Positions 1 through 64,000 of a stretch of 64,000 nt of DNA are shown here, one piece after another (the stretch's first letter is position 1; each line of letters opens with the position of its first letter). The notes beneath the pieces were generated by a model. The model had not been told where the DNA came from and ran no database searches. It saw nothing but the letters and a program-made list of their open reading frames with translations. The position numbers were made by a program, and so were the translations under genes. The DNA is from Bdellovibrio reynosensis. Its GTDB lineage: Bacteria; Bdellovibrionota; Bdellovibrionia; Bdellovibrionales; Bdellovibrionaceae. Location of the stretch: the NCBI RefSeq assembly GCF_022814725.1, contig NZ_CP093442.1, forward strand, positions 2,046,001 to 2,110,000, in the 5' to 3' direction.

Positions 1-96
1 ACTACGACAAAACTTGGAGATTTTAACTCGATTAGTAGCGGAGATGAAGAGTGGACTGCTTTAAAGTGTGGGCCGGCGCTGGCGGAGCTATTATGA
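1..96 (+). CDS. 3' end of an unidentified coding region (partial)
   Basis: An open frame enters from the left edge and runs 31 codons to a TGA. The stop overlaps the ATG of the next gene in an ATGA arrangement. The next junction downstream has the same 4-base overlap, which is the main reason to read this as a genuine gene end in one translationally coupled operon. The visible tail (ending ALAELL) is too short to assign a family. It lies upstream of a synthetase-like and an S66 peptidase gene and may belong to the same pathway; this is inference only. Confidence 0.5.
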   Translation, partial: TTTKLGDFNSISSGDEEWTALKCGPALAELL

Positions 97-701
97 CACC
101 AAAAGGAAGAGAGTTGCGCGAGAAACTTATCTCTCTATTGAGTGAGGCATTTAAAACGAACTTAATTTATGAGCTTCCATTACTTTTATCACCGGTCGAC
201 TCTACGGCTTCAATGTATAAAATTTTCAGCATCACCACAGCTTTCCAAAAGACATACCATTTGATGTCAGACCCGCGACAATTTATCGAGAATTTATGGC
301 TTTCAGAAGGTAGGCCCCAGGTATCCTATGTCTATTCGTGTCGCGTAGTTCGTGATATGAAGACTCGTCCGAGCAGAAACCAGTTTTCGGAGTTTGAATT
401 TATCGGCGCAAGTTGCTTCACTCGCAAAGTTGATTTAAATTTTATCGTACAAACTCTAATGTCTAAACTTAGTATCCTCTTGGGAAATGCATCTGTTCGG
501 TGTCTTCACTCGACCAGTTCAAAGGGTGACTTGTTACTTTACGTTGATATAGAGTCTGTTATTTACGAAGTCGGACACATACAACTGACCAGACTCAGAA
601 AATTAGAATCGATGGATTTTAGTTACTTCCATATCACCTACTCAGTAGGACTGGCACGTTTCGCTAGGTTAAAGCAAATTCTGGAAGCGACTAGGGTATG
701 A
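93..701 (+). CDS. Small class II aminoacyl-tRNA synthetase-like (AsnA/LysRS-type core) protein
   Basis: A 202-residue protein that looks like a bare class II synthetase catalytic core. Residues 81-102 resemble motif 2: R87-D88, then R95-N96, F98 and E102 in the order seen in Lys/Asp/AsnRS. Residues 184-190 (SVGLARF) resemble motif 3, with R189 as the ATP-binding arginine. A preceding stretch (IYEVG, 157-161) sits where these proteins bind substrate. No tRNA-binding domain is present, and full synthetases are over 330 residues. Such stripped cores usually activate an amino acid for something other than tRNA charging (amide formation, carrier-protein loading); the substrate here is unknown. ATG 93 was chosen because GGAG precedes it and it overlaps the upstream stop; a GTG at 51 is possible. 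Its stop overlaps the next ATG. The family call comes from reading motifs, not from an alignment. Confidence 0.55.
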   Translation: MTPKGRELREKLISLLSEAFKTNLIYELPLLLSPVDSTASMYKIFSITTAFQKTYHLMSDPRQFIENLWLSEGRPQVSYVYSCRVVRDMKTRPSRNQFSEFEFIGASCFTRKVDLNFIVQTLMSKLSILLGNASVRCLHSTSSKGDLLLYVDIESVIYEVGHIQLTRLRKLESMDFSYFHITYSVGLARFARLKQILEATRV

Positions 702-1642
702 AATCTCAAGGTCTAATTAAAGTCACTGATATGTTTGAGTCGAAAGATGAAAATTTAGAACGCCTTGGCGATCTTCAACTTAAACGTCTGAGTAGCGACG
801 CTTTCTTTCTTGGAATCGGTAATAAATTCCAAAAAGATGACCATCTTATGGCGCTAAAAGGGGGATATGAAGCAATTCGTCACATCGATAAAGTTAAGGA
901 ATTAATTAAAGTTGGTGTTAAATCGCTAAGCGGGCATAGTGATCTTACAACGACTTTACTCGCTCTAATGCATTCTCCAGTTCACGCCATACATGGCCCC
1001 ATGTTTCTTCCTGATTTCACAGAATCAAAAGGAGTCGAGTCAATCACATGGGACTCCTACTCTAACTTGCTTCATTCCATAACCATAAATAGGACAGTTC
1101 ACTCTCAGTTCTGGCGACCGCAAAAACAGAACTTGTTTGTGGATTGGTTTTCTAAAGAAAGATTTAGAGATGTTCGTCCTTCAGTTTCTCCGCGAGAATT
1201 TCATTTAGAAACTAACATTACTCGTAAATTCTGCGGAATAGCTATTGGTGGAAACCTTTCGATTTTCTTGAGACAATGCGGAACCCATTATTTAAACGAA
1301 TTCTACTTGCAGCAAAAAAATATTTTGTTTTTGGAGGAGTGGTCATCGCCAATAGCCGATGTTTTAAACATGCTTTATTACTTAAAATTAAAAGGGACTT
1401 TAAAAAATACTAATCTGATCTGCTTTGGCTCAATTTGTCCGACCGAGTACTCGACATCAATTTATGATCACTCGATTTTTAAAGAGATTGCAGATCTGGT
1501 TGGGGTGCCATGCGTGTTCGGAGTTAATTTTGGCCACGTTCAACCACAGTATTCATTTTTATTAGGAAAGATGACTCAGGTTGAAGTTTCGAGCTCCGAG
1601 ATAGAGGTTCATCAGCGCTTAGATTCGCAGAATTTCAGTTAG
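698..1642 (+). CDS. S66 family LD-carboxypeptidase / MccF-like peptidase
   Basis: A 314-residue protein of the S66 family, whose members cleave LD-bonds in peptidoglycan tetrapeptide (LdcA) or the amide bond of peptidyl- or aminoacyl-nucleotides (MccF, microcin C immunity). The family blocks are present: GGYEAIR (55-61), nucleophile elbow GHSD with Ser81, HGPM (99-102), GGNLS (184-188), the acidic residue in LFLEE (Glu213) and GVNFGH with His280. The Ser-Glu-His triad therefore looks complete. The N-terminal lobe is somewhat short and there is no signal peptide, so a cytoplasmic role is likely. The ATG overlaps the upstream stop by four bases, which couples it to the synthetase-like gene. That pairing favours an MccF-like activity on an acyl-adenylate or aminoacyl product over cell-wall recycling, but this is inference. 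Confidence 0.75.
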   Translation: MKSQGLIKVTDMFESKDENLERLGDLQLKRLSSDAFFLGIGNKFQKDDHLMALKGGYEAIRHIDKVKELIKVGVKSLSGHSDLTTTLLALMHSPVHAIHGPMFLPDFTESKGVESITWDSYSNLLHSITINRTVHSQFWRPQKQNLFVDWFSKERFRDVRPSVSPREFHLETNITRKFCGIAIGGNLSIFLRQCGTHYLNEFYLQQKNILFLEEWSSPIADVLNMLYYLKLKGTLKNTNLICFGSICPTEYSTSIYDHSIFKEIADLVGVPCVFGVNFGHVQPQYSFLLGKMTQVEVSSSEIEVHQRLDSQNFS

Positions 1643-1662
1643 AAAAAGTGTCTCATAAAAAT

Positions 1663-1696
1663 AAAAAAACCCACAGGATACCCTCTGGGTTTTTTA
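1663..1696. terminator. Bidirectional rho-independent terminator
   Basis: An inverted repeat built on CCCACAGG and CCTCTGGG (one mismatch) is flanked by A7 on the left and T6 on the right. It lies between the convergent S66 peptidase gene and recA and can end both transcripts. Confidence 0.85.
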
Positions 1697-1719
1697 TTTC
1701 TTTAAATTTATTTGGGAAA

Positions 1720-2850
1720 CTAGTGTTTACCCTTTTTAGCTTTTTTTGGTGCTGCTTCTTCGGCTTCGACTGGTTCTACGCCTTCGTGGTCTTCGCCATT
1801 AGCGCCATTTGCTTCAACCAAAAGCTTGCCGATACCGTTAGCTGCTAAGATTTTGTTTCTTAGTTCAACTTTGTATTCTGGGTGTTCTTTAAGGAAGTTT
1901 TTAGCTTGGTCACGGCCTTGGCCCATGCGCTCGCCATTCATAGAGAACCAAGCACCTGATTTTTCAACCAAGTTTGCAGTCACTGCTAGATCCAAGATAT
2001 CGCCTTCTTCAGAGATACCTTCGCCGTACATCAAGTCGAATTCAACTTTAGTGAACGGAGGAGCCATTTTATTCTTAACAACTTTCACCGCAGTACGGTT
2101 ACCAGTTACGTCTTCACCGTTTTTGATCGCGCCCACACGGCGTACATCCAAACGAACTGAAGAGTAGAATTTAAGAGCGTTACCACCCGTAGTCGTTTCT
2201 GGGTTACCGAACATCACACCGATTTTCATACGGATTTGGTTGATGAAGATAACTAGAGTGTTTGAACGGTTGATAGCTGCAGTTAATTTACGAAGAGCTT
2301 GAGACATCAAACGAGCTTGAAGACCCATGTGGCTGTCGCCCATTTCGCCTTCGATCTCTGCACGAGGAACTAGAGCTGCTACGGAGTCGACAACGAGTAC
2401 GTCGATAGCGCCAGAGCGAACTAGAGTTTCTACGATCTCAAGAGCTTGTTCACCAGTGTCTGGTTGAGAGATCAACATGTCTTCAGTGTTCACACCCAAT
2501 TTACGAGCGTAGTTAACATCCAAAGCGTGCTCAGCATCTACGAAAGCAACCACGCCGCCTTTTTTCTGAGCTTGCGCGATAGTTGATAGAGCGATTGTTG
2601 TTTTACCAGAAGATTCAGGGCCGAACACTTCGATGATACGACCTTTTGGAAGACCACCGATACCCAAAGCAACGTCCAAGCTCAAAGAACCTGTGCTGAT
2701 TGCTTCAACGTCTTTTACAAGACTGTCGTTTGCACCCAAACGCATGATGGAACCTTTACCGAATTGTTTTTCGATAGTAGATACCGCCAACTCAAGGGCT
2801 TTCATTTTCTCATTGTTCGCTGCTTTGTTGTCTACAGAAGCGCCTGCCAT
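1720..2850 (-). CDS. recA: Recombinase A
   Basis: A 376-residue RecA, the ATP-dependent strand-exchange protein of homologous recombination and the co-protease of the SOS response. Walker A GPESSGKT is at 77-84, followed by the FVDAEHALD block and the loop regions around [15 protein letters not shown] and IFINQIR. The C-terminal tail (about 340-376) is Glu/Ala-rich and ends in a lysine-rich segment, whereas many RecA tails are simply acidic. The start follows AGAGAGG. It is the last gene of a pgpA-cinA-recA series with a 67 bp gap after cinA, so it may have its own promoter. A perfect palindrome sits immediately upstream (separate entry). recX lies about 5 kb away and not next door. Confidence 0.98.
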
Positions 2851-2863
2851 CTGTGTTCCTCTC

Positions 2864-2881
2864 TTGTAGCACCCGCTACAA
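2864..2881. promoter_or_regulatory. Perfect 7-4-7 palindrome upstream of recA
   Basis: On the recA strand the sequence is TTGTAGC, four bases, GCTACAA. It sits 13 bases before the recA start and directly abuts the ribosome-binding region. It could be a repressor operator or a hairpin in the 5' leader that affects translation. It does not fit the TTAC-N3-GTAA form published as the B. bacteriovorus LexA motif. Confidence 0.5.
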
Positions 2882-2917
2882 CTCTTTTATTTGTTAATGT
2901 CGCTGGCCTGGGGCCGT

Positions 2918-3403
2918 TTAATTGTTGTCGAGAATTTCACACAGCCAACGAACTGCATAGTCTACGGATTGCTGTTGGATGGCTTTGCGATCTCCCGAAA
3001 ATATTTCTTTTCGTGAGTCTTCAAAGCTTGGTCCAACAATGGCAAAGCATACGGTACCTACAGGCTTTGCGGTCGTTCCACCGCTCGGACCTGCTACACC
3101 TGTGATTGCCACAGACCAGTCAGTTTTCAGCTGTCGACGCACTCCCTGCGCCATTTGACGAGCGACTAACTCGCTCACCGCACCCTCATTCATGAGAGTG
3201 TCTCGACGGACCCCTAGAAGATCCACCTTCGCCTCGTTAGAGTAAGAAACCACAGAGCCCAAAAAGATGTCAGATACGCCAGGCTGCTCTGTTACAAAAG
3301 CCGAAAGTGCACCTCCAGTACAACTTTCCGCAAAACCCACAGTGAGTTTTTGGTCGCGAAGGGATCGAATGAGTTCTTGAAGTTTCTCGTTATTCAATAC
3401 CAT
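2918..3403 (-). CDS. pncC: CinA C-terminal-type nicotinamide-nucleotide amidase (PncC)
   Basis: A 161-residue stand-alone CinA C-terminal domain, the NMN deamidase that returns nicotinamide mononucleotide to NAD synthesis. Conserved blocks are AESCTGG (25-31), the VVSYSNEAK segment (51-59) and TGVAGPSGGT (101-110). The N-terminal MoCF-like domain of full-length CinA is absent, as in E. coli PncC. Its ATG follows the pgpA stop with no gap (TAAATG), so the two are translationally coupled. In many bacteria cinA precedes recA and both are co-transcribed, which matches this order. Confidence 0.93.
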   Translation of the reverse strand: MVLNNEKLQELIRSLRDQKLTVGFAESCTGGALSAFVTEQPGVSDIFLGSVVSYSNEAKVDLLGVRRDTLMNEGAVSELVARQMAQGVRRQLKTDWSVAITGVAGPSGGTTAKPVGTVCFAIVGPSFEDSRKEIFSGDRKAIQQQSVDYAVRWLCEILDNN

Positions 3404-3883
3404 TTATGGTACCAGAATTTGAGAACCCAACCAATTGGTTTGAGTGTACAGAACCTGCATGATGAGGCTTGCTATTATCCCCGCAGCAACATCATCGGCC
3501 ATCACTCCAAGTCCACCTTGGATCTTCTTATCTAAATATCCTATGAAGAAAGGCTTTGTAATGTCCAGCAATCTGAACACGCAAAAGCCGATTAAAATGG
3601 CCTGCCACGTCATTGGCAACCAGACCATGGTAATCAAAAATCCTAAAACCTCATCAATTACGATCTCTTTGTGATCGTGGCCGCCCTTGTCTTGCTCATA
3701 AAATTCGCAGGCCGCAATACCGACCGGGAGCAGCAAAACAATCGCCGCCATGTAAACCAACGGCCCTGCCTGTGCGAGCAAAATAACCAGAGGAATAGTC
3801 ACAAGAGTGCCTACAGTCCCCGGCCCTTTAGGAAATCGACCCACACCAAACAAGGTCGCCAACTGTTTTAAGAAATTTCTCAT
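3404..3883 (-). CDS. pgpA: Phosphatidylglycerophosphatase A
   Basis: A 159-residue integral membrane phosphatase that removes phosphate from phosphatidylglycerol phosphate, the last step to phosphatidylglycerol. The N-terminal GVGRFPKGPGTVGTL block (13-27), the VIDEVLG segment near the middle and DDVAAG towards the C-terminus match the PgpA family, as do the length and the roughly four hydrophobic segments. It heads the pgpA-pncC-recA series. Confidence 0.93.
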   Translation of the reverse strand: MRNFLKQLATLFGVGRFPKGPGTVGTLVTIPLVILLAQAGPLVYMAAIVLLLPVGIAACEFYEQDKGGHDHKEIVIDEVLGFLITMVWLPMTWQAILIGFCVFRLLDITKPFFIGYLDKKIQGGLGVMADDVAAGIIASLIMQVLYTQTNWLGSQILVP

Positions 3884-4010
3884 ACCTTTTGGATAGGCCT
3901 TACCCAGAGCGGATGCAAAACAAAATGAGAAGCGTCAGAACAAAGTCTTATAGTAACCATCAAAATTCGCAATTCGACTTAAAAGAATCCTCCGCCTATT
4001 TTGAACCAGC

Positions 4011-4526
4011 TTGCACTTCCTAGCAGGCATAGGGGGACTCTTGCTACGATGGATGGTCATTATCGCAACGTTGGTTTATCTAGCTGACTCATTGGTCGCA
4101 GCTCAACCCATGATCAATGATGATCCAAAGGTTAAAAAAGTCCTAAAGGGTGAAATGTTTGAATTTGTCAGTAAAACATTAGCGACAGGAAAATTAGCAG
4201 AGCATTTGATATGCACAATTAAAACCCGCAGCTCGCGCGAATTACGCAAGTTTTCTTCTGGTAAAGAGTGGGTAGAAACTTTGGAAATCGATTATTCATC
4301 AAACGGTTTCGATAGCGGCAGAAGACTGAATATTAAAATACCCGACATTGCTAAATACGGCGTAAAAAAATCCGGAAATACGTATTCAGGATTAGCAGAG
4401 AAAGTAAAGATCGAACTCGGCGACTACTATGATCACTGGATAGAGTTCACTCACGATGGCCAAGGAACTATTACTCAGCTACTGCTTGGAAACAATCTTT
4501 ACGTAGCCCCCTGCCAAACACGCTAG
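4011..4526 (+). CDS. Secreted protein of unknown function
   Basis: I do not recognise the family. The open frame encodes up to 171 residues beginning with a hydrophobic stretch (LLLRWMVIIATLVYLADSLVAAQP) that looks like a signal peptide. The mature part (about 140 residues) is mixed, with few cysteines. The start is uncertain: TTG at 4011 has no good ribosome-binding site, and ATG at 4053 lies about 15 bases after AGGGGGA. It is flanked by divergent pgpA and convergent acyl-CoA synthetase-like gene, and a strong terminator follows, so it is probably monocistronic. Confidence 0.6.
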   Translation: MHFLAGIGGLLLRWMVIIATLVYLADSLVAAQPMINDDPKVKKVLKGEMFEFVSKTLATGKLAEHLICTIKTRSSRELRKFSSGKEWVETLEIDYSSNGFDSGRRLNIKIPDIAKYGVKKSGNTYSGLAEKVKIELGDYYDHWIEFTHDGQGTITQLLLGNNLYVAPCQTR

Positions 4527-4532
4527 AAAAAG

Positions 4533-4562
4533 AAAATGGATTGAGTTTCCCCAATCCATTTT
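4533..4562. terminator. Bidirectional rho-independent terminator
   Basis: A perfect 11-base stem (AAAATGGATTG paired with its complement) and an 8-base loop, carrying A and T runs at its base. It lies between the secreted unknown and the convergent synthetase-like gene. Confidence 0.85.
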
Positions 4563-4588
4563 CAACAAGATCCTTTGCACTGAATTCC

Positions 4589-6277
4589 TTACGGTAACTC
4601 TTGCGCCCAGGCTTCAGGTAAGATGATTTTTGCATCCTCTTCCCAAAACTCGTAAGGACCTTTTTCATTTTCAAGTCTGCGTTTTTTCTCAAACGCTACA
4701 AGCTCATCCCTTTGCACTTCACCTAAGGTGTTTTTGGGAATTTCCATAAACTCCAAGCGGCGAACTCGTTTAAAAGGAGAAAGTCTCGTGCGCACAAAAT
4801 TCATAATATCTAAAGCCATTTCTTTTGTTGGTTCAGCACCTTTCACTAAGGCGACGACTGCCTTAGGCACTACTTCCCGTATAGGATCAGGACTTGGAAT
4901 AACCACAGCCTCACGCACAGAAGGAAATTCTTTTAGAACACTTTCAATTTCGTTCGGACTGATGCGGTAGTCAGAGGATTTAAACACTCCATCAAGGCGT
5001 TTTTCATAAGTGAAATTTCCGTCTTCATCACGGTAAGCAACATCACCAGTGCGTAAATATCCTGTGCCAGCATCAAGGCCGGTTGCCAGTCCCCACGGAT
5101 GATTTTCAATGTTAATAGCAATTTCACCTTCATCAGATGGGGCACCGGCTGAGTTTAAAAGTTCAACTTTAAATCCCGGCAAAGCCTTACCTAATGTGCC
5201 AAAACTGCTTGTTTCCCCGGGCGGAATACCAATCACCGTTGCAACTTCAGTCTGGCCGTATCCATCACGCACGAACACATCCCAAGCTTTATGAACTTTA
5301 GAGATGATCTCAGCACTCAGATTTTCCCCGGTGCTTAAGGCCTCGCGCAAATGTCCTTTATATGAAGACAGATCTTCATGAATTAATAATCTCCAAACTG
5401 TTGGCGGAGCACAGAAGGTCGTCACCTTATGCTCACTTAACGCATCCAAGACGAGTTTTGCATTAAAGCGTTCATGCTTTAAAATTAAAATCGTCGCTTC
5501 TGCATTCCATGGAGCAATAAAGTTGTTCCAATCATGCATCGCCCAGCCAGGAGAATTGATGCCCAGATGCACATCTCCGGGACGAAGACCCATCCAGAAC
5601 ATCGTCGACAAATGCCCAACTGGAAAACCAGCATAGGAATGTTCAACGATTCTTGGTTTCACCGAACTAGAGGAAGTAAAATATCTAAATAATGGATCCG
5701 TGGCCTTAGTTTTTACAGGCGCTTCAAAATAAGCACTTTCACGATAAAGCTCACCATACGTCGTCCAACCTGGAATTTCTCCATCAACGACAAGTGGCAT
5801 AATGTCTGATCCGGCTACAGAGAATTTTTCAGTGTGTCGTTTAGTGGTAGCAATGATTTTGACTCTTTCCCGATCCAGACGATCCTTGATTTCTGATTGA
5901 GAAAGTAAAGGATTCGCAGGCACAATCACCGCACCGACTTTCATCGCAGCCAACATGATTTCCCATAAGGCCACGTCATTCTCTATTAATAAGAAGATGG
6001 AATCACCTTTTTGAACTCCATGTCTTATGAAGAAATTCGCTACACGGTTGGAACGTTCAGAAAGCTCCTCGAAAGTATATTTTTCTTGAGTACCATCAGC
6101 ATGTACCAATAATAGAGCAGTATTTTTATTACCCTCTGCCATGGGGTCAAAAAAATCCAGAGCCCAATTAAAGTCATCAAGTTGAGGCCACTGGAAATGT
6201 TCATAGGCATAGGAATAATCTGCTCTGTGCAAGATTAGAAAATCCCTCGCCCGTTCAAATTCGTTGCGAAAGCTCAT
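4589..6277 (-). CDS. Acyl-CoA synthetase-like AMP-binding protein with altered core motifs
   Basis: A 562-residue ANL-superfamily protein most like acyl-CoA synthetases of the medium-chain/Acs group. Fold markers are clear: SPGWAMHDW (242-250), YGQTE (340-344), YLRTGD (407-412) and a RxD...PxEIE hinge (427-445). Two catalytic motifs deviate. The phosphate-binding loop, usually TSGTTGxPK, reads TSSSSVKPR (201-209). The C-terminal SGKxxR motif, which carries the adenylation lysine, reads LGEVQR (518-523), with Glu520 in the lysine position. The usual Gly before RI in the hinge is Asp. A strong GGAGGTC site precedes the ATG. It is probably monocistronic. It may have unusual kinetics, act only in the thioesterification half-reaction, or be a pseudoenzyme; the sequence does not decide. 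Confidence 0.85.
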   Translation of the reverse strand: MSFRNEFERARDFLILHRADYSYAYEHFQWPQLDDFNWALDFFDPMAEGNKNTALLLVHADGTQEKYTFEELSERSNRVANFFIRHGVQKGDSIFLLIENDVALWEIMLAAMKVGAVIVPANPLLSQSEIKDRLDRERVKIIATTKRHTEKFSVAGSDIMPLVVDGEIPGWTTYGELYRESAYFEAPVKTKATDPLFRYFTSSSSVKPRIVEHSYAGFPVGHLSTMFWMGLRPGDVHLGINSPGWAMHDWNNFIAPWNAEATILILKHERFNAKLVLDALSEHKVTTFCAPPTVWRLLIHEDLSSYKGHLREALSTGENLSAEIISKVHKAWDVFVRDGYGQTEVATVIGIPPGETSSFGTLGKALPGFKVELLNSAGAPSDEGEIAINIENHPWGLATGLDAGTGYLRTGDVAYRDEDGNFTYEKRLDGVFKSSDYRISPNEIESVLKEFPSVREAVVIPSPDPIREVVPKAVVALVKGAEPTKEMALDIMNFVRTRLSPFKRVRRLEFMEIPKNTLGEVQRDELVAFEKKRRLENEKGPYEFWEEDAKIILPEAWAQELP

Positions 6278-6386
6278 AGAAGACCTCCAGCGATTTACTT
6301 AAGATTAACATTCTTAACCCAGCGACGCCGATCTGTGTTTTTACATTGGACTGTGCAAAAGCAGCTAAGCGTGTTACTTATTTGCC

Positions 6387-7541
6387 ATGGCAATATTTCG
6401 CACCGTCGCGGCCTCTTTTATTCTAGGAATCTTCATTTATGTTTCTCATCAGCTGACTGGTTACACCGATTTCAGCTGGGCGAAACGCAGTCTTTTAATT
6501 TCATTCCTAGCCCTTCTTTTCACTCTGGTAATTGGTACTTTTTTATTTTTCTGGAAAGAAAAGGATCTTGATCACAAGCCATGGCGCGACACGCTTTTAA
6601 ATTTCTCACTAACGGTGATGGGTTATATAAACTTTCTGGTGACCTTGGTCTTGCTTAGGGACATCTTTGCCTTGGCTGACAATCTCTTCGGATTGTTAAA
6701 CACGCAAGAGCTTTATAGCTCTACGGCGACAGGATACTTACTAGGTTTACCGGTGCTAATGCTTGCTTTGGGTAACACTGTCGTTAAAGTCGGCCCGAAA
6801 CTAAAAAAAGTGCCGCTTTATTTTAAAAATCTTCCTGCAGAGTTTGATAACTTGCGCATCGTGCACATCACTGATTTGCACGTAAGCCCGAGCTTGCCTA
6901 AAAAGTTCGTAAAGAAATTAGTAAATAAAACGCTAGAGCTAAAACCCGATGTGATCGTGTTTACCGGAGACATTCTAGATAGCTTTGCAGAAAAGCATCA
7001 GGAAGAATTAAAAACCCTGGGCGGCTTGAAGGCCCCCCACGGAGTTTATTACGTGCCGGGAAATCACGAATACTATTGGGGCGCGGAAAAAGGTTTAACA
7101 GCCTTCCGCGATATTGGCTTTAATGTCTTGATCAACGAAGTCACTGCAATTCGCAAAGACGGCAAAACCCTGCAAATTGCCGGGATTCCGGATCCCGCCG
7201 CGACTCACTTTGGCCAAATGGGACCGGATTTTATAAAAGTCCAATCGCAACTAAAACCAGATGATTTTAAAATACTGCTTTCCCACCAGCCTTCACTTGC
7301 TTCGAAGTCGGCGATGATTGGAGTTGATTTACAGCTTTCAGGCCACACCCATGGAGGCCAATTCTTCCCATGGAACTGGCTGATTGTGTTCTTTGAACGC
7401 TACGCCAAAGGACTTTATCGCATTAATGGGATGCAGCTCTATGTCAATCAGGGAACTGGTTATTGGGGCCCCCGATTACGCCTGGGCACATATTGTGAAT
7501 TGACCGAAATTGTTCTTCGCAAGGAATCAAAAACAGAGTAA
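6387..7541 (+). CDS. Membrane-anchored calcineurin-like metallophosphoesterase
   Basis: 384 residues. Four hydrophobic segments (about 5-20, 37-55, 72-92, 113-135) precede a phosphoesterase domain with all metal-binding motifs: TDLH (162-165), GDILD (194-198), GNHE (225-228), SHQP (299-302) and GHTHGGQ (319-325). This is the YkuE/YaeI-like architecture, whose members act on phospholipid-type or other phosphate esters at the membrane; the substrate cannot be read here. The recX frame begins five bases after its stop, so it likely shares the transcript with recX and alaS. Confidence 0.9.
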   Translation: MAIFRTVAASFILGIFIYVSHQLTGYTDFSWAKRSLLISFLALLFTLVIGTFLFFWKEKDLDHKPWRDTLLNFSLTVMGYINFLVTLVLLRDIFALADNLFGLLNTQELYSSTATGYLLGLPVLMLALGNTVVKVGPKLKKVPLYFKNLPAEFDNLRIVHITDLHVSPSLPKKFVKKLVNKTLELKPDVIVFTGDILDSFAEKHQEELKTLGGLKAPHGVYYVPGNHEYYWGAEKGLTAFRDIGFNVLINEVTAIRKDGKTLQIAGIPDPAATHFGQMGPDFIKVQSQLKPDDFKILLSHQPSLASKSAMIGVDLQLSGHTHGGQFFPWNWLIVFFERYAKGLYRINGMQLYVNQGTGYWGPRLRLGTYCELTEIVLRKESKTE

Positions 7542-7546
7542 TAATC

Positions 7547-8017
7547 TTGAGGATGTCGCGCACTAAAGATCCTCTAAAAACCCGTCAAGCAGCCAAAAGA
7601 AAAGTCATGGACTTGGTCGCTATGCGGGACCACTCAGAAAAGGAATTGCGCAAAAAACTGCGCGAGAAATTTTCTGACGAGGATTCCTTAGACGAAATCA
7701 TCGATGAAGCCATCGACTATGCCAAAGACAACAAATGGATAGGAGATCCCACCGATCTTGCCTATCGCATGGCTGATATGCTTCATCGCCGACGCAAGGG
7801 CATTCACTACATCAACAACTACTTACGCGAAAAAGGTTTGCCAGCTGTTGAAAGTGACCGTGACTTGGAGCTTGAAAAGGCTTTAGCGATTGTCAAAAAT
7901 AAGTATGAAGAAGATTTTGAATACTCCCGGGAAGAAAAAGCACGCGTAGCCCGCATGCTCGCATCCCGCGGATTTGATTCCGAGACCGTGAGGAAGGTTA
8001 TTTATGAAAAGCTCTGA
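7547..8017 (+). CDS. recX: Regulatory protein RecX
   Basis: A 156-residue RecX family protein, made of three-helix repeats, that binds inside the RecA filament groove and modulates its extension. The repeat starts RDHSEKELRKKLREKF and the later RRRKGIHYINNYLREKG and ARMLASRGFD segments are characteristic. The start is uncertain: TTG 7547, or ATG 7553, which has TTGAGG too close in front. Its last 14 bases overlap the start of alaS. recX-alaS is a common gene order, but here recA itself is 5 kb away on the other strand. Confidence 0.88.
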   Translation: MRMSRTKDPLKTRQAAKRKVMDLVAMRDHSEKELRKKLREKFSDEDSLDEIIDEAIDYAKDNKWIGDPTDLAYRMADMLHRRRKGIHYINNYLREKGLPAVESDRDLELEKALAIVKNKYEEDFEYSREEKARVARMLASRGFDSETVRKVIYEKL

Positions 8018-10730
8018 AGTTCGCAGCAAGTTTATTGAATATTTTAAAAGAAACGGTCACACCGCCGTGGCTTCATCTTCCTTGATTCCGGAAAACGATC
8101 CGACATTGCTTTTTGCAAACGCCGGTATGAACCAATTTAAAAATACTTTCCTGGGTCTTGAAAAACGGGACTACGTTCGCGCCGTGACTGCGCAAAAGTG
8201 CGTGCGTGCTGGTGGTAAACACAATGACTTAGAAAACGTCGGTTTCACCGCTCGTCACCACACGTTCTTTGAAATGCTTGGTAACTTTTCTTTCGGTGAC
8301 TATTTCAAAAAAGACGCCATCCGTTTTGCCTGGGAATTCTTAACAAAAGAATTAGCCATTCCAAAAGAAAAACTTTATGTCACAGTTCATATCTCTGACG
8401 ATGAAGCAGCTGAAATCTGGCACACTCAAGAAGGCATTCCAAAAGACCGCATCTTCCGCTTTGATGCTGATAACTTCTGGAAAATGGGCGACACAGGTCC
8501 TTGCGGTCCTTGTACAGAAATTTTCTACGATCACGGTCCAAAAGCAGGAACTATCGCTGATCCTTACAAAGGCATCGCTGCCGGTGAAGACCGCTTCGTA
8601 GAAATCTGGAATCTAGTATTCATGCAGTACTTCGAAAATCCTCCAGGCACTTTGACTCCGCTTCCAAAGCCGTCGGTTGATACCGGTGGGGGTTTAGAGC
8701 GTATGGTTGCAGCCATGCAGGGGAAATTTAATAACTACGACACTGACTTATTCATGCCGTTGATTGATCGCGCTTGTAAGATCGCGAACATCGAATACGT
8801 GAACGACAAAGAAGTTTTAGCTAAAAATCCTGAACAAGCTGAAAAAACATCTGCTCTTCGCGTTCTAGCGGACCACACTCGTTCAACATCTTTCTTAATC
8901 GCTGACGGAGCTTTGCCTTCAAACGAAGGCCGTGGCTACGTTCTTCGCCGTATCATGAGACGCGCGATCCGTTACGGTCGTAAGCTTTCAACAGATAAAT
9001 CCTTTATGCCAGCCATGGCTGAAGCATTAATCGAGCACATGGGCGATGTTTACCCAGAATTAAAACAGCGCCGCGAACAAATTCTTTCTACCATCCGTGA
9101 CGAAGAAGAACGCTTCATCGCAACCCTTGATAAGGGAACTGCGATCTTGATGGATGAAATCAGTCGCGCAAAATCAAAGGGCGTAAAAGAACTGACTGGT
9201 GAAGTTGTATTTAAAATGTACGACACCTACGGTTTCCCAGCTGACTTAACTCGCGTCATCGCCAACGAACACGGCATTGAAGTGAACGAAGAAGCCTTTG
9301 AAAAAGAAATGGAAAACAACCGCGCCCGTTCGAAAGCATCATGGAAAGGAAAATCCATGGACGCTGATGAACAGCACTTGATTAAATTCGCAAAAGACTA
9401 TGTGGCAGCAGGTAAGCAGGTTAAATTCACCGGCTACGCTGACATCGTTGGTTCTGGCCAAGTGATGAATCTATCAAACGGTCGCGAAGTCGTAGACAGC
9501 CTTAAAGAAGGCGATACTGGCGTCATGATTCTTGATCAAACCTCCTTCTATGGCGAAGGCGGCGGTCAAGTGGGTGACCATGGTTACATCACTGATGGAA
9601 CTGCAAAAGCGAAAGTGGTTAACGCTACAAAGATCGATGATATCATTTTACATCACGTGCAAGTAGAACAAGGTCAGTTTAAAGTCGGCAGCAAAGTAAA
9701 TACTTCTGTTGATTCGGTAGATCGCAGAAATACCATGAGCAACCATTCTGCAACTCACTTGTTACACTCTGCTTTAAGAAAGGTTTTAGGCGGCCACGTG
9801 ACTCAAGCGGGTTCATTGGTGGACGCTCAGAAAACTCGTTTCGATTTCACCCACAATAAACCACTAAGCTCTGATGAAATTAAACGCATCGAAGACATGG
9901 TCAATGAACAAATCGCTTTAGGCTTAGAAGTAAAAGCTGAAATCATGAACCACAAAGAGGCAGTTTCTAAAGGTGCCATGGCTTTGTTCGGTGAAAAGTA
10001 CGGCGATCAAGTGCGCGTTCTTACAATGGGTGATTTTTCTTGCGAACTTTGCGGAGGAACCCACGTGAAGAACACTTCACAAATCCGCATGTTTAAAATC
10101 GTTTCTGAAGCTGGCGTCAGTGCTGGTGTTCGTCGCCTTGAAGCGATCACTGGTGACGGCGCTGTTCGCTATGCGATGAATTCGATCAATCACTTTGACG
10201 AAGCTTTAGCAGCAGCAGGTTTACAAAAAAGCCCGCACTACCTTAAACATTTAGAAGCGACTGGCGAAACAGCGACACTGGCTTCTAAAGTTGAAGGTTT
10301 GAAAGATCAAATCAAACAACTAGAAAAAGAAATGAAGAAACTGCAAGGCGGCCAAGTAAATGCTGACGATCTTGCAGCGAAAGCCTTGACGTTTAAGACC
10401 AAAGCGGGTGCTTCGGCTAAACTAGTATTGGCAGATGTTGCTTTGGATGACCGCCAAGTATTGGCAGAAGTCACTGATCATCTTAAAAACAAAATCCAAA
10501 ACGGCATCGTGGTGGTTGTTGGACAAGGTGAAGCTTCCCATCCAATCATCGTGAGCGTTTCAAAAGAGCTTTCAAGCGAAGTAAAAGCCGGTGACCTATT
10601 AAAAGAAGTCGCAGGCCTGATGGGCGGAAAAGGCGGCGGCAGACCAGACTTTGCGCAAGGTGCGGCTCCAAACCGCGCAAGCCTTCCGCAAGCCTTCGAC
10701 AAAGTGAAGTCCATCGTAGGACTTCAATAA
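8004..10730 (+). CDS. alaS: Alanine--tRNA ligase
   Basis: A full-length AlaRS (908 residues) that charges tRNA-Ala and hydrolyses mischarged Ser/Gly-tRNA. The class II catalytic domain occupies the first ~240 residues (the N-terminal FxxxGH, ARHHTFFEMLGNFSFGDYF and GGGLERM blocks). The editing domain carries NHSATHLLHSAL near residue 580 and CGGTHV near 680, together the zinc/His site. A coiled coil and the Gly-rich C-Ala domain (GGKGGGRPDFAQG) end the protein. The ATG lies inside the end of recX, suggesting translational coupling. Confidence 0.98.
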   Translation: MKSSEVRSKFIEYFKRNGHTAVASSSLIPENDPTLLFANAGMNQFKNTFLGLEKRDYVRAVTAQKCVRAGGKHNDLENVGFTARHHTFFEMLGNFSFGDYFKKDAIRFAWEFLTKELAIPKEKLYVTVHISDDEAAEIWHTQEGIPKDRIFRFDADNFWKMGDTGPCGPCTEIFYDHGPKAGTIADPYKGIAAGEDRFVEIWNLVFMQYFENPPGTLTPLPKPSVDTGGGLERMVAAMQGKFNNYDTDLFMPLIDRACKIANIEYVNDKEVLAKNPEQAEKTSALRVLADHTRSTSFLIADGALPSNEGRGYVLRRIMRRAIRYGRKLSTDKSFMPAMAEALIEHMGDVYPELKQRREQILSTIRDEEERFIATLDKGTAILMDEISRAKSKGVKELTGEVVFKMYDTYGFPADLTRVIANEHGIEVNEEAFEKEMENNRARSKASWKGKSMDADEQHLIKFAKDYVAAGKQVKFTGYADIVGSGQVMNLSNGREVVDSLKEGDTGVMILDQTSFYGEGGGQVGDHGYITDGTAKAKVVNATKIDDIILHHVQVEQGQFKVGSKVNTSVDSVDRRNTMSNHSATHLLHSALRKVLGGHVTQAGSLVDAQKTRFDFTHNKPLSSDEIKRIEDMVNEQIALGLEVKAEIMNHKEAVSKGAMALFGEKYGDQVRVLTMGDFSCELCGGTHVKNTSQIRMFKIVSEAGVSAGVRRLEAITGDGAVRYAMNSINHFDEALAAAGLQKSPHYLKHLEATGETATLASKVEGLKDQIKQLEKEMKKLQGGQVNADDLAAKALTFKTKAGASAKLVLADVALDDRQVLAEVTDHLKNKIQNGIVVVVGQGEASHPIIVSVSKELSSEVKAGDLLKEVAGLMGGKGGGRPDFAQGAAPNRASLPQAFDKVKSIVGLQ

Positions 10731-10758
10731 AAAAGGGAGCTTCGGCTCCTTTTTTTTT
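10729..10758 (+). terminator. Rho-independent terminator of alaS
   Basis: A GGGAGC stem with a stable TTCG tetraloop and GCTCC, followed by nine T. It starts on the alaS stop codon. The A run on the left could also serve the convergent barrel gene. Confidence 0.88.
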
Positions 10759-10770
10759 ACTCTTGAAAAA

Positions 10771-12003
10771 TTAGAAGTAAAATTGAGTTCCAGCTAGCAT
10801 TGTAAACACGTGCTGTGATTTCGTGATCACGCTGAAATTCTGATTCACTCGTTCGATGGCTTTGCCTCGACCGCCAATATAATAACCACCGAAGGTATAC
10901 CCGATTTTATTGTCAGCAATAAATACGGCATTCGCACTGAATCCAAGCTGATCTAAACGTTCCCCTTGGAACTGTTGTAAGTTGGGATCGGGATCAGGAT
11001 AAGGTGAAAAGTTAGTGAATAGACCCGCCCGAACCTTGAACCAATCGACAATAGGCTTTTCAATCCCGATGGAAATATTCCCGACCACCTCGCGAGTGAT
11101 CGCAGAACCTTTGCCACTTAAATTCAAAGATTCATGCTTAAACCCTTCATATACATCCACGTTGGTAGAAAGTAACAGGTCAGTAAAAAACACCCGAGAA
11201 TAACCTAAAGAAAGTTTCGTCGGTATAAAGATCGAAGATTCTAAGTCATTTTCATTAATTTCTGTATTAGAATAAGGATTGGTCTGAGTTAGCGATTCAA
11301 AATAAGTAGCTTCAGATGATATTGGAATAGAGCGAATTCGCAGACTCACACCAAAATTTCCAAGCCCTGTTTGTTCAAAATACCCAAGTACTGGAACTAT
11401 CGCATTTTCAACTAACGTTTCTTCAGAGTTAAAAAGTATCGCTTCTGTCGCATTGGGATAAGTTCTGTCTTGAACAGATCTGATAAAATTCCTGGCTGTA
11501 TAATACAGAGTTAATCCCCAGCTCTGCGTGCGTGAAATGTTTTTCGCAACAACAGCGCCCACCCACAACGATTCATCGGTAAAAGCCAAGGTCGTTGTAT
11601 TCGTGTCAGTTGAATTTAAGTCACCTTTGAAGGTTTCATATTCCGGAACGACAATCGATAAACCAAAAGTTAAATCGTCTTTGCGAATTAAGTTTCCAGT
11701 TGAAGCGGGTAAAGATCTAAAAAATCCAGTGCTTACCTTTAACGGGGTTTTTGTGTAATCGGATTCTCCACCATATTGGGTATCATATTTTTTATAGATT
11801 CCCACCGCCGCTGAAAAAGCAGAACCCGGCGACTGCGCTAAAGTAGCTGGATTATAAAACGCTGATGAAGATGTATCTTCAACTAAAGCGGTCCCGGCCC
11901 CACCCATGCCCGCAGCACGATCACCAAGAATAATAGAATTGTAGTTAGCGATTTGCGAAAAGCCGACTGATGAACACAAAAGTAAAAACTTAATAAGCAC
12001 CAT
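10771..12003 (-). CDS. OmpP1/FadL-like outer membrane beta-barrel protein
   Basis: A 410-residue exported barrel. A signal peptide (to about FSQ, 17) is followed by DRAAGMGGAGTALVEDTSSSAFYNPATLA (in part 28-56), which matches the N-terminal plug region of the FadL/TodX hydrophobic-compound transporters (the 'GMGGAG...YNPA' signature). Alternating beta-strand sequence follows and the last residue is phenylalanine (GTQFYF), the usual barrel-assembly signal. It probably transports lipids or hydrophobic compounds across the outer membrane; the ligand is unknown. It appears to be transcribed alone. Confidence 0.8.
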   Translation of the reverse strand: MVLIKFLLLCSSVGFSQIANYNSIILGDRAAGMGGAGTALVEDTSSSAFYNPATLAQSPGSAFSAAVGIYKKYDTQYGGESDYTKTPLKVSTGFFRSLPASTGNLIRKDDLTFGLSIVVPEYETFKGDLNSTDTNTTTLAFTDESLWVGAVVAKNISRTQSWGLTLYYTARNFIRSVQDRTYPNATEAILFNSEETLVENAIVPVLGYFEQTGLGNFGVSLRIRSIPISSEATYFESLTQTNPYSNTEINENDLESSIFIPTKLSLGYSRVFFTDLLLSTNVDVYEGFKHESLNLSGKGSAITREVVGNISIGIEKPIVDWFKVRAGLFTNFSPYPDPDPNLQQFQGERLDQLGFSANAVFIADNKIGYTFGGYYIGGRGKAIERVNQNFSVITKSQHVFTMLAGTQFYF

Positions 12004-12076
12004 GCAAAAAAGCCTACCAGATCAAGAACCGATCAAGGAAGACAGAAATGCAAAGCGCCAAAATATAGGAATGGAA

Positions 12077-12646
12077 TTATTGGCAATTCATTTCAGACCA
12101 GTTCGAACGCAGAAAGCTTACGTAGTTTTGAAAAACGTTTGCTAAACCACCACAAAGGTCTTTCTTGCCATTGCCGCAAGAATCTCTTTGCTCTCCAAGG
12201 TTGATGCGTTTTTCATTGGCATAAAGGGAAGCATAACCCGGCGTATATTTCATTGCACACACATCTGCCGAAGACGCTTGGACTGCACACACGCTTGAAC
12301 CGGCAAGAATCGTTTGTAGTTCTTTAAGATGGCTAGAATCCAAACAACGCTTTTCAATTACGTTATTGCTGTCATCCATTAATTGAATGGTACCTGAATC
12401 AACGGATACAACCAAACGATAGGGAGTCAGCTCCGCGGCCTTTTGGGCAACAGAAGAGTCTTCTGAAATATTAGGGACTTCAATATAAGTGACCGTCTGA
12501 GATGACGACTCACCACTCTGAGTGGGAACTGAAATAGCAACCTGCGAACTAGCTTGTTCGGCACTCCCCTGCAAGGAGCTTTGACTGCAATTCTGGAATC
12601 CCAAAACGAGACACAGCATCGATACGGCTGCCAATAGTCTTTTCAC
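12077..12646 (-). CDS. Putative lipoprotein with F-Q-N-C lipobox
   Basis: A 189-residue exported protein. Its N-terminus is a hydrophobic signal ending LVLGFQNCSQ, so the likely lipidated residue is Cys20, though Asn at -1 is not the usual Gly/Ala/Ser. A Ser/Gln/Thr-rich linker (about 21-60) leads to a domain with six cysteines that I do not recognise. A second lipoprotein at 26.5 kb has the same F-Q-N-C. It stands alone between the FadL-like gene and the histidine kinase. Confidence 0.7.
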   Translation of the reverse strand: MKRLLAAVSMLCLVLGFQNCSQSSLQGSAEQASSQVAISVPTQSGESSSQTVTYIEVPNISEDSSVAQKAAELTPYRLVVSVDSGTIQLMDDSNNVIEKRCLDSSHLKELQTILAGSSVCAVQASSADVCAMKYTPGYASLYANEKRINLGEQRDSCGNGKKDLCGGLANVFQNYVSFLRSNWSEMNCQ

Positions 12647-12749
12647 ATTTCCCCCTAAAAATCACGTCTCGTAATGAATAAAGGCAAGATCCGTTCCGCC
12701 CTCAGACCTTCGTAATATCGGGATAAGCTGTTAGAAACTTAACGCTGTC

Positions 12750-15023
12750 TTAAGTGTTTGCAGCCTCTGTCTCAGCAGGAGATACGCAGTATTTATTCAC
12801 CAATTCAAATACCGTCTGTTTACGAATCGGTTTACTGCAGTGATCATTGGCACCCGCGCTTAGGCTTTTTTCGATATCTTCTAAAAAGCTATTGGCAGAG
12901 ATAACCACCACGGGTGCAGCGGGACGCTCATAGATACGCTCGATATCGCGAAGCTTGCGGATCGTATCAAGGCCTGACATGCGGGGCATCTGTACGTCCA
13001 TAAATACTAGATCATATTGAAACTTATGACATTTCTCTAAGCATTCAAAACCGTCGTAAGCCGAATCAGCAACAACATAGTCAAGACGCTTTAAATAGGC
13101 CTTCATCAGTGCATGATTTTCTTCCATATCATCCACAATTAGAACCCGTCGTTGTGTCACTGACTTTTTCACTTGCAAGGTGTGTGATTCAACGGGAGCA
13201 ATCGGGCGCTGCACTTCCCAGGGATGAGCCACCCGACTTGACAACAAAATCGAAAAGTAAAATTTCGAACCCAGCTGCTGAACGCTTTCACAGTAAAGCT
13301 CCGCACCCATAGCTCGAACAATCTTTTGTGAAATATTTAAACCCAGACCGGTGCCACCATATCTTCTGGTAACTGACGAGTCTTCCTGACCAAATTCATC
13401 AAAGATTTTTTTAAGATTTTCTTTCGCAATCCCGACACCAGTATCTTGAATCTCAAACAAGAAATATTCCGAGCCATTCTTGCCAAGGTAAGGTTGAATG
13501 GTTAGTTCAATTTTACCTTTGTCAGTGAATTTCGCGGCATTACCTAACAGATTCATAAGCACTTGCTTTAATCTTAAAGAATCACCAATCACCCACCGAT
13601 CCAACTCTGGCCCATGAATTGTAAAGGTTAAGCCTTTTCGTAAAGCGACAGGTGAAACCAAAGCGTCGACCTCTCGAACCACATCACTTAACAAAAATTC
13701 CCTTTTTTCCAGGTGCAGGTGACCTGATTCAAACTTCGACACATCAAGAACATTGTTAAGCATTCCCAGCAGGGTATCGCCGGCACTTCTTAAGGTTGTT
13801 AATAGTTCTGCCTGTTCCTCTGTCAGATCGGTTTCTTCCATAAGTTCAGCAGATCCCAACATCGCGTTGAGCGGGGTACGAATCTCGTGGCTCATGGTTG
13901 AAAGAAACAATGTTTTTGCTTTGGTCGCAGTTTCAGCGCGGTCTCTTTGCAGTTTTAGTTCTTCAAATGAAGCTTGTTCTTTACTTAAAACATAGCGACC
14001 TGTAAGCCAGATAGTCAGACTTAAAAGTCCATAAGCCGCAAGCGCTACAAAACCTAAAACGAAAAGGCGCCAGTAAAGGCCCTCATAGGCTTCGCTCTTT
14101 TCTTGATACATCACTAAATTCCAAGGACGGTTTTTGATCGCCGTTGCGTAAGTTAAATAAGTTTTTCCGTCAACGCCGGCAAATTCTTGAAGCTTTTTAT
14201 TTTGAACAGAGAAAACCAAGTTCGAAGTTTTCGGAAGCCTTTGGTAAGCTTGATAATTTGCAATTGCGGAATATGAAAACCCCAAAAGCGGCAGATTCTT
14301 GGTCGCCAACGGCAAAATGGGACGACCTTTATTATCTACGATCAGAATTCCACCCGTTGCTCCCCACTTAAAATCACTCAATCGTCGAGGAATATCCGTA
14401 ACAAGATTATCAATACCAACAACAGCTTCTAACTTTCCTTTGTTAAAAAGCCCAACCGTCGTGCTGTACATAAGCTTTTCTGTATAATCTTTATCGAAGT
14501 AAAAATCGGTAAAGTTCACGCCAGGCTTATTCACATTGCCCCACCACCATTGCATTTCGGGCACTTCAGGACTTTTTTCAAATCCTGTATCAAGAAATTC
14601 TTTGGTGATAATTCCTGTATTATCGCTATTGCGCTTCACCGTGAAAACATAAGCTGGATGACCGAAATATTTCTGCGCCTTATCGCCAACGAAGGCGAAA
14701 AAAGCGTTATAGTGATTGGGATGATCAGCAAAACTTTGCGCTGCGACTTCCATGAACTTTTGTTGGCGCTGATTCTTTTTCGGAATGACATCAAAGAACT
14801 CGACGATATTTTTTAGGCGATTGACGTCATCTTCTAAAAATTTAACTTCCGCATTTAGCAAATCAGCTTCACGGATAAGAATCGGCTCTATACGTTCGCT
14901 GATGTTCTGTCTTTCAGAAACGAAAAGATGAACCCCATACACGACCATGACCAATAATAAGGTGAAAGTGGTGACAGCATGATTCAAAAAAAAGATATGT
15001 ATCAGCTTAAGCTTTTTAATCAT
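12750..15023 (-). CDS. Hybrid sensor histidine kinase with periplasmic Cache-like domain and receiver
   Basis: 757 residues. TM1 (about 15-34), a ~280-residue periplasmic part with Cache-type features (YSTTVGLFNKGKLEAVVGIDN, about 186-206), TM2 (319-341), then HisKA with the phospho-acceptor His379 in STMSHEIRTPLN, HATPase_c with N-box (NLLGNAAKF, 491-499), DTGVGI (527-532) and GGTGLGL (556-562), and a C-terminal receiver with acidic pair D631-D632, phospho-acceptor Asp676 (FMDVQMP) and Lys731. All catalytic residues are present. No response regulator gene adjoins it, so its output partner (a separate phosphotransfer protein or regulator) lies elsewhere. The periplasmic domain suggests sensing of a small molecule outside the inner membrane. 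Confidence 0.92.
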   Translation of the reverse strand: MIKKLKLIHIFFLNHAVTTFTLLLVMVVYGVHLFVSERQNISERIEPILIREADLLNAEVKFLEDDVNRLKNIVEFFDVIPKKNQRQQKFMEVAAQSFADHPNHYNAFFAFVGDKAQKYFGHPAYVFTVKRNSDNTGIITKEFLDTGFEKSPEVPEMQWWWGNVNKPGVNFTDFYFDKDYTEKLMYSTTVGLFNKGKLEAVVGIDNLVTDIPRRLSDFKWGATGGILIVDNKGRPILPLATKNLPLLGFSYSAIANYQAYQRLPKTSNLVFSVQNKKLQEFAGVDGKTYLTYATAIKNRPWNLVMYQEKSEAYEGLYWRLFVLGFVALAAYGLLSLTIWLTGRYVLSKEQASFEELKLQRDRAETATKAKTLFLSTMSHEIRTPLNAMLGSAELMEETDLTEEQAELLTTLRSAGDTLLGMLNNVLDVSKFESGHLHLEKREFLLSDVVREVDALVSPVALRKGLTFTIHGPELDRWVIGDSLRLKQVLMNLLGNAAKFTDKGKIELTIQPYLGKNGSEYFLFEIQDTGVGIAKENLKKIFDEFGQEDSSVTRRYGGTGLGLNISQKIVRAMGAELYCESVQQLGSKFYFSILLSSRVAHPWEVQRPIAPVESHTLQVKKSVTQRRVLIVDDMEENHALMKAYLKRLDYVVADSAYDGFECLEKCHKFQYDLVFMDVQMPRMSGLDTIRKLRDIERIYERPAAPVVVISANSFLEDIEKSLSAGANDHCSKPIRKQTVFELVNKYCVSPAETEAANT

Positions 15024-15192
15024 GATCTATCCAAAAACGTGTCCTACAGCGATCATCCCTTAAGCATAGGCAATTCCACGGCTATATGTCTAATTCTTTC
15101 AGACTCAGTGCAACTATTGCATCGCATTTGATTTGCAACGCCAATTGCCCTGAAATAGCCTTCCTGTGCGAAATACACCTGGGAGGGTAAAA

Positions 15193-15588
15193 ATGAAAAA
15201 ACTAATCGCAGCAGCTTTGGTTCTTATCGGTTCTTCTGCAATGGCAGACACAACTCTTTTCAACTGTGTTGTTCCATCGAACACAAACTCTGTAACTCTA
15301 ACTGTAACCAAAGCTGATGATACATCTGTAGACTACATCATCGCTTCTTTAAGCGAAAAAAGCGGTGGCTCTGATTTCTTCGCACAAATGGATCCAGGGA
15401 CTGTAGACGCTCAATTGGCTAACGGTTTCTTGCAAATGATGGCTTTGACAGATCATTCTGCTCAAGATCCAAATGACGGTGTTATCACTAACACTGGTTT
15501 CCTAACTTTGAACGCTGAAAAAGATGGTTCTTTCCAAGGCATCTTGTTCGCTAAAGGAAACATCTATCCTTTGTACTGCACTAAGTAG
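15193..15588 (+). CDS. Small secreted protein of unknown function
   Basis: 131 residues with a textbook signal peptide (MKKLIAAALVLIGSSAMA, cleaved before Asp19). The mature protein is acidic and rich in Thr/Ser, with two cysteines (C25 and the near C-terminal C129) that could pair. ATG 15193 is chosen over an upstream GTG because GGGAGG lies seven bases before it and the signal peptide then begins correctly. Codon use is biased towards the preferred set, suggesting high expression. The signal sequence closely resembles those of the small secreted proteins at 19.5-20.7 kb. Confidence 0.8.
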   Translation: MKKLIAAALVLIGSSAMADTTLFNCVVPSNTNSVTLTVTKADDTSVDYIIASLSEKSGGSDFFAQMDPGTVDAQLANGFLQMMALTDHSAQDPNDGVITNTGFLTLNAEKDGSFQGILFAKGNIYPLYCTK

Positions 15589-15633
15589 TTATTGTTTTCT
15601 GATAGATAGGATGCCTATCGGTATCCTAAAAAT

Positions 15634-15663
15634 AAAAAAGGCTCCTTAGAGGAGCCTTTTTTT
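15634..15663. terminator. Strong bidirectional rho-independent terminator
   Basis: GGCTCCT, a short loop and AGGAGCC are flanked by A6 and T7. It ends the secreted-protein gene on the left. The stop codon of the convergent 84-residue gene lies in its T tract. A smaller hairpin (GATAGG/CCTATC) sits just upstream at 15605-15619. Confidence 0.9.
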
Positions 15664-15916
15664 ATCGCCCAACCAGGTCGCTGGATTTCAAACATCGCAC
15701 TTCACAGTTTTCATCTAAGAAAACCTTTGTTCCCGGGACACAAGTCAAATATAGCGCGCGAATCAAAAGCAACGCTTCTTCATCAGTTGCCTTCATCTTG
15801 CACTCAGACTCTAGCACTTCTTGAATCGTTCCCGTCTTTCCCGAATTGCCGGTGGCACCAGCATTAGATTTTATGGCAACAATTAGCAACATACAGACGA
15901 TAATGCCAAATCTCAT
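15662..15916 (-). CDS. Small secreted cysteine-containing protein
   Basis: 84 residues. A hydrophobic signal (MRFGIIVCMLLIVAIKSNAGA) is followed by a ~63-residue mature part with four cysteines in two close groups (C39 and C59, then C70 and C74), compatible with disulfides in the periplasm or outside. A good GGGGGAA site precedes the ATG. I do not recognise the family. Confidence 0.65.
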   Translation of the reverse strand: MRFGIIVCMLLIVAIKSNAGATGNSGKTGTIQEVLESECKMKATDEEALLLIRALYLTCVPGTKVFLDENCEVRCLKSSDLVGR

Positions 15917-16087
15917 TCGTTCCCCCTATAATGGGTCTAACACCAGCATGAAATGCGAGCAATAAAAGTAGAATTACATTTTTGCGGAAAAACTAAACAC
16001 AACTTTTGTACTGCGCTTTTGACAAAATATTATCGAGAGGTTCGTAAAGAGAGTTATGGAACAGGAGAGTTCGAGAGAAAAATAACC

Positions 16088-16118
16088 AAAAAAAAAGGGA
16101 ACTTTGCAGTTCCCTTTT
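16088..16118 (-). terminator. Rho-independent terminator of the rplM-rpsI operon
   Basis: An 11-base stem (AAAAGGGAACT with its complement) and a four-base loop. On the minus strand the U tract follows the stem, so it ends the rpsI transcript. Confidence 0.85.
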
Positions 16119-16126
16119 CTTGTTCC

Positions 16127-16165
16127 ACCTTCGCCAAGGCTTCGGCGGACAAGCCGCCAAAGTTG
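16127..16165. repeat. GC-rich hairpin element downstream of rpsI
   Basis: A GC-rich island containing GGCGG-ACAAG-CCGCC and an overlapping CTTCGCCAAGG/CTTCGGCGG segment, in otherwise AT-rich intergenic DNA between the rpsI stop and its terminator. A related composition (CGGCGGAC plus hairpins) occurs at 53878-53915, also directly after a gene. This suggests a dispersed REP-like or extragenic palindrome family, but two loosely similar copies are weak evidence. Confidence 0.35.
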
Positions 16166-16184
16166 GTATGAAGTACCAAGCGAA

Positions 16185-16583
16185 TTAACGCTTAGAGTAT
16201 TGGAATCTACGACGAGCGCCGGCTTTACCGTATTTTTTACGCTCAACCATACGAGGATCACGTGTAACGAATCCAGCTTTCTTAAGAGTTCCTTTGAACT
16301 CAGCATTGAAAGCGATCAACGCGCGAGTGATACCCAAACGGATTGCACCAGCTTGTCCAGACTCACCACCACCAGAAACAGTGATTTTAGCGTCGAACTT
16401 GCCAAGTTGGCCCAATAGATCAAGAGGCTGTACGATCACCATGCGTGATTGCATACGGCTCAAGTAATCATCAGATTTTTTTCCGTTGATTGTGATAGTG
16501 CCTTTACCAGGCTTCAAGAAAACGCGCGCAGAGCTCGTTTTTCTTCTTCCAGTTGCATAATAGAATTTATCTGCTGCTGCCAT
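16185..16583 (-). CDS. rpsI: 30S ribosomal protein S9 (uS9)
   Basis: 132 residues with the S9 signature: [16 protein letters not shown] near the N-terminus, [19 protein letters not shown] in the centre, and the basic tail ending RRRFQYSKR that reaches the decoding centre. It follows rplM by 12 bases as in most bacteria. Confidence 0.98.
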
Positions 16584-16595
16584 GTTTATCTCCTA

Positions 16596-17036
16596 TTACT
16601 TCTTAGAAGGAAGTGTGTAAAGAGCTGGCTTTTGAGCAGCATGAGGATGCTCAGCACCAGGGTAAGTTTTCATTTTCATGATGATTTGACGAGAAAGCTT
16701 GTTTGTTGGAAGCATTCCGCGAACAGCTTCGTGCATAATGAAAGTAGAATCTTTCTGTTTTGCTTGAGCTGCTGTCATCTCTTTCAAAGAACCGAAGAAA
16801 CGAGAGTGACGGAAATATTTTTTGTCATCCCATTTAGTTCCAGAAAGCTCCATCTTGTCCGTGTTGATAACAACTACGAAGTCGCCAGTATCAACGTTAG
16901 GAGTGTAGATAGCTTTGTTTTTTCCACGAAGGATTGTTGCGATAGTAGTCGCTACACGACCGACCTTTTGGTCAGCGGCATCAACGATCCACCATTTTCT
17001 TTCAACTTCTTCTGCTTTTGCATTGAAAGTTTTCAT
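16596..17036 (-). CDS. rplM: 50S ribosomal protein L13 (uL13)
   Basis: 146 residues from MKTFNAKAEEVERKWW. The family blocks DAADQKVGRVATTIA, DFVVVINTDK and GMLPTNKLSR are present. The ATG at 17036 is preceded by GGAGAACC; a longer upstream open frame adds 26 residues unlike L13 and is rejected. It leads the rplM-rpsI operon. About 100 bases of 5' leader separate it from the predicted promoter, room for an autoregulatory L13 leader RNA. Confidence 0.98.
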   Translation of the reverse strand: MKTFNAKAEEVERKWWIVDAADQKVGRVATTIATILRGKNKAIYTPNVDTGDFVVVINTDKMELSGTKWDDKKYFRHSRFFGSLKEMTAAQAKQKDSTFIMHEAVRGMLPTNKLSRQIIMKMKTYPGAEHPHAAQKPALYTLPSKK

Positions 17037-17145
17037 TTTGGGTTCTCCAGTTTCATTGTGAACGTGTAGTTTTACCGTCTGCACGCTCGGCAAAAATATG
17101 TTTGAGTTTAACAACGGGCTCTTACACTATTTTGCGGGAAGGGAT

Positions 17146-17174
17146 GTTTTAGAGTTCTCTACACCCAATGTCAA
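17146..17174 (-). promoter_or_regulatory. Probable promoter of rplM-rpsI
   Basis: On the minus strand a perfect -35 TTGACA (17174-17169) is followed after 17 bases by TAAAAC (17151-17146), a fair -10. Transcription would begin near 17139 and give a leader of about 100 nt before rplM. Confidence 0.65.
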
Positions 17175-17271
17175 GGTCCTGACCGGGAATAATACCTTTT
17201 CGCAAAACCCTCCTGACCGGCGCTAATTTTTTCAAAACTCCCCCAAAAAACCATAAGCTCTCAGGAAAAAC

Positions 17272-17300
17272 TTGAGTTAGTTTAGGATACGCATTAATAC
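17272..17300 (+). promoter_or_regulatory. Probable promoter of the V8-like protease gene
   Basis: TTGAGT and TAATAC are separated by exactly 17 bases and end 25 bases before the protease ATG, with AAGGAG in between as the ribosome-binding site. Confidence 0.5.
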
Positions 17301-17325
17301 ATCGCATCAATTTCAAGGAGCCGTA

Positions 17326-18489
17326 ATGAATAAAAAAATCCTTCCATTGGTTGCCCTGTTACTTTTGCTGTCGAATTCTTCTTACTCCCAAAATTCTGCT
17401 TTGAACCCTTTAGGGAACTCCGAACCATCCTATGGATCTCTTCCAGTTGAAATGGAAAACTTTCAGTGGGGCCTACCAGGAAAATATTTGCGGGGGCAAA
17501 TTTTTGATGGTGCCAACTATCCTCAAAGAACAGTGGGACATCTTACGACTGATAATGGCAACTGCTCTGCAACGCTCATCGGGCCAAAACAGGTGCTGAC
17601 CGCGGCTCATTGCGTATTTGATGATGACAATCGGACCTGGGCTACAAACATTCAGTTCTTTCCAGGCCGAATGGGAAATCGAAACCTGCCCTATAATCCT
17701 GTGGGTTGGAAAACAATCTACATCCCTAGGGAATATTATAACCTTAGAAAAGACTATAGCTTTGATTATGCCGTAATAATTCTAGAAGTCGCTGTTGGAG
17801 ACGAAGTAGGCTGGTCGGGATTTGATGTTCACACCACCATGAAGGATCACAATGTAACCCTAGTTGGTTATCCGTCAGACAAAGAATTTGGGACCATGTG
17901 GAAAGTAACATGCCCAGCTGAAATCGCCGGTACCCAATGGAAATTCTACTGCGACACATGGCCAGGCATGTCAGGAAGTGGCATCAAGGGGATTAGAGCA
18001 AGCGATGGCAAAGAAGTTATCTACGGTATTTATGACTGGGGAACCAAAATAAAAGCAGGAAACTGGGACCCGAATGGTGGAGTGATAATCGACCAAGATG
18101 TTTATAATCGAATTTTGTCCTGGAAAAATGAGTTGCCAAAAACTTTTGAGACAGCATCGACCGAAAGTAAGGAAACTGTTGTAAATTTTTATGCTCGGAA
18201 CAGCTGTTACCAAGAAGTTAATACTTGGACGTATTTTCAAACTAAACAGAATCTTTCTGTTCAAAGTGATTCTTGGAAACCAATTCAACCCGGTGAAACA
18301 CGACTGCTTGCGGTTGTTGACGCGAATTCTGAGCTACATACTTTTGCAAAAGGCAGAACACTTTCGTGGACCGGTCAAAAGCAGATGCGAGCCGGAGACC
18401 AATATTATAACTTCAAAACTTATACTTTTACCGGAAGAGACGTTATCAAGAGAGTTTATACGCGAAATTTGACTTGCAATAGCCATTAA
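17326..18489 (+). CDS. Secreted trypsin/V8-like serine protease with C-terminal domain
   Basis: 387 residues. A signal peptide (to about SYSQ, 22) precedes an S1B-type protease domain: His95 in LTAAHC, Asp148 in FDYAVI and Ser216 in WPGMSGSG, the V8/glutamyl-endopeptidase form of the serine motif. Cysteines C80/C96 and C196/C209 could form disulfides. A ~105-residue C-terminal domain with two cysteines (residues 283-387) follows; it weakly resembles DUF1036-type domains. Likely secreted into the periplasm or prey and useful in prey protein digestion. It overlaps the end of convergent truA by four bases. Confidence 0.87.
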   Translation: MNKKILPLVALLLLLSNSSYSQNSALNPLGNSEPSYGSLPVEMENFQWGLPGKYLRGQIFDGANYPQRTVGHLTTDNGNCSATLIGPKQVLTAAHCVFDDDNRTWATNIQFFPGRMGNRNLPYNPVGWKTIYIPREYYNLRKDYSFDYAVIILEVAVGDEVGWSGFDVHTTMKDHNVTLVGYPSDKEFGTMWKVTCPAEIAGTQWKFYCDTWPGMSGSGIKGIRASDGKEVIYGIYDWGTKIKAGNWDPNGGVIIDQDVYNRILSWKNELPKTFETASTESKETVVNFYARNSCYQEVNTWTYFQTKQNLSVQSDSWKPIQPGETRLLAVVDANSELHTFAKGRTLSWTGQKQMRAGDQYYNFKTYTFTGRDVIKRVYTRNLTCNSH

Positions 18490-19283
18490 TTTGGAAACAG
18501 TTCAACACACTGATTGTTAAGCTCTTCAGGGTAATAAACCTTCATCAGGTAAAGCCCTTGAGCCGGGGCTGGGGGACCAGCCTTCTTGCGATCTTGGGCA
18601 GCGATAATTTTAGCCATTTCTTCTGGGGAGTGGCCTTTTTTTTCAATCATCAAAGCAGTGCCAACGATGTTTCGCACCATTTGTTTTAAAAACCCACTTC
18701 CCGTCACAGTAAACTGAAATACGCCTGGCTTTCTTAAGGCCCATTCAGCCTGATAAATTTCGCGGATGGTGTCCTTAACCGGAGTCCCGACGGACTGAAA
18801 GCTTTTGAAATCATGTTCACCAATCAGAAACTTAGAACTTTCCTGCAAGTGGGAAAGCTCAATAGGTTTTCTTTCCCAAGCCGCATAACGGTTCATATGG
18901 GCGCTGGGGCGAGGTTGATTGATTAGCAAATAACGATATGTCTTGTGAGTCGCTGACAAAGTCGCATGGAACTCTTCAGGAGCGATCCAAGCTTTTTTCA
19001 CTACTATGGAGGCCGGCAACTGAGAGTTCAAAGCCCAGGCAAAATCCCATTTTTTAGCCGGATCTAACTTTCTTGAAGTAGTAAAGTGGCAGACCTGATT
19101 TAAAGCGTGCACGCCCGCGTCGGTTCTGCCCGACGCAAACAAAACGATCTTTTCAGCGAAGACTTTCTGTAAAGCTTCTTCGATAACTTGAGCTACAGAG
19201 ATTTGGTCTTCGGGTTTTTGTTTCTGCCAACCGCAGAAGCCGGTTCCATCATAGGCGACCGTGAAGCGCACTTTTGTATTCAT
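18486..19283 (-). CDS. truA: tRNA pseudouridine(38-40) synthase
   Basis: A 265-residue TruA, which isomerises uridines 38-40 in the anticodon arm. The catalytic Asp55 is in SGRTDAGVHA (51-60). The N-terminal AYDGTGFCGWQKQ and the FLKQMVRNIVG block near 205 are typical. The C-terminal end overlaps the end of the convergent protease gene. Confidence 0.96.
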   Translation of the reverse strand: MNTKVRFTVAYDGTGFCGWQKQKPEDQISVAQVIEEALQKVFAEKIVLFASGRTDAGVHALNQVCHFTTSRKLDPAKKWDFAWALNSQLPASIVVKKAWIAPEEFHATLSATHKTYRYLLINQPRPSAHMNRYAAWERKPIELSHLQESSKFLIGEHDFKSFQSVGTPVKDTIREIYQAEWALRKPGVFQFTVTGSGFLKQMVRNIVGTALMIEKKGHSPEEMAKIIAAQDRKKAGPPAPAQGLYLMKVYYPEELNNQCVELFPN

Positions 19284-19504
19284 GCCCCTTGTTTAACACA
19301 CACCTAAAATGAGCGCATCTATAGATTCATTCCTTGAAGGGACCAGGAAAAACCTTCTTGGTAATAAAACTGACTGGTGCATCCAAACTTCGCAACAAAC
19401 CCGACTGAGACTCGACTTCAAAGTTTCTGATTTTACTCACTCGCCTAGGTTCCCTGAATACTTTGCCGGAATATACTGAGCGCAGGTTTTTCCAAGGAGG
19501 ACAT

Positions 19505-19855
19505 ATGAAAAAACTGATTCTTTCACTGATGATCATGTTCAGTTCAAGTATGGCTTTTGCGGGCTGGGGAGCCATCGCCTATGATACGGTTACAGGCCGC
19601 TACGGATATTCATACGGATGGTCTACCCGTGCCCAGGCTGAAAGCACCGCGCTTTCTTATTGTGCTGCCACCTACTGCCAACTGCGTGTAGTCGGCTACA
19701 ATAACTACATTGCCCTGGCGGTAAGCAAAACATATCGAACAGTTTGGGGAGTAGGCTACTCTACCAACCGGTATGAAGCTTTGTACTGGTCAATGTACTA
19801 TTGTAACTCTGGTACGACTTCTTGCCGAGTTCTGGTCAACGTAAGAACAAATTAA
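19505..19855 (+). CDS. Secreted DUF4189-like protein
   Basis: 116 residues. A signal peptide ends SSSMAFA (cleaved before Gly20). The mature part is a DUF4189-like domain: WGAIAYDT at the start, two A-rich helices each followed by paired cysteines (SYCAATYC and YYCNSGTTSC), and 'ALAVSKT' in between. Four cysteines may form two disulfides. The function of the domain family is not known. AAGGAGG precedes the ATG at 19505; an upstream in-frame start is rejected. Confidence 0.8.
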   Translation: MKKLILSLMIMFSSSMAFAGWGAIAYDTVTGRYGYSYGWSTRAQAESTALSYCAATYCQLRVVGYNNYIALAVSKTYRTVWGVGYSTNRYEALYWSMYYCNSGTTSCRVLVNVRTN

Positions 19856-19868
19856 AAAAAATTTTTAA

Positions 19869-19912
19869 TTCAGGAGTGACCTGGAGACTAAAACTCGCCA
19901 GGCGCTTCTGAA
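19869..19912. other. Long imperfect hairpin downstream of the DUF4189 gene
   Basis: TTCAGGAGTGACCTGG pairs with CCAGGCGCTTCTGAA with one bulge and two wobbles around a 13-base loop. No T run follows, so it is not a classic intrinsic terminator. It may stabilise the mRNA 3' end or be a small structured RNA. Confidence 0.45.
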
Positions 19913-20042
19913 TAAATCAGGTTTAATTTTACATTGTTACCCGAGAGTAATCAGAGTCGTTTTTATCACACACATTTGTTCCGTCAAAGCCGCTGGCAAC
20001 TGCGGTGTCAATCTTCTTTACATATTCAATTTTCACGGTCTA

Positions 20043-20071
20043 TTGACGAATTTTGTCTTTAGCCGTATTTC
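20043..20071 (+). promoter_or_regulatory. Probable promoter of the first four-cysteine peptide gene
   Basis: TTGACG, a 17-base spacer and TATTTC lie 40 bases upstream of the ATG at 20111, which has AGGAG in front. Confidence 0.45.
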
Positions 20072-20110
20072 TCTGCCCCATAAAAAATAAATAATAACAG
20101 GAGAAAAATA

Positions 20111-20362
20111 ATGAAAGCTCTTTTCGCTGCATTAATGATGGTTTCTACAACTGCAATGGCTAACTCTGACCTAGTTTCTACTCGTCCAGACTTCGACCGT
20201 ATCGACATCGAAATCCTTAGCTACTGTGATGGCGATGTAAAAATCAACAGAGTGAACCACACTTCTGAAGACTGCGCTGCTCAAGGTTTGGTTTGCCAAC
20301 AATTCCCAGCTCACCAACGTCATAACAGAATCACTCATTTCGCAGGTTGCGTAGCTAAGTAG
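20111..20362 (+). CDS. Small secreted four-cysteine protein (paralogue A)
   Basis: 83 residues: signal peptide MKALFAALMMVSTTAMA, then a 66-residue mature peptide with four cysteines in the order YCD, DCAAQGLVC and a final C four residues from the end. The next gene encodes a paralogue with the same cysteine frame. Codon use is that of highly expressed genes. It is followed by its own terminator, so the pair is probably expressed separately or by partial read-through. The family is not recognised; a secreted toxin-, inhibitor- or adhesin-like role is possible but unsupported. Confidence 0.75.
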   Translation: MKALFAALMMVSTTAMANSDLVSTRPDFDRIDIEILSYCDGDVKINRVNHTSEDCAAQGLVCQQFPAHQRHNRITHFAGCVAK

Positions 20363-20366
20363 TATG

Positions 20367-20401
20367 CCTGCACTTCGACTTTGTCGAAGTAGGTTTTTTT
20401 T
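20367..20401 (+). terminator. Rho-independent terminator between the paralogous peptide genes
   Basis: ACTTCGAC-TTT-GTCGAAGT with an outer CCT/AGG pairing, followed by eight T. Confidence 0.88.
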
Positions 20402-20435
20402 GAATTTTTAAAAATTAAATATACTGGAGTATAAA

Positions 20436-20690
20436 ATGAAAATGTTAATCGCTGCTTTGATGCTTGTTTCTTCATCTGCAATGGCTCTTACTTCTGAAGG
20501 ATATGGCCACCAAGACTATGACGTTACTTACCTTAGCTGGTGTGACCAAAACAACGTAGTTGCTCAAAACGACAAAGGCCAATCTGTAATCCGTTACAAC
20601 TGTGCTGAGCAAGGTTTGTCTTGCAAAATCTCTCACACTCGTCTTCTTCACGGTGTGATCTACTCTGCATCTTGCCAACCTGCTCAGTAA
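20436..20690 (+). CDS. Small secreted four-cysteine protein (paralogue B)
   Basis: 84 residues: signal peptide MKMLIAALMLVSSSAMA, then a mature peptide whose cysteines match paralogue A: WCD, NCAEQGLSC, final SC near the C-terminus. Outside the cysteine frame and the NCAxQGLxC block identity is low, suggesting an old duplication under structural constraint. TGGAG precedes the ATG. Its TAA abuts the stop of the convergent barrel gene with no gap. Confidence 0.75.
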   Translation: MKMLIAALMLVSSSAMALTSEGYGHQDYDVTYLSWCDQNNVVAQNDKGQSVIRYNCAEQGLSCKISHTRLLHGVIYSASCQPAQ

Positions 20691-21830
20691 TTAGTAATCG
20701 ACCACGATTCCAGCTCCAAGAATACTGGAGCTGAAATCTAAGTCTTCGCTAAAGGTCTGCAATTGCTTAAAATCTGCAGACACCCACAAATTGCTGATGC
20801 CGTATTCAGAACTTAATGTGAATGCGGTTTCGCGATCCAAAGCCGAAATATTAAATAAAATTCCGCCGCCGCCATAAGCGCCGGGAGTTCCCACGGCCTT
20901 CGGTGACGCTCCATCGTCTCTGATTTCAGCAACACCGATATAAGTTCCGCCGCCGCTAATATACGGGGCAAACCACTGACGACTCATCCACTCTAAACGG
21001 TAGACAACACCTAAATTTAAGGGCACCGCTATGAATGTGTATTCTTCTTTGGCTTCTTGGCCATCCATTGAACCGCCAACAAATCTTCCCTGACCGTAAG
21101 CGACTAAAAATCCAAAACCCGCCTGCAAGCCTAACTTTCCATAGGTGGTAAAGGGCTGCCATTCAAAATCGAAGCTGACGATGGGCTGTTGCGAACTAGA
21201 ATACATGTTATTAAAATTAATATTTTCATTAGAAGAACTAATGCGAGGTGGATTGATCATCCCCATTCGGAAGGCACCTGTTTGATTATAGGTTCTTTCT
21301 TCCTTGGTTTTATAGATGTATGCACCTTCTTTAGTGATAGCCAATAAACCTTGGGCTGCCTGGGGATGGTGAATATACTCGACCCCGCCTTTTGCCGATT
21401 TTTGCACCATAGGACTTTGCTGAAGTGCGGGGGACGGTTTGACTTCCACCACGGGGGCTTCCACCGGTGTTTCGAATTCAACTTCAGGTTCAGGTTCAAG
21501 TTCAAGTTTAGTTTCAGCTTCGGCTTCAACAGGCGTTTCGGGGTCTAAAGAAAGCTCTTCTTCTAATTTCTTATCAGGATCAGCTTGCTGATTTAAATTA
21601 ACCGCTTCCTTTTTAGTTTCTTGTTTTTCAATGACATCAGCCGATTGAACTTCATCTTCAATTGTTAAAGAATCAACCGGTTCTTCTTCAGAAGAAACAT
21701 CTTCAAATTCGCTGTCTTCCTCAACAAAGGGGGCTTCCTTGGGTGCTGAATCTTCATCGTCTTGAGCAAAGCTTGATTGAAAAGCAAGCAAGGTGAAACT
21801 TAACAGCAAATACTTTTGCCAGCTTTTCAT
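20691..21830 (-). CDS. Outer membrane beta-barrel protein with Glu-rich N-terminal region
   Basis: 379 residues. Signal peptide (to SSFAQ, 23), a ~115-residue acidic low-complexity stretch (24-140) with repeated Glu-Pro/Glu-Val pairs, then a ~230-residue domain of alternating strands rich in Gly and aromatics that looks like an 8-stranded OmpA/OmpW-type barrel and ends VVDY. The acidic stretch may bind cations or span the periplasm. Its ATG overlaps the stop of the CFI-box protein gene by four bases, so the two are co-translated. Confidence 0.65.
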   Translation of the reverse strand: MKSWQKYLLLSFTLLAFQSSFAQDDEDSAPKEAPFVEEDSEFEDVSSEEEPVDSLTIEDEVQSADVIEKQETKKEAVNLNQQADPDKKLEEELSLDPETPVEAEAETKLELEPEPEVEFETPVEAPVVEVKPSPALQQSPMVQKSAKGGVEYIHHPQAAQGLLAITKEGAYIYKTKEERTYNQTGAFRMGMINPPRISSSNENINFNNMYSSSQQPIVSFDFEWQPFTTYGKLGLQAGFGFLVAYGQGRFVGGSMDGQEAKEEYTFIAVPLNLGVVYRLEWMSRQWFAPYISGGGTYIGVAEIRDDGASPKAVGTPGAYGGGGILFNISALDRETAFTLSSEYGISNLWVSADFKQLQTFSEDLDFSSSILGAGIVVDY

Positions 21831-23191
21831 AGCTCACCTCTGTAAGATCTTCTAAATACCAAACGTCGATACATTTCAAAAAGTGAAAGTCCGACGATCA
21901 ACGAGATAATCAAACTTGTGAAAAACCCTAAGGCAACGCTCATCCTAGCGAAAAATAATAAAGGCCATAGTGCTGCGCGGACTATTGTTTTTGCTATTTC
22001 ACTTTCAGCGATCAAATTGGCGTAAAAAGGACTGTGCTTATAATAGAACTTTACAAAAGCAGTTCCCCATTTGCTGGTCAAAAGATACTGGTTCCTGAAA
22101 TCGCGGAAACTTTGCACTTCAGGCGCCATGTCACTGCCGAAAGCCGCCGTAGCGATAAAACAATTTTTATCGTCTAATAAACCAATCACCGGTGCGGGCT
22201 CAGTACACAACTCATTAGCTGTCACTGGTGATCCTGATGTTCCCGGAATCGGAGTGAAAAAAGAAATGATTCCCGTGACATCTTTATTGGCCATCACCAT
22301 GCAATAGCGTTTTTCGTTTATAAGCCCATCAATACGGTTGTCTTGAACTTTAGCACCCGCCGTGTTCACACCCACAACAAAAGAAGGTGAGGCATTTGAA
22401 ATGCTAGCAATTGTATCCGTATCAGCTTCACCATCCGCTTGTTCTTCATAGAAAAATACGACATTCGAATATGTGACACCAGAAGCAGGAGTGGAAGGAT
22501 AACCTTGATCGACTGCAAGCTCGTCAGCATAGATTTTTCCATCACCCGGAAAAACTTTGAAATGACAGAACCCACTGTTACTTGTTGAATCCGCAGTATT
22601 ACAGTCTGTATAAAGCCAGTCGCTGCCGTCCGTCGCAGCCACTCGCGCTGTCACTTTGAATGGCAAAGAATCTGTTGTCGTTGTACCGGCAGTAGATTCT
22701 AAGCCTACATCCATCTCGATCGAAAAACTTCCACCGGTGCAGTCAGAATTTTTTCCAGCAGCGTTGCACAGTTCAGCCCATGTGATCTGAGTGATCAAAG
22801 TTCCATCAACATAGGTTTGTGCGATACTTGGAGTGAACGTGGTGTCGTTGATTTTAATGTAGGGCGATGACGTTGCTGCTGCAGTTGAAGTCATCGTGAT
22901 CGTCAATTTTAGATTCGGATAAACATTTTCTTTATTGCAGGTCCAAAGCTTACTGGTGATGGGAGTGGTTTGTTCTACCCCCGTGCAACTGTCACAGGTT
23001 GTTTCACCGTCCCCCGTGCAACCCGCAGTCATGCCCGCATAAATTATCGGTTTAGTTGCAGTCGTAAGATCCGTCGCCGAAGCACCAGCAATAGAAACAA
23101 GTGTCGCTCCATATGCTGGAACTGACATCAAGCCTGCGATAGCGAAACCGCTTAAAAATCTCTGAAATCCAATCCGTGGAATAAGAGCCAT
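21827..23191 (-). CDS. Exported protein with C-terminal CFI-box and membrane segments
   Basis: 454 residues from the ATG at 23191. Signal peptide (MALIPRIGFQRFLSG...AYG), a Thr/Ser/Cys-rich extracytoplasmic part with many disulfide-capable cysteines, then near the C-terminus a CFIATAAFGS box with FRDFRNQYL and YYKHSP, followed by hydrophobic segments and a basic tail. This matches the 'CFI-box-CTERM' region found at the end of many surface proteins, thought to act in anchoring or sorting. A TTG at 23236 would add 15 residues and is an alternative start; neither has a strong ribosome-binding site. It follows asd and precedes the barrel gene. Confidence 0.7.
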   Translation of the reverse strand: MALIPRIGFQRFLSGFAIAGLMSVPAYGATLVSIAGASATDLTTATKPIIYAGMTAGCTGDGETTCDSCTGVEQTTPITSKLWTCNKENVYPNLKLTITMTSTAAATSSPYIKINDTTFTPSIAQTYVDGTLITQITWAELCNAAGKNSDCTGGSFSIEMDVGLESTAGTTTTDSLPFKVTARVAATDGSDWLYTDCNTADSTSNSGFCHFKVFPGDGKIYADELAVDQGYPSTPASGVTYSNVVFFYEEQADGEADTDTIASISNASPSFVVGVNTAGAKVQDNRIDGLINEKRYCMVMANKDVTGIISFFTPIPGTSGSPVTANELCTEPAPVIGLLDDKNCFIATAAFGSDMAPEVQSFRDFRNQYLLTSKWGTAFVKFYYKHSPFYANLIAESEIAKTIVRAALWPLLFFARMSVALGFFTSLIISLIVGLSLFEMYRRLVFRRSYRGEL

Positions 23192-23241
23192 AGACTTAAT
23201 CGAACCACGCAAGCTACTTGATGTCAAAGCACCCAAGAATA

Positions 23242-24255
23242 TTAGCTAAAAAAGATTTTTTCTGCGATTTGAATACCGTTTAAAGCAGCGCCTTTACGGA
23301 TGTTGTCAGAAACCACCCACATCAACCACATTTTTGGGTTTTCAGGATCGCGGTGAACTCGGCCTACATAGACCGGATCTTTACCTGATACATCTCGTGC
23401 TAAAGGGTAAACGCTTTTCTTTGGTTCATCTTGCAAAACTATGCCTTCAAAATCGCCCAAAGCTTTGATCATTTCTTCGCGGCTGACTTCTTTATTTAAA
23501 GTCACCCACACAGATTCACTGTGTGCATTCAACGCTGGGATACGAACCGTGAATGCTGAAACCTTAAGGTCTTTTTGACCCAAGATCTTGCGGGTTTCTT
23601 TCATGATTTTGACTTCTTCACTGCAGTATCCTTCATCATTGAAAGAACCAATTTGTGGAATGCAGTTAAATAAAATCGTATGCGGGAAAGTTTTAGCCTG
23701 ATGGTTTTGGCTTGTATGATTCGAAGTTTGCTCAATCAATTCATCATGGCCGCCTTGACCAGCACCGCTCACCGCCTGATATGTACTTACGCGCACTTCT
23801 TCAAGTCCGAATTTTTCAGCCAACGGTTTTAACGCCACTACCAATTGAATAGTTGAACAATTTGGGTTTGCGATAACTTGGGGACGGGAATCCTTCGTCA
23901 CCAGATGGCCATTCACTTCTGGCACAACAAGAACTGTTTCAGGATCCATACGGAAGGCCGCAGAGTTATCTACAGCAAACGCCCCGGCTTGCACGGCCTT
24001 TGGCGCCCACTCTTTAGAAATATCATCACCGGAAGAAAAGAACACAAGATCAAGACCATCAAAGCAGCCATCCTTAAGGATTTGCACAGGCCACTGCTGA
24101 CCTTGAAGCTCAATCTTTTTACCTAGTGAATTTTCAGATGCAAAAGGACGCAACTCTGCAATTGGGAAGTCGCGCTCTGCCAAAATGTTCATGAACGTTT
24201 GGCCAACCATTCCGGTTGCGCCCACTACTCCGACCTTAAGTTTTCTTTTTGTCAT
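23242..24255 (-). CDS. asd: Aspartate-semialdehyde dehydrogenase
   Basis: 337 residues. Reduces aspartyl phosphate to the semialdehyde for Lys/DAP, Met and Thr synthesis. N-terminal NADP loop GVVGATGMVG, active-site cysteine in NPNCSTIQL, GAGQGGHDEL and a conserved HSESVWV segment are present. ATG 24255 (after AAGAGG) gives the normal start; ten extra Lys/Arg-rich codons upstream are rejected because they lie in the end of pssA. It overlaps pssA by 20 bases. Confidence 0.95.
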   Translation of the reverse strand: MTKRKLKVGVVGATGMVGQTFMNILAERDFPIAELRPFASENSLGKKIELQGQQWPVQILKDGCFDGLDLVFFSSGDDISKEWAPKAVQAGAFAVDNSAAFRMDPETVLVVPEVNGHLVTKDSRPQVIANPNCSTIQLVVALKPLAEKFGLEEVRVSTYQAVSGAGQGGHDELIEQTSNHTSQNHQAKTFPHTILFNCIPQIGSFNDEGYCSEEVKIMKETRKILGQKDLKVSAFTVRIPALNAHSESVWVTLNKEVSREEMIKALGDFEGIVLQDEPKKSVYPLARDVSGKDPVYVGRVHRDPENPKMWLMWVVSDNIRKGAALNGIQIAEKIFFS

Positions 24256-25096
24256 CTTTCTTAACCTCTTCTTCCTCTTCTTCAAGGACTAAGTCGCTTT
24301 CATGAACCGATGCCGGTGCATAAACGCTTGGTTTAATTTTACGGATGTTTTTACCAAGTTTGAAAACTCCAAAGATTGCGCCCAAAGCAGCGTAACCCAT
24401 GAATAGAACGAAAAGCATAACCTCTGGTCTAAGTGCTACGATAACGATCACACCTACACCAAGAATTAAATAGCGGAATGGCAGACGCTCTTTAAGATCA
24501 AGATCCTTAAAGCTGCGGAAACGGAAGTTTGAAACCATCACTAACGCCAAAAGAATTGTCATGATCAAAAGACCATAATTTCCCATGGGTTCTAATTCTA
24601 AATCCTGGAAAGCCAAAATGGAGGAAGCAACGATACCCGCTGCCATCGGAATTGGTAAACCTTGGAAGTAGTTTTTTTCTACAACGTTAGCTTGGACGTT
24701 GAAACGAGCCAAACGCAAAGCCCCACAGGCGACATAAAGGAAGCACGCCACCCAACCTAAACGGCCAAATGGTTGCAGAGCCCAAAGGTACAACATTACA
24801 CCTGGAGCCATTCCGAAGCTGACTAAATCACAAAGTGAATCGTATTCAGCACCGAACTTACTTGTTGAACGAGTCAAGCGAGCCAAACGGCCGTCAAGTT
24901 GGTCAAATACGGCAGCAACGACAATCGCGTAAGCTGCAAACAAAAAGTTTCCTTTGATAGCTTGAATGACTGCAAAGAAACCGGAAAATAAATTTCCCGT
25001 GGTCATCAAGTTAGGAAGGATATAGATATACATCGCCAAGCGTTGTGCGCGGGCATCATCAGCATCAATTTTATCGATTTGTGTCTCGGTAGCCAC
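24236..25096 (-). CDS. pssA: CDP-diacylglycerol--serine O-phosphatidyltransferase
   Basis: 286 residues, multi-pass membrane enzyme making phosphatidylserine, the precursor of phosphatidylethanolamine. The CDP-alcohol phosphotransferase motif is complete: DQLDGRLAR followed by GAEYDSLCD. Starts with GTG after GGGAG. The C-terminus is highly charged (Glu then Lys run) and overlaps asd. It sits directly after a DGK1-like membrane kinase gene, forming a small lipid-synthesis unit. Confidence 0.93.
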   Translation of the reverse strand: MATETQIDKIDADDARAQRLAMYIYILPNLMTTGNLFSGFFAVIQAIKGNFLFAAYAIVVAAVFDQLDGRLARLTRSTSKFGAEYDSLCDLVSFGMAPGVMLYLWALQPFGRLGWVACFLYVACGALRLARFNVQANVVEKNYFQGLPIPMAAGIVASSILAFQDLELEPMGNYGLLIMTILLALVMVSNFRFRSFKDLDLKERLPFRYLILGVGVIVIVALRPEVMLFVLFMGYAALGAIFGVFKLGKNIRKIKPSVYAPASVHESDLVLEEEEEEVKKDDKKKT

Positions 25097-25139
25097 TCTA
25101 GTCTCCCTGCTAAAAAAGGGGTTTTTCAGCTAGAGAAGA

Positions 25140-25787
25140 CTATCCGACAATGGCAAAAAATCCAAAGAAATAAAACAGGATCGTTAGACCTACAGCGCTC
25201 ATCACCGGCAAGGTCAAATTATCATCAAGTTTTCCGATAGGAATAAGCTCTGCAAAAGCTCCAACAAGGCCTGCAAACAAGCTGACCACAATCAAGCGAT
25301 CCATCAGATAATTATGATAAAGCAAATATGCAAAAGTCAGCGCAGCACACACAAAGAATGCAGCCATAAAACCTTGAATTGATTTATGCCCAAAAATTTT
25401 ATCTTTGCCGTACAAAATACCAAAGTAACTAGCGATGGGATCTGCGAATGCTAGGAATAACAAAGTCAAAGCGACGATCTGACGTGGGAAAAGAATATCA
25501 ACGATAAGCACACCTGAAAGAAGGAATGTCGTGCCGGCTAGTTTCTTCACCTCGCTTTGGCGCATGATTGGTTTAAAGGCGTGAACAGCCCAATCATTCA
25601 AAGCTGGATATTTATGACGCAAAAAATCGAAAGGAACGAACATCAACCATGCGGCCACAAGAATAATCATGGACACAGCAGGCGGAAGATACACATATGC
25701 AAGGAACATCGTAAAGACTCCCGACATATGCCAGATCTTACGTGCATAATGAATGTCCGAACGTTTCTTCAAATCCACTGGTTGCAT
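25140..25787 (-). CDS. Diacylglycerol/polyprenol kinase family membrane protein
   Basis: 215 residues with about six membrane segments. RKIWHMSG near the N-terminus, FADPIASYFGILYGKDKIFGHKSIQG in the middle (positions ~120-145) and AELIPIGKLDDNLTLP near the end match the DGK1/SEC59-type CTP-dependent lipid kinases and related proteins. These phosphorylate diacylglycerol or polyprenols, so with pssA next door a role in feeding phosphatidate or lipid carrier is likely. ATG 25787 follows GAAGGA; an ATG six codons upstream is possible. Confidence 0.8.
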   Translation of the reverse strand: MQPVDLKKRSDIHYARKIWHMSGVFTMFLAYVYLPPAVSMIILVAAWLMFVPFDFLRHKYPALNDWAVHAFKPIMRQSEVKKLAGTTFLLSGVLIVDILFPRQIVALTLLFLAFADPIASYFGILYGKDKIFGHKSIQGFMAAFFVCAALTFAYLLYHNYLMDRLIVVSLFAGLVGAFAELIPIGKLDDNLTLPVMSAVGLTILFYFFGFFAIVG

Positions 25788-25893
25788 TAGTCCTTCAAGT
25801 ATCATTTGGGGCTAACTTAAAGGCAGGTCCAAAGAAGATCAATTTAATTGATACTCCACTGGCAGGATGCATTAAGCGATTGAAATGTTTGAA

Positions 25894-26397
25894 TTAAATC
25901 TGTGATGAACGAACGCGTATGATCTGTTCTACAGCTTTTCCGGAACCTTCACGGTAGCGAATGGCGATTTCATTTTCGCCCTTTTGCAACTGAATAAGGT
26001 CGGTTTGGTATTTGTTAATTCCGCGGCTAAAGACAGAAGCGGTGTAGCCGTTGCTTTTATTAACGATCTCTACGTCGCCGTCTTTATAATTTTTTAAACA
26101 GTTTTTACCCTGAAATTGCACAAAACTTCCAGTAACGGAAATAGCCTCAAGCCCCGGCTTCGGGCAGCTTAAGTCAAAAGCAGTCAGGTTTGATAAAGCG
26201 GATTCCACTTTCATAGGGGCCACCGCAGGAACACTCGCTGGTGTACGCGACGCTAAAGTCGTTGAAACCATCAAAACGTCTTCTTCACTGATTTCTTCAT
26301 TACTAACGAGAGTATTAAAAGTCGGCACAGCCATCACTAACACAAGCGCTAAAGTTAAAAGAATAAAATGGGTGTCCGTTGGAGGGCGTTTAAACAT
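25894..26397 (-). CDS. Membrane-anchored or secreted protein of unknown function
   Basis: 167 residues. A basic N-terminus and one hydrophobic segment (about 11-30) are followed by a Ser/Thr/Ala/Pro-rich linker and a C-terminal beta-rich domain with two cysteines (C77 and C99). The lack of a clear cleavage site suggests an inner-membrane anchor with the domain in the periplasm. Not recognised. Confidence 0.6.
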   Translation of the reverse strand: MFKRPPTDTHFILLTLALVLVMAVPTFNTLVSNEEISEEDVLMVSTTLASRTPASVPAVAPMKVESALSNLTAFDLSCPKPGLEAISVTGSFVQFQGKNCLKNYKDGDVEIVNKSNGYTASVFSRGINKYQTDLIQLQKGENEIAIRYREGSGKAVEQIIRVRSSQI

Positions 26398-26532
26398 AAT
26401 AAGTACATCGGCTTCCTACCGCAGGACTTTAGTGACTCTTTTTGAGATTGGTTTGCCCCTCAAGCCATCTTTTGCTCAAGGTTTTCCACATTTCTTCCGT
26501 ATTTAAGTCTAGTGAATCGGAGGGGAATCACT

Positions 26533-27600
26533 ATGAAGGGACGCATTCTTAAAAGAATTCGAAACTTTCGCCTTTTTTCAGCGCTTATCATCGCTTCCCT
26601 CACCATTTTAAGCTTTCAAAATTGTGCTCCTGCAAATCCTGACTCGACTTGTGCCGAGGGCGATTCTTCTTGCGCGAAAGAAGAGCAAACTTCATTGAGT
26701 TCAAGCTCAGCCCAAAATTCTATCTGGGATAAGCGTCCCGGTGGTTCGGGCGGCAGTGTTTCCGCTGGCGGTAAAGGTGCTAGCGGTGGGTCTTCCTCCT
26801 CCTCCTCGGGCGGCGGTGCTTCTTCAGTGAGTGCTTCATCGGGGGGCGCAATATCCGTGGGCAGTGGAGCTGTGAATACAGGTTCGGGTCGCCCAAACAC
26901 TGGCTCAAGCAGTGGAAACACGAATAACAATACTTTTAGAATTGTCGAACAACCACAAAGTATTGGGGTTAACGAAGGCGCTCGATTTGATTTGCATGTT
27001 GATGTTGCTGGCGGAAAATCTCCGTATACCTTCCATTGGTATTTAAACGGGAAGTTAATAGAGGGTGGTCAAAATGAATATTCCACCCTGTCTGATTATG
27101 CAGACACATACAGAAAAGAAGGAACTTATTACGTTGAAATCAAAGATGCTGGGGGCGCGACCTTAAAATCATCCTTAGCTCGGGTCGCTATTCAAGAGCC
27201 CGCTGTGGGTTGTGATGGCGGTTCTTACTTTACTTATACAAACGGAACCTACGATTCGGGATATCAATTCTTTACAGAGTATTTTGATGGTCCCCGTGGA
27301 AAATTTTTGCTTCACCAAAGCTATGATAGCTACAACATCCTGTACCGCTTTCGGGATATTACGAAACTTTATGATTATAATATCCCACGCACGCTGGCTT
27401 ACATGGAAAAGATCACCATTAATTGTCGTACTGACATCCCACGCATTCATACGAAGCAACCGAATCCGAATTGGGAAGACTATTACGGCAACCGCTATAA
27501 TGACGGAAATGGTTATAGATACCAGGGCGCAATCACTTTTGAATGCCACAACAAGAAGTTAAAATTACTATCGAACAGTTGTGCTTGGGTAAGACAATAA
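26533..27600 (+). CDS. Putative lipoprotein with Gly/Ser linker and Ig-like domain
   Basis: 355 residues. Signal ending LTILSFQNCAP gives a likely lipidated cysteine (Cys32), again in F-Q-N-C context. A Ser/Gly-rich low-complexity linker (roughly 60-135) leads to an Ig-like domain (IVEQPQSIGVNEGARFDLHV..., YTFHWYLNGK, GTYYVEIKDAGG) and a C-terminal ~130-residue cysteine-containing domain I do not recognise. ATG 26533 follows GGAGGGGA; an in-frame start 21 bases upstream is rejected. Likely surface- or periplasm-exposed adhesin-like protein. Confidence 0.72.
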   Translation: MKGRILKRIRNFRLFSALIIASLTILSFQNCAPANPDSTCAEGDSSCAKEEQTSLSSSSAQNSIWDKRPGGSGGSVSAGGKGASGGSSSSSSGGGASSVSASSGGAISVGSGAVNTGSGRPNTGSSSGNTNNNTFRIVEQPQSIGVNEGARFDLHVDVAGGKSPYTFHWYLNGKLIEGGQNEYSTLSDYADTYRKEGTYYVEIKDAGGATLKSSLARVAIQEPAVGCDGGSYFTYTNGTYDSGYQFFTEYFDGPRGKFLLHQSYDSYNILYRFRDITKLYDYNIPRTLAYMEKITINCRTDIPRIHTKQPNPNWEDYYGNRYNDGNGYRYQGAITFECHNKKLKLLSNSCAWVRQ

Positions 27601-27627
27601 AAAAAGGGCTCATTAAGAGCCCTTTTT
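27601..27627. terminator. Bidirectional rho-independent terminator
   Basis: GGGCTC, loop ATTAA, GAGCCC, with A5 before and T5 after. It lies between the lipoprotein gene and convergent exbD. Confidence 0.9.
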
Positions 27628-27647
27628 AATTTCGTCATTTTTGAAAT

Positions 27648-28052
27648 TTATTTCTTATCAATACTGATCGCAAATTTCTTAACGCCCGATCCTTTAACCA
27701 CATCTAACACCCCTACCACTTTACCGTGGGGAACGTCTTTATCTGCAGAAATGATCGCTTGAACTTCAGCATTCTTAGCAACTTCTTCAATTGCTTTTGC
27801 GCGAACTTCTTCTTCATTTACAAAGGTGCCGTTTAAATTAATTTTTCCGTCGGCCGTCAAAGCGATATTCAATTTGCTTGGCGCAGTCTGTTCACCACTG
27901 GCTGCTTTTGGCAGGTTCACATTGATGGTGGGCTTCATGAACATTGGCGCAGTCACCATGAAAATGATTAATACCACCAGAATGATATCTACCAATGGGA
28001 CAACGTTAATGTCCGCTATTGATTCGTTATCCTGTCCACTGTGAAAACCCAT
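27648..28052 (-). CDS. exbD: ExbD/TolR family energy-transducing protein
   Basis: 134 residues. One membrane helix (about 17-38) carrying the essential Asp22 in INVVPLVDIILVVLIIF, then a periplasmic domain of ExbD/TolR type ending VKKFAISIDKK. It partners ExbB to convert proton-motive force into work on TonB or TolA. It follows exbB by two bases. No tonB or tolA is adjacent, so which system it drives cannot be told. Confidence 0.9.
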   Translation of the reverse strand: MGFHSGQDNESIADINVVPLVDIILVVLIIFMVTAPMFMKPTINVNLPKAASGEQTAPSKLNIALTADGKINLNGTFVNEEEVRAKAIEEVAKNAEVQAIISADKDVPHGKVVGVLDVVKGSGVKKFAISIDKK

Positions 28053-28054
28053 TA

Positions 28055-28684
28055 CTACACACCTTTTTTCTTAGCGTATGCTAAGCAAAGCTCTTTAACG
28101 CTTTCTAGGTTTAAGAAGATCGATTTAACTTGGCGGCTGTAATAGTTGTAAAAAGCCACCGCTGGAATCGCCACAAAAAGACCAGCTGCAGTTGCAACTA
28201 GGGCCATAGAAATACCCGCCATCACTGTTTGCTGTCCTGCCTCTGGCGCTGTCGCAAGATCATTAAACGCTTTCATGATACCAAGAACTGTACCAAATAA
28301 TCCGATGTAGGGGGCATTTGAGCCGATGGTTGCCAGGAAACTTAAGGATTTTTCTAGATCAGGACGTTCATTGGCTGCAAATGTATTAAAAATTTCAGCC
28401 AAACCTTTGCTGCCTGAATCACGCATGTGTTTTAAAGCATAACTTGCTGCACGACCTTCAACAGAATTGATATCTTTTGCAAGGTCTTCGACGTCTTCAA
28501 GGCTGTTGCTTTGCAAAGCGACTCTGATGCGGGAACGTACACGTTGTGATTCACCAAAGATTTTTTTAAGCACAAAATAACGCTCTAAAATCATTCCGAT
28601 ACTAACGACACTCAAGATTAGGAGTACCCACAAAACAGCTTGATCGGCTAAGTGAGCTACGGCGAATATTTTTTCTGCGAACAT
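28055..28684 (-). CDS. exbB: ExbB/TolQ (MotA-type) proton channel protein
   Basis: 209 residues with three membrane segments (about 14-35, 115-140, 155-180), the ATIGSNAPYIGLFGTVLGIM block, and GISMALVATAAGLFVAIPAV typical of ExbB/TolQ. Forms the stator pentamer with ExbD. It is the first gene of the pair; the divergent sulfatase-like gene begins 77 bases from its start. Confidence 0.92.
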   Translation of the reverse strand: MFAEKIFAVAHLADQAVLWVLLILSVVSIGMILERYFVLKKIFGESQRVRSRIRVALQSNSLEDVEDLAKDINSVEGRAASYALKHMRDSGSKGLAEIFNTFAANERPDLEKSLSFLATIGSNAPYIGLFGTVLGIMKAFNDLATAPEAGQQTVMAGISMALVATAAGLFVAIPAVAFYNYYSRQVKSIFLNLESVKELCLAYAKKKGV

Positions 28685-28761
28685 TGGTGATTTCCTCCAA
28701 ATCTTTGACTGATACTTTTTATTGATCCATTATCACTAAAACCATTACATTTGGTCAAGGT

Positions 28762-30573
28762 ATGCGGAATATCATTTTCATTCTTATTCTGACTCTCATG
28801 AGTTTAGTCCAGCTGTCTTGCAAGACAAATGACAAAAACTCTATCCTAGTAATCGCCGTTGATGAACTGACGATCACAGATGTGAATTGCAGTCAGGATG
28901 AACAGGCAAAATCAGGATTTAAGATTCTATGTGACGAGTCTGTGCGCTTCACGCATGCCTTCACACCTTCTGTATTATCTTCTCCTGCTTTGGCATCTTT
29001 GCTAACTGGTTTGTATCCCCATCAACATAAAGTTCGTCATAACGGGGGACCAGGTCTAGGAGCTGAGTTTGAATTAGTATCCGAACTTGCCCTAAAGCAG
29101 GACTACCGAACAAGTTTCTTTTCTGGGGGCGCTCCGATCTTTCGTCGCTCTGGATTAAATCAAGGTTTTGAACTTTTCGAAGACAACGTTCTGCCTAATT
29201 TTAAAAGTCTATTTAGACCTTTCAAAAAGAATACAGAAGAGTTTATCCAGTGGCTGAATAGTGACGTTGATGGCGATGCGTTTCTTAGTATTCTTTATGT
29301 TCCGGATTTATTATTTACTACTACTGAAACTGTGACTGATTTAGGTGAAACCAGAAACTTAAGTTTTGAAAGTCAGCGTGACGAGCTTGATGAAAGCTTG
29401 GCAGATTTATTTACTCAGCTTAAACAAATGAACCGCTGGGATTCGACCACGATTATCTTGGCTGGTTTGAACGGGCACACTTCAAGCCCACGATATAAAG
29501 AGCTATCCCCGATAAATCTGCATGGTGAAAATACGCAAATTGCCTTGTTCATAAAACCATCCCAAGCCAAAAAGCGCGATCAAGCCATTCATTGGAAGGT
29601 CGATCAAAACGTCAGCTTAGTTGATGTTGGCAGAACATTGTTTGAATTATTAGGGGAAACTATTGTTGATACCCCCGGGTCTTCCTTTCCGGTGCATTCA
29701 CTTTCAGGAGTTTTAAAAACTCCCAATGCCAATTGGTCTGAAGATCGTCCCTTACTGCTGGAATCTGGCTGGCCGTTGTGGCGCCGGGCGGGGCCTTTAA
29801 GATCTGCCGCTATTGCAAGTCATGTCCTATACATTAATGACGAAAAGCCATTGTTATACAATACGCTAGTAGATCGATTCGAAGTAAACCCATTACCTTT
29901 ATTGCAAGAAAGCGTTTTACCTACGACCGAAAAATTGCAGTCTTTACTGCAAAAGAATCAGCTTCCACCTTCTGCAAACTTAGAAGCCGAATGGCTTGGT
30001 AAATTCAGTTTGTCTTTTTCACGGTGGATGCGTCCTGATCAAGAAGCCGCTCTTTTAAAAGATCTTAAAAATCTTTCAAGAAATTTTCCGCGCAGTTTGG
30101 ATTTATTGAATTGGACGGCGCAGATAGCTTTAAACCAGAAAGACTGGGACACATTAAGATCTCTTGGAAACAAACACCGTATTTATACGTGGTCGTATGT
30201 GGGCGAAAAAAATCAAGGCGCAAAGCCCAGTAAAGGGTTTGATCCTTGTTTTAACTTACTGACAATTCCGGCTTTAGAAGCTGAACAGCTTAAGAGCTGT
30301 AATGATCCGCTTTTTCTTGAATACGTGGATTGGCTTCGTTCTGAAGACCGTGGGCTGAATAAAGAAGTTCAAAGAAAGAAATTTGAACGTTCCTTTAGAA
30401 ACTACATGCTTGATCAACAGATTCAAAAAGCCAACATAGCAGCCGTGATGATCTGGGATACAGCAAGGGAAAACGTTCTTGCCCCTTCCCGCACGGAACT
30501 TGCCTTGCATCTGCCGGAATATACAAAGCTGCGCAATCAAGTTTATAAATCGCTGCAGAGTGATGAAAATTAG
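28762..30573 (+). CDS. Sulfatase-like lipoprotein with degenerate active site
   Basis: 603 residues. A lipoprotein signal ending QLSC (Cys20) is followed by an alkaline-phosphatase/sulfatase-type domain (about 27-330): ILVIAVDELTITDV, then SSPALASLLTGLYPHQHKVR, SFFSGG, and a GLNGHTSS segment. The sulfatase maturation motif C/S-x-P-x-R is not intact: the region reads S-S-P-A-L, with leucine where the arginine should be. The usual N-terminal metal Asp-Asp is Asp-Glu (34-35). The C-terminal ~250 residues are helical. It may therefore bind sulfated or phosphorylated substrates without sulfatase chemistry, or use a different nucleophile. Its 3' end overlaps the convergent PP2C-like gene by four bases. 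Confidence 0.78.
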   Translation: MRNIIFILILTLMSLVQLSCKTNDKNSILVIAVDELTITDVNCSQDEQAKSGFKILCDESVRFTHAFTPSVLSSPALASLLTGLYPHQHKVRHNGGPGLGAEFELVSELALKQDYRTSFFSGGAPIFRRSGLNQGFELFEDNVLPNFKSLFRPFKKNTEEFIQWLNSDVDGDAFLSILYVPDLLFTTTETVTDLGETRNLSFESQRDELDESLADLFTQLKQMNRWDSTTIILAGLNGHTSSPRYKELSPINLHGENTQIALFIKPSQAKKRDQAIHWKVDQNVSLVDVGRTLFELLGETIVDTPGSSFPVHSLSGVLKTPNANWSEDRPLLLESGWPLWRRAGPLRSAAIASHVLYINDEKPLLYNTLVDRFEVNPLPLLQESVLPTTEKLQSLLQKNQLPPSANLEAEWLGKFSLSFSRWMRPDQEAALLKDLKNLSRNFPRSLDLLNWTAQIALNQKDWDTLRSLGNKHRIYTWSYVGEKNQGAKPSKGFDPCFNLLTIPALEAEQLKSCNDPLFLEYVDWLRSEDRGLNKEVQRKKFERSFRNYMLDQQIQKANIAAVMIWDTARENVLAPSRTELALHLPEYTKLRNQVYKSLQSDEN

Positions 30574-31247
30574 TCTACGGAAACAAGGCCCAACCAGAAT
30601 GGTGCTTCAGGGTCATCCTGAATCATTCTTGTGGTTATAGTGGAAAGGTCTGCATCTTGGGAATCTTTGGACCATAAAGAGGTTGCGACGTTCGAGCTTG
30701 CCAATAAAACCAACTGATCACCTTCAACCACATGGGTGTGACCACACTGAATATAACAAGTAGGTTCTAATCCCAAAAGTTGCGACGGTAACGGTGGTAA
30801 GTTCTGATCTGGAAACTCACTTGAAAGATCCGTCCCGATCGAAAGCGCCTGCAAACCGCGGTTCTTTCTTTGAATCATCAAAGTGGGCGCGCCTACCTGA
30901 GCCCAAGCGATCTGGCTACCCCGTTTAAAAATGGCCAAAATTTCTACGCCCGAAAAATATTCCATTTTGTTTTCACCACGATAAAGCAGATCATTCGCAA
31001 TAAGAATACCCGTGCGCACATAATTAATTTCATCCGTCAGACAGCTTAGAAATTCAAACGGTGAAGTCACTTCCACATCAGATTGGGCGGCGCGAACGTA
31101 CTTTACGACTTCATCTAAAGCGCGCTGAGCATGTTCTGGCTGCCCCCAGGAAGTAGCAATTACAATCAAAGACCCATCGTCTTCTTGATAGATTAGCGGC
31201 TTGGGGCGCAGGATTTTTGTACTGTAAGAACGCTCTTGCAGCTTCAT
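30570..31247 (-). CDS. PP2C/SpoIIE-like protein at the end of the FHA operon
   Basis: 225 residues with no signal peptide. The strand pattern and GVEILAIFKRGSQIAWAQVGAPTLMIQ followed by VVEGDQLVLLASSNV resemble PP2C-type phosphatases, but the usual metal-binding aspartates at the DG and GD positions are only partly visible, so activity is uncertain. The context helps: FHA domains bind phosphothreonine, and PP2C phosphatases often accompany FHA proteins and Ser/Thr kinases. Its ATG overlaps the stop of the FHA gene before it by one base. Confidence 0.55.
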   Translation of the reverse strand: MKLQERSYSTKILRPKPLIYQEDDGSLIVIATSWGQPEHAQRALDEVVKYVRAAQSDVEVTSPFEFLSCLTDEINYVRTGILIANDLLYRGENKMEYFSGVEILAIFKRGSQIAWAQVGAPTLMIQRKNRGLQALSIGTDLSSEFPDQNLPPLPSQLLGLEPTCYIQCGHTHVVEGDQLVLLASSNVATSLWSKDSQDADLSTITTRMIQDDPEAPFWLGLVSVD

Positions 31248-33259
31248 TATAGCGCCCCGTATTTCTTAAGCTTGATGTAAGCTTTTTTATAGTACTCACC
31301 GTCTGGAACATCTAAATCTAAAATCTTACGCCATTTATCTTTGGCGCCAGCCTTAGAGTCTCCTCCATCGACGTTACCAAAACTTTCTTCCAAGATGCCT
31401 TCTTGGTAAATGGACATCATTTGTTTTCTTAATTCTAAAGTGTATTGTTCAATTTTGTCAGGCAACTCTGGATTTGAAGGATCCATGGCACGGGCTTTAC
31501 GTAAAGCCAAGATGGCACCTTTTAAATTTTGCGCTTGATAGGCGCGATCTGCCTCTGCCTGAAACTTTGCGGTTTTTGAATTCATCATTTGACGAATCGA
31601 AGCAATGCTTCGTTGCGATTCATTCTTAAGGCCACTTGGATCTGGCAGTTTAGCCGCTAATACTTTTTGATAAGCAGCTATGGCATCCAATGGTTTACCC
31701 GCCTGATGAACTTTTTGGGCACGAGAGTATAAAGAGCGCATTTGACTGACTAAAGCCTGATAAGCGGCTCTTTCGGCATCTTTGGCTTCACGTTGCGCAA
31801 TAATGCTTTCAACTTGGGTTTTCAAATCCAGGATACGTGGATGTTCTGGATTGAATTGCAGAACGGAAGATAGACATTCTTCCATTTCAGGCATGGTCAC
31901 CGTTGGATTGATCTTTTTCTGACATTCGGTGGTTTGCGCCTGAATTTTTTCTTCAGTTTCTACCTTGGCTTTTTCAATCTGTTCCTGACGACGTTGTTGT
32001 TCTTGGATAAAGATCGCTTCCTTAGAAAGACGTTCAATTTCCTTGATATCTTCAAAGTCTGGAACCACTTCTTGAATCTTGACGATTTCATCTTGGGCTA
32101 ATTGATATTTTCCCTGCATATAAAGATTTTTTGCATCTTTATAACGCTGACGAACCAAGGCTTGTTGTTCTGGTTTTAACTTATTAAAAATTTCTTGCGG
32201 TGAACCTGGCGCTACGGCAGCAGCAGGATTGGCTGGAACTTTATCTTTGCCATCATCACCACTGAATAAATAAGCCACAGCAAGCAACACAACAACGCCC
32301 GCAATAATCTTAGGACGGTTTTTTTCAAAATCAAATTTGCCTTTAGCTTCTGGCATTCCTACAGCACCAGTTGCGCCACCCACTGTTGGATATTGCATTT
32401 GCGGCTGATATGGCACTGGCACATGACCGTGATGCTGCTGATAAGGCATCAAGTCCATGGATTGTTGCGGATCATTAGGCATTAACACCAAAGAACTTGG
32501 AGGTGGCACATTCACCATCTCTAAACGACTTTGGAAATTTGCATCGTGCAATTCAAAATAAAGATAATTCGATAGCACGCTGATCGCGTCACCACTTTTT
32601 ATCGGTGTTGGATCTGAGGAAGAAATAGGATTTCCATTCACCAAAGTTCCATTCACACTGCCAAGATCAATAATCACATATTGCGAACCAGCTCTGCGAA
32701 TTTCAAACTGACGACGGCTAACTCGGCTGTCTTTGATTTGAATATGGCAAGATGATTCACGGCCTGCGATCCAGGACTCACCTGCATCCAGACGGATCAT
32801 TTCTTTGGTTTCGCCTTGGGAATCTGTGATTTTTATATAAGCAGCAGAAGGCGCTGCCCCAATCACAGTTTTTTCTTCACTGCCTTCAAAACTTTCATGA
32901 TCTCCGCTTAAAGCCGGAAGATTCGAATTTTGAACTTGGGCTTCAGATACAGGAACATCATCACCACTGGAAACTAGGAATTCAAATTCATACGGCGGCA
33001 GACTAAAACCGCTGCCATGTTGCAATTCAAATTGCTGAACCTGTTCACCGTTATAAATGACTTCACCATAGCGGGAAACGACTTCAACACTCCAAGATCC
33101 ATTGACGCAGGAAATTTTAAAGTGTTCGCGGGAAATGCCTTTTTCAGGTTGCAACACGATATCGCAATCCTCTTTACGGCCAGCCACGTAAGCGCGGTCT
33201 TCCGTTAAAGTGATATCGTAAACTGGTTTGCCGCGAAGGCGTACTTTGAGGCGAGCCAT
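31247..33259 (-). CDS. Two-FHA-domain membrane protein with TPR-like C-terminus
   Basis: 670 residues. FHA-1 at about 1-85 (AGRKEDCDIVL, ISREHFKI), FHA-2 at about 140-235 (AGRESSCHIQI, SRVSRRQFEI, GSVNGTLVNG), a Pro/Gln/Met-rich linker, one membrane helix (about 318-335), then a coiled-coil/TPR-like helical region rich in Gln and Glu to the end. FHA-1 faces the cytoplasm and the helical part the periplasm. ATG 33259 sits in TAATG with GGAGGG upstream; an earlier ATG inside the upstream gene is rejected. Confidence 0.85.
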   Translation of the reverse strand: MARLKVRLRGKPVYDITLTEDRAYVAGRKEDCDIVLQPEKGISREHFKISCVNGSWSVEVVSRYGEVIYNGEQVQQFELQHGSGFSLPPYEFEFLVSSGDDVPVSEAQVQNSNLPALSGDHESFEGSEEKTVIGAAPSAAYIKITDSQGETKEMIRLDAGESWIAGRESSCHIQIKDSRVSRRQFEIRRAGSQYVIIDLGSVNGTLVNGNPISSSDPTPIKSGDAISVLSNYLYFELHDANFQSRLEMVNVPPPSSLVLMPNDPQQSMDLMPYQQHHGHVPVPYQPQMQYPTVGGATGAVGMPEAKGKFDFEKNRPKIIAGVVVLLAVAYLFSGDDGKDKVPANPAAAVAPGSPQEIFNKLKPEQQALVRQRYKDAKNLYMQGKYQLAQDEIVKIQEVVPDFEDIKEIERLSKEAIFIQEQQRRQEQIEKAKVETEEKIQAQTTECQKKINPTVTMPEMEECLSSVLQFNPEHPRILDLKTQVESIIAQREAKDAERAAYQALVSQMRSLYSRAQKVHQAGKPLDAIAAYQKVLAAKLPDPSGLKNESQRSIASIRQMMNSKTAKFQAEADRAYQAQNLKGAILALRKARAMDPSNPELPDKIEQYTLELRKQMMSIYQEGILEESFGNVDGGDSKAGAKDKWRKILDLDVPDGEYYKKAYIKLKKYGAL

Positions 33260-34395
33260 TAGAATCTGCCCTCCATGTTCAATGTACACTCTTCATAAAA
33301 TTGTTTGGCTTCCTTATAGCTAGGATCATCACGACGATTTGAAAGCATCGTCATGACATTAGAATAATTGGACTGGCACATTCTCCAGTTCTTTTTCTCT
33401 CTATAGCGGTTGCCTTGAATCATATTAAACTTCACTAACTCATCAAACTTAATCTTCGACAAATGATAATAGCGTTTTGCCAACTCATTGTCAGGGTCCA
33501 GATTTAAAACCACCTGAAAAGCTTCGCGAGCCCGGGCATATTGTCCTTGCTGGAAGTCGCGGAAGCCCTTAATAAAGTTTTCTTGCGAACGACGGTATTG
33601 AACCGAGTCGTATTTTTCCTTTTTCACTATTAGCAATTCTTGGGAACGTTTTTCTGCCGCCGCCACATCTTGCATAGTGATTGAAGAAGTCCGAATCGCA
33701 TTCGGATCTTTATTGTCTTTATTTTTAGATGGCGACATTAAGAACCAACCAACTAACGCTAGGATGGCAATGATTCCATAAAACCGCGCTTTTGGATTTT
33801 CTAACAACCCACCACCTGAAGATCCCCTTGCCGCAGAAGGCATAGGTCCAGGGGGAGGTGGCTGGTAACCACCATACCCACCCACCGGTTGCGCTGGTGG
33901 AAAAGAAGGATTTGGCATTCCTGGCACACCACCTTGGGGCATTGCGGGAGTTTGCATCGGTCTTGGCGCTTGATAAGCCGGTGCTTGTGGCACCGAAGCC
34001 TGGGGCTTAAATGGAGTCGGCGCTGAAAACACTGGCGCCGCACTTGGAGGCGGTACCGTTGGCGTTGGCACTTCCACTTTAAAACGAATTTCAGAATCAC
34101 CAATCAAGATGATTGAATCGTTAGTGAGAATTTCAGACTGAATATTTTGTCCGTTAAGCATGACAAAATTCTTCGGGCTCAAATTCACAATAACAAATTC
34201 ACCATTACTGCGTTGCTTGATTTCAGCATGCTGACGGCTGGCGCGGGGATCTCCAGAAAGGACAATATCATTCTCGGGGCCACGGCCGATAGAGACCGAA
34301 GCCTTAGAGAAATTCGCTTTAAGACCCGTGTGCGGTCCTGCCACGATTTCGATATCAAATTTCAAGGTATCCTTCACCTGCGGAGCAGCACTCAT
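33259..34395 (-). CDS. FHA-domain membrane protein with Pro-rich linker and TPR-like domain
   Basis: 378 residues. FHA domain about 12-105 (IGRGPENDIVLSGDPRASRQHAEI), a Pro/Gln/Ala/Met-rich linker (about 110-190), one membrane helix (about 205-220), and a periplasmic domain with TPR-like repeats (FIKGFRDFQQGQYARAREAFQVVLNLDPDNELAKRYY, in part). Same architecture as its neighbour but with a single FHA. The start overlaps the previous stop in TGATG. Confidence 0.85.
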   Translation of the reverse strand: MSAAPQVKDTLKFDIEIVAGPHTGLKANFSKASVSIGRGPENDIVLSGDPRASRQHAEIKQRSNGEFVIVNLSPKNFVMLNGQNIQSEILTNDSIILIGDSEIRFKVEVPTPTVPPPSAAPVFSAPTPFKPQASVPQAPAYQAPRPMQTPAMPQGGVPGMPNPSFPPAQPVGGYGGYQPPPPGPMPSAARGSSGGGLLENPKARFYGIIAILALVGWFLMSPSKNKDNKDPNAIRTSSITMQDVAAAEKRSQELLIVKKEKYDSVQYRRSQENFIKGFRDFQQGQYARAREAFQVVLNLDPDNELAKRYYHLSKIKFDELVKFNMIQGNRYREKKNWRMCQSNYSNVMTMLSNRRDDPSYKEAKQFYEECTLNMEGRF

Positions 34396-36032
34396 CAAGA
34401 GCCCCCTTCAGTCGGAGATACCGTGATTACAAAATAATCTGGCTCATGCCCTGTTGAAGAAATAGCCTGGCAACTTAGAATACATAAGTGTCCGCTAAAC
34501 TCTAATTGATCCGTGTGGATGGCACGCATGTTTTCGCGGGTTCTTATTAAAAGACCTTCGATATTTTGTTGTAAAGCCACATCAGGAATGGCTTTAAACA
34601 ACTGCCCTTGAAGAGCTGAAATATCAGCACGGGCAATTTGCGTAAACGAAGCACTGCAAGCAATAATGCGACCTTCACGGGAAATCGCAATACATGGAAA
34701 ACCCACTAGCTGAACTAGGTTTTCAGCCTCGCCGTCTTTGTTCACAAAACTGTTAGCGCCATTTCCATCATCGCCGCCGCCATGAATATAGCGGGTCAGC
34801 AAGCTATTGATGTTTCCAACCAAGGCTTGGAATGGAGGGAATAAGAAATTCACTTCAGTATTGTCTTTTTTCTCTCTCATCGCGGCATCTAATTGGGCAT
34901 TTAAGCTGACAATCGGATACTCAATAAGCTTGTACATAAAGAAGTAAATCACCAACCCAATCAAAGAGGCGATCACTAAAGTTTGCATAAACAAGCTGAT
35001 AGCCCGTCCATCATCAAAAGCTAAGCTTCCGATGTCATACAATACAATTGCATGGGCTTTGACTGATTGTTCACCCGTATTTGGATCAAACAACCCAATT
35101 GGGAAACTTGCACCAATAGTCGAAGAATCAACCTCAACGGCTTGCGGGCGCATTTCTCTGCGCGCGGAATGCACGAATGGTAAATCCGGCGTTGTTCCTG
35201 CTCTTGAAGCGGGCGCCAAAATCATACCGTCCGATTGTTGCACGATAAGAACTTGCTTAACGCCATCTTCAGATTCTGCGGCATTCGTACTTAATGACGA
35301 ATAGCTGTTTTGCAAAAGAGCCGCTTGATTGATCGTCGCCACTGTTCGCGCAATTGAGGCTGCACGACGTTTACTTTCATTGATGATGCTGGCTCTGGTG
35401 ATTTGCACCATCGGAATCATCGAAAGCAGTGTGGTTGAGAAAATAAATAAAACCACAAAACCCAATAGAACCATTTTAAGTTCCGCATACTGCGGAAGCT
35501 TATAAACCCCTGGCAACGCCACCCGGTCTAAATAGTCTTGGGCTTTGGCCATTAATCCTTGAAAGCCACCAGGCTGATATGCAGGTGCTGGCCCCGGCAT
35601 CGGGCCTGCATTTGCGGAAGCCATTGGTTGTGGCATTCCTTGCGGCATTCCCTGATGAGGCATCCCCATGTGCATAGGTTGTGGCATTTGCGGAGCAGCA
35701 GCACCACCATAATAAGGAGCTGGAGCTTGTGTTTTTCTGATTTCAGGAGCAGGTATCACATCCACAAGGATGTCATGAATACCTAGCTTATCCCCTAACC
35801 GCATGATGCCGTTCTGAATTCGAATACCATTAATGTAACTGCCGTTACTTGATTTCAAATCCGTGATAACGATTTTATCTGGATAAACATTGATCTCGGT
35901 ATGTTCCTTAGAAACTCCCGGACTGATCAGTTTAATATTACACTGAGGCGCGCGACCAATCAGGTTGCGACCCATTTTTAGTTCAATAATCTGACCCGCT
36001 TGTGGGCCGGTTAGTATCCTAAGCGCCCACAT
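34395..36032 (-). CDS. FHA-domain membrane sensor-like protein with PAS-like C-terminus
   Basis: 545 residues. N-terminal FHA (about 1-92: IGRAPQCNIKL, GVSKEHTEI, SSNGSYINGIRI), a Pro/Met/Gly-rich linker (about 98-165), membrane helix (about 188-212), a periplasmic region, a second membrane helix (about 320-343), a HAMP-like segment and a PAS-like C-terminal domain (about 425-545). This is the layout of a transmembrane receptor whose kinase has been replaced by FHA. It overlaps the DUF192 gene by 14 bases. Confidence 0.8.
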   Translation of the reverse strand: MWALRILTGPQAGQIIELKMGRNLIGRAPQCNIKLISPGVSKEHTEINVYPDKIVITDLKSSNGSYINGIRIQNGIMRLGDKLGIHDILVDVIPAPEIRKTQAPAPYYGGAAAPQMPQPMHMGMPHQGMPQGMPQPMASANAGPMPGPAPAYQPGGFQGLMAKAQDYLDRVALPGVYKLPQYAELKMVLLGFVVLFIFSTTLLSMIPMVQITRASIINESKRRAASIARTVATINQAALLQNSYSSLSTNAAESEDGVKQVLIVQQSDGMILAPASRAGTTPDLPFVHSARREMRPQAVEVDSSTIGASFPIGLFDPNTGEQSVKAHAIVLYDIGSLAFDDGRAISLFMQTLVIASLIGLVIYFFMYKLIEYPIVSLNAQLDAAMREKKDNTEVNFLFPPFQALVGNINSLLTRYIHGGGDDGNGANSFVNKDGEAENLVQLVGFPCIAISREGRIIACSASFTQIARADISALQGQLFKAIPDVALQQNIEGLLIRTRENMRAIHTDQLEFSGHLCILSCQAISSTGHEPDYFVITVSPTEGGS

Positions 36033-36366
36033 AAAGTTGATCCCCTACGTTGATTTTCATAGTAGTCACAGTCCCTGCTGCTAATTCAATCACTGAACTT
36101 GCGCCCCACACTGGCGCCACCAATCTCCAAGGTTTGACATCTTGATATATGGCTTTCACCTGAAGATTTTTATCCACAAAAACACAATCAATTGAAAACT
36201 TCATAAAATACGTATGAATGCTGTTGCAGCGATGAATCCACAGCGCTTCTTCTTGCGGCAATGCAGATCTTCCTAACAATCCTTTACCTCGTGACCAAAA
36301 GGTCCTAGCCACACTTAACTGCGGCACTAAGGTTTGATTTGTTGTTAAGTTCTTAAGTACTGCCAT
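36019..36366 (-). CDS. DUF192 family protein
   Basis: 115 residues matching DUF192: RTFWSRGKGLLGR, LWIHRCNSIHTYFMKFSIDCVFVD and VIELAAGTV. No signal peptide. The function of the family is not established. The ATG follows tadC with a three-base gap. The gene recurs next to Tad pilus genes in some bacteria, as I recall, which fits this site. Confidence 0.85.
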   Translation of the reverse strand: MAVLKNLTTNQTLVPQLSVARTFWSRGKGLLGRSALPQEEALWIHRCNSIHTYFMKFSIDCVFVDKNLQVKAIYQDVKPWRLVAPVWGASSVIELAAGTVTTMKINVGDQLYVGA

Positions 36367-36369
36367 CTT

Positions 36370-37275
36370 CTATTTCCCGTACATAAAGGACACGGCAACC
36401 GGTCCGAAAACGATGATAAACACCGCTGGTAAAATAAAAATCATCAATGGAATCAAAATTGTTTGCGATGCTCTGGCACCAGCTTTTTCCGCACGTACGA
36501 AACGCTCTAAGCGCATTTGTACGGATTGGTCTTTTAAGACTTGAGAAATACTTGCACCCGTTGCTTCGGCATCCACTAGGACGGCGACAAAGCTGGTGAT
36601 TTCATTCATATCAAGTCTTTCAGCCATGTCTTTCAAAGCCTGTGATTTAGAAGCACCGATTTTAATATCTTTTAAAACTGTTCCTAACTCATCAGCCAGA
36701 ACACTGTCTGTGTTTTGCGCTTTATCCACAATCTTTTGAATCGCAGAAAAGAAATCCAAGCCGGCTTCAACTGATAAAGCTAAAAGATCAATAAAGAATG
36801 GCAGATCTCCACGCACAGAAAGTTCACGGCGCTTCTTTTCACCCTTCGCATGGATTTGCGGAAGATAAAAACCAATCAAGCCCATACCTAACACCATCGC
36901 TGGCGGCAGACCCAATTGCAGCGAGAAATTCATAATCAACAAGAACACCGGGAACATCACGCCCCACAGCAGTTGCAAACCAATGAATTCATCTTCATTC
37001 AATTCCCGCGAAAGACCGGAAGTCAGAATGTATTTACGAACTCTTTTGCGATAACCTTCATTGCGAATACGCAGAGCATGCTGCAATGTGAATTGGTGAA
37101 CTAGTGGACGTGAAAAATTCACGATGGCATTTTTAGATTTCACAGGCTCATCGTTATTCGCCCATGAAAGCTGTTGTTTACCGGCGTTACTTGCAAAGAT
37201 GGAATTCACAAATAGGAATACCGCCACTCCTGCGAGCAGCAATCCTAGTATGAGCATTAATTCTGCGCTTCCCAT
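36370..37275 (-). CDS. tadC: Tad/Flp pilus inner-membrane platform protein TadC
   Basis: 301 residues of the type II secretion GspF-domain family, TadC subtype: N-terminal hydrophobic segment, two more near 110-145, the cytoplasmic domain with DLPFFIDLLALSVEAGLDFFSAI (in part 158-180) and LGTVLKDIKIG, and a C-terminal pair of membrane helices (about 270-298). It normally forms the assembly platform with TadB on the TadA ATPase. No tadA, tadB, rcpA or flp gene lies in this window, so the rest of the apparatus must be encoded elsewhere. It leads the FHA operon. Its ATG is 28 bases from the divergent maf start. Confidence 0.88.
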   Translation of the reverse strand: MGSAELMLILGLLLAGVAVFLFVNSIFASNAGKQQLSWANNDEPVKSKNAIVNFSRPLVHQFTLQHALRIRNEGYRKRVRKYILTSGLSRELNEDEFIGLQLLWGVMFPVFLLIMNFSLQLGLPPAMVLGMGLIGFYLPQIHAKGEKKRRELSVRGDLPFFIDLLALSVEAGLDFFSAIQKIVDKAQNTDSVLADELGTVLKDIKIGASKSQALKDMAERLDMNEITSFVAVLVDAEATGASISQVLKDQSVQMRLERFVRAEKAGARASQTILIPLMIFILPAVFIIVFGPVAVSFMYGK

Positions 37276-37303
37276 CTACGCCTCTTTGTGTTCAAGTAAA
37301 CCC

Positions 37304-37888
37304 ATGAAACCACTTGTTTTGGCATCAGAGTCTCCACGCCGTCGTGAACTTCTAAAAGAAGCCGGTTACAACTTTGACGTGGTTCCAGTTAAAGTATCGG
37401 AAATTCCTAATAAAAACCTGAATGTGAGCGAGCAGATTTTAGACATTGCTAGACGTAAAGCGAGGGCGGCATTTGACCAACTTAAGTCCAGTCGAAGCTC
37501 CGAGTTTTTGGTTTTATCTGCCGATACTGAAGTGATTTTTGGCGGGGGCCCCTTAGGCAAACCTCAGGATCGCGACGATGCTTACCGGATTTTACGACTA
37601 TTGTCTGGGAAAAAGCATGATGTCATCACGGCCGTCTGCCTTATCGATAGCAAAACCCAGAGGGAAGTGTCTCAATCTGAGACAACGGAAATTTATTTTA
37701 AAAACTTAACCGACGATGAAATCTGGACCTACATTGATAGTGGTGAGCCCATGGATAAGGCCGGTGCTTACGGCATTCAAGGCCTGGGCGGTAAGTTCGT
37801 TGAGCGTTATATTGGCCCTTTCGACAATGTCGTCGGATTACCCGTGAGTTTAGTAAAAAAATTGATCGCCGAAATCGCAGAATCGTAA
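37304..37888 (+). CDS. maf: Maf family nucleoside triphosphate pyrophosphatase
   Basis: 194 residues. N-terminal LASESPRRRELL, SADTEV, and PLGKPQDRDDAYRIL match the Maf/YhdE house-cleaning pyrophosphatases (dTTP/UTP type), which hydrolyse non-canonical or excess nucleotides. The open frame extends 60 codons upstream into tadC; ATG 37304 gives the family start and is used. Confidence 0.95.
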   Translation: MKPLVLASESPRRRELLKEAGYNFDVVPVKVSEIPNKNLNVSEQILDIARRKARAAFDQLKSSRSSEFLVLSADTEVIFGGGPLGKPQDRDDAYRILRLLSGKKHDVITAVCLIDSKTQREVSQSETTEIYFKNLTDDEIWTYIDSGEPMDKAGAYGIQGLGGKFVERYIGPFDNVVGLPVSLVKKLIAEIAES

Positions 37889-38010
37889 GTGTTTAGTTTC
37901 TTGATAGTCAGGTAAAAAATGCTGTCTAGAAGTTCGACACTCTAAAGTACTTGGGATTTTTTTCACGATCTTTGGTAAAGTGCCCGTGGATTATTTACCC
38001 GAGGTGCTGA

Positions 38011-38850
38011 GTGAAAAAAGCGTTCTTAGCTTTAGCTTTATTGATTCTTGCTGCTTGCGCAGAACCAAATACTTCACAAAACAATCTAGGAATTGAATAT
38101 GGTAATGCATCTATCATTGGTGGAAAGGCCGCGACCGAAACTGATGCTGTAACGGCTTCTACAGTTTCTTTACTGGTGAATATTGATGGCAACCTAACGC
38201 CTTTTTGCACCGGGATTTTAATTTCTAAAAATCTTGTTTTATCCGCGCAACACTGTTTTGCGACGACGGCCGAACAACAGATCATTGTAAGTTTTGGTAC
38301 AAACATTCCAAAGACCATGGAAGAAGGCACGCTTCGCGAAGTTGAGTCGTTCGTTTTGCACGGCAAATACAAGACCATATATGATGACAACGGCTTTCCC
38401 ATTTCTGCTTTAAATGACGTCGCCTTGATTAAATTAGCAGAGTTCGCCCCTGAGTCCGCCCAACCCGCTCCTATTCTAGAAGAAGGATTAACTCTTAACG
38501 ATGGCCAAGAACTTCTTTTGGCAGGTTTTGGCTTAACTTATGATTTAAAGCCGCGAGTTTATGCTACGGGTATGAATTACGTACGAGTCCCGTTGGCTAA
38601 GACAGTTGATACTATTCTTGTGACAGACCAAACATCAGCAAAAGGTGCATGCAACGGCGATTCCGGTGGCCCAGCTTTTCTTGAAACTTCAAAGGGATTG
38701 ATCGTCGTCGGAATCACTCGTGGTGCCCACGGCAGAGCAAATGACTGCCGCCATTTTGGGGAATACACTTTTGCTTCTAAATTTAAAAAATTTATTTTGG
38801 ATACAGCTCACATTGATGGGGCTGAACTTCCTGTCTTTGTAGGTCTTTAA
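38011..38850 (+). CDS. Trypsin-like serine protease lipoprotein
   Basis: 279 residues from GTG 38011 (after GAGGTGCT). Lipoprotein signal ending LILAAC (Cys16). The S1A protease domain starts at SIIGGK (34-39), which suggests zymogen activation, with His81 in LSAQHC, Asp136 in LNDVALIKL and Ser218 in CNGDSGGP. The usual AAHC is SAQHC. Lipidation suggests attachment to a membrane facing the periplasm or surface, plausible for prey protein degradation. A truncated copy of its C-terminal half follows. Confidence 0.88.
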   Translation: MKKAFLALALLILAACAEPNTSQNNLGIEYGNASIIGGKAATETDAVTASTVSLLVNIDGNLTPFCTGILISKNLVLSAQHCFATTAEQQIIVSFGTNIPKTMEEGTLREVESFVLHGKYKTIYDDNGFPISALNDVALIKLAEFAPESAQPAPILEEGLTLNDGQELLLAGFGLTYDLKPRVYATGMNYVRVPLAKTVDTILVTDQTSAKGACNGDSGGPAFLETSKGLIVVGITRGAHGRANDCRHFGEYTFASKFKKFILDTAHIDGAELPVFVGL

Positions 38851-38914
38851 AAATTTTACTTCTTGAAACTTACAAAATTATTATCGAAAAGTTTTGTTAA
38901 GACATTCAATTTAG

Positions 38915-39283
38915 AGCCTGTTACCTTCTGGCCAGAACTTATTACTTGCTGGTTATGGAATGACCAACGAATTGTCTGATCCACCAGAGATGGGAACGGG
39001 ATTAGATGCTGTGTATTCTCCGCTAGCAAAAACTGAAAATGGAATTCTTACTATCGACCAAAAAAATGGCGGTGCATGTGCAGGTGATTCTGGCGGACCC
39101 GCATACATTGAAAGCACTCAAGGACTTGTCTTAGTCGGTGCAACCCGTGGACCCACTTTAGATTCTGAAAATTGCAGACACTTCGGTGAATTCACTTCTG
39201 TATCAGCTCACAAACAATTCATCCTTGAATATGCAAAATTACTTAATGCTGAAGCGCCACAATTTATCGACCTTCCATTTTAG
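38915..39283 (+). pseudogene. Truncated duplicate of the trypsin-like protease (C-terminal half)
   Basis: The frame encodes a homologue of residues ~165-279 of the preceding protease: GQNLLLAGYG matches GQELLLAGFG, then CAGDSGGP, GLVLVGATRG, NCRHFGEFT and the C-terminal region. Homology begins directly after an in-frame TAG at 38912-38914 and upstream of the only good ATG (38960, 107 residues). The His and Asp of the triad are missing, so no protease activity is possible. Best read as a remnant of a tandem duplication. Confidence 0.8.
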
Positions 39284-39301
39284 TTCTGTTAGCATGGGGG
39301 C

Positions 39302-39961
39302 ATGAATTTAGCGGATATTCAAAAGCAATGCTCCCCGGGCCAGGTCTTAGCAGTTTCCAAACTGCAACCAGCCGAAAAAATTCGCAGCCTCTATCAACAG
39401 GGCCAACGGCATTTTGGTGAAAACTATGTGCAAGAGGCCTTAGACAAAATGGAGGCTCTTTCTGACCTTCCAGATATCGCCTGGCACTTGATCGGCCATC
39501 TTCAAAAAAATAAAGCTAAGTACGTTGCTGGCAAATTCAGCCTTATCCATTCTGTTGATTCTTTGGATCTTGCCAAAGCCATCAGTCAGCAATGCCAGAA
39601 AAAGAACGTGGATCAAAATATTTTAATCCAAGTGAATCTAGCTAAAGAAGAAACCAAATCTGGTTTTGATAAAGACCAGCTAATAAAAGATTGGCCAGAG
39701 CTTGTTCTTTTACCCCAAATTCATATTTTTGGTTTGATGACCATGCCCCCATTAACCGAAACCCCCGATGAAGTCCGTCCTTACTTTAGGGAACTCAGCG
39801 ATTTGCTGCAGATCTTACGTGCGCAAACCAACCAGTCCATTCACCCACTGACAGAGCTGTCAATGGGCACGAGCCATGACTATCAAGTGGCAGTTGCTGA
39901 AGGAGCAACCATTGTGCGTCTTGGGACTATTTTGTTTGGCGAACGTCCCCCTAAAATGTAG
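39302..39961 (+). CDS. yggS: Pyridoxal phosphate homeostasis protein (YggS/PLPBP)
   Basis: 219 residues, single-domain alanine-racemase-like barrel. PLP lysine Lys19 in AVSKLQP, then FGENYVQEA, WHLIGHLQKNK, HSVDS, LSMGTSHDYQVAV and RLGTILFGER at the family positions. It controls free PLP level. It leads the yggS-proC-divIVA-yggU series. Confidence 0.95.
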   Translation: MNLADIQKQCSPGQVLAVSKLQPAEKIRSLYQQGQRHFGENYVQEALDKMEALSDLPDIAWHLIGHLQKNKAKYVAGKFSLIHSVDSLDLAKAISQQCQKKNVDQNILIQVNLAKEETKSGFDKDQLIKDWPELVLLPQIHIFGLMTMPPLTETPDEVRPYFRELSDLLQILRAQTNQSIHPLTELSMGTSHDYQVAVAEGATIVRLGTILFGERPPKM

Positions 39962-39987
39962 GATTAAGCTACAGCTCTGGGAGTAAA

Positions 39988-40815
39988 ATGAACCCCTATT
40001 TGAAATCACAAAAAATCGGTTTTTTAGGCGCTGGCAACATGGCGCAGGCAATGATCAAAGGACTTATCGAAGGGGGCATTTCTGCAAAAAATATTTTTGC
40101 AACGAATCGATCCCAAGGAAAGCTACAAAAACTAGTTGAGACCTATCAAATTAACGCTCTTGGAAGCAATGAAGAGCTTATTGATAAATGCGATATCATT
40201 ATCCTGGCAGTAAAACCTCAAGATCTATTGCTTGCTTTAGAACCAGTGACCCGCGCTTTTGACGAACACAAGATTGTCGTCAGTGTGGCTGCGGGCATTC
40301 GCATGGAAAAGCTAGAAAGATATATTCAAGGGGCCCGCCTTGCCCGTGTCATGCCAAACACTCCCTCGCTGATCGGTCGCGGAGTGATTGGATACTTGCT
40401 AAATGACGACGAAGACAACGCTTTAGAAAGTACCGTTGAAGACTTGTTTGCCCCGCTTGGCAGAATTATCAAAGTCACTGATGAAGATCAGTTTGAAGCC
40501 TTGATGATTTCTTGTTCTAGTGGAACGGGATTTGTTTTTGAAATGATGATGTATTGGCAGGATTGGATTGAAGAGCACGGTTTTTCAGTGGAAGAAGCCC
40601 GCGTGATGACCATTGAAACTTTTGTTGGCGCATCTTTACTTGCAGCACAAGCCCGCGAAGGCGTTGAAGATCTGCAAGCCCGAGTGACATCGAAAAAAGG
40701 TGTGACCGCTGCTGGACTTCAGTCTATGAGGGAACTAGAGATCGAACGCGCTCTTCGCATTAGCTTTGAAAAGGCTGCGATGAGAAACAAAGAAATGGCT
40801 AGAGAAATCAAATAA
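39988..40815 (+). CDS. proC: Pyrroline-5-carboxylate reductase
   Basis: 275 residues. N-terminal GFLGAGNMAQAMIKGL nucleotide-binding loop, VKPQDL, SVAAGIRME, RVMPNTPSLIGRG and the C-terminal VTSKKGVTAAGLQSM motif make the assignment firm. Catalyses the last step of proline synthesis. It begins 26 bases after yggS. Confidence 0.96.
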   Translation: MNPYLKSQKIGFLGAGNMAQAMIKGLIEGGISAKNIFATNRSQGKLQKLVETYQINALGSNEELIDKCDIIILAVKPQDLLLALEPVTRAFDEHKIVVSVAAGIRMEKLERYIQGARLARVMPNTPSLIGRGVIGYLLNDDEDNALESTVEDLFAPLGRIIKVTDEDQFEALMISCSSGTGFVFEMMMYWQDWIEEHGFSVEEARVMTIETFVGASLLAAQAREGVEDLQARVTSKKGVTAAGLQSMRELEIERALRISFEKAAMRNKEMAREIK

Positions 40816-40875
40816 CCTTGCCCTGGTACAGACTCGGCCTTTATCCTTAATCCATAATGTTCATGGAGGAACAAG

Positions 40876-41412
40876 ATGAGAATTACTCCTATCGATATCG
40901 CGCATAAGTCTTTTGGTAAAAAGATGATGGGACTAGATGCTGATGAGGTTATGGATTTCCTTCAGCAAGTTGCAGCACAAATGGAATCTCTAATTCAAGA
41001 ACGCAATTCCTTAAAAGAAAGCATTCGCGAAAAAGAACTTTCCCTTCTTGAATACAAAGATCGCGACCAAGTTTTAAAAGAAACAATTGCAACCGCAACT
41101 CAAATGGCTGAAAGACTTCGCCAAGATGCAGAGCGTGAGGCAAAACTTATTATTGCTGATGCCCAACAAAAATCAGAAATCATCACTCGTGATTCTCGGG
41201 ATTCACTGAAGAAGATGTATCAAGAGGTCACTGATCTTAAGCGCGTAAGAATGCAGTTTGAAGCGAACTTAAAAGCTTTGGCCCAAGCGCATTTGTCTTT
41301 GCTTGAGCAGGGCGAAAAGTACATGCCACAAGCTCAACTTCCGAATCACAACATTCAGAACGGAAATGGCCAAGGTCGCTCAGCGAATATTTCTCCGCTT
41401 TCAGCAGAGTAG
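40876..41412 (+). CDS. divIVA: DivIVA family protein
   Basis: 178 residues. ITPIDIAHKSFGKKMMGLDADEVMDFL (in part, 3-29) is the DivIVA N-terminal membrane-curvature-sensing domain; the rest is a coiled coil (about 30-150) with a polar C-terminal tail. Recruits partners to poles or septa. ATG preceded by GGAGG. The yggS-proC-divIVA-yggU order recalls the ylm/divIVA region of other phyla. In a polar-invading predator it is a candidate pole-organising protein, but that is inference. Confidence 0.9.
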   Translation: MRITPIDIAHKSFGKKMMGLDADEVMDFLQQVAAQMESLIQERNSLKESIREKELSLLEYKDRDQVLKETIATATQMAERLRQDAEREAKLIIADAQQKSEIITRDSRDSLKKMYQEVTDLKRVRMQFEANLKALAQAHLSLLEQGEKYMPQAQLPNHNIQNGNGQGRSANISPLSAE

Positions 41413-41423
41413 TTTTCCTAATC

Positions 41424-41708
41424 ATGATTGAAAAAATAGAAGGTGGAGTTCGGCTCCACCTTTTTATTCAGCCCAAATCCTCTAAAAATGAAGTCGTCGG
41501 TCCCCACAACGAAGAAATAAAAATTAAAATCACCGCCCCACCCGTCGACGGACAGGCCAACGAGGCCCTGATCGAATTTCTTTCTAAATTAGCAAAGGTC
41601 GCAAAAAGAAATATCACCTTAATTAAAGGCGAAACGGGAAGACATAAAGTCATAGAAATTCAAGGTTTGGAAGAGCCCCAGGCCAGAGCTCTTTTTAAAT
41701 GTCCGTAA
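41424..41708 (+). CDS. DUF167 family protein (YggU type)
   Basis: 94 residues matching the YggU/DUF167 fold: LFIQPKSSKNEVV, IKITAPPVDGQANEALIEFLSK and ITLIKGETGRHKVIEI. Function unknown. It follows divIVA by 11 bases and ends the operon. Confidence 0.9.
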   Translation: MIEKIEGGVRLHLFIQPKSSKNEVVGPHNEEIKIKITAPPVDGQANEALIEFLSKLAKVAKRNITLIKGETGRHKVIEIQGLEEPQARALFKCP

Positions 41709-41716
41709 AAAAAATC

Positions 41717-42850
41717 TTAAGGACGATTCTTTTTCTTATTTGATTTTAATTCCACTTCAAATTCAGTGTTATCAAGTTGCTGTTGCAATTCGCGCTGTTG
41801 CAGCTCTTCGTCACTGATCTGCGGCTTCTTTTTGCGCGGTCGTTTTGTAGGACGAGCTTCAAAAAGACTTTGATCAATTTCATCAGAGGTGTTTTCTTTA
41901 AATTCTTGAACCTTCTTTTCCGAACTTAAATCGCCATCGATACGCTCTGGCTCTTGAACATAGCCATCCGTCATATCAAAAGTATATCGAATGAATCCGC
42001 CAACATGAAAACCTGCTGCAGAGTTCGCTCCTGTTAAAGTCACGCCCCCGTTAGCTTGCAAAGTCCATTTTTCTGATAGCGCCCACGTCGCATATCCCAA
42101 AGTATCAATCAACGAAGGGTTCGGAGAGTAAAACTTGAATGAACCGGCATTCACAGCATTGATATAAGCCGTGCGCACGGCAGAATCCGTGGCATTGGAA
42201 TCTTCAGATACACTTTGATAGCCGAAAATTTCAGCGCCCCATTTCATTTTACCGTTGCCGAACTGAGCACCCACTCCCCAAGGCATCAGAAATGAACGCC
42301 CGTCACTGCGATAAGTAAAACCCAGCCAGCCGTAACCCTTAAAAGCATTAAAGTTCTTTTGCGCGATCAAACGAGATCTAACTTGAACCACACCTTCGGA
42401 ATTAGCAACGGCATCAGAAAGAGGATCTATGGTTTCAAAAGGCATCAGCGCGACAAATTCTGGTATCAACTGAAACTTTTCATCATAAAGTAAAAAATCA
42501 ACCCCTGCAGCCCCTTCGTTTAAGGAACTATTTGTACGAGTAGCCACGCTGTTTTTACTTTCAGAGTTTCCAACATTGGCCCAAGCAAACATAGACCAGC
42601 GACTTTTCGGCACATAACGAGTCGCAAAAGTGAAATCAAGTAGTTGATAACTATTCCCGCTTGAAAGGGTTTGATTCTCGCCACCAGAAGAATAATTGGC
42701 TTGGGAGCTGAAGTACTGAGTCGAGGCTTCAAACTCCCACGTGTCGCGCTTAAACTCTTTGTAGTTATCAAGAGCGAGAACTGGGCTAGAACTTAAAAAA
42801 AGACCTAAAATGAGAAGCTTACAAGGCTGAAGATTATTTGCTATTTTCAT
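41717..42850 (-). CDS. Outer membrane beta-barrel protein with charged C-terminal tail
   Basis: 377 residues. Signal peptide (to VLA, about 26), a ~265-residue region of amphipathic strands with aromatic belts (barrel of 10-12 strands likely), then a 75-residue highly charged, Lys/Glu/Gln-rich tail ending KKKNRP. A barrel normally ends in an aromatic residue; here FIRYTFDM (about 293-300) would be the last strand and the tail an additional periplasmic extension, which could bind peptidoglycan or nucleic acid. Function unknown. A good AGGAAG site precedes the ATG, only 23 bases from the divergent MFS start. Confidence 0.65.
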   Translation of the reverse strand: MKIANNLQPCKLLILGLFLSSSPVLALDNYKEFKRDTWEFEASTQYFSSQANYSSGGENQTLSSGNSYQLLDFTFATRYVPKSRWSMFAWANVGNSESKNSVATRTNSSLNEGAAGVDFLLYDEKFQLIPEFVALMPFETIDPLSDAVANSEGVVQVRSRLIAQKNFNAFKGYGWLGFTYRSDGRSFLMPWGVGAQFGNGKMKWGAEIFGYQSVSEDSNATDSAVRTAYINAVNAGSFKFYSPNPSLIDTLGYATWALSEKWTLQANGGVTLTGANSAAGFHVGGFIRYTFDMTDGYVQEPERIDGDLSSEKKVQEFKENTSDEIDQSLFEARPTKRPRKKKPQISDEELQQRELQQQLDNTEFEVELKSNKKKNRP

Positions 42851-42873
42851 AACTTCCTAATATTAACAACTCT

Positions 42874-44103
42874 ATGACTTCCACATCAAACAAATCGCGC
42901 CTGGCTATCATCTTTTTCACCGTCTTTCTTTATCTTGTAGGTTTTGGGGTCGTAATTCCAATCATTCCCCTTCTTAGCCGCAATTTTGGCGCAACGGCGC
43001 TACAAACGGGTCTGTTGCTTTCTGTGTACTCGTTAATGCAGTTTCTATTTTCTCCTTTTTGGGGACGCCTTAGTGATCGCGTTGGACGACGTCCCATTTT
43101 GCTGTTCTGTCTTGTCGGTGAAGCAATCTCTTACATTATCTTTGCCCAAGCTCGCACATTAGAATGGCTTTTCATCGCGCGCATCTTAGCAGGATTTTTT
43201 GGTGCCAGTCTTTCCACCGCATCAGCCTACATTTCTGACATCACTCCAAAACATGAACGGTCCAAAGGCATGGCCCTTATCGGCGCTGCTTTCGGCTTAG
43301 GATTCGTTTTCGGTCCTGCCCTTGGTGGTGGCCTTGCCGTATGGGGGCATGCCATCAATGCAGAACCACACTTTGACACTTCGTTTGCAGCATACTGGGT
43401 TGCAGGATTGTGCCTTGCGAACTTCCTTTTTGGTTTAAAGTTTCTAACTGAATCTTTAACTGAAAAAAGTGAATCGGCTGAAAAGAAAAAACGTTTCTCT
43501 GTGATGTGGCACTATCTAAACGTAAAAACCGTGGGCACATTGATGTCCGTGTTTTTGCTGACCTCGCTTGCGATGTCTTCAATGGAAGCAACTTTGATTC
43601 TATTTATGGGTGAAAAGTTCGGATGGGATATCAAACAAGTCAGCTTTGGATTTGCTTATATCGGGATCATCATCGTTTTCACCCAAGGTTTTTTAGTTCG
43701 CAGGCTCTTGCCAAAATGGGGTGAACGCAAAGTTTTAAGACTGGGGTTGGCTCTTTTTGCTGCAGGACTCACGTGCATTGCAGTTTCGGTAAATATTCCG
43801 ATGATGGCTTTAGCAATGACGCTTTTGTCGTTAGGAAATGGCCTTTCAAATCCATCCATCTTAGGCAGCATCAGTTTGCTGTCTGATTCGAAAGAACAAG
43901 GGGCCGCAATGGGTGTTACTCAAAGCATGGCTTCATTAGGAAGAATCATCGGTCCCGCCATTGGCGGCGCTTTGTACGGCTACGTTGCAATGACTGCCCC
44001 TTTTTGGGTGTCAGGGTTGTTGGCAGCTGCAGGGTTAGCCCTCGTTATTAATATTTACAATCACATCCCAGAACACGGAAGAGCAGAGCAAAATGGCGTT
44101 TAA
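42874..44103 (+). CDS. Major facilitator superfamily exporter
   Basis: 409 residues, about 12 membrane segments. GRLSDRVGRRPILL (about 61-74, the loop 2-3 MFS motif A) and the PALGGGLAV segment in TM5 (motif C-like, typical of drug:H+ antiporters such as TetA) support an efflux transporter. Substrate unknown. No ribosome-binding site is visible upstream, so it may be leaderless. Its last 11 bases overlap the rhodanese-like gene. Confidence 0.88.
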   Translation: MTSTSNKSRLAIIFFTVFLYLVGFGVVIPIIPLLSRNFGATALQTGLLLSVYSLMQFLFSPFWGRLSDRVGRRPILLFCLVGEAISYIIFAQARTLEWLFIARILAGFFGASLSTASAYISDITPKHERSKGMALIGAAFGLGFVFGPALGGGLAVWGHAINAEPHFDTSFAAYWVAGLCLANFLFGLKFLTESLTEKSESAEKKKRFSVMWHYLNVKTVGTLMSVFLLTSLAMSSMEATLILFMGEKFGWDIKQVSFGFAYIGIIIVFTQGFLVRRLLPKWGERKVLRLGLALFAAGLTCIAVSVNIPMMALAMTLLSLGNGLSNPSILGSISLLSDSKEQGAAMGVTQSMASLGRIIGPAIGGALYGYVAMTAPFWVSGLLAAAGLALVINIYNHIPEHGRAEQNGV

Positions 44104-44431
44104 TTCTATTGGATATTTTCAGTTCAATAATCTTTTGCAAAATCGAATTCCCATGATTCTGGTCATGCTAAATGAAGAGCTCGATTTCAAATCGTGGTTT
44201 AATAGTTTAGTAAATATGCATGTAGATAATATTAAGGTGGTGTTGCAACCACACGAGGTTGTCGCAGCTATTAACGAAAAAAAATTGCCAATGCATTTCG
44301 CGGTTGTAGTTATTGATAAAGATGGGACCCAATCACCCAAGGTAATTGAAGGTCTTGAAGCAGCTGGCTACACCAACGCGTTTTATGTTGATGGCGGATA
44401 CGCAAAGATCCTGACAGAGCGGCAACAATAA
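44093..44431 (+). CDS. Rhodanese-like protein lacking the catalytic cysteine
   Basis: 112 residues. The C-terminal half has the rhodanese pattern: a strand HFAVVVIDKDGTQS, then EGLEAAGYTNAFYVDGGYAKIL, matching the VVYC-loop and 'G+xNVxxLxGG' parts. Where active rhodaneses have cysteine there is Asp (VVVIDKDG), and the protein contains no cysteine at all. A regulatory or binding role for the MFS transporter encoded just upstream (11 base overlap) is possible. The call rests on motif spacing. Confidence 0.5.
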   Translation: MAFNSIGYFQFNNLLQNRIPMILVMLNEELDFKSWFNSLVNMHVDNIKVVLQPHEVVAAINEKKLPMHFAVVVIDKDGTQSPKVIEGLEAAGYTNAFYVDGGYAKILTERQQ

Positions 44432-44536
44432 AATAACAGGACTTTGACAAAACAACCAAACCTTAATTGGCTCTACCAAGTGCTTGTACAATACTTATTT
44501 CATCCAGAAAAAAACTTTTAAGAAAAGGAATGTACA

Positions 44537-45589
44537 ATGAAAAGGTTTTTCATCACAGCAATTGCAACTGCGCTTGCAGCAACAGCTCAAGCTGGAACAA
44601 TCAACTTAGATATGCGCGCGGATTATTCTGGCGTTACATATAATGACGAAGTAGCTACACCTAGCTATTCGAAATTTTACCTAAAAACAGGACGCTTGGA
44701 TTTCCAAACGAAAGTTGTTGAAGATTTATCTATGCGTGTGCGTTGGGCGTTTAATAAATCAACGACTCAACTTAACACGGATTCTACCCAAAGATCATTA
44801 GAGTACGCTTATCTTTCGCACAAAATGAACGACATGTTCACTTTAAGCGCCGGTAAATTTAATACTGAATTTGGCGGCTTTGAAGGCGCGACAAGTGGTG
44901 CAGATTTATACCTAACTTCTGAATTCTACACTCGCACGGGCCCTGCTGGAGCGTTGGCTGGTCAAAACCTAGGAACTACCAATCTATTATATATGACTGG
45001 TGTTAAAGGGACTTTCTCTTTTGCTGACCAAACCCAAACTTTGCATATCTTAGCGACTAACGAGACAAACCAAGAAGCAACAACTCCTCTTTCTCAGAAC
45101 ACATCCATGGTGGGCGCGATTTGGAAGGGTGCCTTCATGGATAAAGCACTTATGTTCAATTTAAGCTATCACATGATGAATGCGAGTGTTACTGACGATA
45201 AACACAGCTTCATCGCCGTGGGCGCGATGTGGAATTCACAACCAGTCAGTGTAACTGTTGATTACCTAATGACTGAAAGAAACTCTGATGCGGGCGACAC
45301 TAAAGACGCTTTAAACTCAATCGTAGCTAAAATTGGATACTCTGGCTGGGAACAATGGGTTCCACGCATTGAACTTACCAGTTCCGAAGAAAAACTTGAA
45401 ATCGCAGGAACCCAAACTAACAAGTTCATGGGCATGGGTTTGGTACTTGAGTATAAACCATACACAGACACGAACTTCCGTTATCACGTAGCTGCGAATC
45501 AAGTGACGTTGCAACCAGAAACAGGCGACGACATTATCAAACAAGAAGTCCTTGTTGGCGCTCGTTTGATGGCTGATTTCCTAAAGTAA
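44537..45589 (+). CDS. Porin-like outer membrane protein
   Basis: 350 residues with a signal peptide (ATAQA, cleaved before Gly20) and a long series of amphipathic strands resembling phosphate-selective porin O/P-type barrels (YAYLSHKMNDMFTLSAGKF, TEFGGFE). It ends DFLK, with Phe two residues before the end. Codon use is strongly biased, suggesting abundant expression. Likely a general or anion-selective pore. Confidence 0.68.
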   Translation: MKRFFITAIATALAATAQAGTINLDMRADYSGVTYNDEVATPSYSKFYLKTGRLDFQTKVVEDLSMRVRWAFNKSTTQLNTDSTQRSLEYAYLSHKMNDMFTLSAGKFNTEFGGFEGATSGADLYLTSEFYTRTGPAGALAGQNLGTTNLLYMTGVKGTFSFADQTQTLHILATNETNQEATTPLSQNTSMVGAIWKGAFMDKALMFNLSYHMMNASVTDDKHSFIAVGAMWNSQPVSVTVDYLMTERNSDAGDTKDALNSIVAKIGYSGWEQWVPRIELTSSEEKLEIAGTQTNKFMGMGLVLEYKPYTDTNFRYHVAANQVTLQPETGDDIIKQEVLVGARLMADFLK

Positions 45590-45610
45590 TTGAATCGAAC
45601 GACACATATA

Positions 45611-45650
45611 AAAAAAGGGGCAACACTTTAAGTGCTGCCCCTTTTCTTTT
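45611..45650. terminator. Bidirectional rho-independent terminator
   Basis: AAAAGGGGCA...TGCCCCTTTT with inner CACTT/AGTG pairing, with A and T runs on both sides. It separates the porin gene and the end of the radical SAM operon. Confidence 0.9.
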
Positions 45651-45662
45651 TTTGAAGTCTTG

Positions 45663-46304
45663 TTAGCGAAGGACCTCGCCCTTAATAACCTTGCCGCGGA
45701 TAACAGTCGTTGGTGAAACGTAAACCCTTCCTGGGGCAGAACGGAATTCGATATCTCCATCCACTGTCACATCAGCACCCAATCGAATGATAGGTCCAAG
45801 GGGATGTTCAGGACTTGGATCAACTGCGATCTTCTTGACAGAAGACTTCCCCGTAATCTCTAGTTCGTTCCCTAAAAAGTTTAAAGACGAATCCAAAGTC
45901 ACGTTGCGAAGGCTAGAACCTTGATCTCCACGAATCGTCACCGCACCCTGCAAATGACTTTGCTCTAAGATAGCGACACCGCGGAAATAACTTTCACCTC
46001 TCACCGAAGAATCCTTCAAAGTGGCGCGACCATCGACATTTAATGATTCAGCAACTTGAGACTTATCAAGTTCAACACGACCATTAACGTCTAAGGATTT
46101 TGCAAACTGCACATCCTTTGCAATTAAGCGCCCACGAATTTTAGCTGAACCTTTTACGCTGCCGTTTTGAATTTCGGCAACGCCATTATGATTCAGGTCG
46201 TTTAGATTCGTGACATCCTTAGCCAGTTTTCCCGAAGTCCCAGCGCAAGCAGTGCTAACTCCAACCAACAAAGATAGAAGGGTGCTAGCAATTACTGGTT
46301 TCAT
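45663..46304 (-). CDS. Beta-helical lipoprotein, last gene of the radical SAM operon
   Basis: 213 residues. Signal MKPVIASTLLSLLVGVSTAC with a lipobox-like STAC (Cys20) is followed by about 190 residues made of short repeats with small hydrophobic spacing (VNGRVELDKSQVAESLNVDGRATLKDSSVRG, partly), typical of a right-handed beta-helix or bactofilin-like stack. Possibly anchored to a membrane and presenting or binding the peptide encoded next to it. ATG 46304 follows the precursor stop by one base, with GGAG 9 bases upstream. Not a recognised family; low similarity to bactofilins is only by pattern. Confidence 0.6.
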   Translation of the reverse strand: MKPVIASTLLSLLVGVSTACAGTSGKLAKDVTNLNDLNHNGVAEIQNGSVKGSAKIRGRLIAKDVQFAKSLDVNGRVELDKSQVAESLNVDGRATLKDSSVRGESYFRGVAILEQSHLQGAVTIRGDQGSSLRNVTLDSSLNFLGNELEITGKSSVKKIAVDPSPEHPLGPIIRLGADVTVDGDIEFRSAPGRVYVSPTTVIRGKVIKGEVLR

Positions 46305-46305
46305 A

Positions 46306-46536
46306 CTAAGTTGCTCCGCAACCGCTGTTGCTGACACAACCCGAGTCGAACCATTCAACTTCTTGGGCGCCTGCAGTGCTAGTTACTTCAAATGAAACTT
46401 GTTTATCTTCTTCGGTTGCTATGACGGGTTTAGCCGCTGCTACCGAAACGTTTGAGGCAAGCAACACATTCATCATGGCCGCAGATAAAGCCAATTTTTT
46501 CATTGTATCCTTACGCGAGTTTTCGTTGTTGTTCAT
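46306..46536 (-). CDS. Putative RiPP precursor peptide (76 residues)
   Basis: Small gene between the helical partner and the beta-helix gene. Residues 12-35 look like a signal peptide (MKKLALSAAMMNVLLASNVSVAAA). The remainder is acidic and ends in a distinctive Gly/Cys tail, EWFDSGCVSNSGCGAT (61-76), with Cys67 and Cys73. Two starts are possible: ATG 46536 with an excellent AGGAGG site, or ATG 46503 with AAGGAT. Why a precursor: the upstream genes encode a radical SAM/SPASM protein with complete cluster cysteines, and such maturases act on short peptides with Cys/Gly/Ser-rich tails. The operon has no other substrate candidate. The signal-peptide-like leader is unusual for a RiPP, so an unmodified secreted peptide remains possible. 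Confidence 0.55.
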   Translation of the reverse strand: MNNNENSRKDTMKKLALSAAMMNVLLASNVSVAAAKPVIATEEDKQVSFEVTSTAGAQEVEWFDSGCVSNSGCGAT

Positions 46537-46586
46537 GGTTCCTCCTGTGTTTTTATCCAGAATTAATTTCCTGAATAAATTTGTTT

Positions 46587-47750
46587 TTAAAAAGTAAGCA
46601 TCGAACTTTCGGTTTCTTGAAACTGAGGTTGCAGCTTTTGCAGCAACGCTGGAATAAGCTCCAAGAAATGTTCCATCATTGATTCTAATTGAAATGTGTT
46701 AATAGAATTTGGCGCCTTCGCATCTCGGAAGTTTTGATAGCCTGTGCGATTTCTTAATTGTAGTAATAAAGTCTTAGAATCAAGATCACCAAAATTTGCC
46801 GCATTAAAAATTTGCAGAGTCGTAAGCATTCCCACTTCATTTTTTTCAGTCTCTGCAAACTTAAAATTCTTATTGGTTAGCTCATAAACCAAATCTAAGC
46901 TGGTTGAATCTAATACGTATTGATTTAATAAAAGTGCAAATTCAAAATTCTGAGCAGTAATTTCAGCAGTGTGCACATAGTATGAAAGCAATTTTGTCAC
47001 AATACTTTCAGCCTCTTCATCAAACCCATCGGCCTTTAGAATCGTCGCCATTCTTAGCATTGCTGCATGCAGAACAAGACCTTGTGATTTTTGCGACATC
47101 AGCAAACTTTTTTCTAGGGCACTTTCATAACAGCCCTTTTTTTGATCTTGGATGATGTAAAATTCTGAAAGTAATGCGTCCTCTTTTTTCGCAACCCAGT
47201 TCCAAACTTCGCTGTTAACTTTATAGGTGGATTCATTCAGCAAAGTTTTTAAAAGATCGACCCGCAAAGACCGCAAAAAGGTTTTATACGCTTCTTGATC
47301 AGTCAGTTTTGATAAATCATAAACTGAATCAAAAAGCGGCAGCTCTTTATAACCGTTAATCACTGCCCCGATGGTAGCTTCAATTTCAGAAGCCACCAGC
47401 TGTTTTTCATGCCGGCCCTGACGAACCAAATTCACATAAGATTGCAAAGCCAAGGCAGACGCTCTGCCATCAGTACAGTGTCTGGCAGAAAAGGAACGCA
47501 AAATACCAAGACAAAGCGCGCGCGATAGATCCTTTTTTCCGTGGTGAAAAAGCAAAAGCGAAAGGTTGTTTCCTAATGAAAAGAAGAACTCTAGGTCTGC
47601 ATCTGAAAGGTAATAATTTTTCTGTCTAAAGATAAACTCGAATTGATCCAAGCCACATTGCAGCTTCTGAATCCATGTCGTGTAGGAAACAAGATTAATA
47701 TAGTCTTTATTTGGAACAAAGAACGTATTCGTCAATTGGGCGGTCTTCAT
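46587..47750 (-). CDS. Helical partner protein of the radical SAM operon
   Basis: 387 residues, almost all helical, with leucine-rich repeats of helix pairs resembling a TPR/HEAT-like solenoid. No signal peptide and no membrane segment. Not recognised. ATG 47750 overlaps the maturase stop by four bases (ATGA), so it is translationally coupled to it, and it precedes the putative precursor by 50 bases. A role as scaffold or precursor-binding partner is inferred from position. A longer open frame upstream inside the maturase gene is rejected. Confidence 0.65.
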   Translation of the reverse strand: MKTAQLTNTFFVPNKDYINLVSYTTWIQKLQCGLDQFEFIFRQKNYYLSDADLEFFFSLGNNLSLLLFHHGKKDLSRALCLGILRSFSARHCTDGRASALALQSYVNLVRQGRHEKQLVASEIEATIGAVINGYKELPLFDSVYDLSKLTDQEAYKTFLRSLRVDLLKTLLNESTYKVNSEVWNWVAKKEDALLSEFYIIQDQKKGCYESALEKSLLMSQKSQGLVLHAAMLRMATILKADGFDEEAESIVTKLLSYYVHTAEITAQNFEFALLLNQYVLDSTSLDLVYELTNKNFKFAETEKNEVGMLTTLQIFNAANFGDLDSKTLLLQLRNRTGYQNFRDAKAPNSINTFQLESMMEHFLELIPALLQKLQPQFQETESSMLTF

Positions 47751-49102
47751 ACGGCCGCCTCTTTTTTCGGGAAGTATTTTTTGGACTGCAAATACTGCAG
47801 CAACATTCTTTCCTGAATGTTCATTTTTAGAGAAGGACAAGCGGCCCTGCCTTCGGCCCATTCTTTTGGACAACGTCCACCACAAAGTGGAAGCAGGAAG
47901 CATTCTTTGCATCCATAATCACCAGCAATGACTTCGTCATAAAAATGACTGAATTTATTTAGATTCGGAATAATTCCAGCGCCTTCATCCTTAATATTCC
48001 CAAGGCTGTGAATGTTTTTTCCAGCGACTTCATAACTTGGTACAAGGGAAACTTCCGTACAACCAAAGACTTCACCAGAAGGGTCCACCAGGTACCCACT
48101 TTTTGAAGACGCAAGACAAAGCTGTTTTTTTCTTTTTGGAATTAGATTTGACGGAAATCCCAACTGAATCATTTCCATCAAAATCCCCAGTTCCCAGTCA
48201 GCGAATTCTTTTAAAGAAGAAGATCTTGTGTGGGCGTCATTACCCCATGAATGAACCGGGATCATATAGAAGTGCCAGATTTTTTTATGCAAGCCATCAC
48301 TGTGCAATTTTTTAATCAAAGGCAGAACGCCTTCTCTATTTTCATTATCGACATTGCAGCGAATGATAAATTTAGCTGTTGGCTTTTCTTCAGACAGCAA
48401 ATCTTTCAAATTCTTATAGATGACGTCGAAGCTAGGGCCTTTGTATTTAGTAAAACGTCGTTGATCATGAAACTCCGCCGTTCCATCTAACGTGATTTCA
48501 TATTGATTACAGTTAGCATGCTCAATGAGCAGATCCATATTCTTACGATTTAGATTAACCCCATTTGTCGTGGCTTTCGAACGAAAGCGAATGCCTTTTT
48601 CTAAACACAGGGATTTAAGTTCTTTGCCAATTTCAACAATGCGGGAAACGGCTGTTAAAGGTTCAGCCCCAAACCAGGAAACAACCAACTCTTTGGGCTG
48701 ATGAGTTTGGATTTTGTTCTGAATAAAAGATAAAATAGCGTCCTTATCAAGTTTGCCTTCTTTAGAGTGAGCTTGCCCACAATACACACAACCTAACTGG
48801 CACCAAGATGAAGGCTGCAAAACCACGTACAACGTTTCTTCTTTATTATCTTCAACTTGATTTTCACTGATAATTTTTAACAACTCCTGATCAGGAGTTT
48901 CAGAAGTAAGAAATTGGTAACGTTCCAGATTGCTAAGAACCTCTGGCGCCAATGATTCAAAGCTTCCGGCCTGAAGTTCTTTATAGGATTCTAGATCCAA
49001 ACTGATTTGGATCCCTGTTTTGGTATTCAATAAAAGTGCGACATATGTATGAAGATTTTGGTCGAAAATAACTTGCGAAAGTGAATATCTAGTTAAACGC
49101 AT
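47747..49102 (-). CDS. Radical SAM/SPASM peptide-modifying enzyme
   Basis: 451 residues. Residues ~1-85 look like the short leader-binding N-terminus usual in peptide maturases. The radical SAM [4Fe-4S] motif is CQLGCVYC (C101, C105, C108), followed by the GAEPL segment (145-149). The SPASM domain is complete: C329, then G343-x4-C348, and C398-x2-C401-x5-C407-x3-C411 with a final C422, ligands for two auxiliary clusters. This matches enzymes that make thioether or C-C crosslinks in ribosomal peptides, or act on a protein side chain. First gene of the operon. The ATG follows GGGGGAAAG. Confidence 0.9.
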   Translation of the reverse strand: MRLTRYSLSQVIFDQNLHTYVALLLNTKTGIQISLDLESYKELQAGSFESLAPEVLSNLERYQFLTSETPDQELLKIISENQVEDNKEETLYVVLQPSSWCQLGCVYCGQAHSKEGKLDKDAILSFIQNKIQTHQPKELVVSWFGAEPLTAVSRIVEIGKELKSLCLEKGIRFRSKATTNGVNLNRKNMDLLIEHANCNQYEITLDGTAEFHDQRRFTKYKGPSFDVIYKNLKDLLSEEKPTAKFIIRCNVDNENREGVLPLIKKLHSDGLHKKIWHFYMIPVHSWGNDAHTRSSSLKEFADWELGILMEMIQLGFPSNLIPKRKKQLCLASSKSGYLVDPSGEVFGCTEVSLVPSYEVAGKNIHSLGNIKDEGAGIIPNLNKFSHFYDEVIAGDYGCKECFLLPLCGGRCPKEWAEGRAACPSLKMNIQERMLLQYLQSKKYFPKKEAAV

Positions 49103-49709
49103 CTTTCCCCCGAAACATCTTGTTTCAGCTAACCTTTAGTTTTTCAAAACCCCGAAAATAAGGTTTGCAACTCCAGGACCGCGGGAAAAAATCTTCAAAT
49201 AGAATTTATAATGGTTTGAGATTTCAAAACGATTTTTTTTTGGAAAATGAGTCTTCGATCGGGGACTCTAGATGTCCGAATTGTCCGAAGATCCATGGGA
49301 AATATTCTTAAGTGTTATTAATAGCTTATGAAACCCAAAGGTGGACAACCCGCCCACCGGATTTGAGAAAGAACTGCCCGGCTGATAGCTGAGTTTTAGA
49401 AAAAATATCACTGGGACCGAACATGTTGAATTTGAAAATGGCTTAACTTAAACAAGTTTATTAATACGACGTATTTCGGTTTCGACGATAAACACTGCCT
49501 TAGCAATCAAAGTTTATTTTCAAAACAATTGCCCTAGAGCCCCTTCGTCAGAAGTTTCAGTTCATTATCAAGCAGCCGGAGCAAAACTAGTTTGGCAAGG
49601 TAGCGGGACTTCTTACACGTTCAACAACAAATCCTTAAAAACGCTTGAATGGCCTTTGAAAGGCCGGCCCGGTGAAGCGAGAGTATTAGATTTTATATGC
49701 AACTAAATC
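49103..49709. other. 607-base region between the radical SAM operon and the secreted repeat protein gene
   Basis: Mostly AT-rich with no gene that I can support. It holds an inverted repeat GAAAC-N5-GTTTC at 49113-49127 in front of the maturase gene, a hairpin GAGTC/GACTC at 49249-49268, a mini open frame of 19 codons at 49272-49331 and the remnant frame at 49452-49706. The promoter of the maturase operon must lie here. Confidence 0.6.
49452..49706 (+). pseudogene. Possible gene remnant (85-codon open frame without start)
   Basis: An uninterrupted frame to a TAA encodes protein-like sequence in its second half (YQAAGAKLVWQGSG, TFNNKSLKTLEWPL, ARVLDFICN) but has no ATG, GTG or TTG with a ribosome-binding site. 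It starts right after a stop codon. The first part contains FQNNC, similar to the F-Q-N-C lipobox of two other lipoproteins in this window, so it may derive from a lipoprotein gene. A frameshift relative to an alternative frame (YFGFDDKHCLSN) near 49530 is possible. Confidence 0.35.
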
Positions 49710-50930
49710 CTAAGGTTTTTTAGGAGCTAACTTATAAACAGCGTCGCCCCATATTTTTTTGCCGGCGCTATCAATTAGCACACAAGCAAAAACTAATTCG
49801 TTACTTTCATTTAGATCCAGATTTCCTGCAAAGCCCGGAAAATTTCGATCAGAAATAATGTTTGCATCTCCTAAATCCGAAGGGATGCTGTCGCCTTCGC
49901 CAATCAATCGCTTTACGCCTTGCTTTGATGCGATATAAATTCCGCGCAAACCTTTTTCGTTCTTTGCACGAAAGGCTATCACTCCATACGAATTTATTTT
50001 TGGCGCAAACAATTCTAGCTCAGAAATTCCACCTTTTCCTTCGCTGACCACCGTTGTTAACTGGCCACTTTCATAGACAATCAAAGATTTTTTCCCTTGG
50101 TGATCGTGACCGACAAATACAACCAATCCATTTTTTGCTAAGCCTAAAGAGTTACCGAATCCCGAAAATGGTGAAGCCGCATTTGCTTTATTATCTTCAG
50201 CAATGATTTGAACATCATGCCCGTTTGCAACCGGGGTCAGAAGATAAATACGATCAGGTCGGTCATCCCCCCACTCGCCATTACCACCGTGACGAACTTT
50301 GAAGGCCCACTGTTTTGCTTCATTCATCGCCGGACTAAAAAGGTAAGAGGCTGCCACACCGAAAGACGTTTTTCCTTCCATCGCGAAATTTGATAATGAC
50401 GATGTCATTTCATAAAAACCGCGATCACCTTCGCTAGTCAGGCCTCTGAAAACAGCTGTTCCATCGGTGAAGGTTTGTGCAAAACCAAAATAAGATATCT
50501 TATTATCCGGACCTGACACCTTCATTTCGCTTTTTGCTGTGCGGGAATCGAAAACAAAAAGTCCGTCACTAAAACCATCATTAAAGGGACTGTAGGTCAC
50601 CTGTCCCAAATCATTGATCCCAGGATCGGTCACAAACTTATCACTCGCGGCCACATAAATAATTTTGCCTGCAGAATCGTGTTGGGTTTTAAGCCATAAC
50701 GCCTGATCGGTAGTCCCGTTGACAGCCATAACTTTAAAGGCCACCTCCCCTTTGTTATTAATAACTGGCGAGGTGTTGTTTAGGAAACTTGAAGGCGGAA
50801 GCTGATAAGTACTTTTATAGTGCGCACGTGCCAGTAATTCTGGTTGCGAATAATCGGGCAAAGTTCCTGCCTGACTGAATTGAGAAAGAAATAAACCTGC
50901 TGCGAATAATTTTAAGCTTAAAAGTGCCAT
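49710..50930 (-). CDS. Secreted protein of repeat/propeller-like type
   Basis: 406 residues with a signal peptide (LSQFSQAG, about 22). The mature part consists of 6-7 recurring units with patterns such as NNKGEVAFKV, NDLGQVTYSP, NEAKQWAFKV, AKNGLVVFVG, NSYGVIAFRA and NESNELVFAC, each 'N-x-x-G-x-(V/A)-F'. This suggests a beta-propeller similar to choice-of-anchor proteins seen in Bacteria. Function unknown. ATG 50930 chosen; GTG 50954 is possible. Confidence 0.68.
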   Translation of the reverse strand: MALLSLKLFAAGLFLSQFSQAGTLPDYSQPELLARAHYKSTYQLPPSSFLNNTSPVINNKGEVAFKVMAVNGTTDQALWLKTQHDSAGKIIYVAASDKFVTDPGINDLGQVTYSPFNDGFSDGLFVFDSRTAKSEMKVSGPDNKISYFGFAQTFTDGTAVFRGLTSEGDRGFYEMTSSLSNFAMEGKTSFGVAASYLFSPAMNEAKQWAFKVRHGGNGEWGDDRPDRIYLLTPVANGHDVQIIAEDNKANAASPFSGFGNSLGLAKNGLVVFVGHDHQGKKSLIVYESGQLTTVVSEGKGGISELELFAPKINSYGVIAFRAKNEKGLRGIYIASKQGVKRLIGEGDSIPSDLGDANIISDRNFPGFAGNLDLNESNELVFACVLIDSAGKKIWGDAVYKLAPKKP

Positions 50931-51113
50931 ATGTTTATTGTGCCCAGTCCGCACTTTCTTTGAAAAGCCTTAATATGCTCGGATCCGAGACCTTCAGGAC
51001 GCAGCGTTAAGACCGCTATTCCATTAAGACATTAAGCCAAGCTTAAGCCTATTACAGCTACCGAAAAGGCCCCAAATTTGGTACCCTCGCCTGAGTTATA
51101 AGAGGGACTTCCC

Positions 51114-53792
51114 ATGTCAGAACAATTAAGTGATCGCTATAATCCCGCAGATGTTGAAACCCGCACCTATCAGTGGTGGGAAAACTCTGGTTATTTCAAG
51201 GCTCAGGATCAATCTACGAAGCCTCCATTTTCAATTATTTTACCTCCGCCAAATGTCACTGGCTTTCTACACATGGGTCATGCCTTGGATCACACGATCC
51301 AAGATATTTTGATTCGTTGGAAAAGAATGAATGGTTACAACACGATGTGGTTGCCTGGAACGGACCATGCGGGGATCGCAACTCAATCCGTGGTTGAGCG
51401 TGAGATCAAAAAAGAAGGCTTAAATCGTCATGATATGGGCCGTGAAAAATTCGTTGATAAAATTTGGGAGTGGAAACACCAATACGGTGATCGTATCTAT
51501 TCGCAAATGCGCAGACTTGGTGATTCTTGTGACTGGGATCGCGCGGTTTTCACTTTAGATGAAGGTGTTTCTAAAGCCGTACGCAAAGTTTTCGTAAACC
51601 TTCACAAAAAAGGTCTGATCTATCGCGGGCAAAGACTTGTGAACTGGTCAGGTCCTCTTGAAACTGCGATTTCTGATTTGGAAGTTGAACACAAACAAAT
51701 CAAGGGATCTTTATTCCATATTAAATATCCATTGGAAGAAGGTTCTGGTCACCTAGTTGTAGCGACGACTCGTCCTGAAACTATGCTGGGCGATACAGCT
51801 CTTTGCGTTCATCCTGAAGATGAGCGCTACAGACACTTGATTGGCAAATATGCGCTTATTCCATTGATCAACAAACGCGTAAAAATCATCTCTGACGTTT
51901 ACGTAGATAAAGAATTTGGCTCTGGCGTAGTGAAAATCACTCCTGCCCATGACTTTAACGACTACAAGATCGGTAAATCCCACAACCTTGAGTTCATCAA
52001 CATCCTGACTAAAAAAGCAGAGCTAAATGAAAACGCCGGTCCTTACAAAGGATTGAAAGTTCAAGAAGCTCGTAAAAGAATTCTTGAAGACCTTAAAGCC
52101 CAAGACTTGTTAGAAAAAGAAGAACCACATCTGCATTCAGTAGGTCACTGCTCGCGTTCAGGCGCGGTGGTAGAGCCGTTTCTATCTGAACAGTGGTTCG
52201 TCAAAATGGAACAGCTTGCAACCCCAGCTAAACGCGTGGTTGAAAGTGGCACTATCCGTTTTGAGCCTGAATCTTGGACTAAGGTTTACCTTCACTGGTT
52301 AAACAATATCGAAGACTGGTGTATTTCGCGTCAATTGTGGTGGGGTCACCGTATTCCGGTTTGGTATTGTGAAAAGTGCGAACATCAAACAGTAAGTGAA
52401 ACTGATCCAACTGCCTGTGAAAAGTGCGGTGGTACTCACTTAAAACAAGACGAAGACGTTCTTGATACATGGTTCAGTTCTGCTTTATGGCCGTTTTCTA
52501 CAATGGGTTGGCCAAATGAAACTGAAACCCTTAAGACTTTCTATCCGACGAACTATCTAGTTACTGGCCATGACATCATTTTCTTCTGGGTTGCTAGAAT
52601 GATCATGATGGGTCTTGAATTTAAGCGCGATGTTCCTTTCCGCACGGTTTATATCCACGGCTTGGTGCGCGATTCTCAAGGTCGTAAAATGTCTAAGTCT
52701 TTGGGTAACTCGGTGGACCCCGTAGAGATGATTGAAAAGTATGGCGCTGATGCTTTACGTTTCACATTCTCTGCCCACTTATTTTCTGGAAAAGACCTTA
52801 AGTTCAGCGAACAACGCTTAGAAGGTTATCGTAACTTCATGAATAAGATCTGGAATGCGGCTCGTTTCGCATTAACAAATCTTTCTGACTTCCAAGCGCC
52901 GGCAGAAGGTGTAAAAGCGTTGCCGAACAAAGCTGACATCAGCGTGTTTGACCAATGGATCATCACGAAGCTTGCTGAAGTGACGAAAGAGGTTGAAGAA
53001 GCAATGGAAGGCGAAAGATTCTCTGACGCGGCCACAGCTTTATATCAATTCATCTGGAATCAGTTCTGTGACTGGTACATTGAGTTCACGAAGCCAATTA
53101 TGAACGGCACAAATGTGGAAGAGAAAAAAGCGACACAACTAGTGATCGCGCAAGTTCTTAACCGTATCACGCGTCTGTTGCACCCGTTTGCACCATTTAT
53201 ATCGGAAGAAATTTACCAAAAACTTCCAATCAAAGGTGCTGCTTGTATCATAGACCAATACCCGAACACGCGTAATGATCGTGATTTCTTGGCATTGGGA
53301 TCGCAACAAGCTGCTCTTGAAATCGACTTGGTAAAAGAAGTGATCGCAGGTATTCGTAATATCCGCGGCGAAAACCGCATCAGCCCAGCGACAAAAATCA
53401 ACGTGCGTCTGGGTGTTACGAACGATCAAACGCAAAAAATTCTGGGTAACAACCGCACAGCTATCATCACGATGGGCCGTGTGGAAAACTTAGAAATCGG
53501 CGAAGAAGGCAACCTGATGAAATGTGCCGTGGCACCAGTTGTTGTTAAAGATGCTGCAGTAAAAGTGATTATCCCACTTGAAGGATTGGTTGATTTTGAT
53601 GAAGAAGTAAAACGCATCACAAAATTGATCGATAAACTTCAAAAAGATATTTCTATGTTGTCAGCAAAACTTTCTAACGAAAAGTTCTTAGCGAATGCCG
53701 ACGAAGACGTTGTAGCAACTGATAAAGCGCTTCTAGCGACTTCGAAGTTGCAGCTTGAATCACTTCGCGATGCTTTGACTCGCTTCCAGTAG
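51114..53792 (+). CDS. valS: Valine--tRNA ligase
   Basis: 892-residue ValRS. Class I HIGH motif as HMGH (53-56), KMSKS at 525-529 (GRKMSKSLGN), editing domain with TTRPETMLGDTA, and C-terminal coiled coil (about 825-890). Two pairs of Cys (CEKCEH and CEKCGG) suggest a zinc site. GAGGGAC precedes the ATG. Confidence 0.98.
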   Translation: MSEQLSDRYNPADVETRTYQWWENSGYFKAQDQSTKPPFSIILPPPNVTGFLHMGHALDHTIQDILIRWKRMNGYNTMWLPGTDHAGIATQSVVEREIKKEGLNRHDMGREKFVDKIWEWKHQYGDRIYSQMRRLGDSCDWDRAVFTLDEGVSKAVRKVFVNLHKKGLIYRGQRLVNWSGPLETAISDLEVEHKQIKGSLFHIKYPLEEGSGHLVVATTRPETMLGDTALCVHPEDERYRHLIGKYALIPLINKRVKIISDVYVDKEFGSGVVKITPAHDFNDYKIGKSHNLEFINILTKKAELNENAGPYKGLKVQEARKRILEDLKAQDLLEKEEPHLHSVGHCSRSGAVVEPFLSEQWFVKMEQLATPAKRVVESGTIRFEPESWTKVYLHWLNNIEDWCISRQLWWGHRIPVWYCEKCEHQTVSETDPTACEKCGGTHLKQDEDVLDTWFSSALWPFSTMGWPNETETLKTFYPTNYLVTGHDIIFFWVARMIMMGLEFKRDVPFRTVYIHGLVRDSQGRKMSKSLGNSVDPVEMIEKYGADALRFTFSAHLFSGKDLKFSEQRLEGYRNFMNKIWNAARFALTNLSDFQAPAEGVKALPNKADISVFDQWIITKLAEVTKEVEEAMEGERFSDAATALYQFIWNQFCDWYIEFTKPIMNGTNVEEKKATQLVIAQVLNRITRLLHPFAPFISEEIYQKLPIKGAACIIDQYPNTRNDRDFLALGSQQAALEIDLVKEVIAGIRNIRGENRISPATKINVRLGVTNDQTQKILGNNRTAIITMGRVENLEIGEEGNLMKCAVAPVVVKDAAVKVIIPLEGLVDFDEEVKRITKLIDKLQKDISMLSAKLSNEKFLANADEDVVATDKALLATSKLQLESLRDALTRFQ

Positions 53793-53815
53793 ATTTAAAG
53801 ATTTCAAAAAAAAAC

Positions 53816-53849
53816 AAAAAGCCTCTAAGGATGACTTAGAGGCTTTTTT
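53816..53849. terminator. Bidirectional rho-independent terminator after valS
   Basis: A nine-base stem GCCTCTAAG/CTTAGAGGC with five-base loop, A5 before and T6 after. Confidence 0.92.
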
Positions 53850-53877
53850 ATTCTTAATTCAATTCAGCTTCAGCTTC

Positions 53878-53915
53878 GCGGCTTGTAGCCGCTTGCGCTC
53901 TGCCGGCGTCCGCCG
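53878..53915. repeat. GC-rich double-hairpin element
   Basis: GCGGC-TTGTA-GCCGC (53878-53892) and CGGCG-TC-CGCCG (53904-53915) lie side by side, one base from the stop codon of the minus-strand gene. The GC content contrasts with the surrounding AT-rich DNA. It shares CGGCGGAC with the element at 16127-16165. Possibly a dispersed repetitive extragenic palindrome. Confidence 0.35.
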
Positions 53916-53916
53916 A

Positions 53917-54669
53917 TTACTTACATTCGCATTTAAAGTTCACGCCGGTATCAACACCTGTGCAACTAAATGTCTTTCCTTCATGGGGCACTGAAAACGA
54001 AAAGATCTTTCCATTTTTTTCTACCAATACAAGTTCGTCGCCCGAATTAAACACGATACGACGACTGACGGAACGATCCGTCACGGTACCATCTGCTTCT
54101 AAGCCAGAAATTACTGTATCTGATGGATTCACTCTTAGTTCTGTCTCTACTGGGATTTCTTTTTCTGAACCATCAGGCGACATTGAATAATACTTCAATG
54201 CTCTTTGCGATTCTGCGGAAACATTTCCAATGGTTTCAAGATAAATGCGGCGAACTTCGCCTTCTTTAGTTCGTAGGTCTGTCGCGCGCCATTCTTCGTT
54301 TTGCGCAGAGATCACTCCCAAAGGTGCAGTAAGAACGTTGGTCATGTATTCCAAGTTAATTTCTACTTGGGGATCTAACTCCTCTACTTGAATTTTTAGA
54401 CACTGGCCCATGTCTTTAAAAGCTTTTTGCAACAATGCGAACTTTTCAGAATCTTCCATCTTCGTGGGTAAAAATCCCGCAGCAGCGGATCCAAAATCTG
54501 GCGGTGGAGGAGGCGCTTTACCTACCTTCAATTGATTATTACTTCCGGGAGTATTTAGAAGTGCACTTATCGGAAATTCAGAATCTCCGATAAAGTGACA
54601 AAACGAAACCATCAGGATCACAGCAGCAATAAGACCTATTAAAACATGTTTCTTTTTATTCATAGGCAT
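53917..54669 (-). CDS. Membrane-anchored protein of unknown function
   Basis: 250 residues. A basic N-terminus (MPMNKKKH) and one hydrophobic segment (about 9-27) anchor a periplasmic part with a Pro-rich linker (APPPPPDFG) and a beta-rich C-terminal domain with cysteine pair near the end (C237...C247/C249). Follows the next upstream gene by four bases, so they form an operon. Not recognised. Confidence 0.62.
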   Translation of the reverse strand: MPMNKKKHVLIGLIAAVILMVSFCHFIGDSEFPISALLNTPGSNNQLKVGKAPPPPPDFGSAAAGFLPTKMEDSEKFALLQKAFKDMGQCLKIQVEELDPQVEINLEYMTNVLTAPLGVISAQNEEWRATDLRTKEGEVRRIYLETIGNVSAESQRALKYYSMSPDGSEKEIPVETELRVNPSDTVISGLEADGTVTDRSVSRRIVFNSGDELVLVEKNGKIFSFSVPHEGKTFSCTGVDTGVNFKCECK

Positions 54670-54673
54670 TTAG

Positions 54674-55165
54674 TTATCGACTGATATTCGCGTTGACGTC
54701 AAATGGAACAGCGTCGTCCACAGAAACACCACGAAATTCTAGACGAATCTGCAAAATATCAAATACTTCTGCGACCCATTTGCAATTGCGACCTTTTAGG
54801 TTTAGGTGCATCAAATAATTCGGAAGACCGGGTTGATATTCAAACTGCCACGAATGAACTTTACTGCAGCCTTCAACCCATTTGGGTGCATCAAGGGCGG
54901 TCAACGTAAGTTCCTTTGCTGAAGCAAAAGAAATTGTTTTTTCTTTTAGTACTGTATCGATGCTTTCAACAACTAAGCCGATTCGCAGATGAGCTTCTTC
55001 AGTTAAATCATTCCACACATATGAATATTCATACTGCCCAGAAGATAAAGGACGAATTTTTAAATTGATGGTTTTAACATCGTTCCCAGCAGGTTCGGCG
55101 AATGCTTGGCTTTCAAAAGACCACAAAGCGCAAAGCAAAGTTAGAACAAAAACAAAGTACCGCAT
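54674..55165 (-). CDS. Secreted protein of unknown function
   Basis: 163 residues with signal peptide (ALWSFESQAFA, cleaved before Glu24). The mature ~140-residue beta-rich domain has two cysteines (C100 and C128). Probably periplasmic. First gene of a two-gene operon with the membrane-anchored unknown. Not recognised. Confidence 0.65.
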   Translation of the reverse strand: MRYFVFVLTLLCALWSFESQAFAEPAGNDVKTINLKIRPLSSGQYEYSYVWNDLTEEAHLRIGLVVESIDTVLKEKTISFASAKELTLTALDAPKWVEGCSKVHSWQFEYQPGLPNYLMHLNLKGRNCKWVAEVFDILQIRLEFRGVSVDDAVPFDVNANISR

Positions 55166-55231
55166 GACATCCCCCCATTATGCGAAAGCTTGAGGTCCTT
55201 TTATTAAACCTCATCCCCTTAATGCAAGAAA

Positions 55232-55249
55232 GGGATCTTTTCAGATCCC
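55232..55249. other. Stem-loop downstream of the oxygenase gene
   Basis: GGGATCT-TTTC-AGATCCC, a perfect seven-base stem. The A/T flanks are weak, so it may be a weak terminator for the minus-strand oxygenase gene or a processing site. Confidence 0.4.
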
Positions 55250-55288
55250 CCTCTTGAAGTGATTTCAGATTAGGTGACAATCTTGGTC

Positions 55289-56272
55289 CTACTTAATTAA
55301 GCCAATCTCACGCAAACGCTGCATCAAGAAGTCATGTCCAGTTATATCAGGGTACTTAGCACCTGTCCCTTTACAAGAAGGCAAGCAGCTAAGCAAAGCA
55401 TCTGGATGAGGATGCATAAAGAACGGCATTGAAAAACGACTGTCGTTCTTACCGTCTTGGGGATTGATCACTCGGTGAGTAGTTGACGGCAATACATCGT
55501 TCGTCAAACGCGCCAGCATATCACCCACGTCAACGATCAATGTGTCTGGTTCAGATTCGATATCCAACCAAGTGCCATCGCGATCTTTTAACTGTAGACC
55601 CGAAGCCGTTGCTGCAGGCAGAATTGTGATAAAGTTAATGTCTTCGTGGGCTGCTGCACGTACGCAACGTGGGTCAACACCTTCAGGAATTGGCGGATAG
55701 TGCAAAAGACGCAGAATTGAATTTCCATCTTTGGTCATGCGAGCGAAGAAATCTTTATCCACTTCTAATGGCATCGTTAATGCCTCAAGCATGATAGAGC
55801 CTGCTTCTTCTAAAGCATCAAATAAAGCCGTAAAGTGAGTTTTAAATTCAGGAAGTTCCGTTGGCCAAACATTTTCAGGATAAACGGTTTTTAAAGCATG
55901 ACCTTCAGAAAGAACACGCCCCACATGCCAGAATTCTTTAAGATCCATAACTGGAGAATCTTTCGCATGCTCTTGACCAAATGGAGTGTATCCACGTTGG
56001 AAACCCGCAGTGGAAGAAATGTAGGATTTTTTTACTTCAGTTGGAAGGGAGTAGAAAGCTTTCAGAATGTCGTAAGCTTTATGAAGGTCAGCCGCTTTTA
56101 CGTTGTGGTCTTTAAGAATAATGAAACCATATTCTTTTAGGCCCGTGAAAAGGTTGTCGATAAATTTCGCGCGTTCTTCACTTGAACCTTTTGTGTAACT
56201 AGCAAGGCTGAGTGTTGGAACTTTACGAAGAGTGCTGTTTTCTGAATGAGACACAGTTTCCGTCGATCTCAC
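55289..56272 (-). CDS. 2-oxoglutarate/Fe(II)-dependent oxygenase (isopenicillin N synthase family)
   Basis: 327 residues. N-terminal DIOX_N part (VPTLSLASYTKG, EYGFIILKDHNV) and a jelly-roll oxygenase part with the iron triad His209, Asp211 (AAHEDINFIT) and His266 (TTHRVIN), and the 2-oxoglutarate-binding RFS (279-281). All catalytic residues are present, so an active hydroxylase/desaturase is likely; substrate unknown. GTG 56272 after GGGAGG is chosen over the TTG 48 bases upstream. The gene before it on the same strand is trmO. Confidence 0.85.
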   Translation of the reverse strand: MRSTETVSHSENSTLRKVPTLSLASYTKGSSEERAKFIDNLFTGLKEYGFIILKDHNVKAADLHKAYDILKAFYSLPTEVKKSYISSTAGFQRGYTPFGQEHAKDSPVMDLKEFWHVGRVLSEGHALKTVYPENVWPTELPEFKTHFTALFDALEEAGSIMLEALTMPLEVDKDFFARMTKDGNSILRLLHYPPIPEGVDPRCVRAAAHEDINFITILPAATASGLQLKDRDGTWLDIESEPDTLIVDVGDMLARLTNDVLPSTTHRVINPQDGKNDSRFSMPFFMHPHPDALLSCLPSCKGTGAKYPDITGHDFLMQRLREIGLIK

Positions 56273-56337
56273 GAATTCCTCCCTTAGTGCGGTTACCACG
56301 GACTGTAGCAAGGTGCGCAATTAAAAGGCAACAGCAA

Positions 56338-57045
56338 CTAATTATGCGTAAAAAGAATATCGAAGATTTTCACTAAGGTGGGCGTTTCAAACTTGAAATG
56401 GATATCGCCATCAAATAAACGCACAGCGTGTTCACTGCGGTAAGGCGAATTTCCCTCTTCATAACCACGATAAACGACAGGGCGAGGATCCAATTGCAAA
56501 GTCTGAATCACAATTTCACGCAATTCTTTGTCTGCGTTTCTTTGCTCCCACTGCTGCATTAGTATTTCGGCTTTTTCGGTGAACTGAACAGTTATAGGCT
56601 CTTTTTGAACCTCCCCTAACCAGCCTGTTCTTGCTGCAGGAACAGATTCAATTTCTGGCAAGTAAGGTTTTATATCTAAAATAGGTGTGCCATCGACAAG
56701 GTCGGCCCCAGAAATCACGATTCCATCTTTTTCTACGCTTACAAGTTCTACTAATGAAAGCCCAATTGGATTCGGCCGATGGGGACTGCGAGTCGCAAAC
56801 AACCCCATACTTTTGCCTTCCAGACGCGGCGGATGAACTTTTGAATGAAAGCGCGCCACTTTATTTTGATGAAAAACCCAAATCAACCAAACGTGACTAA
56901 AACCTTCTAAACCTTGAAGAGATTCTTCCGGCTGCAAATCGGCGCGAATCTTCAAGCGTGCCCAGGCTTTTTTAACTAAGCCAGGCTGGCGCGGGGTGCC
57001 GAATTTATCACGAAAACAAGATTCTAAATAACCGATGGGTTCCAT
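56338..57045 (-). CDS. trmO: tRNA (N6-threonylcarbamoyladenosine37)-N6-methyltransferase
   Basis: 235 residues of the TsaA/TrmO family, which methylates t6A37 to m6t6A in tRNA-Thr. IGYLESCFRDKFGTPRQPGLV, GFSHVWLIWVFHQN and FATRSPHRPNPIGLSLVEL are signature blocks, followed by the LVDGTPILDIKPYLP segment. ATG 57045 fits the family start; a TTG 36 bases upstream is possible. Confidence 0.93.
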   Translation of the reverse strand: MEPIGYLESCFRDKFGTPRQPGLVKKAWARLKIRADLQPEESLQGLEGFSHVWLIWVFHQNKVARFHSKVHPPRLEGKSMGLFATRSPHRPNPIGLSLVELVSVEKDGIVISGADLVDGTPILDIKPYLPEIESVPAARTGWLGEVQKEPITVQFTEKAEILMQQWEQRNADKELREIVIQTLQLDPRPVVYRGYEEGNSPYRSEHAVRLFDGDIHFKFETPTLVKIFDILFTHN

Positions 57046-57175
57046 GTAGGTGCCGTACCTTTGAGACTCGCCTTGCGTCAAGATATTTCAAAAAACACAG
57101 TATTTTGCGCCGACAAAGCTGCACTTTTTGAATAAAAGGCTACCAAGATTTTTTCTATCTACGAAAGGCAAGAAA

Positions 57176-58264
57176 ATGAAAAAGCTTCTAAGTGCTGTTT
57201 TGTTCTTAAGCTTTATTTCACTCGGCTCATTCGCCTCTGCCCTGCCGAACAGGCACCCTTATGATTATCTAAAAGGTGAATTAGGATTCACGCAATTTTA
57301 CGGAAGTCACAATTCAGGACGTAGAATGAAAATTGCGATTTTAGATCGCACTCAGCGTGGTTCCGACCTCAGCCAACTTATTTTTTCATTTATGACTGAT
57401 GATAGTCGTTCCCCACAATGGGAACCTAGCTTTCATTTTTACGAGGTTCGTGACCATCAAAGTCTTCGTGTCGCTATCCAAGAAATTTTAAAATCTAAAA
57501 TCGATCTAGTCCTTTTGCCGCAGCTTTGGAACAACAACGGCTATTTTGATCACAACGCTGTTGCCGACGACTTAAATCGCCTGACCAGACAAGGAATCAT
57601 CTTGGTGAATGCGCTGCCCGGATGTCATTCGTATAATTCCATTTATCACGCGAATGCTTTGACTGTCGCTTCAGCTCAAATTCCTGCTTGTGCTGGATAT
57701 AATCCAGATGTCGTCATCAACATTCCTGCTTATGCTGCAGACAATTCAGTCGCTGCCGCCATCGCCACCGCAGGTTTTGCTTTATTAAAATCCAATGAAC
57801 CGCGCATGACTCGAATTGATTTGCTTCATGCTGTTACTGATTTGTCCCAAGGACTTTCACTTCACCAATTAGGTTTTGGATATACGGGACCTGGATGCTT
57901 TTTTGATATTTATCTAAATCCAATGCCTTATTCTATTGGCGAAGCAGTGATGCGCGGCGGGGTCCCGGTGCAAACCACTGCCGGAATTCGCGTGATGATG
58001 CCGTTTGATCCGCTGCAAATTTGCCAGGGTCTGCAACGCCAATTTCCTAATGATATGATTGTGGCAATGCCAAATGGTGGATACGGAATTTTTCCGCGCT
58101 TTGGATACATTCCACCGGGAGCAATTGAACTTTTCCAAAGACCGTTAGAGGCAGGTCTTTGCCGCGACAATGGCAGAAGGCAAAATTATTTCCGCATTAA
58201 ACCCTGCGACTTTGATGATGACGATGAGGAAGTACCTCCACCGACACCTCAAAGTGTCAGATGA
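57176..58264 (+). CDS. Exported subtilase-like protein lacking the catalytic histidine
   Basis: 362 residues from ATG 57176 (GAAAGG upstream), signal peptide to about SFASA. The domain from 48 to ~230 follows the subtilisin order: KIAILD with Asp57, a strand-helix core (LVLLPQLW, GIILVNALPG, DVVINIPAYAA) and a helix NSVAAAIATAGFALL at the site of GTSMAAPHVAGAAAL with Ser191. I find no His motif (HGT) between, and the Gly-Thr-Ser is altered, so proteolysis is unlikely. The C-terminal ~100 residues have many Cys/Gly. May be a pseudoprotease. A terminator follows. Confidence 0.62.
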   Translation: MKKLLSAVLFLSFISLGSFASALPNRHPYDYLKGELGFTQFYGSHNSGRRMKIAILDRTQRGSDLSQLIFSFMTDDSRSPQWEPSFHFYEVRDHQSLRVAIQEILKSKIDLVLLPQLWNNNGYFDHNAVADDLNRLTRQGIILVNALPGCHSYNSIYHANALTVASAQIPACAGYNPDVVINIPAYAADNSVAAAIATAGFALLKSNEPRMTRIDLLHAVTDLSQGLSLHQLGFGYTGPGCFFDIYLNPMPYSIGEAVMRGGVPVQTTAGIRVMMPFDPLQICQGLQRQFPNDMIVAMPNGGYGIFPRFGYIPPGAIELFQRPLEAGLCRDNGRRQNYFRIKPCDFDDDDEEVPPPTPQSVR

Positions 58265-58266
58265 AA

Positions 58267-58299
58267 ATAAAAAACCCACGATGGTGTCGTGGGTTTTTT
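58267..58299. terminator. Bidirectional rho-independent terminator
   Basis: CCCACGA-TGGTG-TCGTGGG with A and T runs on both sides, between the subtilase-like gene and the convergent Crp/Fnr regulator. Confidence 0.9.
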
Positions 58300-58324
58300 G
58301 ATTTCTAAAAGAAAAAATCCTTTT

Positions 58325-59041
58325 TTAGAAATTTCCAGATCTTCTCATCAAACCATCTTTGTTTTTGATGATGATCTCTTTACCGTTAAGATCGATTAGA
58401 CCTTCGTTTTTAAACTCTGTTAAATGACGAGAAAGTGATTCGTTGATCGTACTTGCTAGTTGAGCAAATTCGTTGCGAGTCAGTTTTAAGTTCAGAGAAA
58501 TTCCGTTCGGTGTTTGAACGCCGAATCTATCAGCTAGCAAAACTAGTTGATAAGCGATGCGTTCTTGCACAGAGGCTAAATAGTGCAACTGACTGATAGT
58601 TTCAAAAGACTCAAGGTCGTTCACTGCTTGATTAAGAAGAAGTTTAACAAGTGGACTTGCTTGTGCCATAGCAACTTGAATTAGTTCACGAGGATATAGC
58701 CAAAGTACTGTCGATTTCACTGCCTTTGCATGGCAAGAAGTCGTAGCTCCTTTAACTAGCGCCTTGTATCCAAAATATTCACCAGGCGAAACCAGCTTAG
58801 TGACATATTCGTTTGTCGTTGTGCGGCCCCGTGCGTGTGAACGGTTAACAACAACCTTAACGCATCCGGACTGAACATAATAAAGTCCTTTCGCAGGTTC
58901 ACCTTCTTTGAAGATCATTTCCTCTTCTTTAAGATGAATCACTTCGTAGGGAACATTTGAAGTGTTCGGAATGTTTAGGTTTTGATTACCCATAAAACCA
59001 AGGGAGTTTACTCCGCCGTTGAGTATTGTCTGAGATTCCAT
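58325..59041 (-). CDS. Crp/Fnr family transcriptional regulator
   Basis: 238 residues. A ~30-residue polar N-terminal extension precedes a cyclic-nucleotide-binding-type barrel (about 32-140: KEGEPAKGLYYVQSGCVKVVV, GEYFGYKAL) and a long dimer helix, then a C-terminal winged helix-turn-helix (about 168-230: LTRNEFAQLASTINESLSRHLTEFKNEGLI). The barrel lacks the Fnr iron-sulfur cysteine cluster and the complete cAMP-binding RE motif, so its ligand is unknown. It is transcribed divergently from the BMP importer operon (261 bases between start codons) and may regulate it. Confidence 0.9.
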   Translation of the reverse strand: MESQTILNGGVNSLGFMGNQNLNIPNTSNVPYEVIHLKEEEMIFKEGEPAKGLYYVQSGCVKVVVNRSHARGRTTTNEYVTKLVSPGEYFGYKALVKGATTSCHAKAVKSTVLWLYPRELIQVAMAQASPLVKLLLNQAVNDLESFETISQLHYLASVQERIAYQLVLLADRFGVQTPNGISLNLKLTRNEFAQLASTINESLSRHLTEFKNEGLIDLNGKEIIIKNKDGLMRRSGNF

Positions 59042-59301
59042 ACTCTAATTCCTCCGAGTTCTTTCTATTGGGTTAAATGTTTAAGCCATCCTAAACCTGG
59101 TATTAAACACCCGCCTAATTGAAATTTAGACATAACTGACTTGTAACGGGCTTTCATTTTAACATAGAAAGGTTTGACTTGACTCAAAAAGTCTCGGCCC
59201 TTACCTTCTGCCCACATAAATTTAAAAAAGTTTTTGTAAAATCAACCGCTTAATCCGTGCTAATTATCACTAAAGTTAAGCGTCAAAATGGGGGTTCGAC
59301 C

Positions 59302-60282
59302 ATGGTAAATTTTACCCTTACTGCCTTGTTAATAATGTTATTCAGCATCGTATCCATCGCAGCACCCCTAAAAGTAGGCCTGGTCTTAGATAAAGGCGGA
59401 AAAGATGACAAATCTTTTAACTCTGCCGCTTACCTGGGCGCCAAAAAAGCTGAAAAAGATTTAAAAATTGACCTTAAATATGTCGAAGCGACAGATACAA
59501 ACGCGATCGAAAACTTGCACCGTGCGTTTGCTAGAAAAAACTTTGATTTGATCATCGGTATTGGATTTGCGCAAAAAGATGCTGTTAAAAAAATCGCAGC
59601 TCAATTCCCAAAAGTAAAATTCGCCATCGTTGATGGTGAAGTCGATGCGGCAAACGTTCGCTCGCTTCTTTTTGAAGAGCATGAAGGTTCATTCCTTGTT
59701 GGTGCGTTGGCGGCAATGGCTTCAAAAACAAATTCAGTTGGCTTCGTCGGCGGAATGGATATTCCTTTGATCCGCCGTTTTGCTATGGGTTATGCAGCGG
59801 GTGCTAAACACATCAATCCAAAAATCAAAATCACTGAAAACTATATCGGTGTGACTGGTGAAGCTTGGAACAATCCTGCAAAAGCAAAAGAACTAGCATT
59901 GGCTCAATACTCTGCGGGTTCTGATGTGATTTTCGTTGCTGCAGGCGCTTCAAACTCTGGCGTGTTCGATGCGGCTGAAGAAAAAAAGAAATTTGCGATC
60001 GGTGTGGATTCAAACCAAAACTGGATGAAACCCGGGATTATCCTTACTAGTATGTTGAAAGCCGTGGACGTTGCGGTTTTTGATACGATTAAAGAAACTC
60101 AAGAAGGCAAATTCACGGGCGGCATTTCTCGTTTCGGTCTAGCGAACAAAGGTGTTGATTACACTCTTGATCAACATAACGAAAAATTGATCACTGCTGA
60201 TATGAAGAAAAAAGTGGAAGACCTGAAAAAGAAAATCATCGCAGGTCAAATCCAAGTTCCTGATTACTACAAAAAGAAATAA
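59302..60282 (+). CDS. BMP family ABC transporter substrate-binding protein
   Basis: 326 residues. Signal peptide (MVNFTLTALLIMLFSIVSIAA), then the BMP/Med domain: VGLVLDKGGKDDKSFNSAAYLGA, DLIIGIGFAQKDAV, GSFLVGALAA, VGFVGGMDIPLI, GSDVIFVAAGASNSGVFDAA. Members bind purine nucleosides and feed them to the permeases encoded next. ATG 59302 has GGGGG nine bases before it; an upstream in-frame start is rejected. First gene of the importer operon. Confidence 0.92.
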   Translation: MVNFTLTALLIMLFSIVSIAAPLKVGLVLDKGGKDDKSFNSAAYLGAKKAEKDLKIDLKYVEATDTNAIENLHRAFARKNFDLIIGIGFAQKDAVKKIAAQFPKVKFAIVDGEVDAANVRSLLFEEHEGSFLVGALAAMASKTNSVGFVGGMDIPLIRRFAMGYAAGAKHINPKIKITENYIGVTGEAWNNPAKAKELALAQYSAGSDVIFVAAGASNSGVFDAAEEKKKFAIGVDSNQNWMKPGIILTSMLKAVDVAVFDTIKETQEGKFTGGISRFGLANKGVDYTLDQHNEKLITADMKKKVEDLKKKIIAGQIQVPDYYKKK

Positions 60283-60284
60283 TC

Positions 60285-61760
60285 ATGACGATTCCTGCTG
60301 TAGAGTTTAAAGGAGTGTCCAAATATTTTGGCGACTGTTGCGCCAATGCGGATATCTCCTTCTCTGTAGCGCCAGGCACCATCCACGCCATCGTGGGTGA
60401 AAACGGTGCCGGTAAATCCACCGCCATGAAAATGCTTTTCGGACTGTATCGTCCTAGCGGTGGCGAAATCTTGGTTCACGGAAAAGCAATCCACTTCGAA
60501 TCCCCGATTGATGCTATGGCCGCTAAAATCGGCATGGTTCACCAACACTTCATGTTGGCGGAAACGCTTTCGGCCTTAGATAATATTTTACTTCAGCAAA
60601 AAGGTTCGCCGCTTTCACTTTTACCTAGAAAAGAACAAAAGCAGAAAATCGATGGCATCGCTGCCCGCTACGGTTTTCACATGAACCTTAACGCCAAGGT
60701 CGAAGATCTTTCCGTTGGCGAACAGCAGCGCCTAGAGATTCTAAAAATCCTTTCTCAGGATTCAGAAATTCTAATCTTAGATGAACCAACAGCCGTGTTA
60801 ACTCCGCAAGAAGTTTTAGATCTTTTCAAGAACCTGCGTTTGTTACGCGATCAAGGTAAGACCATTTTAATCATCACACACAAACTTAAAGAAGTGATGA
60901 ATCTTACAGACTTCGTCACAGTCTTTAGAGCGGGTCGTGTGATTGGCAATAAGAAGACTTCTGAAACTACATCTGAAGATTTGGCTGAAATGATGGTGGG
61001 CCGTCGCCTGCAAAAACCTTCAGAGCGTAAGTCAGAAATAGTTCACACTGTGCAACTATTAAAAATGCAAAACGTAAATGCCAATATTGCAGGACAAACT
61101 CTTGAAGATTTAAATCTTTCTGTGTGTTCAAAAGAAATTGTCGGTATCGCTGGTGTTGAAGGCAATGGCCAAGACGCTTTGATCCGTGCCCTTTTAGATC
61201 GTCACAAGTTAAAGAAAACTGCTGTTCAAGGTGAAGTCGCTTTGCACGGTCGCTTGGGATCTTTTCCGGAAGATCGATTGCGTTTTGGTGTTTTACCGTC
61301 GCGCCCCGTTTACGAAAACTTTATTTTGGGTCAGCAACGTAAACCTTCATTTGCCCAAGGTTTGTTTTTAAAAGGTAAACAGATCATAGCGAAAACTCAA
61401 GAAGCTATGAACACCTATGATATTCGTCCCCACAATCCACTTTTGCCTTTTGAAAAGTTGTCTGGTGGAAATCAGCAGAAACTTGTCGTAGCCCGAGCTT
61501 TGTCGCAAAAACCGGACTTCATTATTGCTGCTCAACCGACGCGTGGGGTGGATATTGGTGCTATCGAATTCATTCACAATGAAATTCGTAAGGCCCGTGA
61601 TGAAGGGGCTGGGGTTTTACTTATTTCTTCAGAGCTTGATGAATTGATGACCCTTTCTGATCGTATTTTAGTTTTATACAAAGGCCGTTTGGTTGCTGAA
61701 TTTAACCGACATGAGTTTGATGAAATCGCTTTAGGTAAGGCCATGGGTGGTTTGCAATGA
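60285..61760 (+). CDS. ABC transporter ATP-binding protein, duplicated type (nucleoside importer)
   Basis: 491 residues with two ABC modules. First: Walker A GENGAGKST (38-46), signature LSVGEQQRLEIL, Walker B ILDEPTAVL. Second: degenerate Walker A region GVEGNGQ, signature LSGGNQQKLVVARAL, and QPTRGVDIG. This duplicated architecture is typical of sugar/nucleoside importers of the RbsA/YufO type. It begins two bases after the substrate-binding protein. Confidence 0.94.
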   Translation: MTIPAVEFKGVSKYFGDCCANADISFSVAPGTIHAIVGENGAGKSTAMKMLFGLYRPSGGEILVHGKAIHFESPIDAMAAKIGMVHQHFMLAETLSALDNILLQQKGSPLSLLPRKEQKQKIDGIAARYGFHMNLNAKVEDLSVGEQQRLEILKILSQDSEILILDEPTAVLTPQEVLDLFKNLRLLRDQGKTILIITHKLKEVMNLTDFVTVFRAGRVIGNKKTSETTSEDLAEMMVGRRLQKPSERKSEIVHTVQLLKMQNVNANIAGQTLEDLNLSVCSKEIVGIAGVEGNGQDALIRALLDRHKLKKTAVQGEVALHGRLGSFPEDRLRFGVLPSRPVYENFILGQQRKPSFAQGLFLKGKQIIAKTQEAMNTYDIRPHNPLLPFEKLSGGNQQKLVVARALSQKPDFIIAAQPTRGVDIGAIEFIHNEIRKARDEGAGVLLISSELDELMTLSDRILVLYKGRLVAEFNRHEFDEIALGKAMGGLQ

Positions 61761-62785
61761 AGCGCATCCTAGGTTTTGTCATCGGCTTAGTTGTCGCGCT
61801 TTCCCTGACTTTGTTGGCAGGCGAAAACCCTCTCGACATCTTTATGATCCTTATGCGCAGTGCTTTTGGATCGATGTATGATTTAGGACTGACGTTATCT
61901 TATACGACTCCGTTAATATTTTGCGGCCTGTCGGTGGCGATGGGTTTTCATGCCGGACTATTTAACATCGGGGCTGAAGGGCAGATGACGATGGCCGTAT
62001 TAACGGCTGCCGCAATGGGTGTACTTTTCCCGAATGTACCCTTTCCTTTGGCGCCGATCCTGGCTTTCGTAGCAGCTATATTTGCTGGTGCCTTGTGGGG
62101 TTGGATCGCCGGATGGTTGCGCGCATACCGTGGCAGTCATGAGGTGATCATCACGATCATGCTTAATTTTATCGCGGCGGGATTGGCCAGCTGGTTTACT
62201 TTAAATATTATTCCTAATCCGCATTCACAAAATCCTGAAACAGCGATGGTTTCTGCGAATTATATGTTTAAAGATTATGACCTGATTGCGCGTTTGTTCC
62301 CGGATACTCCGGCGAATGCGTCTTTGGGTTTTGCTATTTTCTTTGCGGTGCTTATGTGGATCTTCCTTTGGAAAACCACATGGGGCTTTGAATTGCGTGC
62401 TGTGGGTTCTAACCCTGAAGCGTCCCATCGTGCTGGTATTTCTGAAAAGAAAGTACAAATGTTAGCGATGGCTGCAGCAGGTGCTTTGGCGGGATGCGTG
62501 GCACTTTCTGAAGTTCTTGGCAGTGCTGGTCAGTATCGCATTGGTTTTTCGCCTGATTACGGATTTATCGGAATTGCTGTGGCATTATTGGCTGCCAATA
62601 ATCCTTTAGGGGTCGTGGTGGCGGCATTTTTAATGGGCGCCCTTCATAAAGGCGCTTCGGATTTGGATCTTGAAACAACGACTATCACTCGCGACTTTTC
62701 ACGTATCATCCAGGCTTTGATTATTTTGGCCGTAGCCGCTGTTCAAGGTTATTGGGTTTGGAAGCAGAAAAAGGGAAAGAGTTAG
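61757..62785 (+). CDS. Nucleoside ABC transporter permease 1
   Basis: 342 residues with about 9 membrane segments, BPD_transp_2 family (YufP type). FNIGAEGQMTMAV and GFSPDYGFIGIAVALLAANNPLGVVVAAFLMG are conserved blocks. Its start overlaps the ATPase stop by four bases (ATGA). Confidence 0.92.
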   Translation: MKRILGFVIGLVVALSLTLLAGENPLDIFMILMRSAFGSMYDLGLTLSYTTPLIFCGLSVAMGFHAGLFNIGAEGQMTMAVLTAAAMGVLFPNVPFPLAPILAFVAAIFAGALWGWIAGWLRAYRGSHEVIITIMLNFIAAGLASWFTLNIIPNPHSQNPETAMVSANYMFKDYDLIARLFPDTPANASLGFAIFFAVLMWIFLWKTTWGFELRAVGSNPEASHRAGISEKKVQMLAMAAAGALAGCVALSEVLGSAGQYRIGFSPDYGFIGIAVALLAANNPLGVVVAAFLMGALHKGASDLDLETTTITRDFSRIIQALIILAVAAVQGYWVWKQKKGKS

Positions 62786-62786
62786 T

Positions 62787-63665
62787 ATGGAAATGATGAC
62801 CCTGATTCTTTCATTGTTTCTTGCGACCTTAAGACTTGCCAGTCCTTTGATTTTTGCTTCGATGGGCGGCTTAATGAGTGAGCGTTCCGGTGTTGTGAAT
62901 ATCGCCCTTGAAGGCTTCATGCTAGCAGGCGCTTTTGCTGGCGCAGCTGTCGGTCACACCTATGCATCTGCATGGGCAGGCTGGGGTACAGCACTGATTG
63001 TTGGCTTAGCTATCGGTGCTTTGTATGGACTTTTTGTGATCACTTTAAAAGCAGATCAAATCATCACAGGTATGGCGTTTAATCTATTGGTAATGGGTTT
63101 AATTCCTTTTCTGACTAAAATTTTTTATAGCTCTACCGGATCTACTCCTCCATTGTTAGTTGAAGACCGTTTTGCATTTGAACCTGTGTTAATGGCTTTT
63201 GCTTTGGTTCTACTTATTGCTTTCTGGCTTTATAAAACCCGTTCTGGTTTGTGGTTGTTATTTGCCGGCGAACACCCGGAAGCTTTGCAAGCAAGTGGTG
63301 TTAGTGTAAGAAAAGTGCGCTGGATGGGTGTTTGTGCTAGCGGTGCCTTTGCTGCCTGGGGTGGCGCAAGTTTATCTTTGTTCTTAGCGTCTTCTTATTC
63401 ACCCTTAATGACAGGGGGCCGTGGATTTATGGCGTTGGCGGCCTTGATTTTTGGAAAGTGGAAGCCGCTTCCAACATTGGCTGCCTGCTTACTATTTGCA
63501 TTCGCTGATGCTTTGCAAATCCGCCTGCAGGGTGTTTCCATTGGCGATATGAAAGTTCCGATTCAGTTTGTTCAAATTCTTCCATACCTAGTAACTATTG
63601 TGGCGCTTGCTGGATTCATTGGAAAAAGCCGTGCACCTAAAGCGTTAGGTAAAGAAGATTTTTAA
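62787..63665 (+). CDS. Nucleoside ABC transporter permease 2
   Basis: 292 residues with about 8 membrane segments, BPD_transp_2 family (YufQ type). MGGLMSERSGVVNIALEGFMLAGAFAG (in part), GGRGFMALAALIFGKWKPL are characteristic. It follows permease 1 by one base and completes the importer. Confidence 0.92.
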   Translation: MEMMTLILSLFLATLRLASPLIFASMGGLMSERSGVVNIALEGFMLAGAFAGAAVGHTYASAWAGWGTALIVGLAIGALYGLFVITLKADQIITGMAFNLLVMGLIPFLTKIFYSSTGSTPPLLVEDRFAFEPVLMAFALVLLIAFWLYKTRSGLWLLFAGEHPEALQASGVSVRKVRWMGVCASGAFAAWGGASLSLFLASSYSPLMTGGRGFMALAALIFGKWKPLPTLAACLLFAFADALQIRLQGVSIGDMKVPIQFVQILPYLVTIVALAGFIGKSRAPKALGKEDF

Positions 63666-63677
63666 AAGAGGTTTCAA

Positions 63678-64000
63678 ATGAAAAGTTTGATTATTGTTGG
63701 TGCACTTTTGATTTCATCACAAGCTTTTGCCTGGGGTGGCCGCGGTCATCATTCGATCTGCAGTGCTGCTAGCTTTTTGGTAAAAGAGCCAGGTTTAAAA
63801 GAATACCTTCAGCACAAACCACAGATGATGGGGCACCTTTGCAACATGCCTGATTTTTATTGGAAAAGTTTGGGTTCTGAAGCGAACAAACTTGGTAATC
63901 CTACGCACTTTGTTGATATTGAAGTGATTGGATTAAAAGTGAAAGACATTCCGACGGACTATAAAAAGATCGTTGATGAATTCACAGGCAGACCCAATAA
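63678..64000 (+). CDS. S1/P1-type zinc nuclease (5' part; runs off the window)
   Basis: The visible 107 codons encode a signal peptide (MKSLIIVGALLISSQAFA) followed by a mature N-terminus WGGRGHHSICSAA. S1/P1 nucleases and zinc phospholipase C have a mature N-terminal Trp and nearby His as zinc ligands; this sequence fits, as do the segment HFVDIE and the helix-rich spacing. AAGAGG precedes the ATG. It lies 12 bases after permease 2, so it is probably in the importer operon. A secreted nuclease of this type cuts RNA and ssDNA to nucleotides and can dephosphorylate 3' ends, suggesting a supply route for the nucleoside importer. The C-terminal zinc ligands lie outside the window. Confidence 0.72.
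   Translation, partial: MKSLIIVGALLISSQAFAWGGRGHHSICSAASFLVKEPGLKEYLQHKPQMMGHLCNMPDFYWKSLGSEANKLGNPTHFVDIEVIGLKVKDIPTDYKKIVDEFTGRPN

Follow-up and report, generated by a model that had tools for sequence, protein, structure and literature searches.

The NxxC type of ranthipeptide has a chemical definition, and shared ancestry is not part of it. The streptococcal NxxC RaS-RiPP system NxxcA/NxxcB combines a radical SAM (rSAM)/SPASM enzyme with a short peptide in which Asn lies three residues before Cys. Its C-beta thioether is proven: NxxcB links Cys23 with the C-beta of Asn20, which precedes it by three residues (PMC8326336, PMC13361665). A different precedent, for RiPP precursors carrying a Sec signal, is provided by the bufferins, exported short Cys-containing precursors that bind copper: a 2025 survey rates Sec signals in RiPP precursors as highly unusual, and finds Sec use in the natural host demonstrated for bufferins only (PMC12452194).

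The locus described here lies in a 64,000-nucleotide stretch of the Bdellovibrio reynosensis genome, analysed as a whole and referred to as the window. It probably unites the two properties, pairing a crosslinked peptide with its own general-secretion export. Few such peptides show this pairing, which recurs in unrelated bacteria. We read it, with a probability of roughly 0.6, as a RiPP system of [N/D]xxC type that was acquired horizontally and whose precursor is exported. Bufferins and oxazolins resemble it in their short Cys-containing precursors, in the precursor's own Sec signal peptide, which in the window is a predicted one, and in a dedicated partner protein. They differ in relying on an MNIO enzyme and a DUF2063 partner, where the window has an rSAM enzyme and an unrelated helical orphan, and in forming heterocycles, where the window system is predicted to form thioethers.

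Gene layout and insertion

On the minus strand, four closely spaced genes encode, in order, an rSAM/SPASM enzyme, a helical protein, a peptide of 76 residues and a protein with a beta-helix fold, and every detail of the initial sequence observation is confirmed. The co-directional arrangement and tight junctions described in the sequence-only reading are reproduced: the helical partner's gene starts at 47750, overlapping the end of the rSAM gene by ATGA; the 50-base gap before the precursor gene holds AGGAGG (46541-46546); a single base separates the precursor TAG from the ATG of the beta-helix gene; and the third gene has only 76 codons (46536..46306, minus strand). A near-perfect inverted repeat at 45610-45648 closes the operon. 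The features are:

47747..49102, minus strand: rSAM/SPASM peptide maturase, 451 aa (PF04055, NCBIfam, 30-row clade)
46587..47750, minus strand: 387-aa helical orphan protein, partner of the rSAM enzyme (AlphaFold2; no family match)
46541..46546, minus strand: AGGAGG ribosome-binding site of the precursor gene (sequence)
46306..46536, minus strand: 76-codon putative RiPP precursor gene, with an alternative internal start, M12, at 46503 (counterparts beside relatives)
46432..46503, minus strand: Sec-type signal segment MKKLALSAAMMNVLLASNVSVAAA, predicted cleavage after A35, between AAA and KPV (direct reading, hydropathy)
46402..46413, minus strand: EEDK leader motif, common to L016, L017 and L042a as EED[K/Q]
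46336..46347, minus strand: D64-S-G-C67, first predicted crosslink site (sequence and motif statistics)
46318..46329, minus strand: N70-S-G-C73, second predicted crosslink site (sequence and motif statistics)
45663..46304, minus strand: 213-aa exported beta-helix protein, probable lipoprotein (AlphaFold2 model, weak profile matches)
45610..45648, no strand: inverted repeat (19-nt arms, 89%), probable terminator that closes the operon and is shared with a convergent porin gene
45590..51113, no strand: stretch missing at the same place in same-genus genomes, porin gene to valS (genome comparison)

The operon and a DUF7453 gene lie in a 5.5-kb insertion, whose site is empty in 23 of 23 same-genus genomes; mobile-element repeats were looked for at both of its ends and none was found. 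The host is likely a predatory bacterium.

The maturase and its clade

The cysteines that had been read as a perfect CxxxCxxC and a complete seven-cysteine SPASM domain are located at C101/C105/C108 and at C329, C348, C398, C401, C407, C411 and C422. The enzyme matches PF04055 in Pfam (6e-12) and belongs to a clade of 30 (support 100/100, branch length 1.14) that takes in Bdellovibrionota, Alphaproteobacteria, Bacteroidota, Actinomycetota and others. A search of genome contigs with a single protein as query gave no match, and one with a three-sequence alignment did give matches; IMG/VR held no relative by the patterns used, and phage records only weak rSAM matches. The rSAM gene of the closest relative (L042) is split by a frameshift or an assembly error, a point against the reading favoured here.

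None of the 30 members reaches an NCBIfam equivalog cut-off. The closest profiles are TIGR04463 (184 bits against a cut-off of 525, with 158-222 bits across the clade) and CefB, NF038107 (163 bits against 600), both of which have Cys-rich substrates; the window enzyme does not approach either cut-off, and the substrate pattern of CefB also differs, the CefA of locus L012 being 679 aa long with Cys at every fifth residue and with Asp, where present, mostly at -2 and not -3. The PapB-type ranthipeptide maturase profile (NF047865) scores 88 bits against 340, and the SCIFF maturase profile TIGR03974 54 bits against 425. The sole solved relative by PDB sequence search is 5wgg (1.7e-5, residues 57-256), which places the CteB/SCIFF ranthipeptide maturases, with their thioether chemistry, among the systems to be compared; their clostridial substrates, unlike the window peptide, have six cysteines, and to our knowledge no signal peptide. 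The suggestion that the set belongs to no described RiPP family holds in that no NCBIfam maturase equivalog fits, but the chemistry predicted for it is already known as a type. A literature search covering few subscription journals returned no paper that names TIGR04463 or Cys-every-fifth systems; papers tying DUF4097 to rSAM peptides, or dealing with rSAM/SPASM RiPPs of Bdellovibrio, were likewise absent.

The streptococcal enzyme L108, which stands beside a NASC/NGNC peptide and is presumed to be NxxcB-like, is only 22% identical to the window enzyme and groups with QMP-type enzymes, outside the window's clade, which counts against the reading favoured here. The L108 peptide has no secretory leader. 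NxxcB differs further in being Rgg-linked in streptococci, and the window system has Asp as well as Asn.

The precursor motif and its predicted chemistry

The precursor ends in EWFDSGCVSNSGCGAT, with Asp or Asn at -3 of both cysteines (DSGC and NSGC), and its short gene adjoins that of an rSAM/SPASM maturase. The sequence-only reading took the 76-mer to be the substrate of a RiPP-type maturase and proposed to check whether a short ORF ending in GC-x(4)-GCG recurs beside relatives. The peptide does recur: a nearby short ORF with [N/D]-x-x-C is present in 21 of the 30 clade loci, which supports the assignment of the substrate, and the reading thereby survives the refutation test it had set itself. 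The tail is not conserved in the form proposed; what is conserved is [N/D]-x-x-C, and this points to C-beta thioethers of the NxxC type. Among short ORFs of 17 Gram-negative loci, N/D stands at -3 of Cys in 104 cases, compared with 32-57 cases at other offsets; two or more [N/D]xxC occur in 22 ORFs (shuffle mean 6, maximum 13). Motif ORFs within 3 kb are found at 14 of 30 clade loci for the -3 offset and at 3 to 8 for seven other offsets. Sediminibacterium (L018) has at least seven motif ORFs, and 38 of the 40 tail cysteines across the six ORFs counted lie in the motif. Counting against this reading, nine clade loci, including a five-member actinobacterial subclade, yielded no convincing motif ORF, and -3 motifs also occur in 19 of 63 outgroup loci. 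Since [N/D]xxC is the motif of the Cys-to-Asn C-beta thioethers of NxxcB, two thioether links, D64-C67 and N70-C73, are the best prediction. The motif beside this unnamed maturase clade provides a sequence rule for finding further such peptides.

The same system might instead make alpha-carbon thioethers, as in sactipeptides, or use other acceptors, with [N/D] serving as a recognition residue. The similar streptococcal QMP-type enzymes (L104) make alpha-thioethers, going by the title of the QmpB paper as cited in PMC13361665 (reference 133); carbon regiochemistry can therefore not be read from ancestry, and enzyme similarity cannot separate alpha from beta. That the strict -3 spacing, Sediminibacterium tails included, equals the NxxcA crosslink exactly, an acceptor at fixed distance being its best account, makes this alternative unlikely. 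A bufferin-like role, in which the exported Cys peptide would chelate an envelope metal, whether or not it is modified, with the beta-helix protein as scaffold, draws on the copper-binding precedent (PMC12452194); as a proposal about function, it can hold alongside the thioether chemistry favoured here. We consider it improbable: there are only two cysteines, each within a motif of crosslink type, the operon's four genes include neither an MNIO enzyme nor a DUF2063 partner, and no metal-related neighbours were recognised. SPASM enzymes are able to act on proteins, the anaerobic sulfatase maturases being an example, and TIGR03942 matches the window enzyme at 66 bits; by their layout, moreover, all four genes look co-transcribed. 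The beta-helix or helical protein could on these grounds be the substrate, and the short gene encode an independent exported peptide. Against this, the only cysteine of the beta-helix protein is C20, within the region of the lipobox, and both larger proteins are absent beside relatives, where the short [N/D]xxC peptide recurs, so that this alternative is very improbable.

Returning to the thioether-forming system with an exported precursor, its gene layout, enzyme clade, recurring motif, insertion and the hydrophobic leaders of relatives are observed, and from these we infer its chemistry, its export and every biological role as follows. The 76-mer would be made in the cytoplasm, where the rSAM enzyme, using SAM and the iron-sulfur clusters of SPASM, would take the C-beta hydrogen from D64 and N70, each then being joined to the thiol three residues downstream (C67 and C73). 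Two small thioether rings would result in the C-terminal tail, at -2 Da each and -4 Da in total. Sec would then export the modified peptide by means of the signal peptide it carries, with cleavage near A35. What remains, either in the periplasm or on the surface, would be a product of ~41 residues that ends in the two rings. As guesses, the helical orphan may hold back export until modification by binding the precursor, and the product may be held or received by the beta-helix protein.

Companion proteins, leaders and a possible wider class

The AlphaFold2 model of the helical partner is all-helical at very low confidence (pLDDT 44), and with pLDDT only 44 the label 'solenoid' is unproven. The protein matches no family in NCBIfam, Pfam, PHROGs, PADLOC or PDB sequences, and has no homologue elsewhere among 369 genomes of the phylum, in eight genomes of relatives or in plasmids. 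For the beta-helix protein, AlphaFold2 confirms the fold (pLDDT 86.4, pTM 0.80). Again no homologue was found elsewhere in the 369 genomes, and Pfam, NCBIfam, PHROGs and PADLOC gave only weak sub-cut-off matches (YdcK, 2.3e-5, NCBIfam; Bactofilin, 0.0034, Pfam); its assignment as a bactofilin was rejected (PF04519 at 18.0 bits against a gathering score of 27.9). Foldseek returned nothing below E 0.001 with the model, and VIA-align matched many unrelated beta-helices (Z up to 16.7, rmsd often >11), so that 'beta-helix' is a fold label only. The lipobox, VSTA-C20, fits the relaxed pattern only; cleavage by signal peptidase I in place of lipidation is possible. Neither protein has a homologue in the loci of the rSAM relatives. 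Found nowhere else, they have roles that can only be guessed at, and the earlier proposals that the 387-aa solenoid assists and that the beta-helix lipoprotein anchors or displays the product are not supported. The only analogue of the beta-helix protein is an exported DUF4097 protein of the Caedibacter clusters, beta-structured and unlike it.

The secretory leader noticed in the precursor is not peculiar to this genome. Its signal segment has a hydropathy of 1.51 over 15 residues and, judged by eye, an AXA site; by eye and hydropathy, precursor N-termini are hydrophobic in six loci (the window, L016, L017, L042, L032 and L038), and secretory-looking leaders occur in precursors of Caedibacter, a deltaproteobacterial MAG, Actinokineospora and Amycolatopsis. 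EED[K/Q] follows the leader in four precursors. Tentatively, at a little under even odds, these define an unnamed and widely scattered rSAM-RiPP class. Its peptides, crosslinked at [N/D]xxC and exported by Sec, would belong to Actinobacteria, a deltaproteobacterium, Caedibacter and bacteria of the Bdellovibrio type, some of which would add a beta-structured accessory protein of the envelope. Such a class, if real, would match the bufferins on the radical-SAM side. The system is small and testable, and suited to asking how a RiPP precursor with a Sec signal comes to be modified ahead of its export and what in a SPASM enzyme sets the carbon of the thioether.

The Bacteroidota members of the clade (L018, L021, L024, L027 and L028) share the motif, except L021, and differ in having no secretory leader; in L018 and L021 a gene for a C39-peptidase-type ABC transporter adjoins the enzyme. 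The minimal form, precursor and rSAM enzyme only, is found in Actinokineospora and Amycolatopsis.

The operon and its probable maturase

The sequence-only reading described four co-directional genes in tight array. They lie on the minus strand, and the gene order, the ATGA overlap, the AGGAGG-bearing gap and the one-base gap are all present:

49102..47747 (-), first gene: radical SAM/SPASM enzyme (rSAM), 451 aa
47750..46587 (-), second gene: 387-aa protein, ATGA overlap with the rSAM gene
46536..46306 (-), third gene: 76-residue precursor; the 50-base gap ahead of its start holds AGGAGG right before the ATG
46304..45663 (-), fourth gene: 213-aa beta-helix protein, one base after the precursor gene
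45610-45648: inverted repeat at the operon end, facing a convergent porin gene

The CxxxCxxC motif of the rSAM is read in its sequence as C101/C105/C108, followed by seven SPASM cysteines spanning C329-C422. The enzyme matches Pfam Radical_SAM (6e-12) and reaches no NCBIfam equivalog cut-off: the closest, TIGR04463, scores 184 bits against a cut-off of 525, while CefB and Clo7bot score 163 and 109 bits against 600. Nine relatives behave similarly (TIGR04463 at 158-222 bits). The sole match in a PDB sequence search is 5wgg, the SCIFF maturase CteB.

Relatives at 80 loci were gathered by scanning genome contigs with a three-sequence alignment. The maximum-likelihood tree (88 rows) places the window enzyme in a 30-row clade (support 100/100), inside which the Gram-negative members form a 17-row group (95/88); a six-row group (96/91) unites the window with two Caedibacter, two Roseibium and the deltaproteobacterial MAG L042. 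Outside the clade lie the streptococcal enzymes and L012, an enzyme annotated as TIGR04463. The closest enzymes are 38-41% identical over their full length; the closest relative, L042, is 45% identical over its better half, its gene (L042:6983-8397) being split across two frames by a frameshift that reflects either an assembly error or decay, and its contig stopping just past that gene. In a clade member on a Rhizobium etli plasmid (L010:7294-9536) the enzyme adjoins a HEAVH-motif protein and then a JmjC-domain protein, so that further tailoring is possible there.

A recurring short peptide with an [N/D]xxC motif

The proposal that a short ORF should recur beside relatives of the SPASM enzyme is borne out: by our own count, 21 of the 30 clade loci have one nearby with at least one Cys preceded at -3 by N or D (the window, L010, L011, L016-L020, L022, L024-L032, L037, L038 and L042). 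No convincing motif peptide was found in the other nine, which include five actinobacterial loci forming one subclade. The window precursor carries DSGC and NSGC; the Caedibacter precursors carry NGIC/NGSC (L016) and NTGC/NGVC (L017), L028 NGVC/DAGC, and L032 (Actinokineospora) NNGC/NNGC. L025 has three peptide copies, each pairing NSGC or NGVC with NTGC or NTSC; L042 has one peptide with NGGC, DSSC and NSNC and a second ending NSAC...NSGC; in the Cys-rich peptide family of L018 almost all Cys lie inside the motif.

Counted over the last 45 residues of short ORFs that do not overlap larger ones at the 17 Gram-negative loci, N or D stands at -3 of Cys 104 times (38 of them from L018), against 32-57 at eleven other offsets. 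ORFs with at least two such residues number 22, a few of them chance ORFs, against a shuffle mean of 6 and maximum of 13. Counted per locus, a two-motif ORF lies within 3 kb at 14 of 30 loci for offset -3 (L021 and the ORF scored for L011 may be chance ORFs) and at 3 to 8 for seven other offsets.

Around its one clade rSAM, L018 (Sediminibacterium roseum) has seven or more short ORFs, each holding as many as seven NxxC motifs:

L018 4879-6090 (-): short ORFs with NxxC
L018 11385-11959 (-): short ORFs with NxxC
L018 14951-15263 (+): short ORFs with NxxC

The Actinokineospora locus (L032:6644-8338) is a minimal pair of rSAM and a precursor with a putative signal peptide, without accessory genes, flanked by CorC-like and Era-like genes, and is a handy test system. 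Another genome of the window's phylum (L005:1205-2706) encodes a 53-aa peptide ending GCGNKCGGQCGNKCGCQGDNQHI; its neighbours are a different SPASM rSAM and the gene of a membrane transporter.

Predicted secretory leader and crosslinks

Comparison with relatives gives good support to reading this operon as a RiPP system whose precursor is exported. Residues 12-35 of the window precursor run KK-hydrophobic-AAA. Both Caedibacter precursors, both L042 peptides, the L032 precursor and both peptides of L038 (Amycolatopsis) likewise have a hydrophobic N-terminus (hydropathy of 1.5-2.2 over 15 residues), and in every case small residues offer a plausible cleavage site. Two Roseibium precursors are intermediate (1.19 and 1.33); those of Rhizobium, Bacteroidota and Streptomyces have no hydrophobic N-terminus (0.82 or lower). 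EED[K/Q] follows the hydrophobic segment in the window, L016, L017 and one L042 peptide (L042a), with single-peptide shuffle probabilities of 0.001-0.003 for a motif chosen post hoc and shared by two closely related loci, L016 and L017. L018 and L021, by contrast, have a C39-peptidase-type ABC transporter gene (assigned from N-terminal sequence); at L018 this gene and an HlyD-like gene adjoin the enzyme. According to a survey of MNIO RiPPs, Sec signals in precursors are highly unusual, with native-host proof for bufferins alone (PMC12452194).

The streptococcal maturase NxxcB links the Cys thiol to C-beta of the Asn three residues upstream (Cys23-Asn20), and in freyrasin C-beta links are made to Asp (reviewed in PMC8326336, PMC13361665). 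DSGC and NSGC in the window fit both acceptor types. Among 147 streptococcal genomes searched, one enzyme (L108, presumably of the NxxC subfamily) lies beside a peptide ending VNASCPRTNGNC, and two (L104, L105) lie beside peptides ending in QMP. All three are outside the window's clade, L108 being 22% identical to the window rSAM; the motif is thus common to the window and L108 but the lineage is separate, and alpha versus beta attachment in the window is a prediction, as is the crosslink type itself, which is read from the motif. We rate the operon as a variant of the NxxC-type thioether RiPPs with an unusual mode of export.

Partner proteins and genomic setting

The beta-helix protein, whose single cysteine lies within the lipobox region, gives a good single-sequence structure model (pLDDT 86) that resembles numerous beta-helices, none of which points to a function. 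In the Caedibacter clusters a DUF4097 'toastrack' protein with a signal peptide (PF13349, 3.7e-7) lies between precursor and rSAM, and on a Bradyrhizobium plasmid (L096:4699-6852) a 60-aa peptide ending DNNGGCQCN, an rSAM that belongs to another lineage and a DUF4097 protein are encoded consecutively, an arrangement repeated on several further Bradyrhizobium plasmids. From these two or three cases, beta-structured partners may be a recurring theme, which we offer as a lead. No relative of the 387-aa protein, predicted to be helical, was detectable anywhere searched; one might speculate, by analogy with an idea proposed for bufferin systems and their PME-type 1 proteins, that it keeps the signal peptide masked while modification is still under way.

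Across 369 genomes of the phylum, searched in turn for the rSAM, its partner and the beta-helix protein, no such counterpart turned up outside the window's own genome, and the best rSAM matches elsewhere (26-31% identical) belong to other lineages; the precursor search covered its own genome and plasmids. The 23 same-genus genomes searched all possess valS as well as the gene that lies upstream of the porin gene in the window, and none has a match to the operon. The valS-porin gap is ~0.2-0.73 kb in those with a porin match beside valS and 5.5 kb here. A search for repeats flanking the insertion found none; the insertion also contains a DUF7453 gene (49710-50954, -), to which partial DNA matches lie elsewhere in four same-genus genomes. 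Operon G+C is mostly 0.38-0.41, slightly under the 0.42-0.46 of the flanks. An open frame without a start (49500-49706, +), ending ..VHYQAAGAKLVWQGSGTSYTFNNKSLKTLEWPLKGRPGEARVLDFICN*, lies in the gap ahead of the rSAM gene and is possibly a gene remnant.
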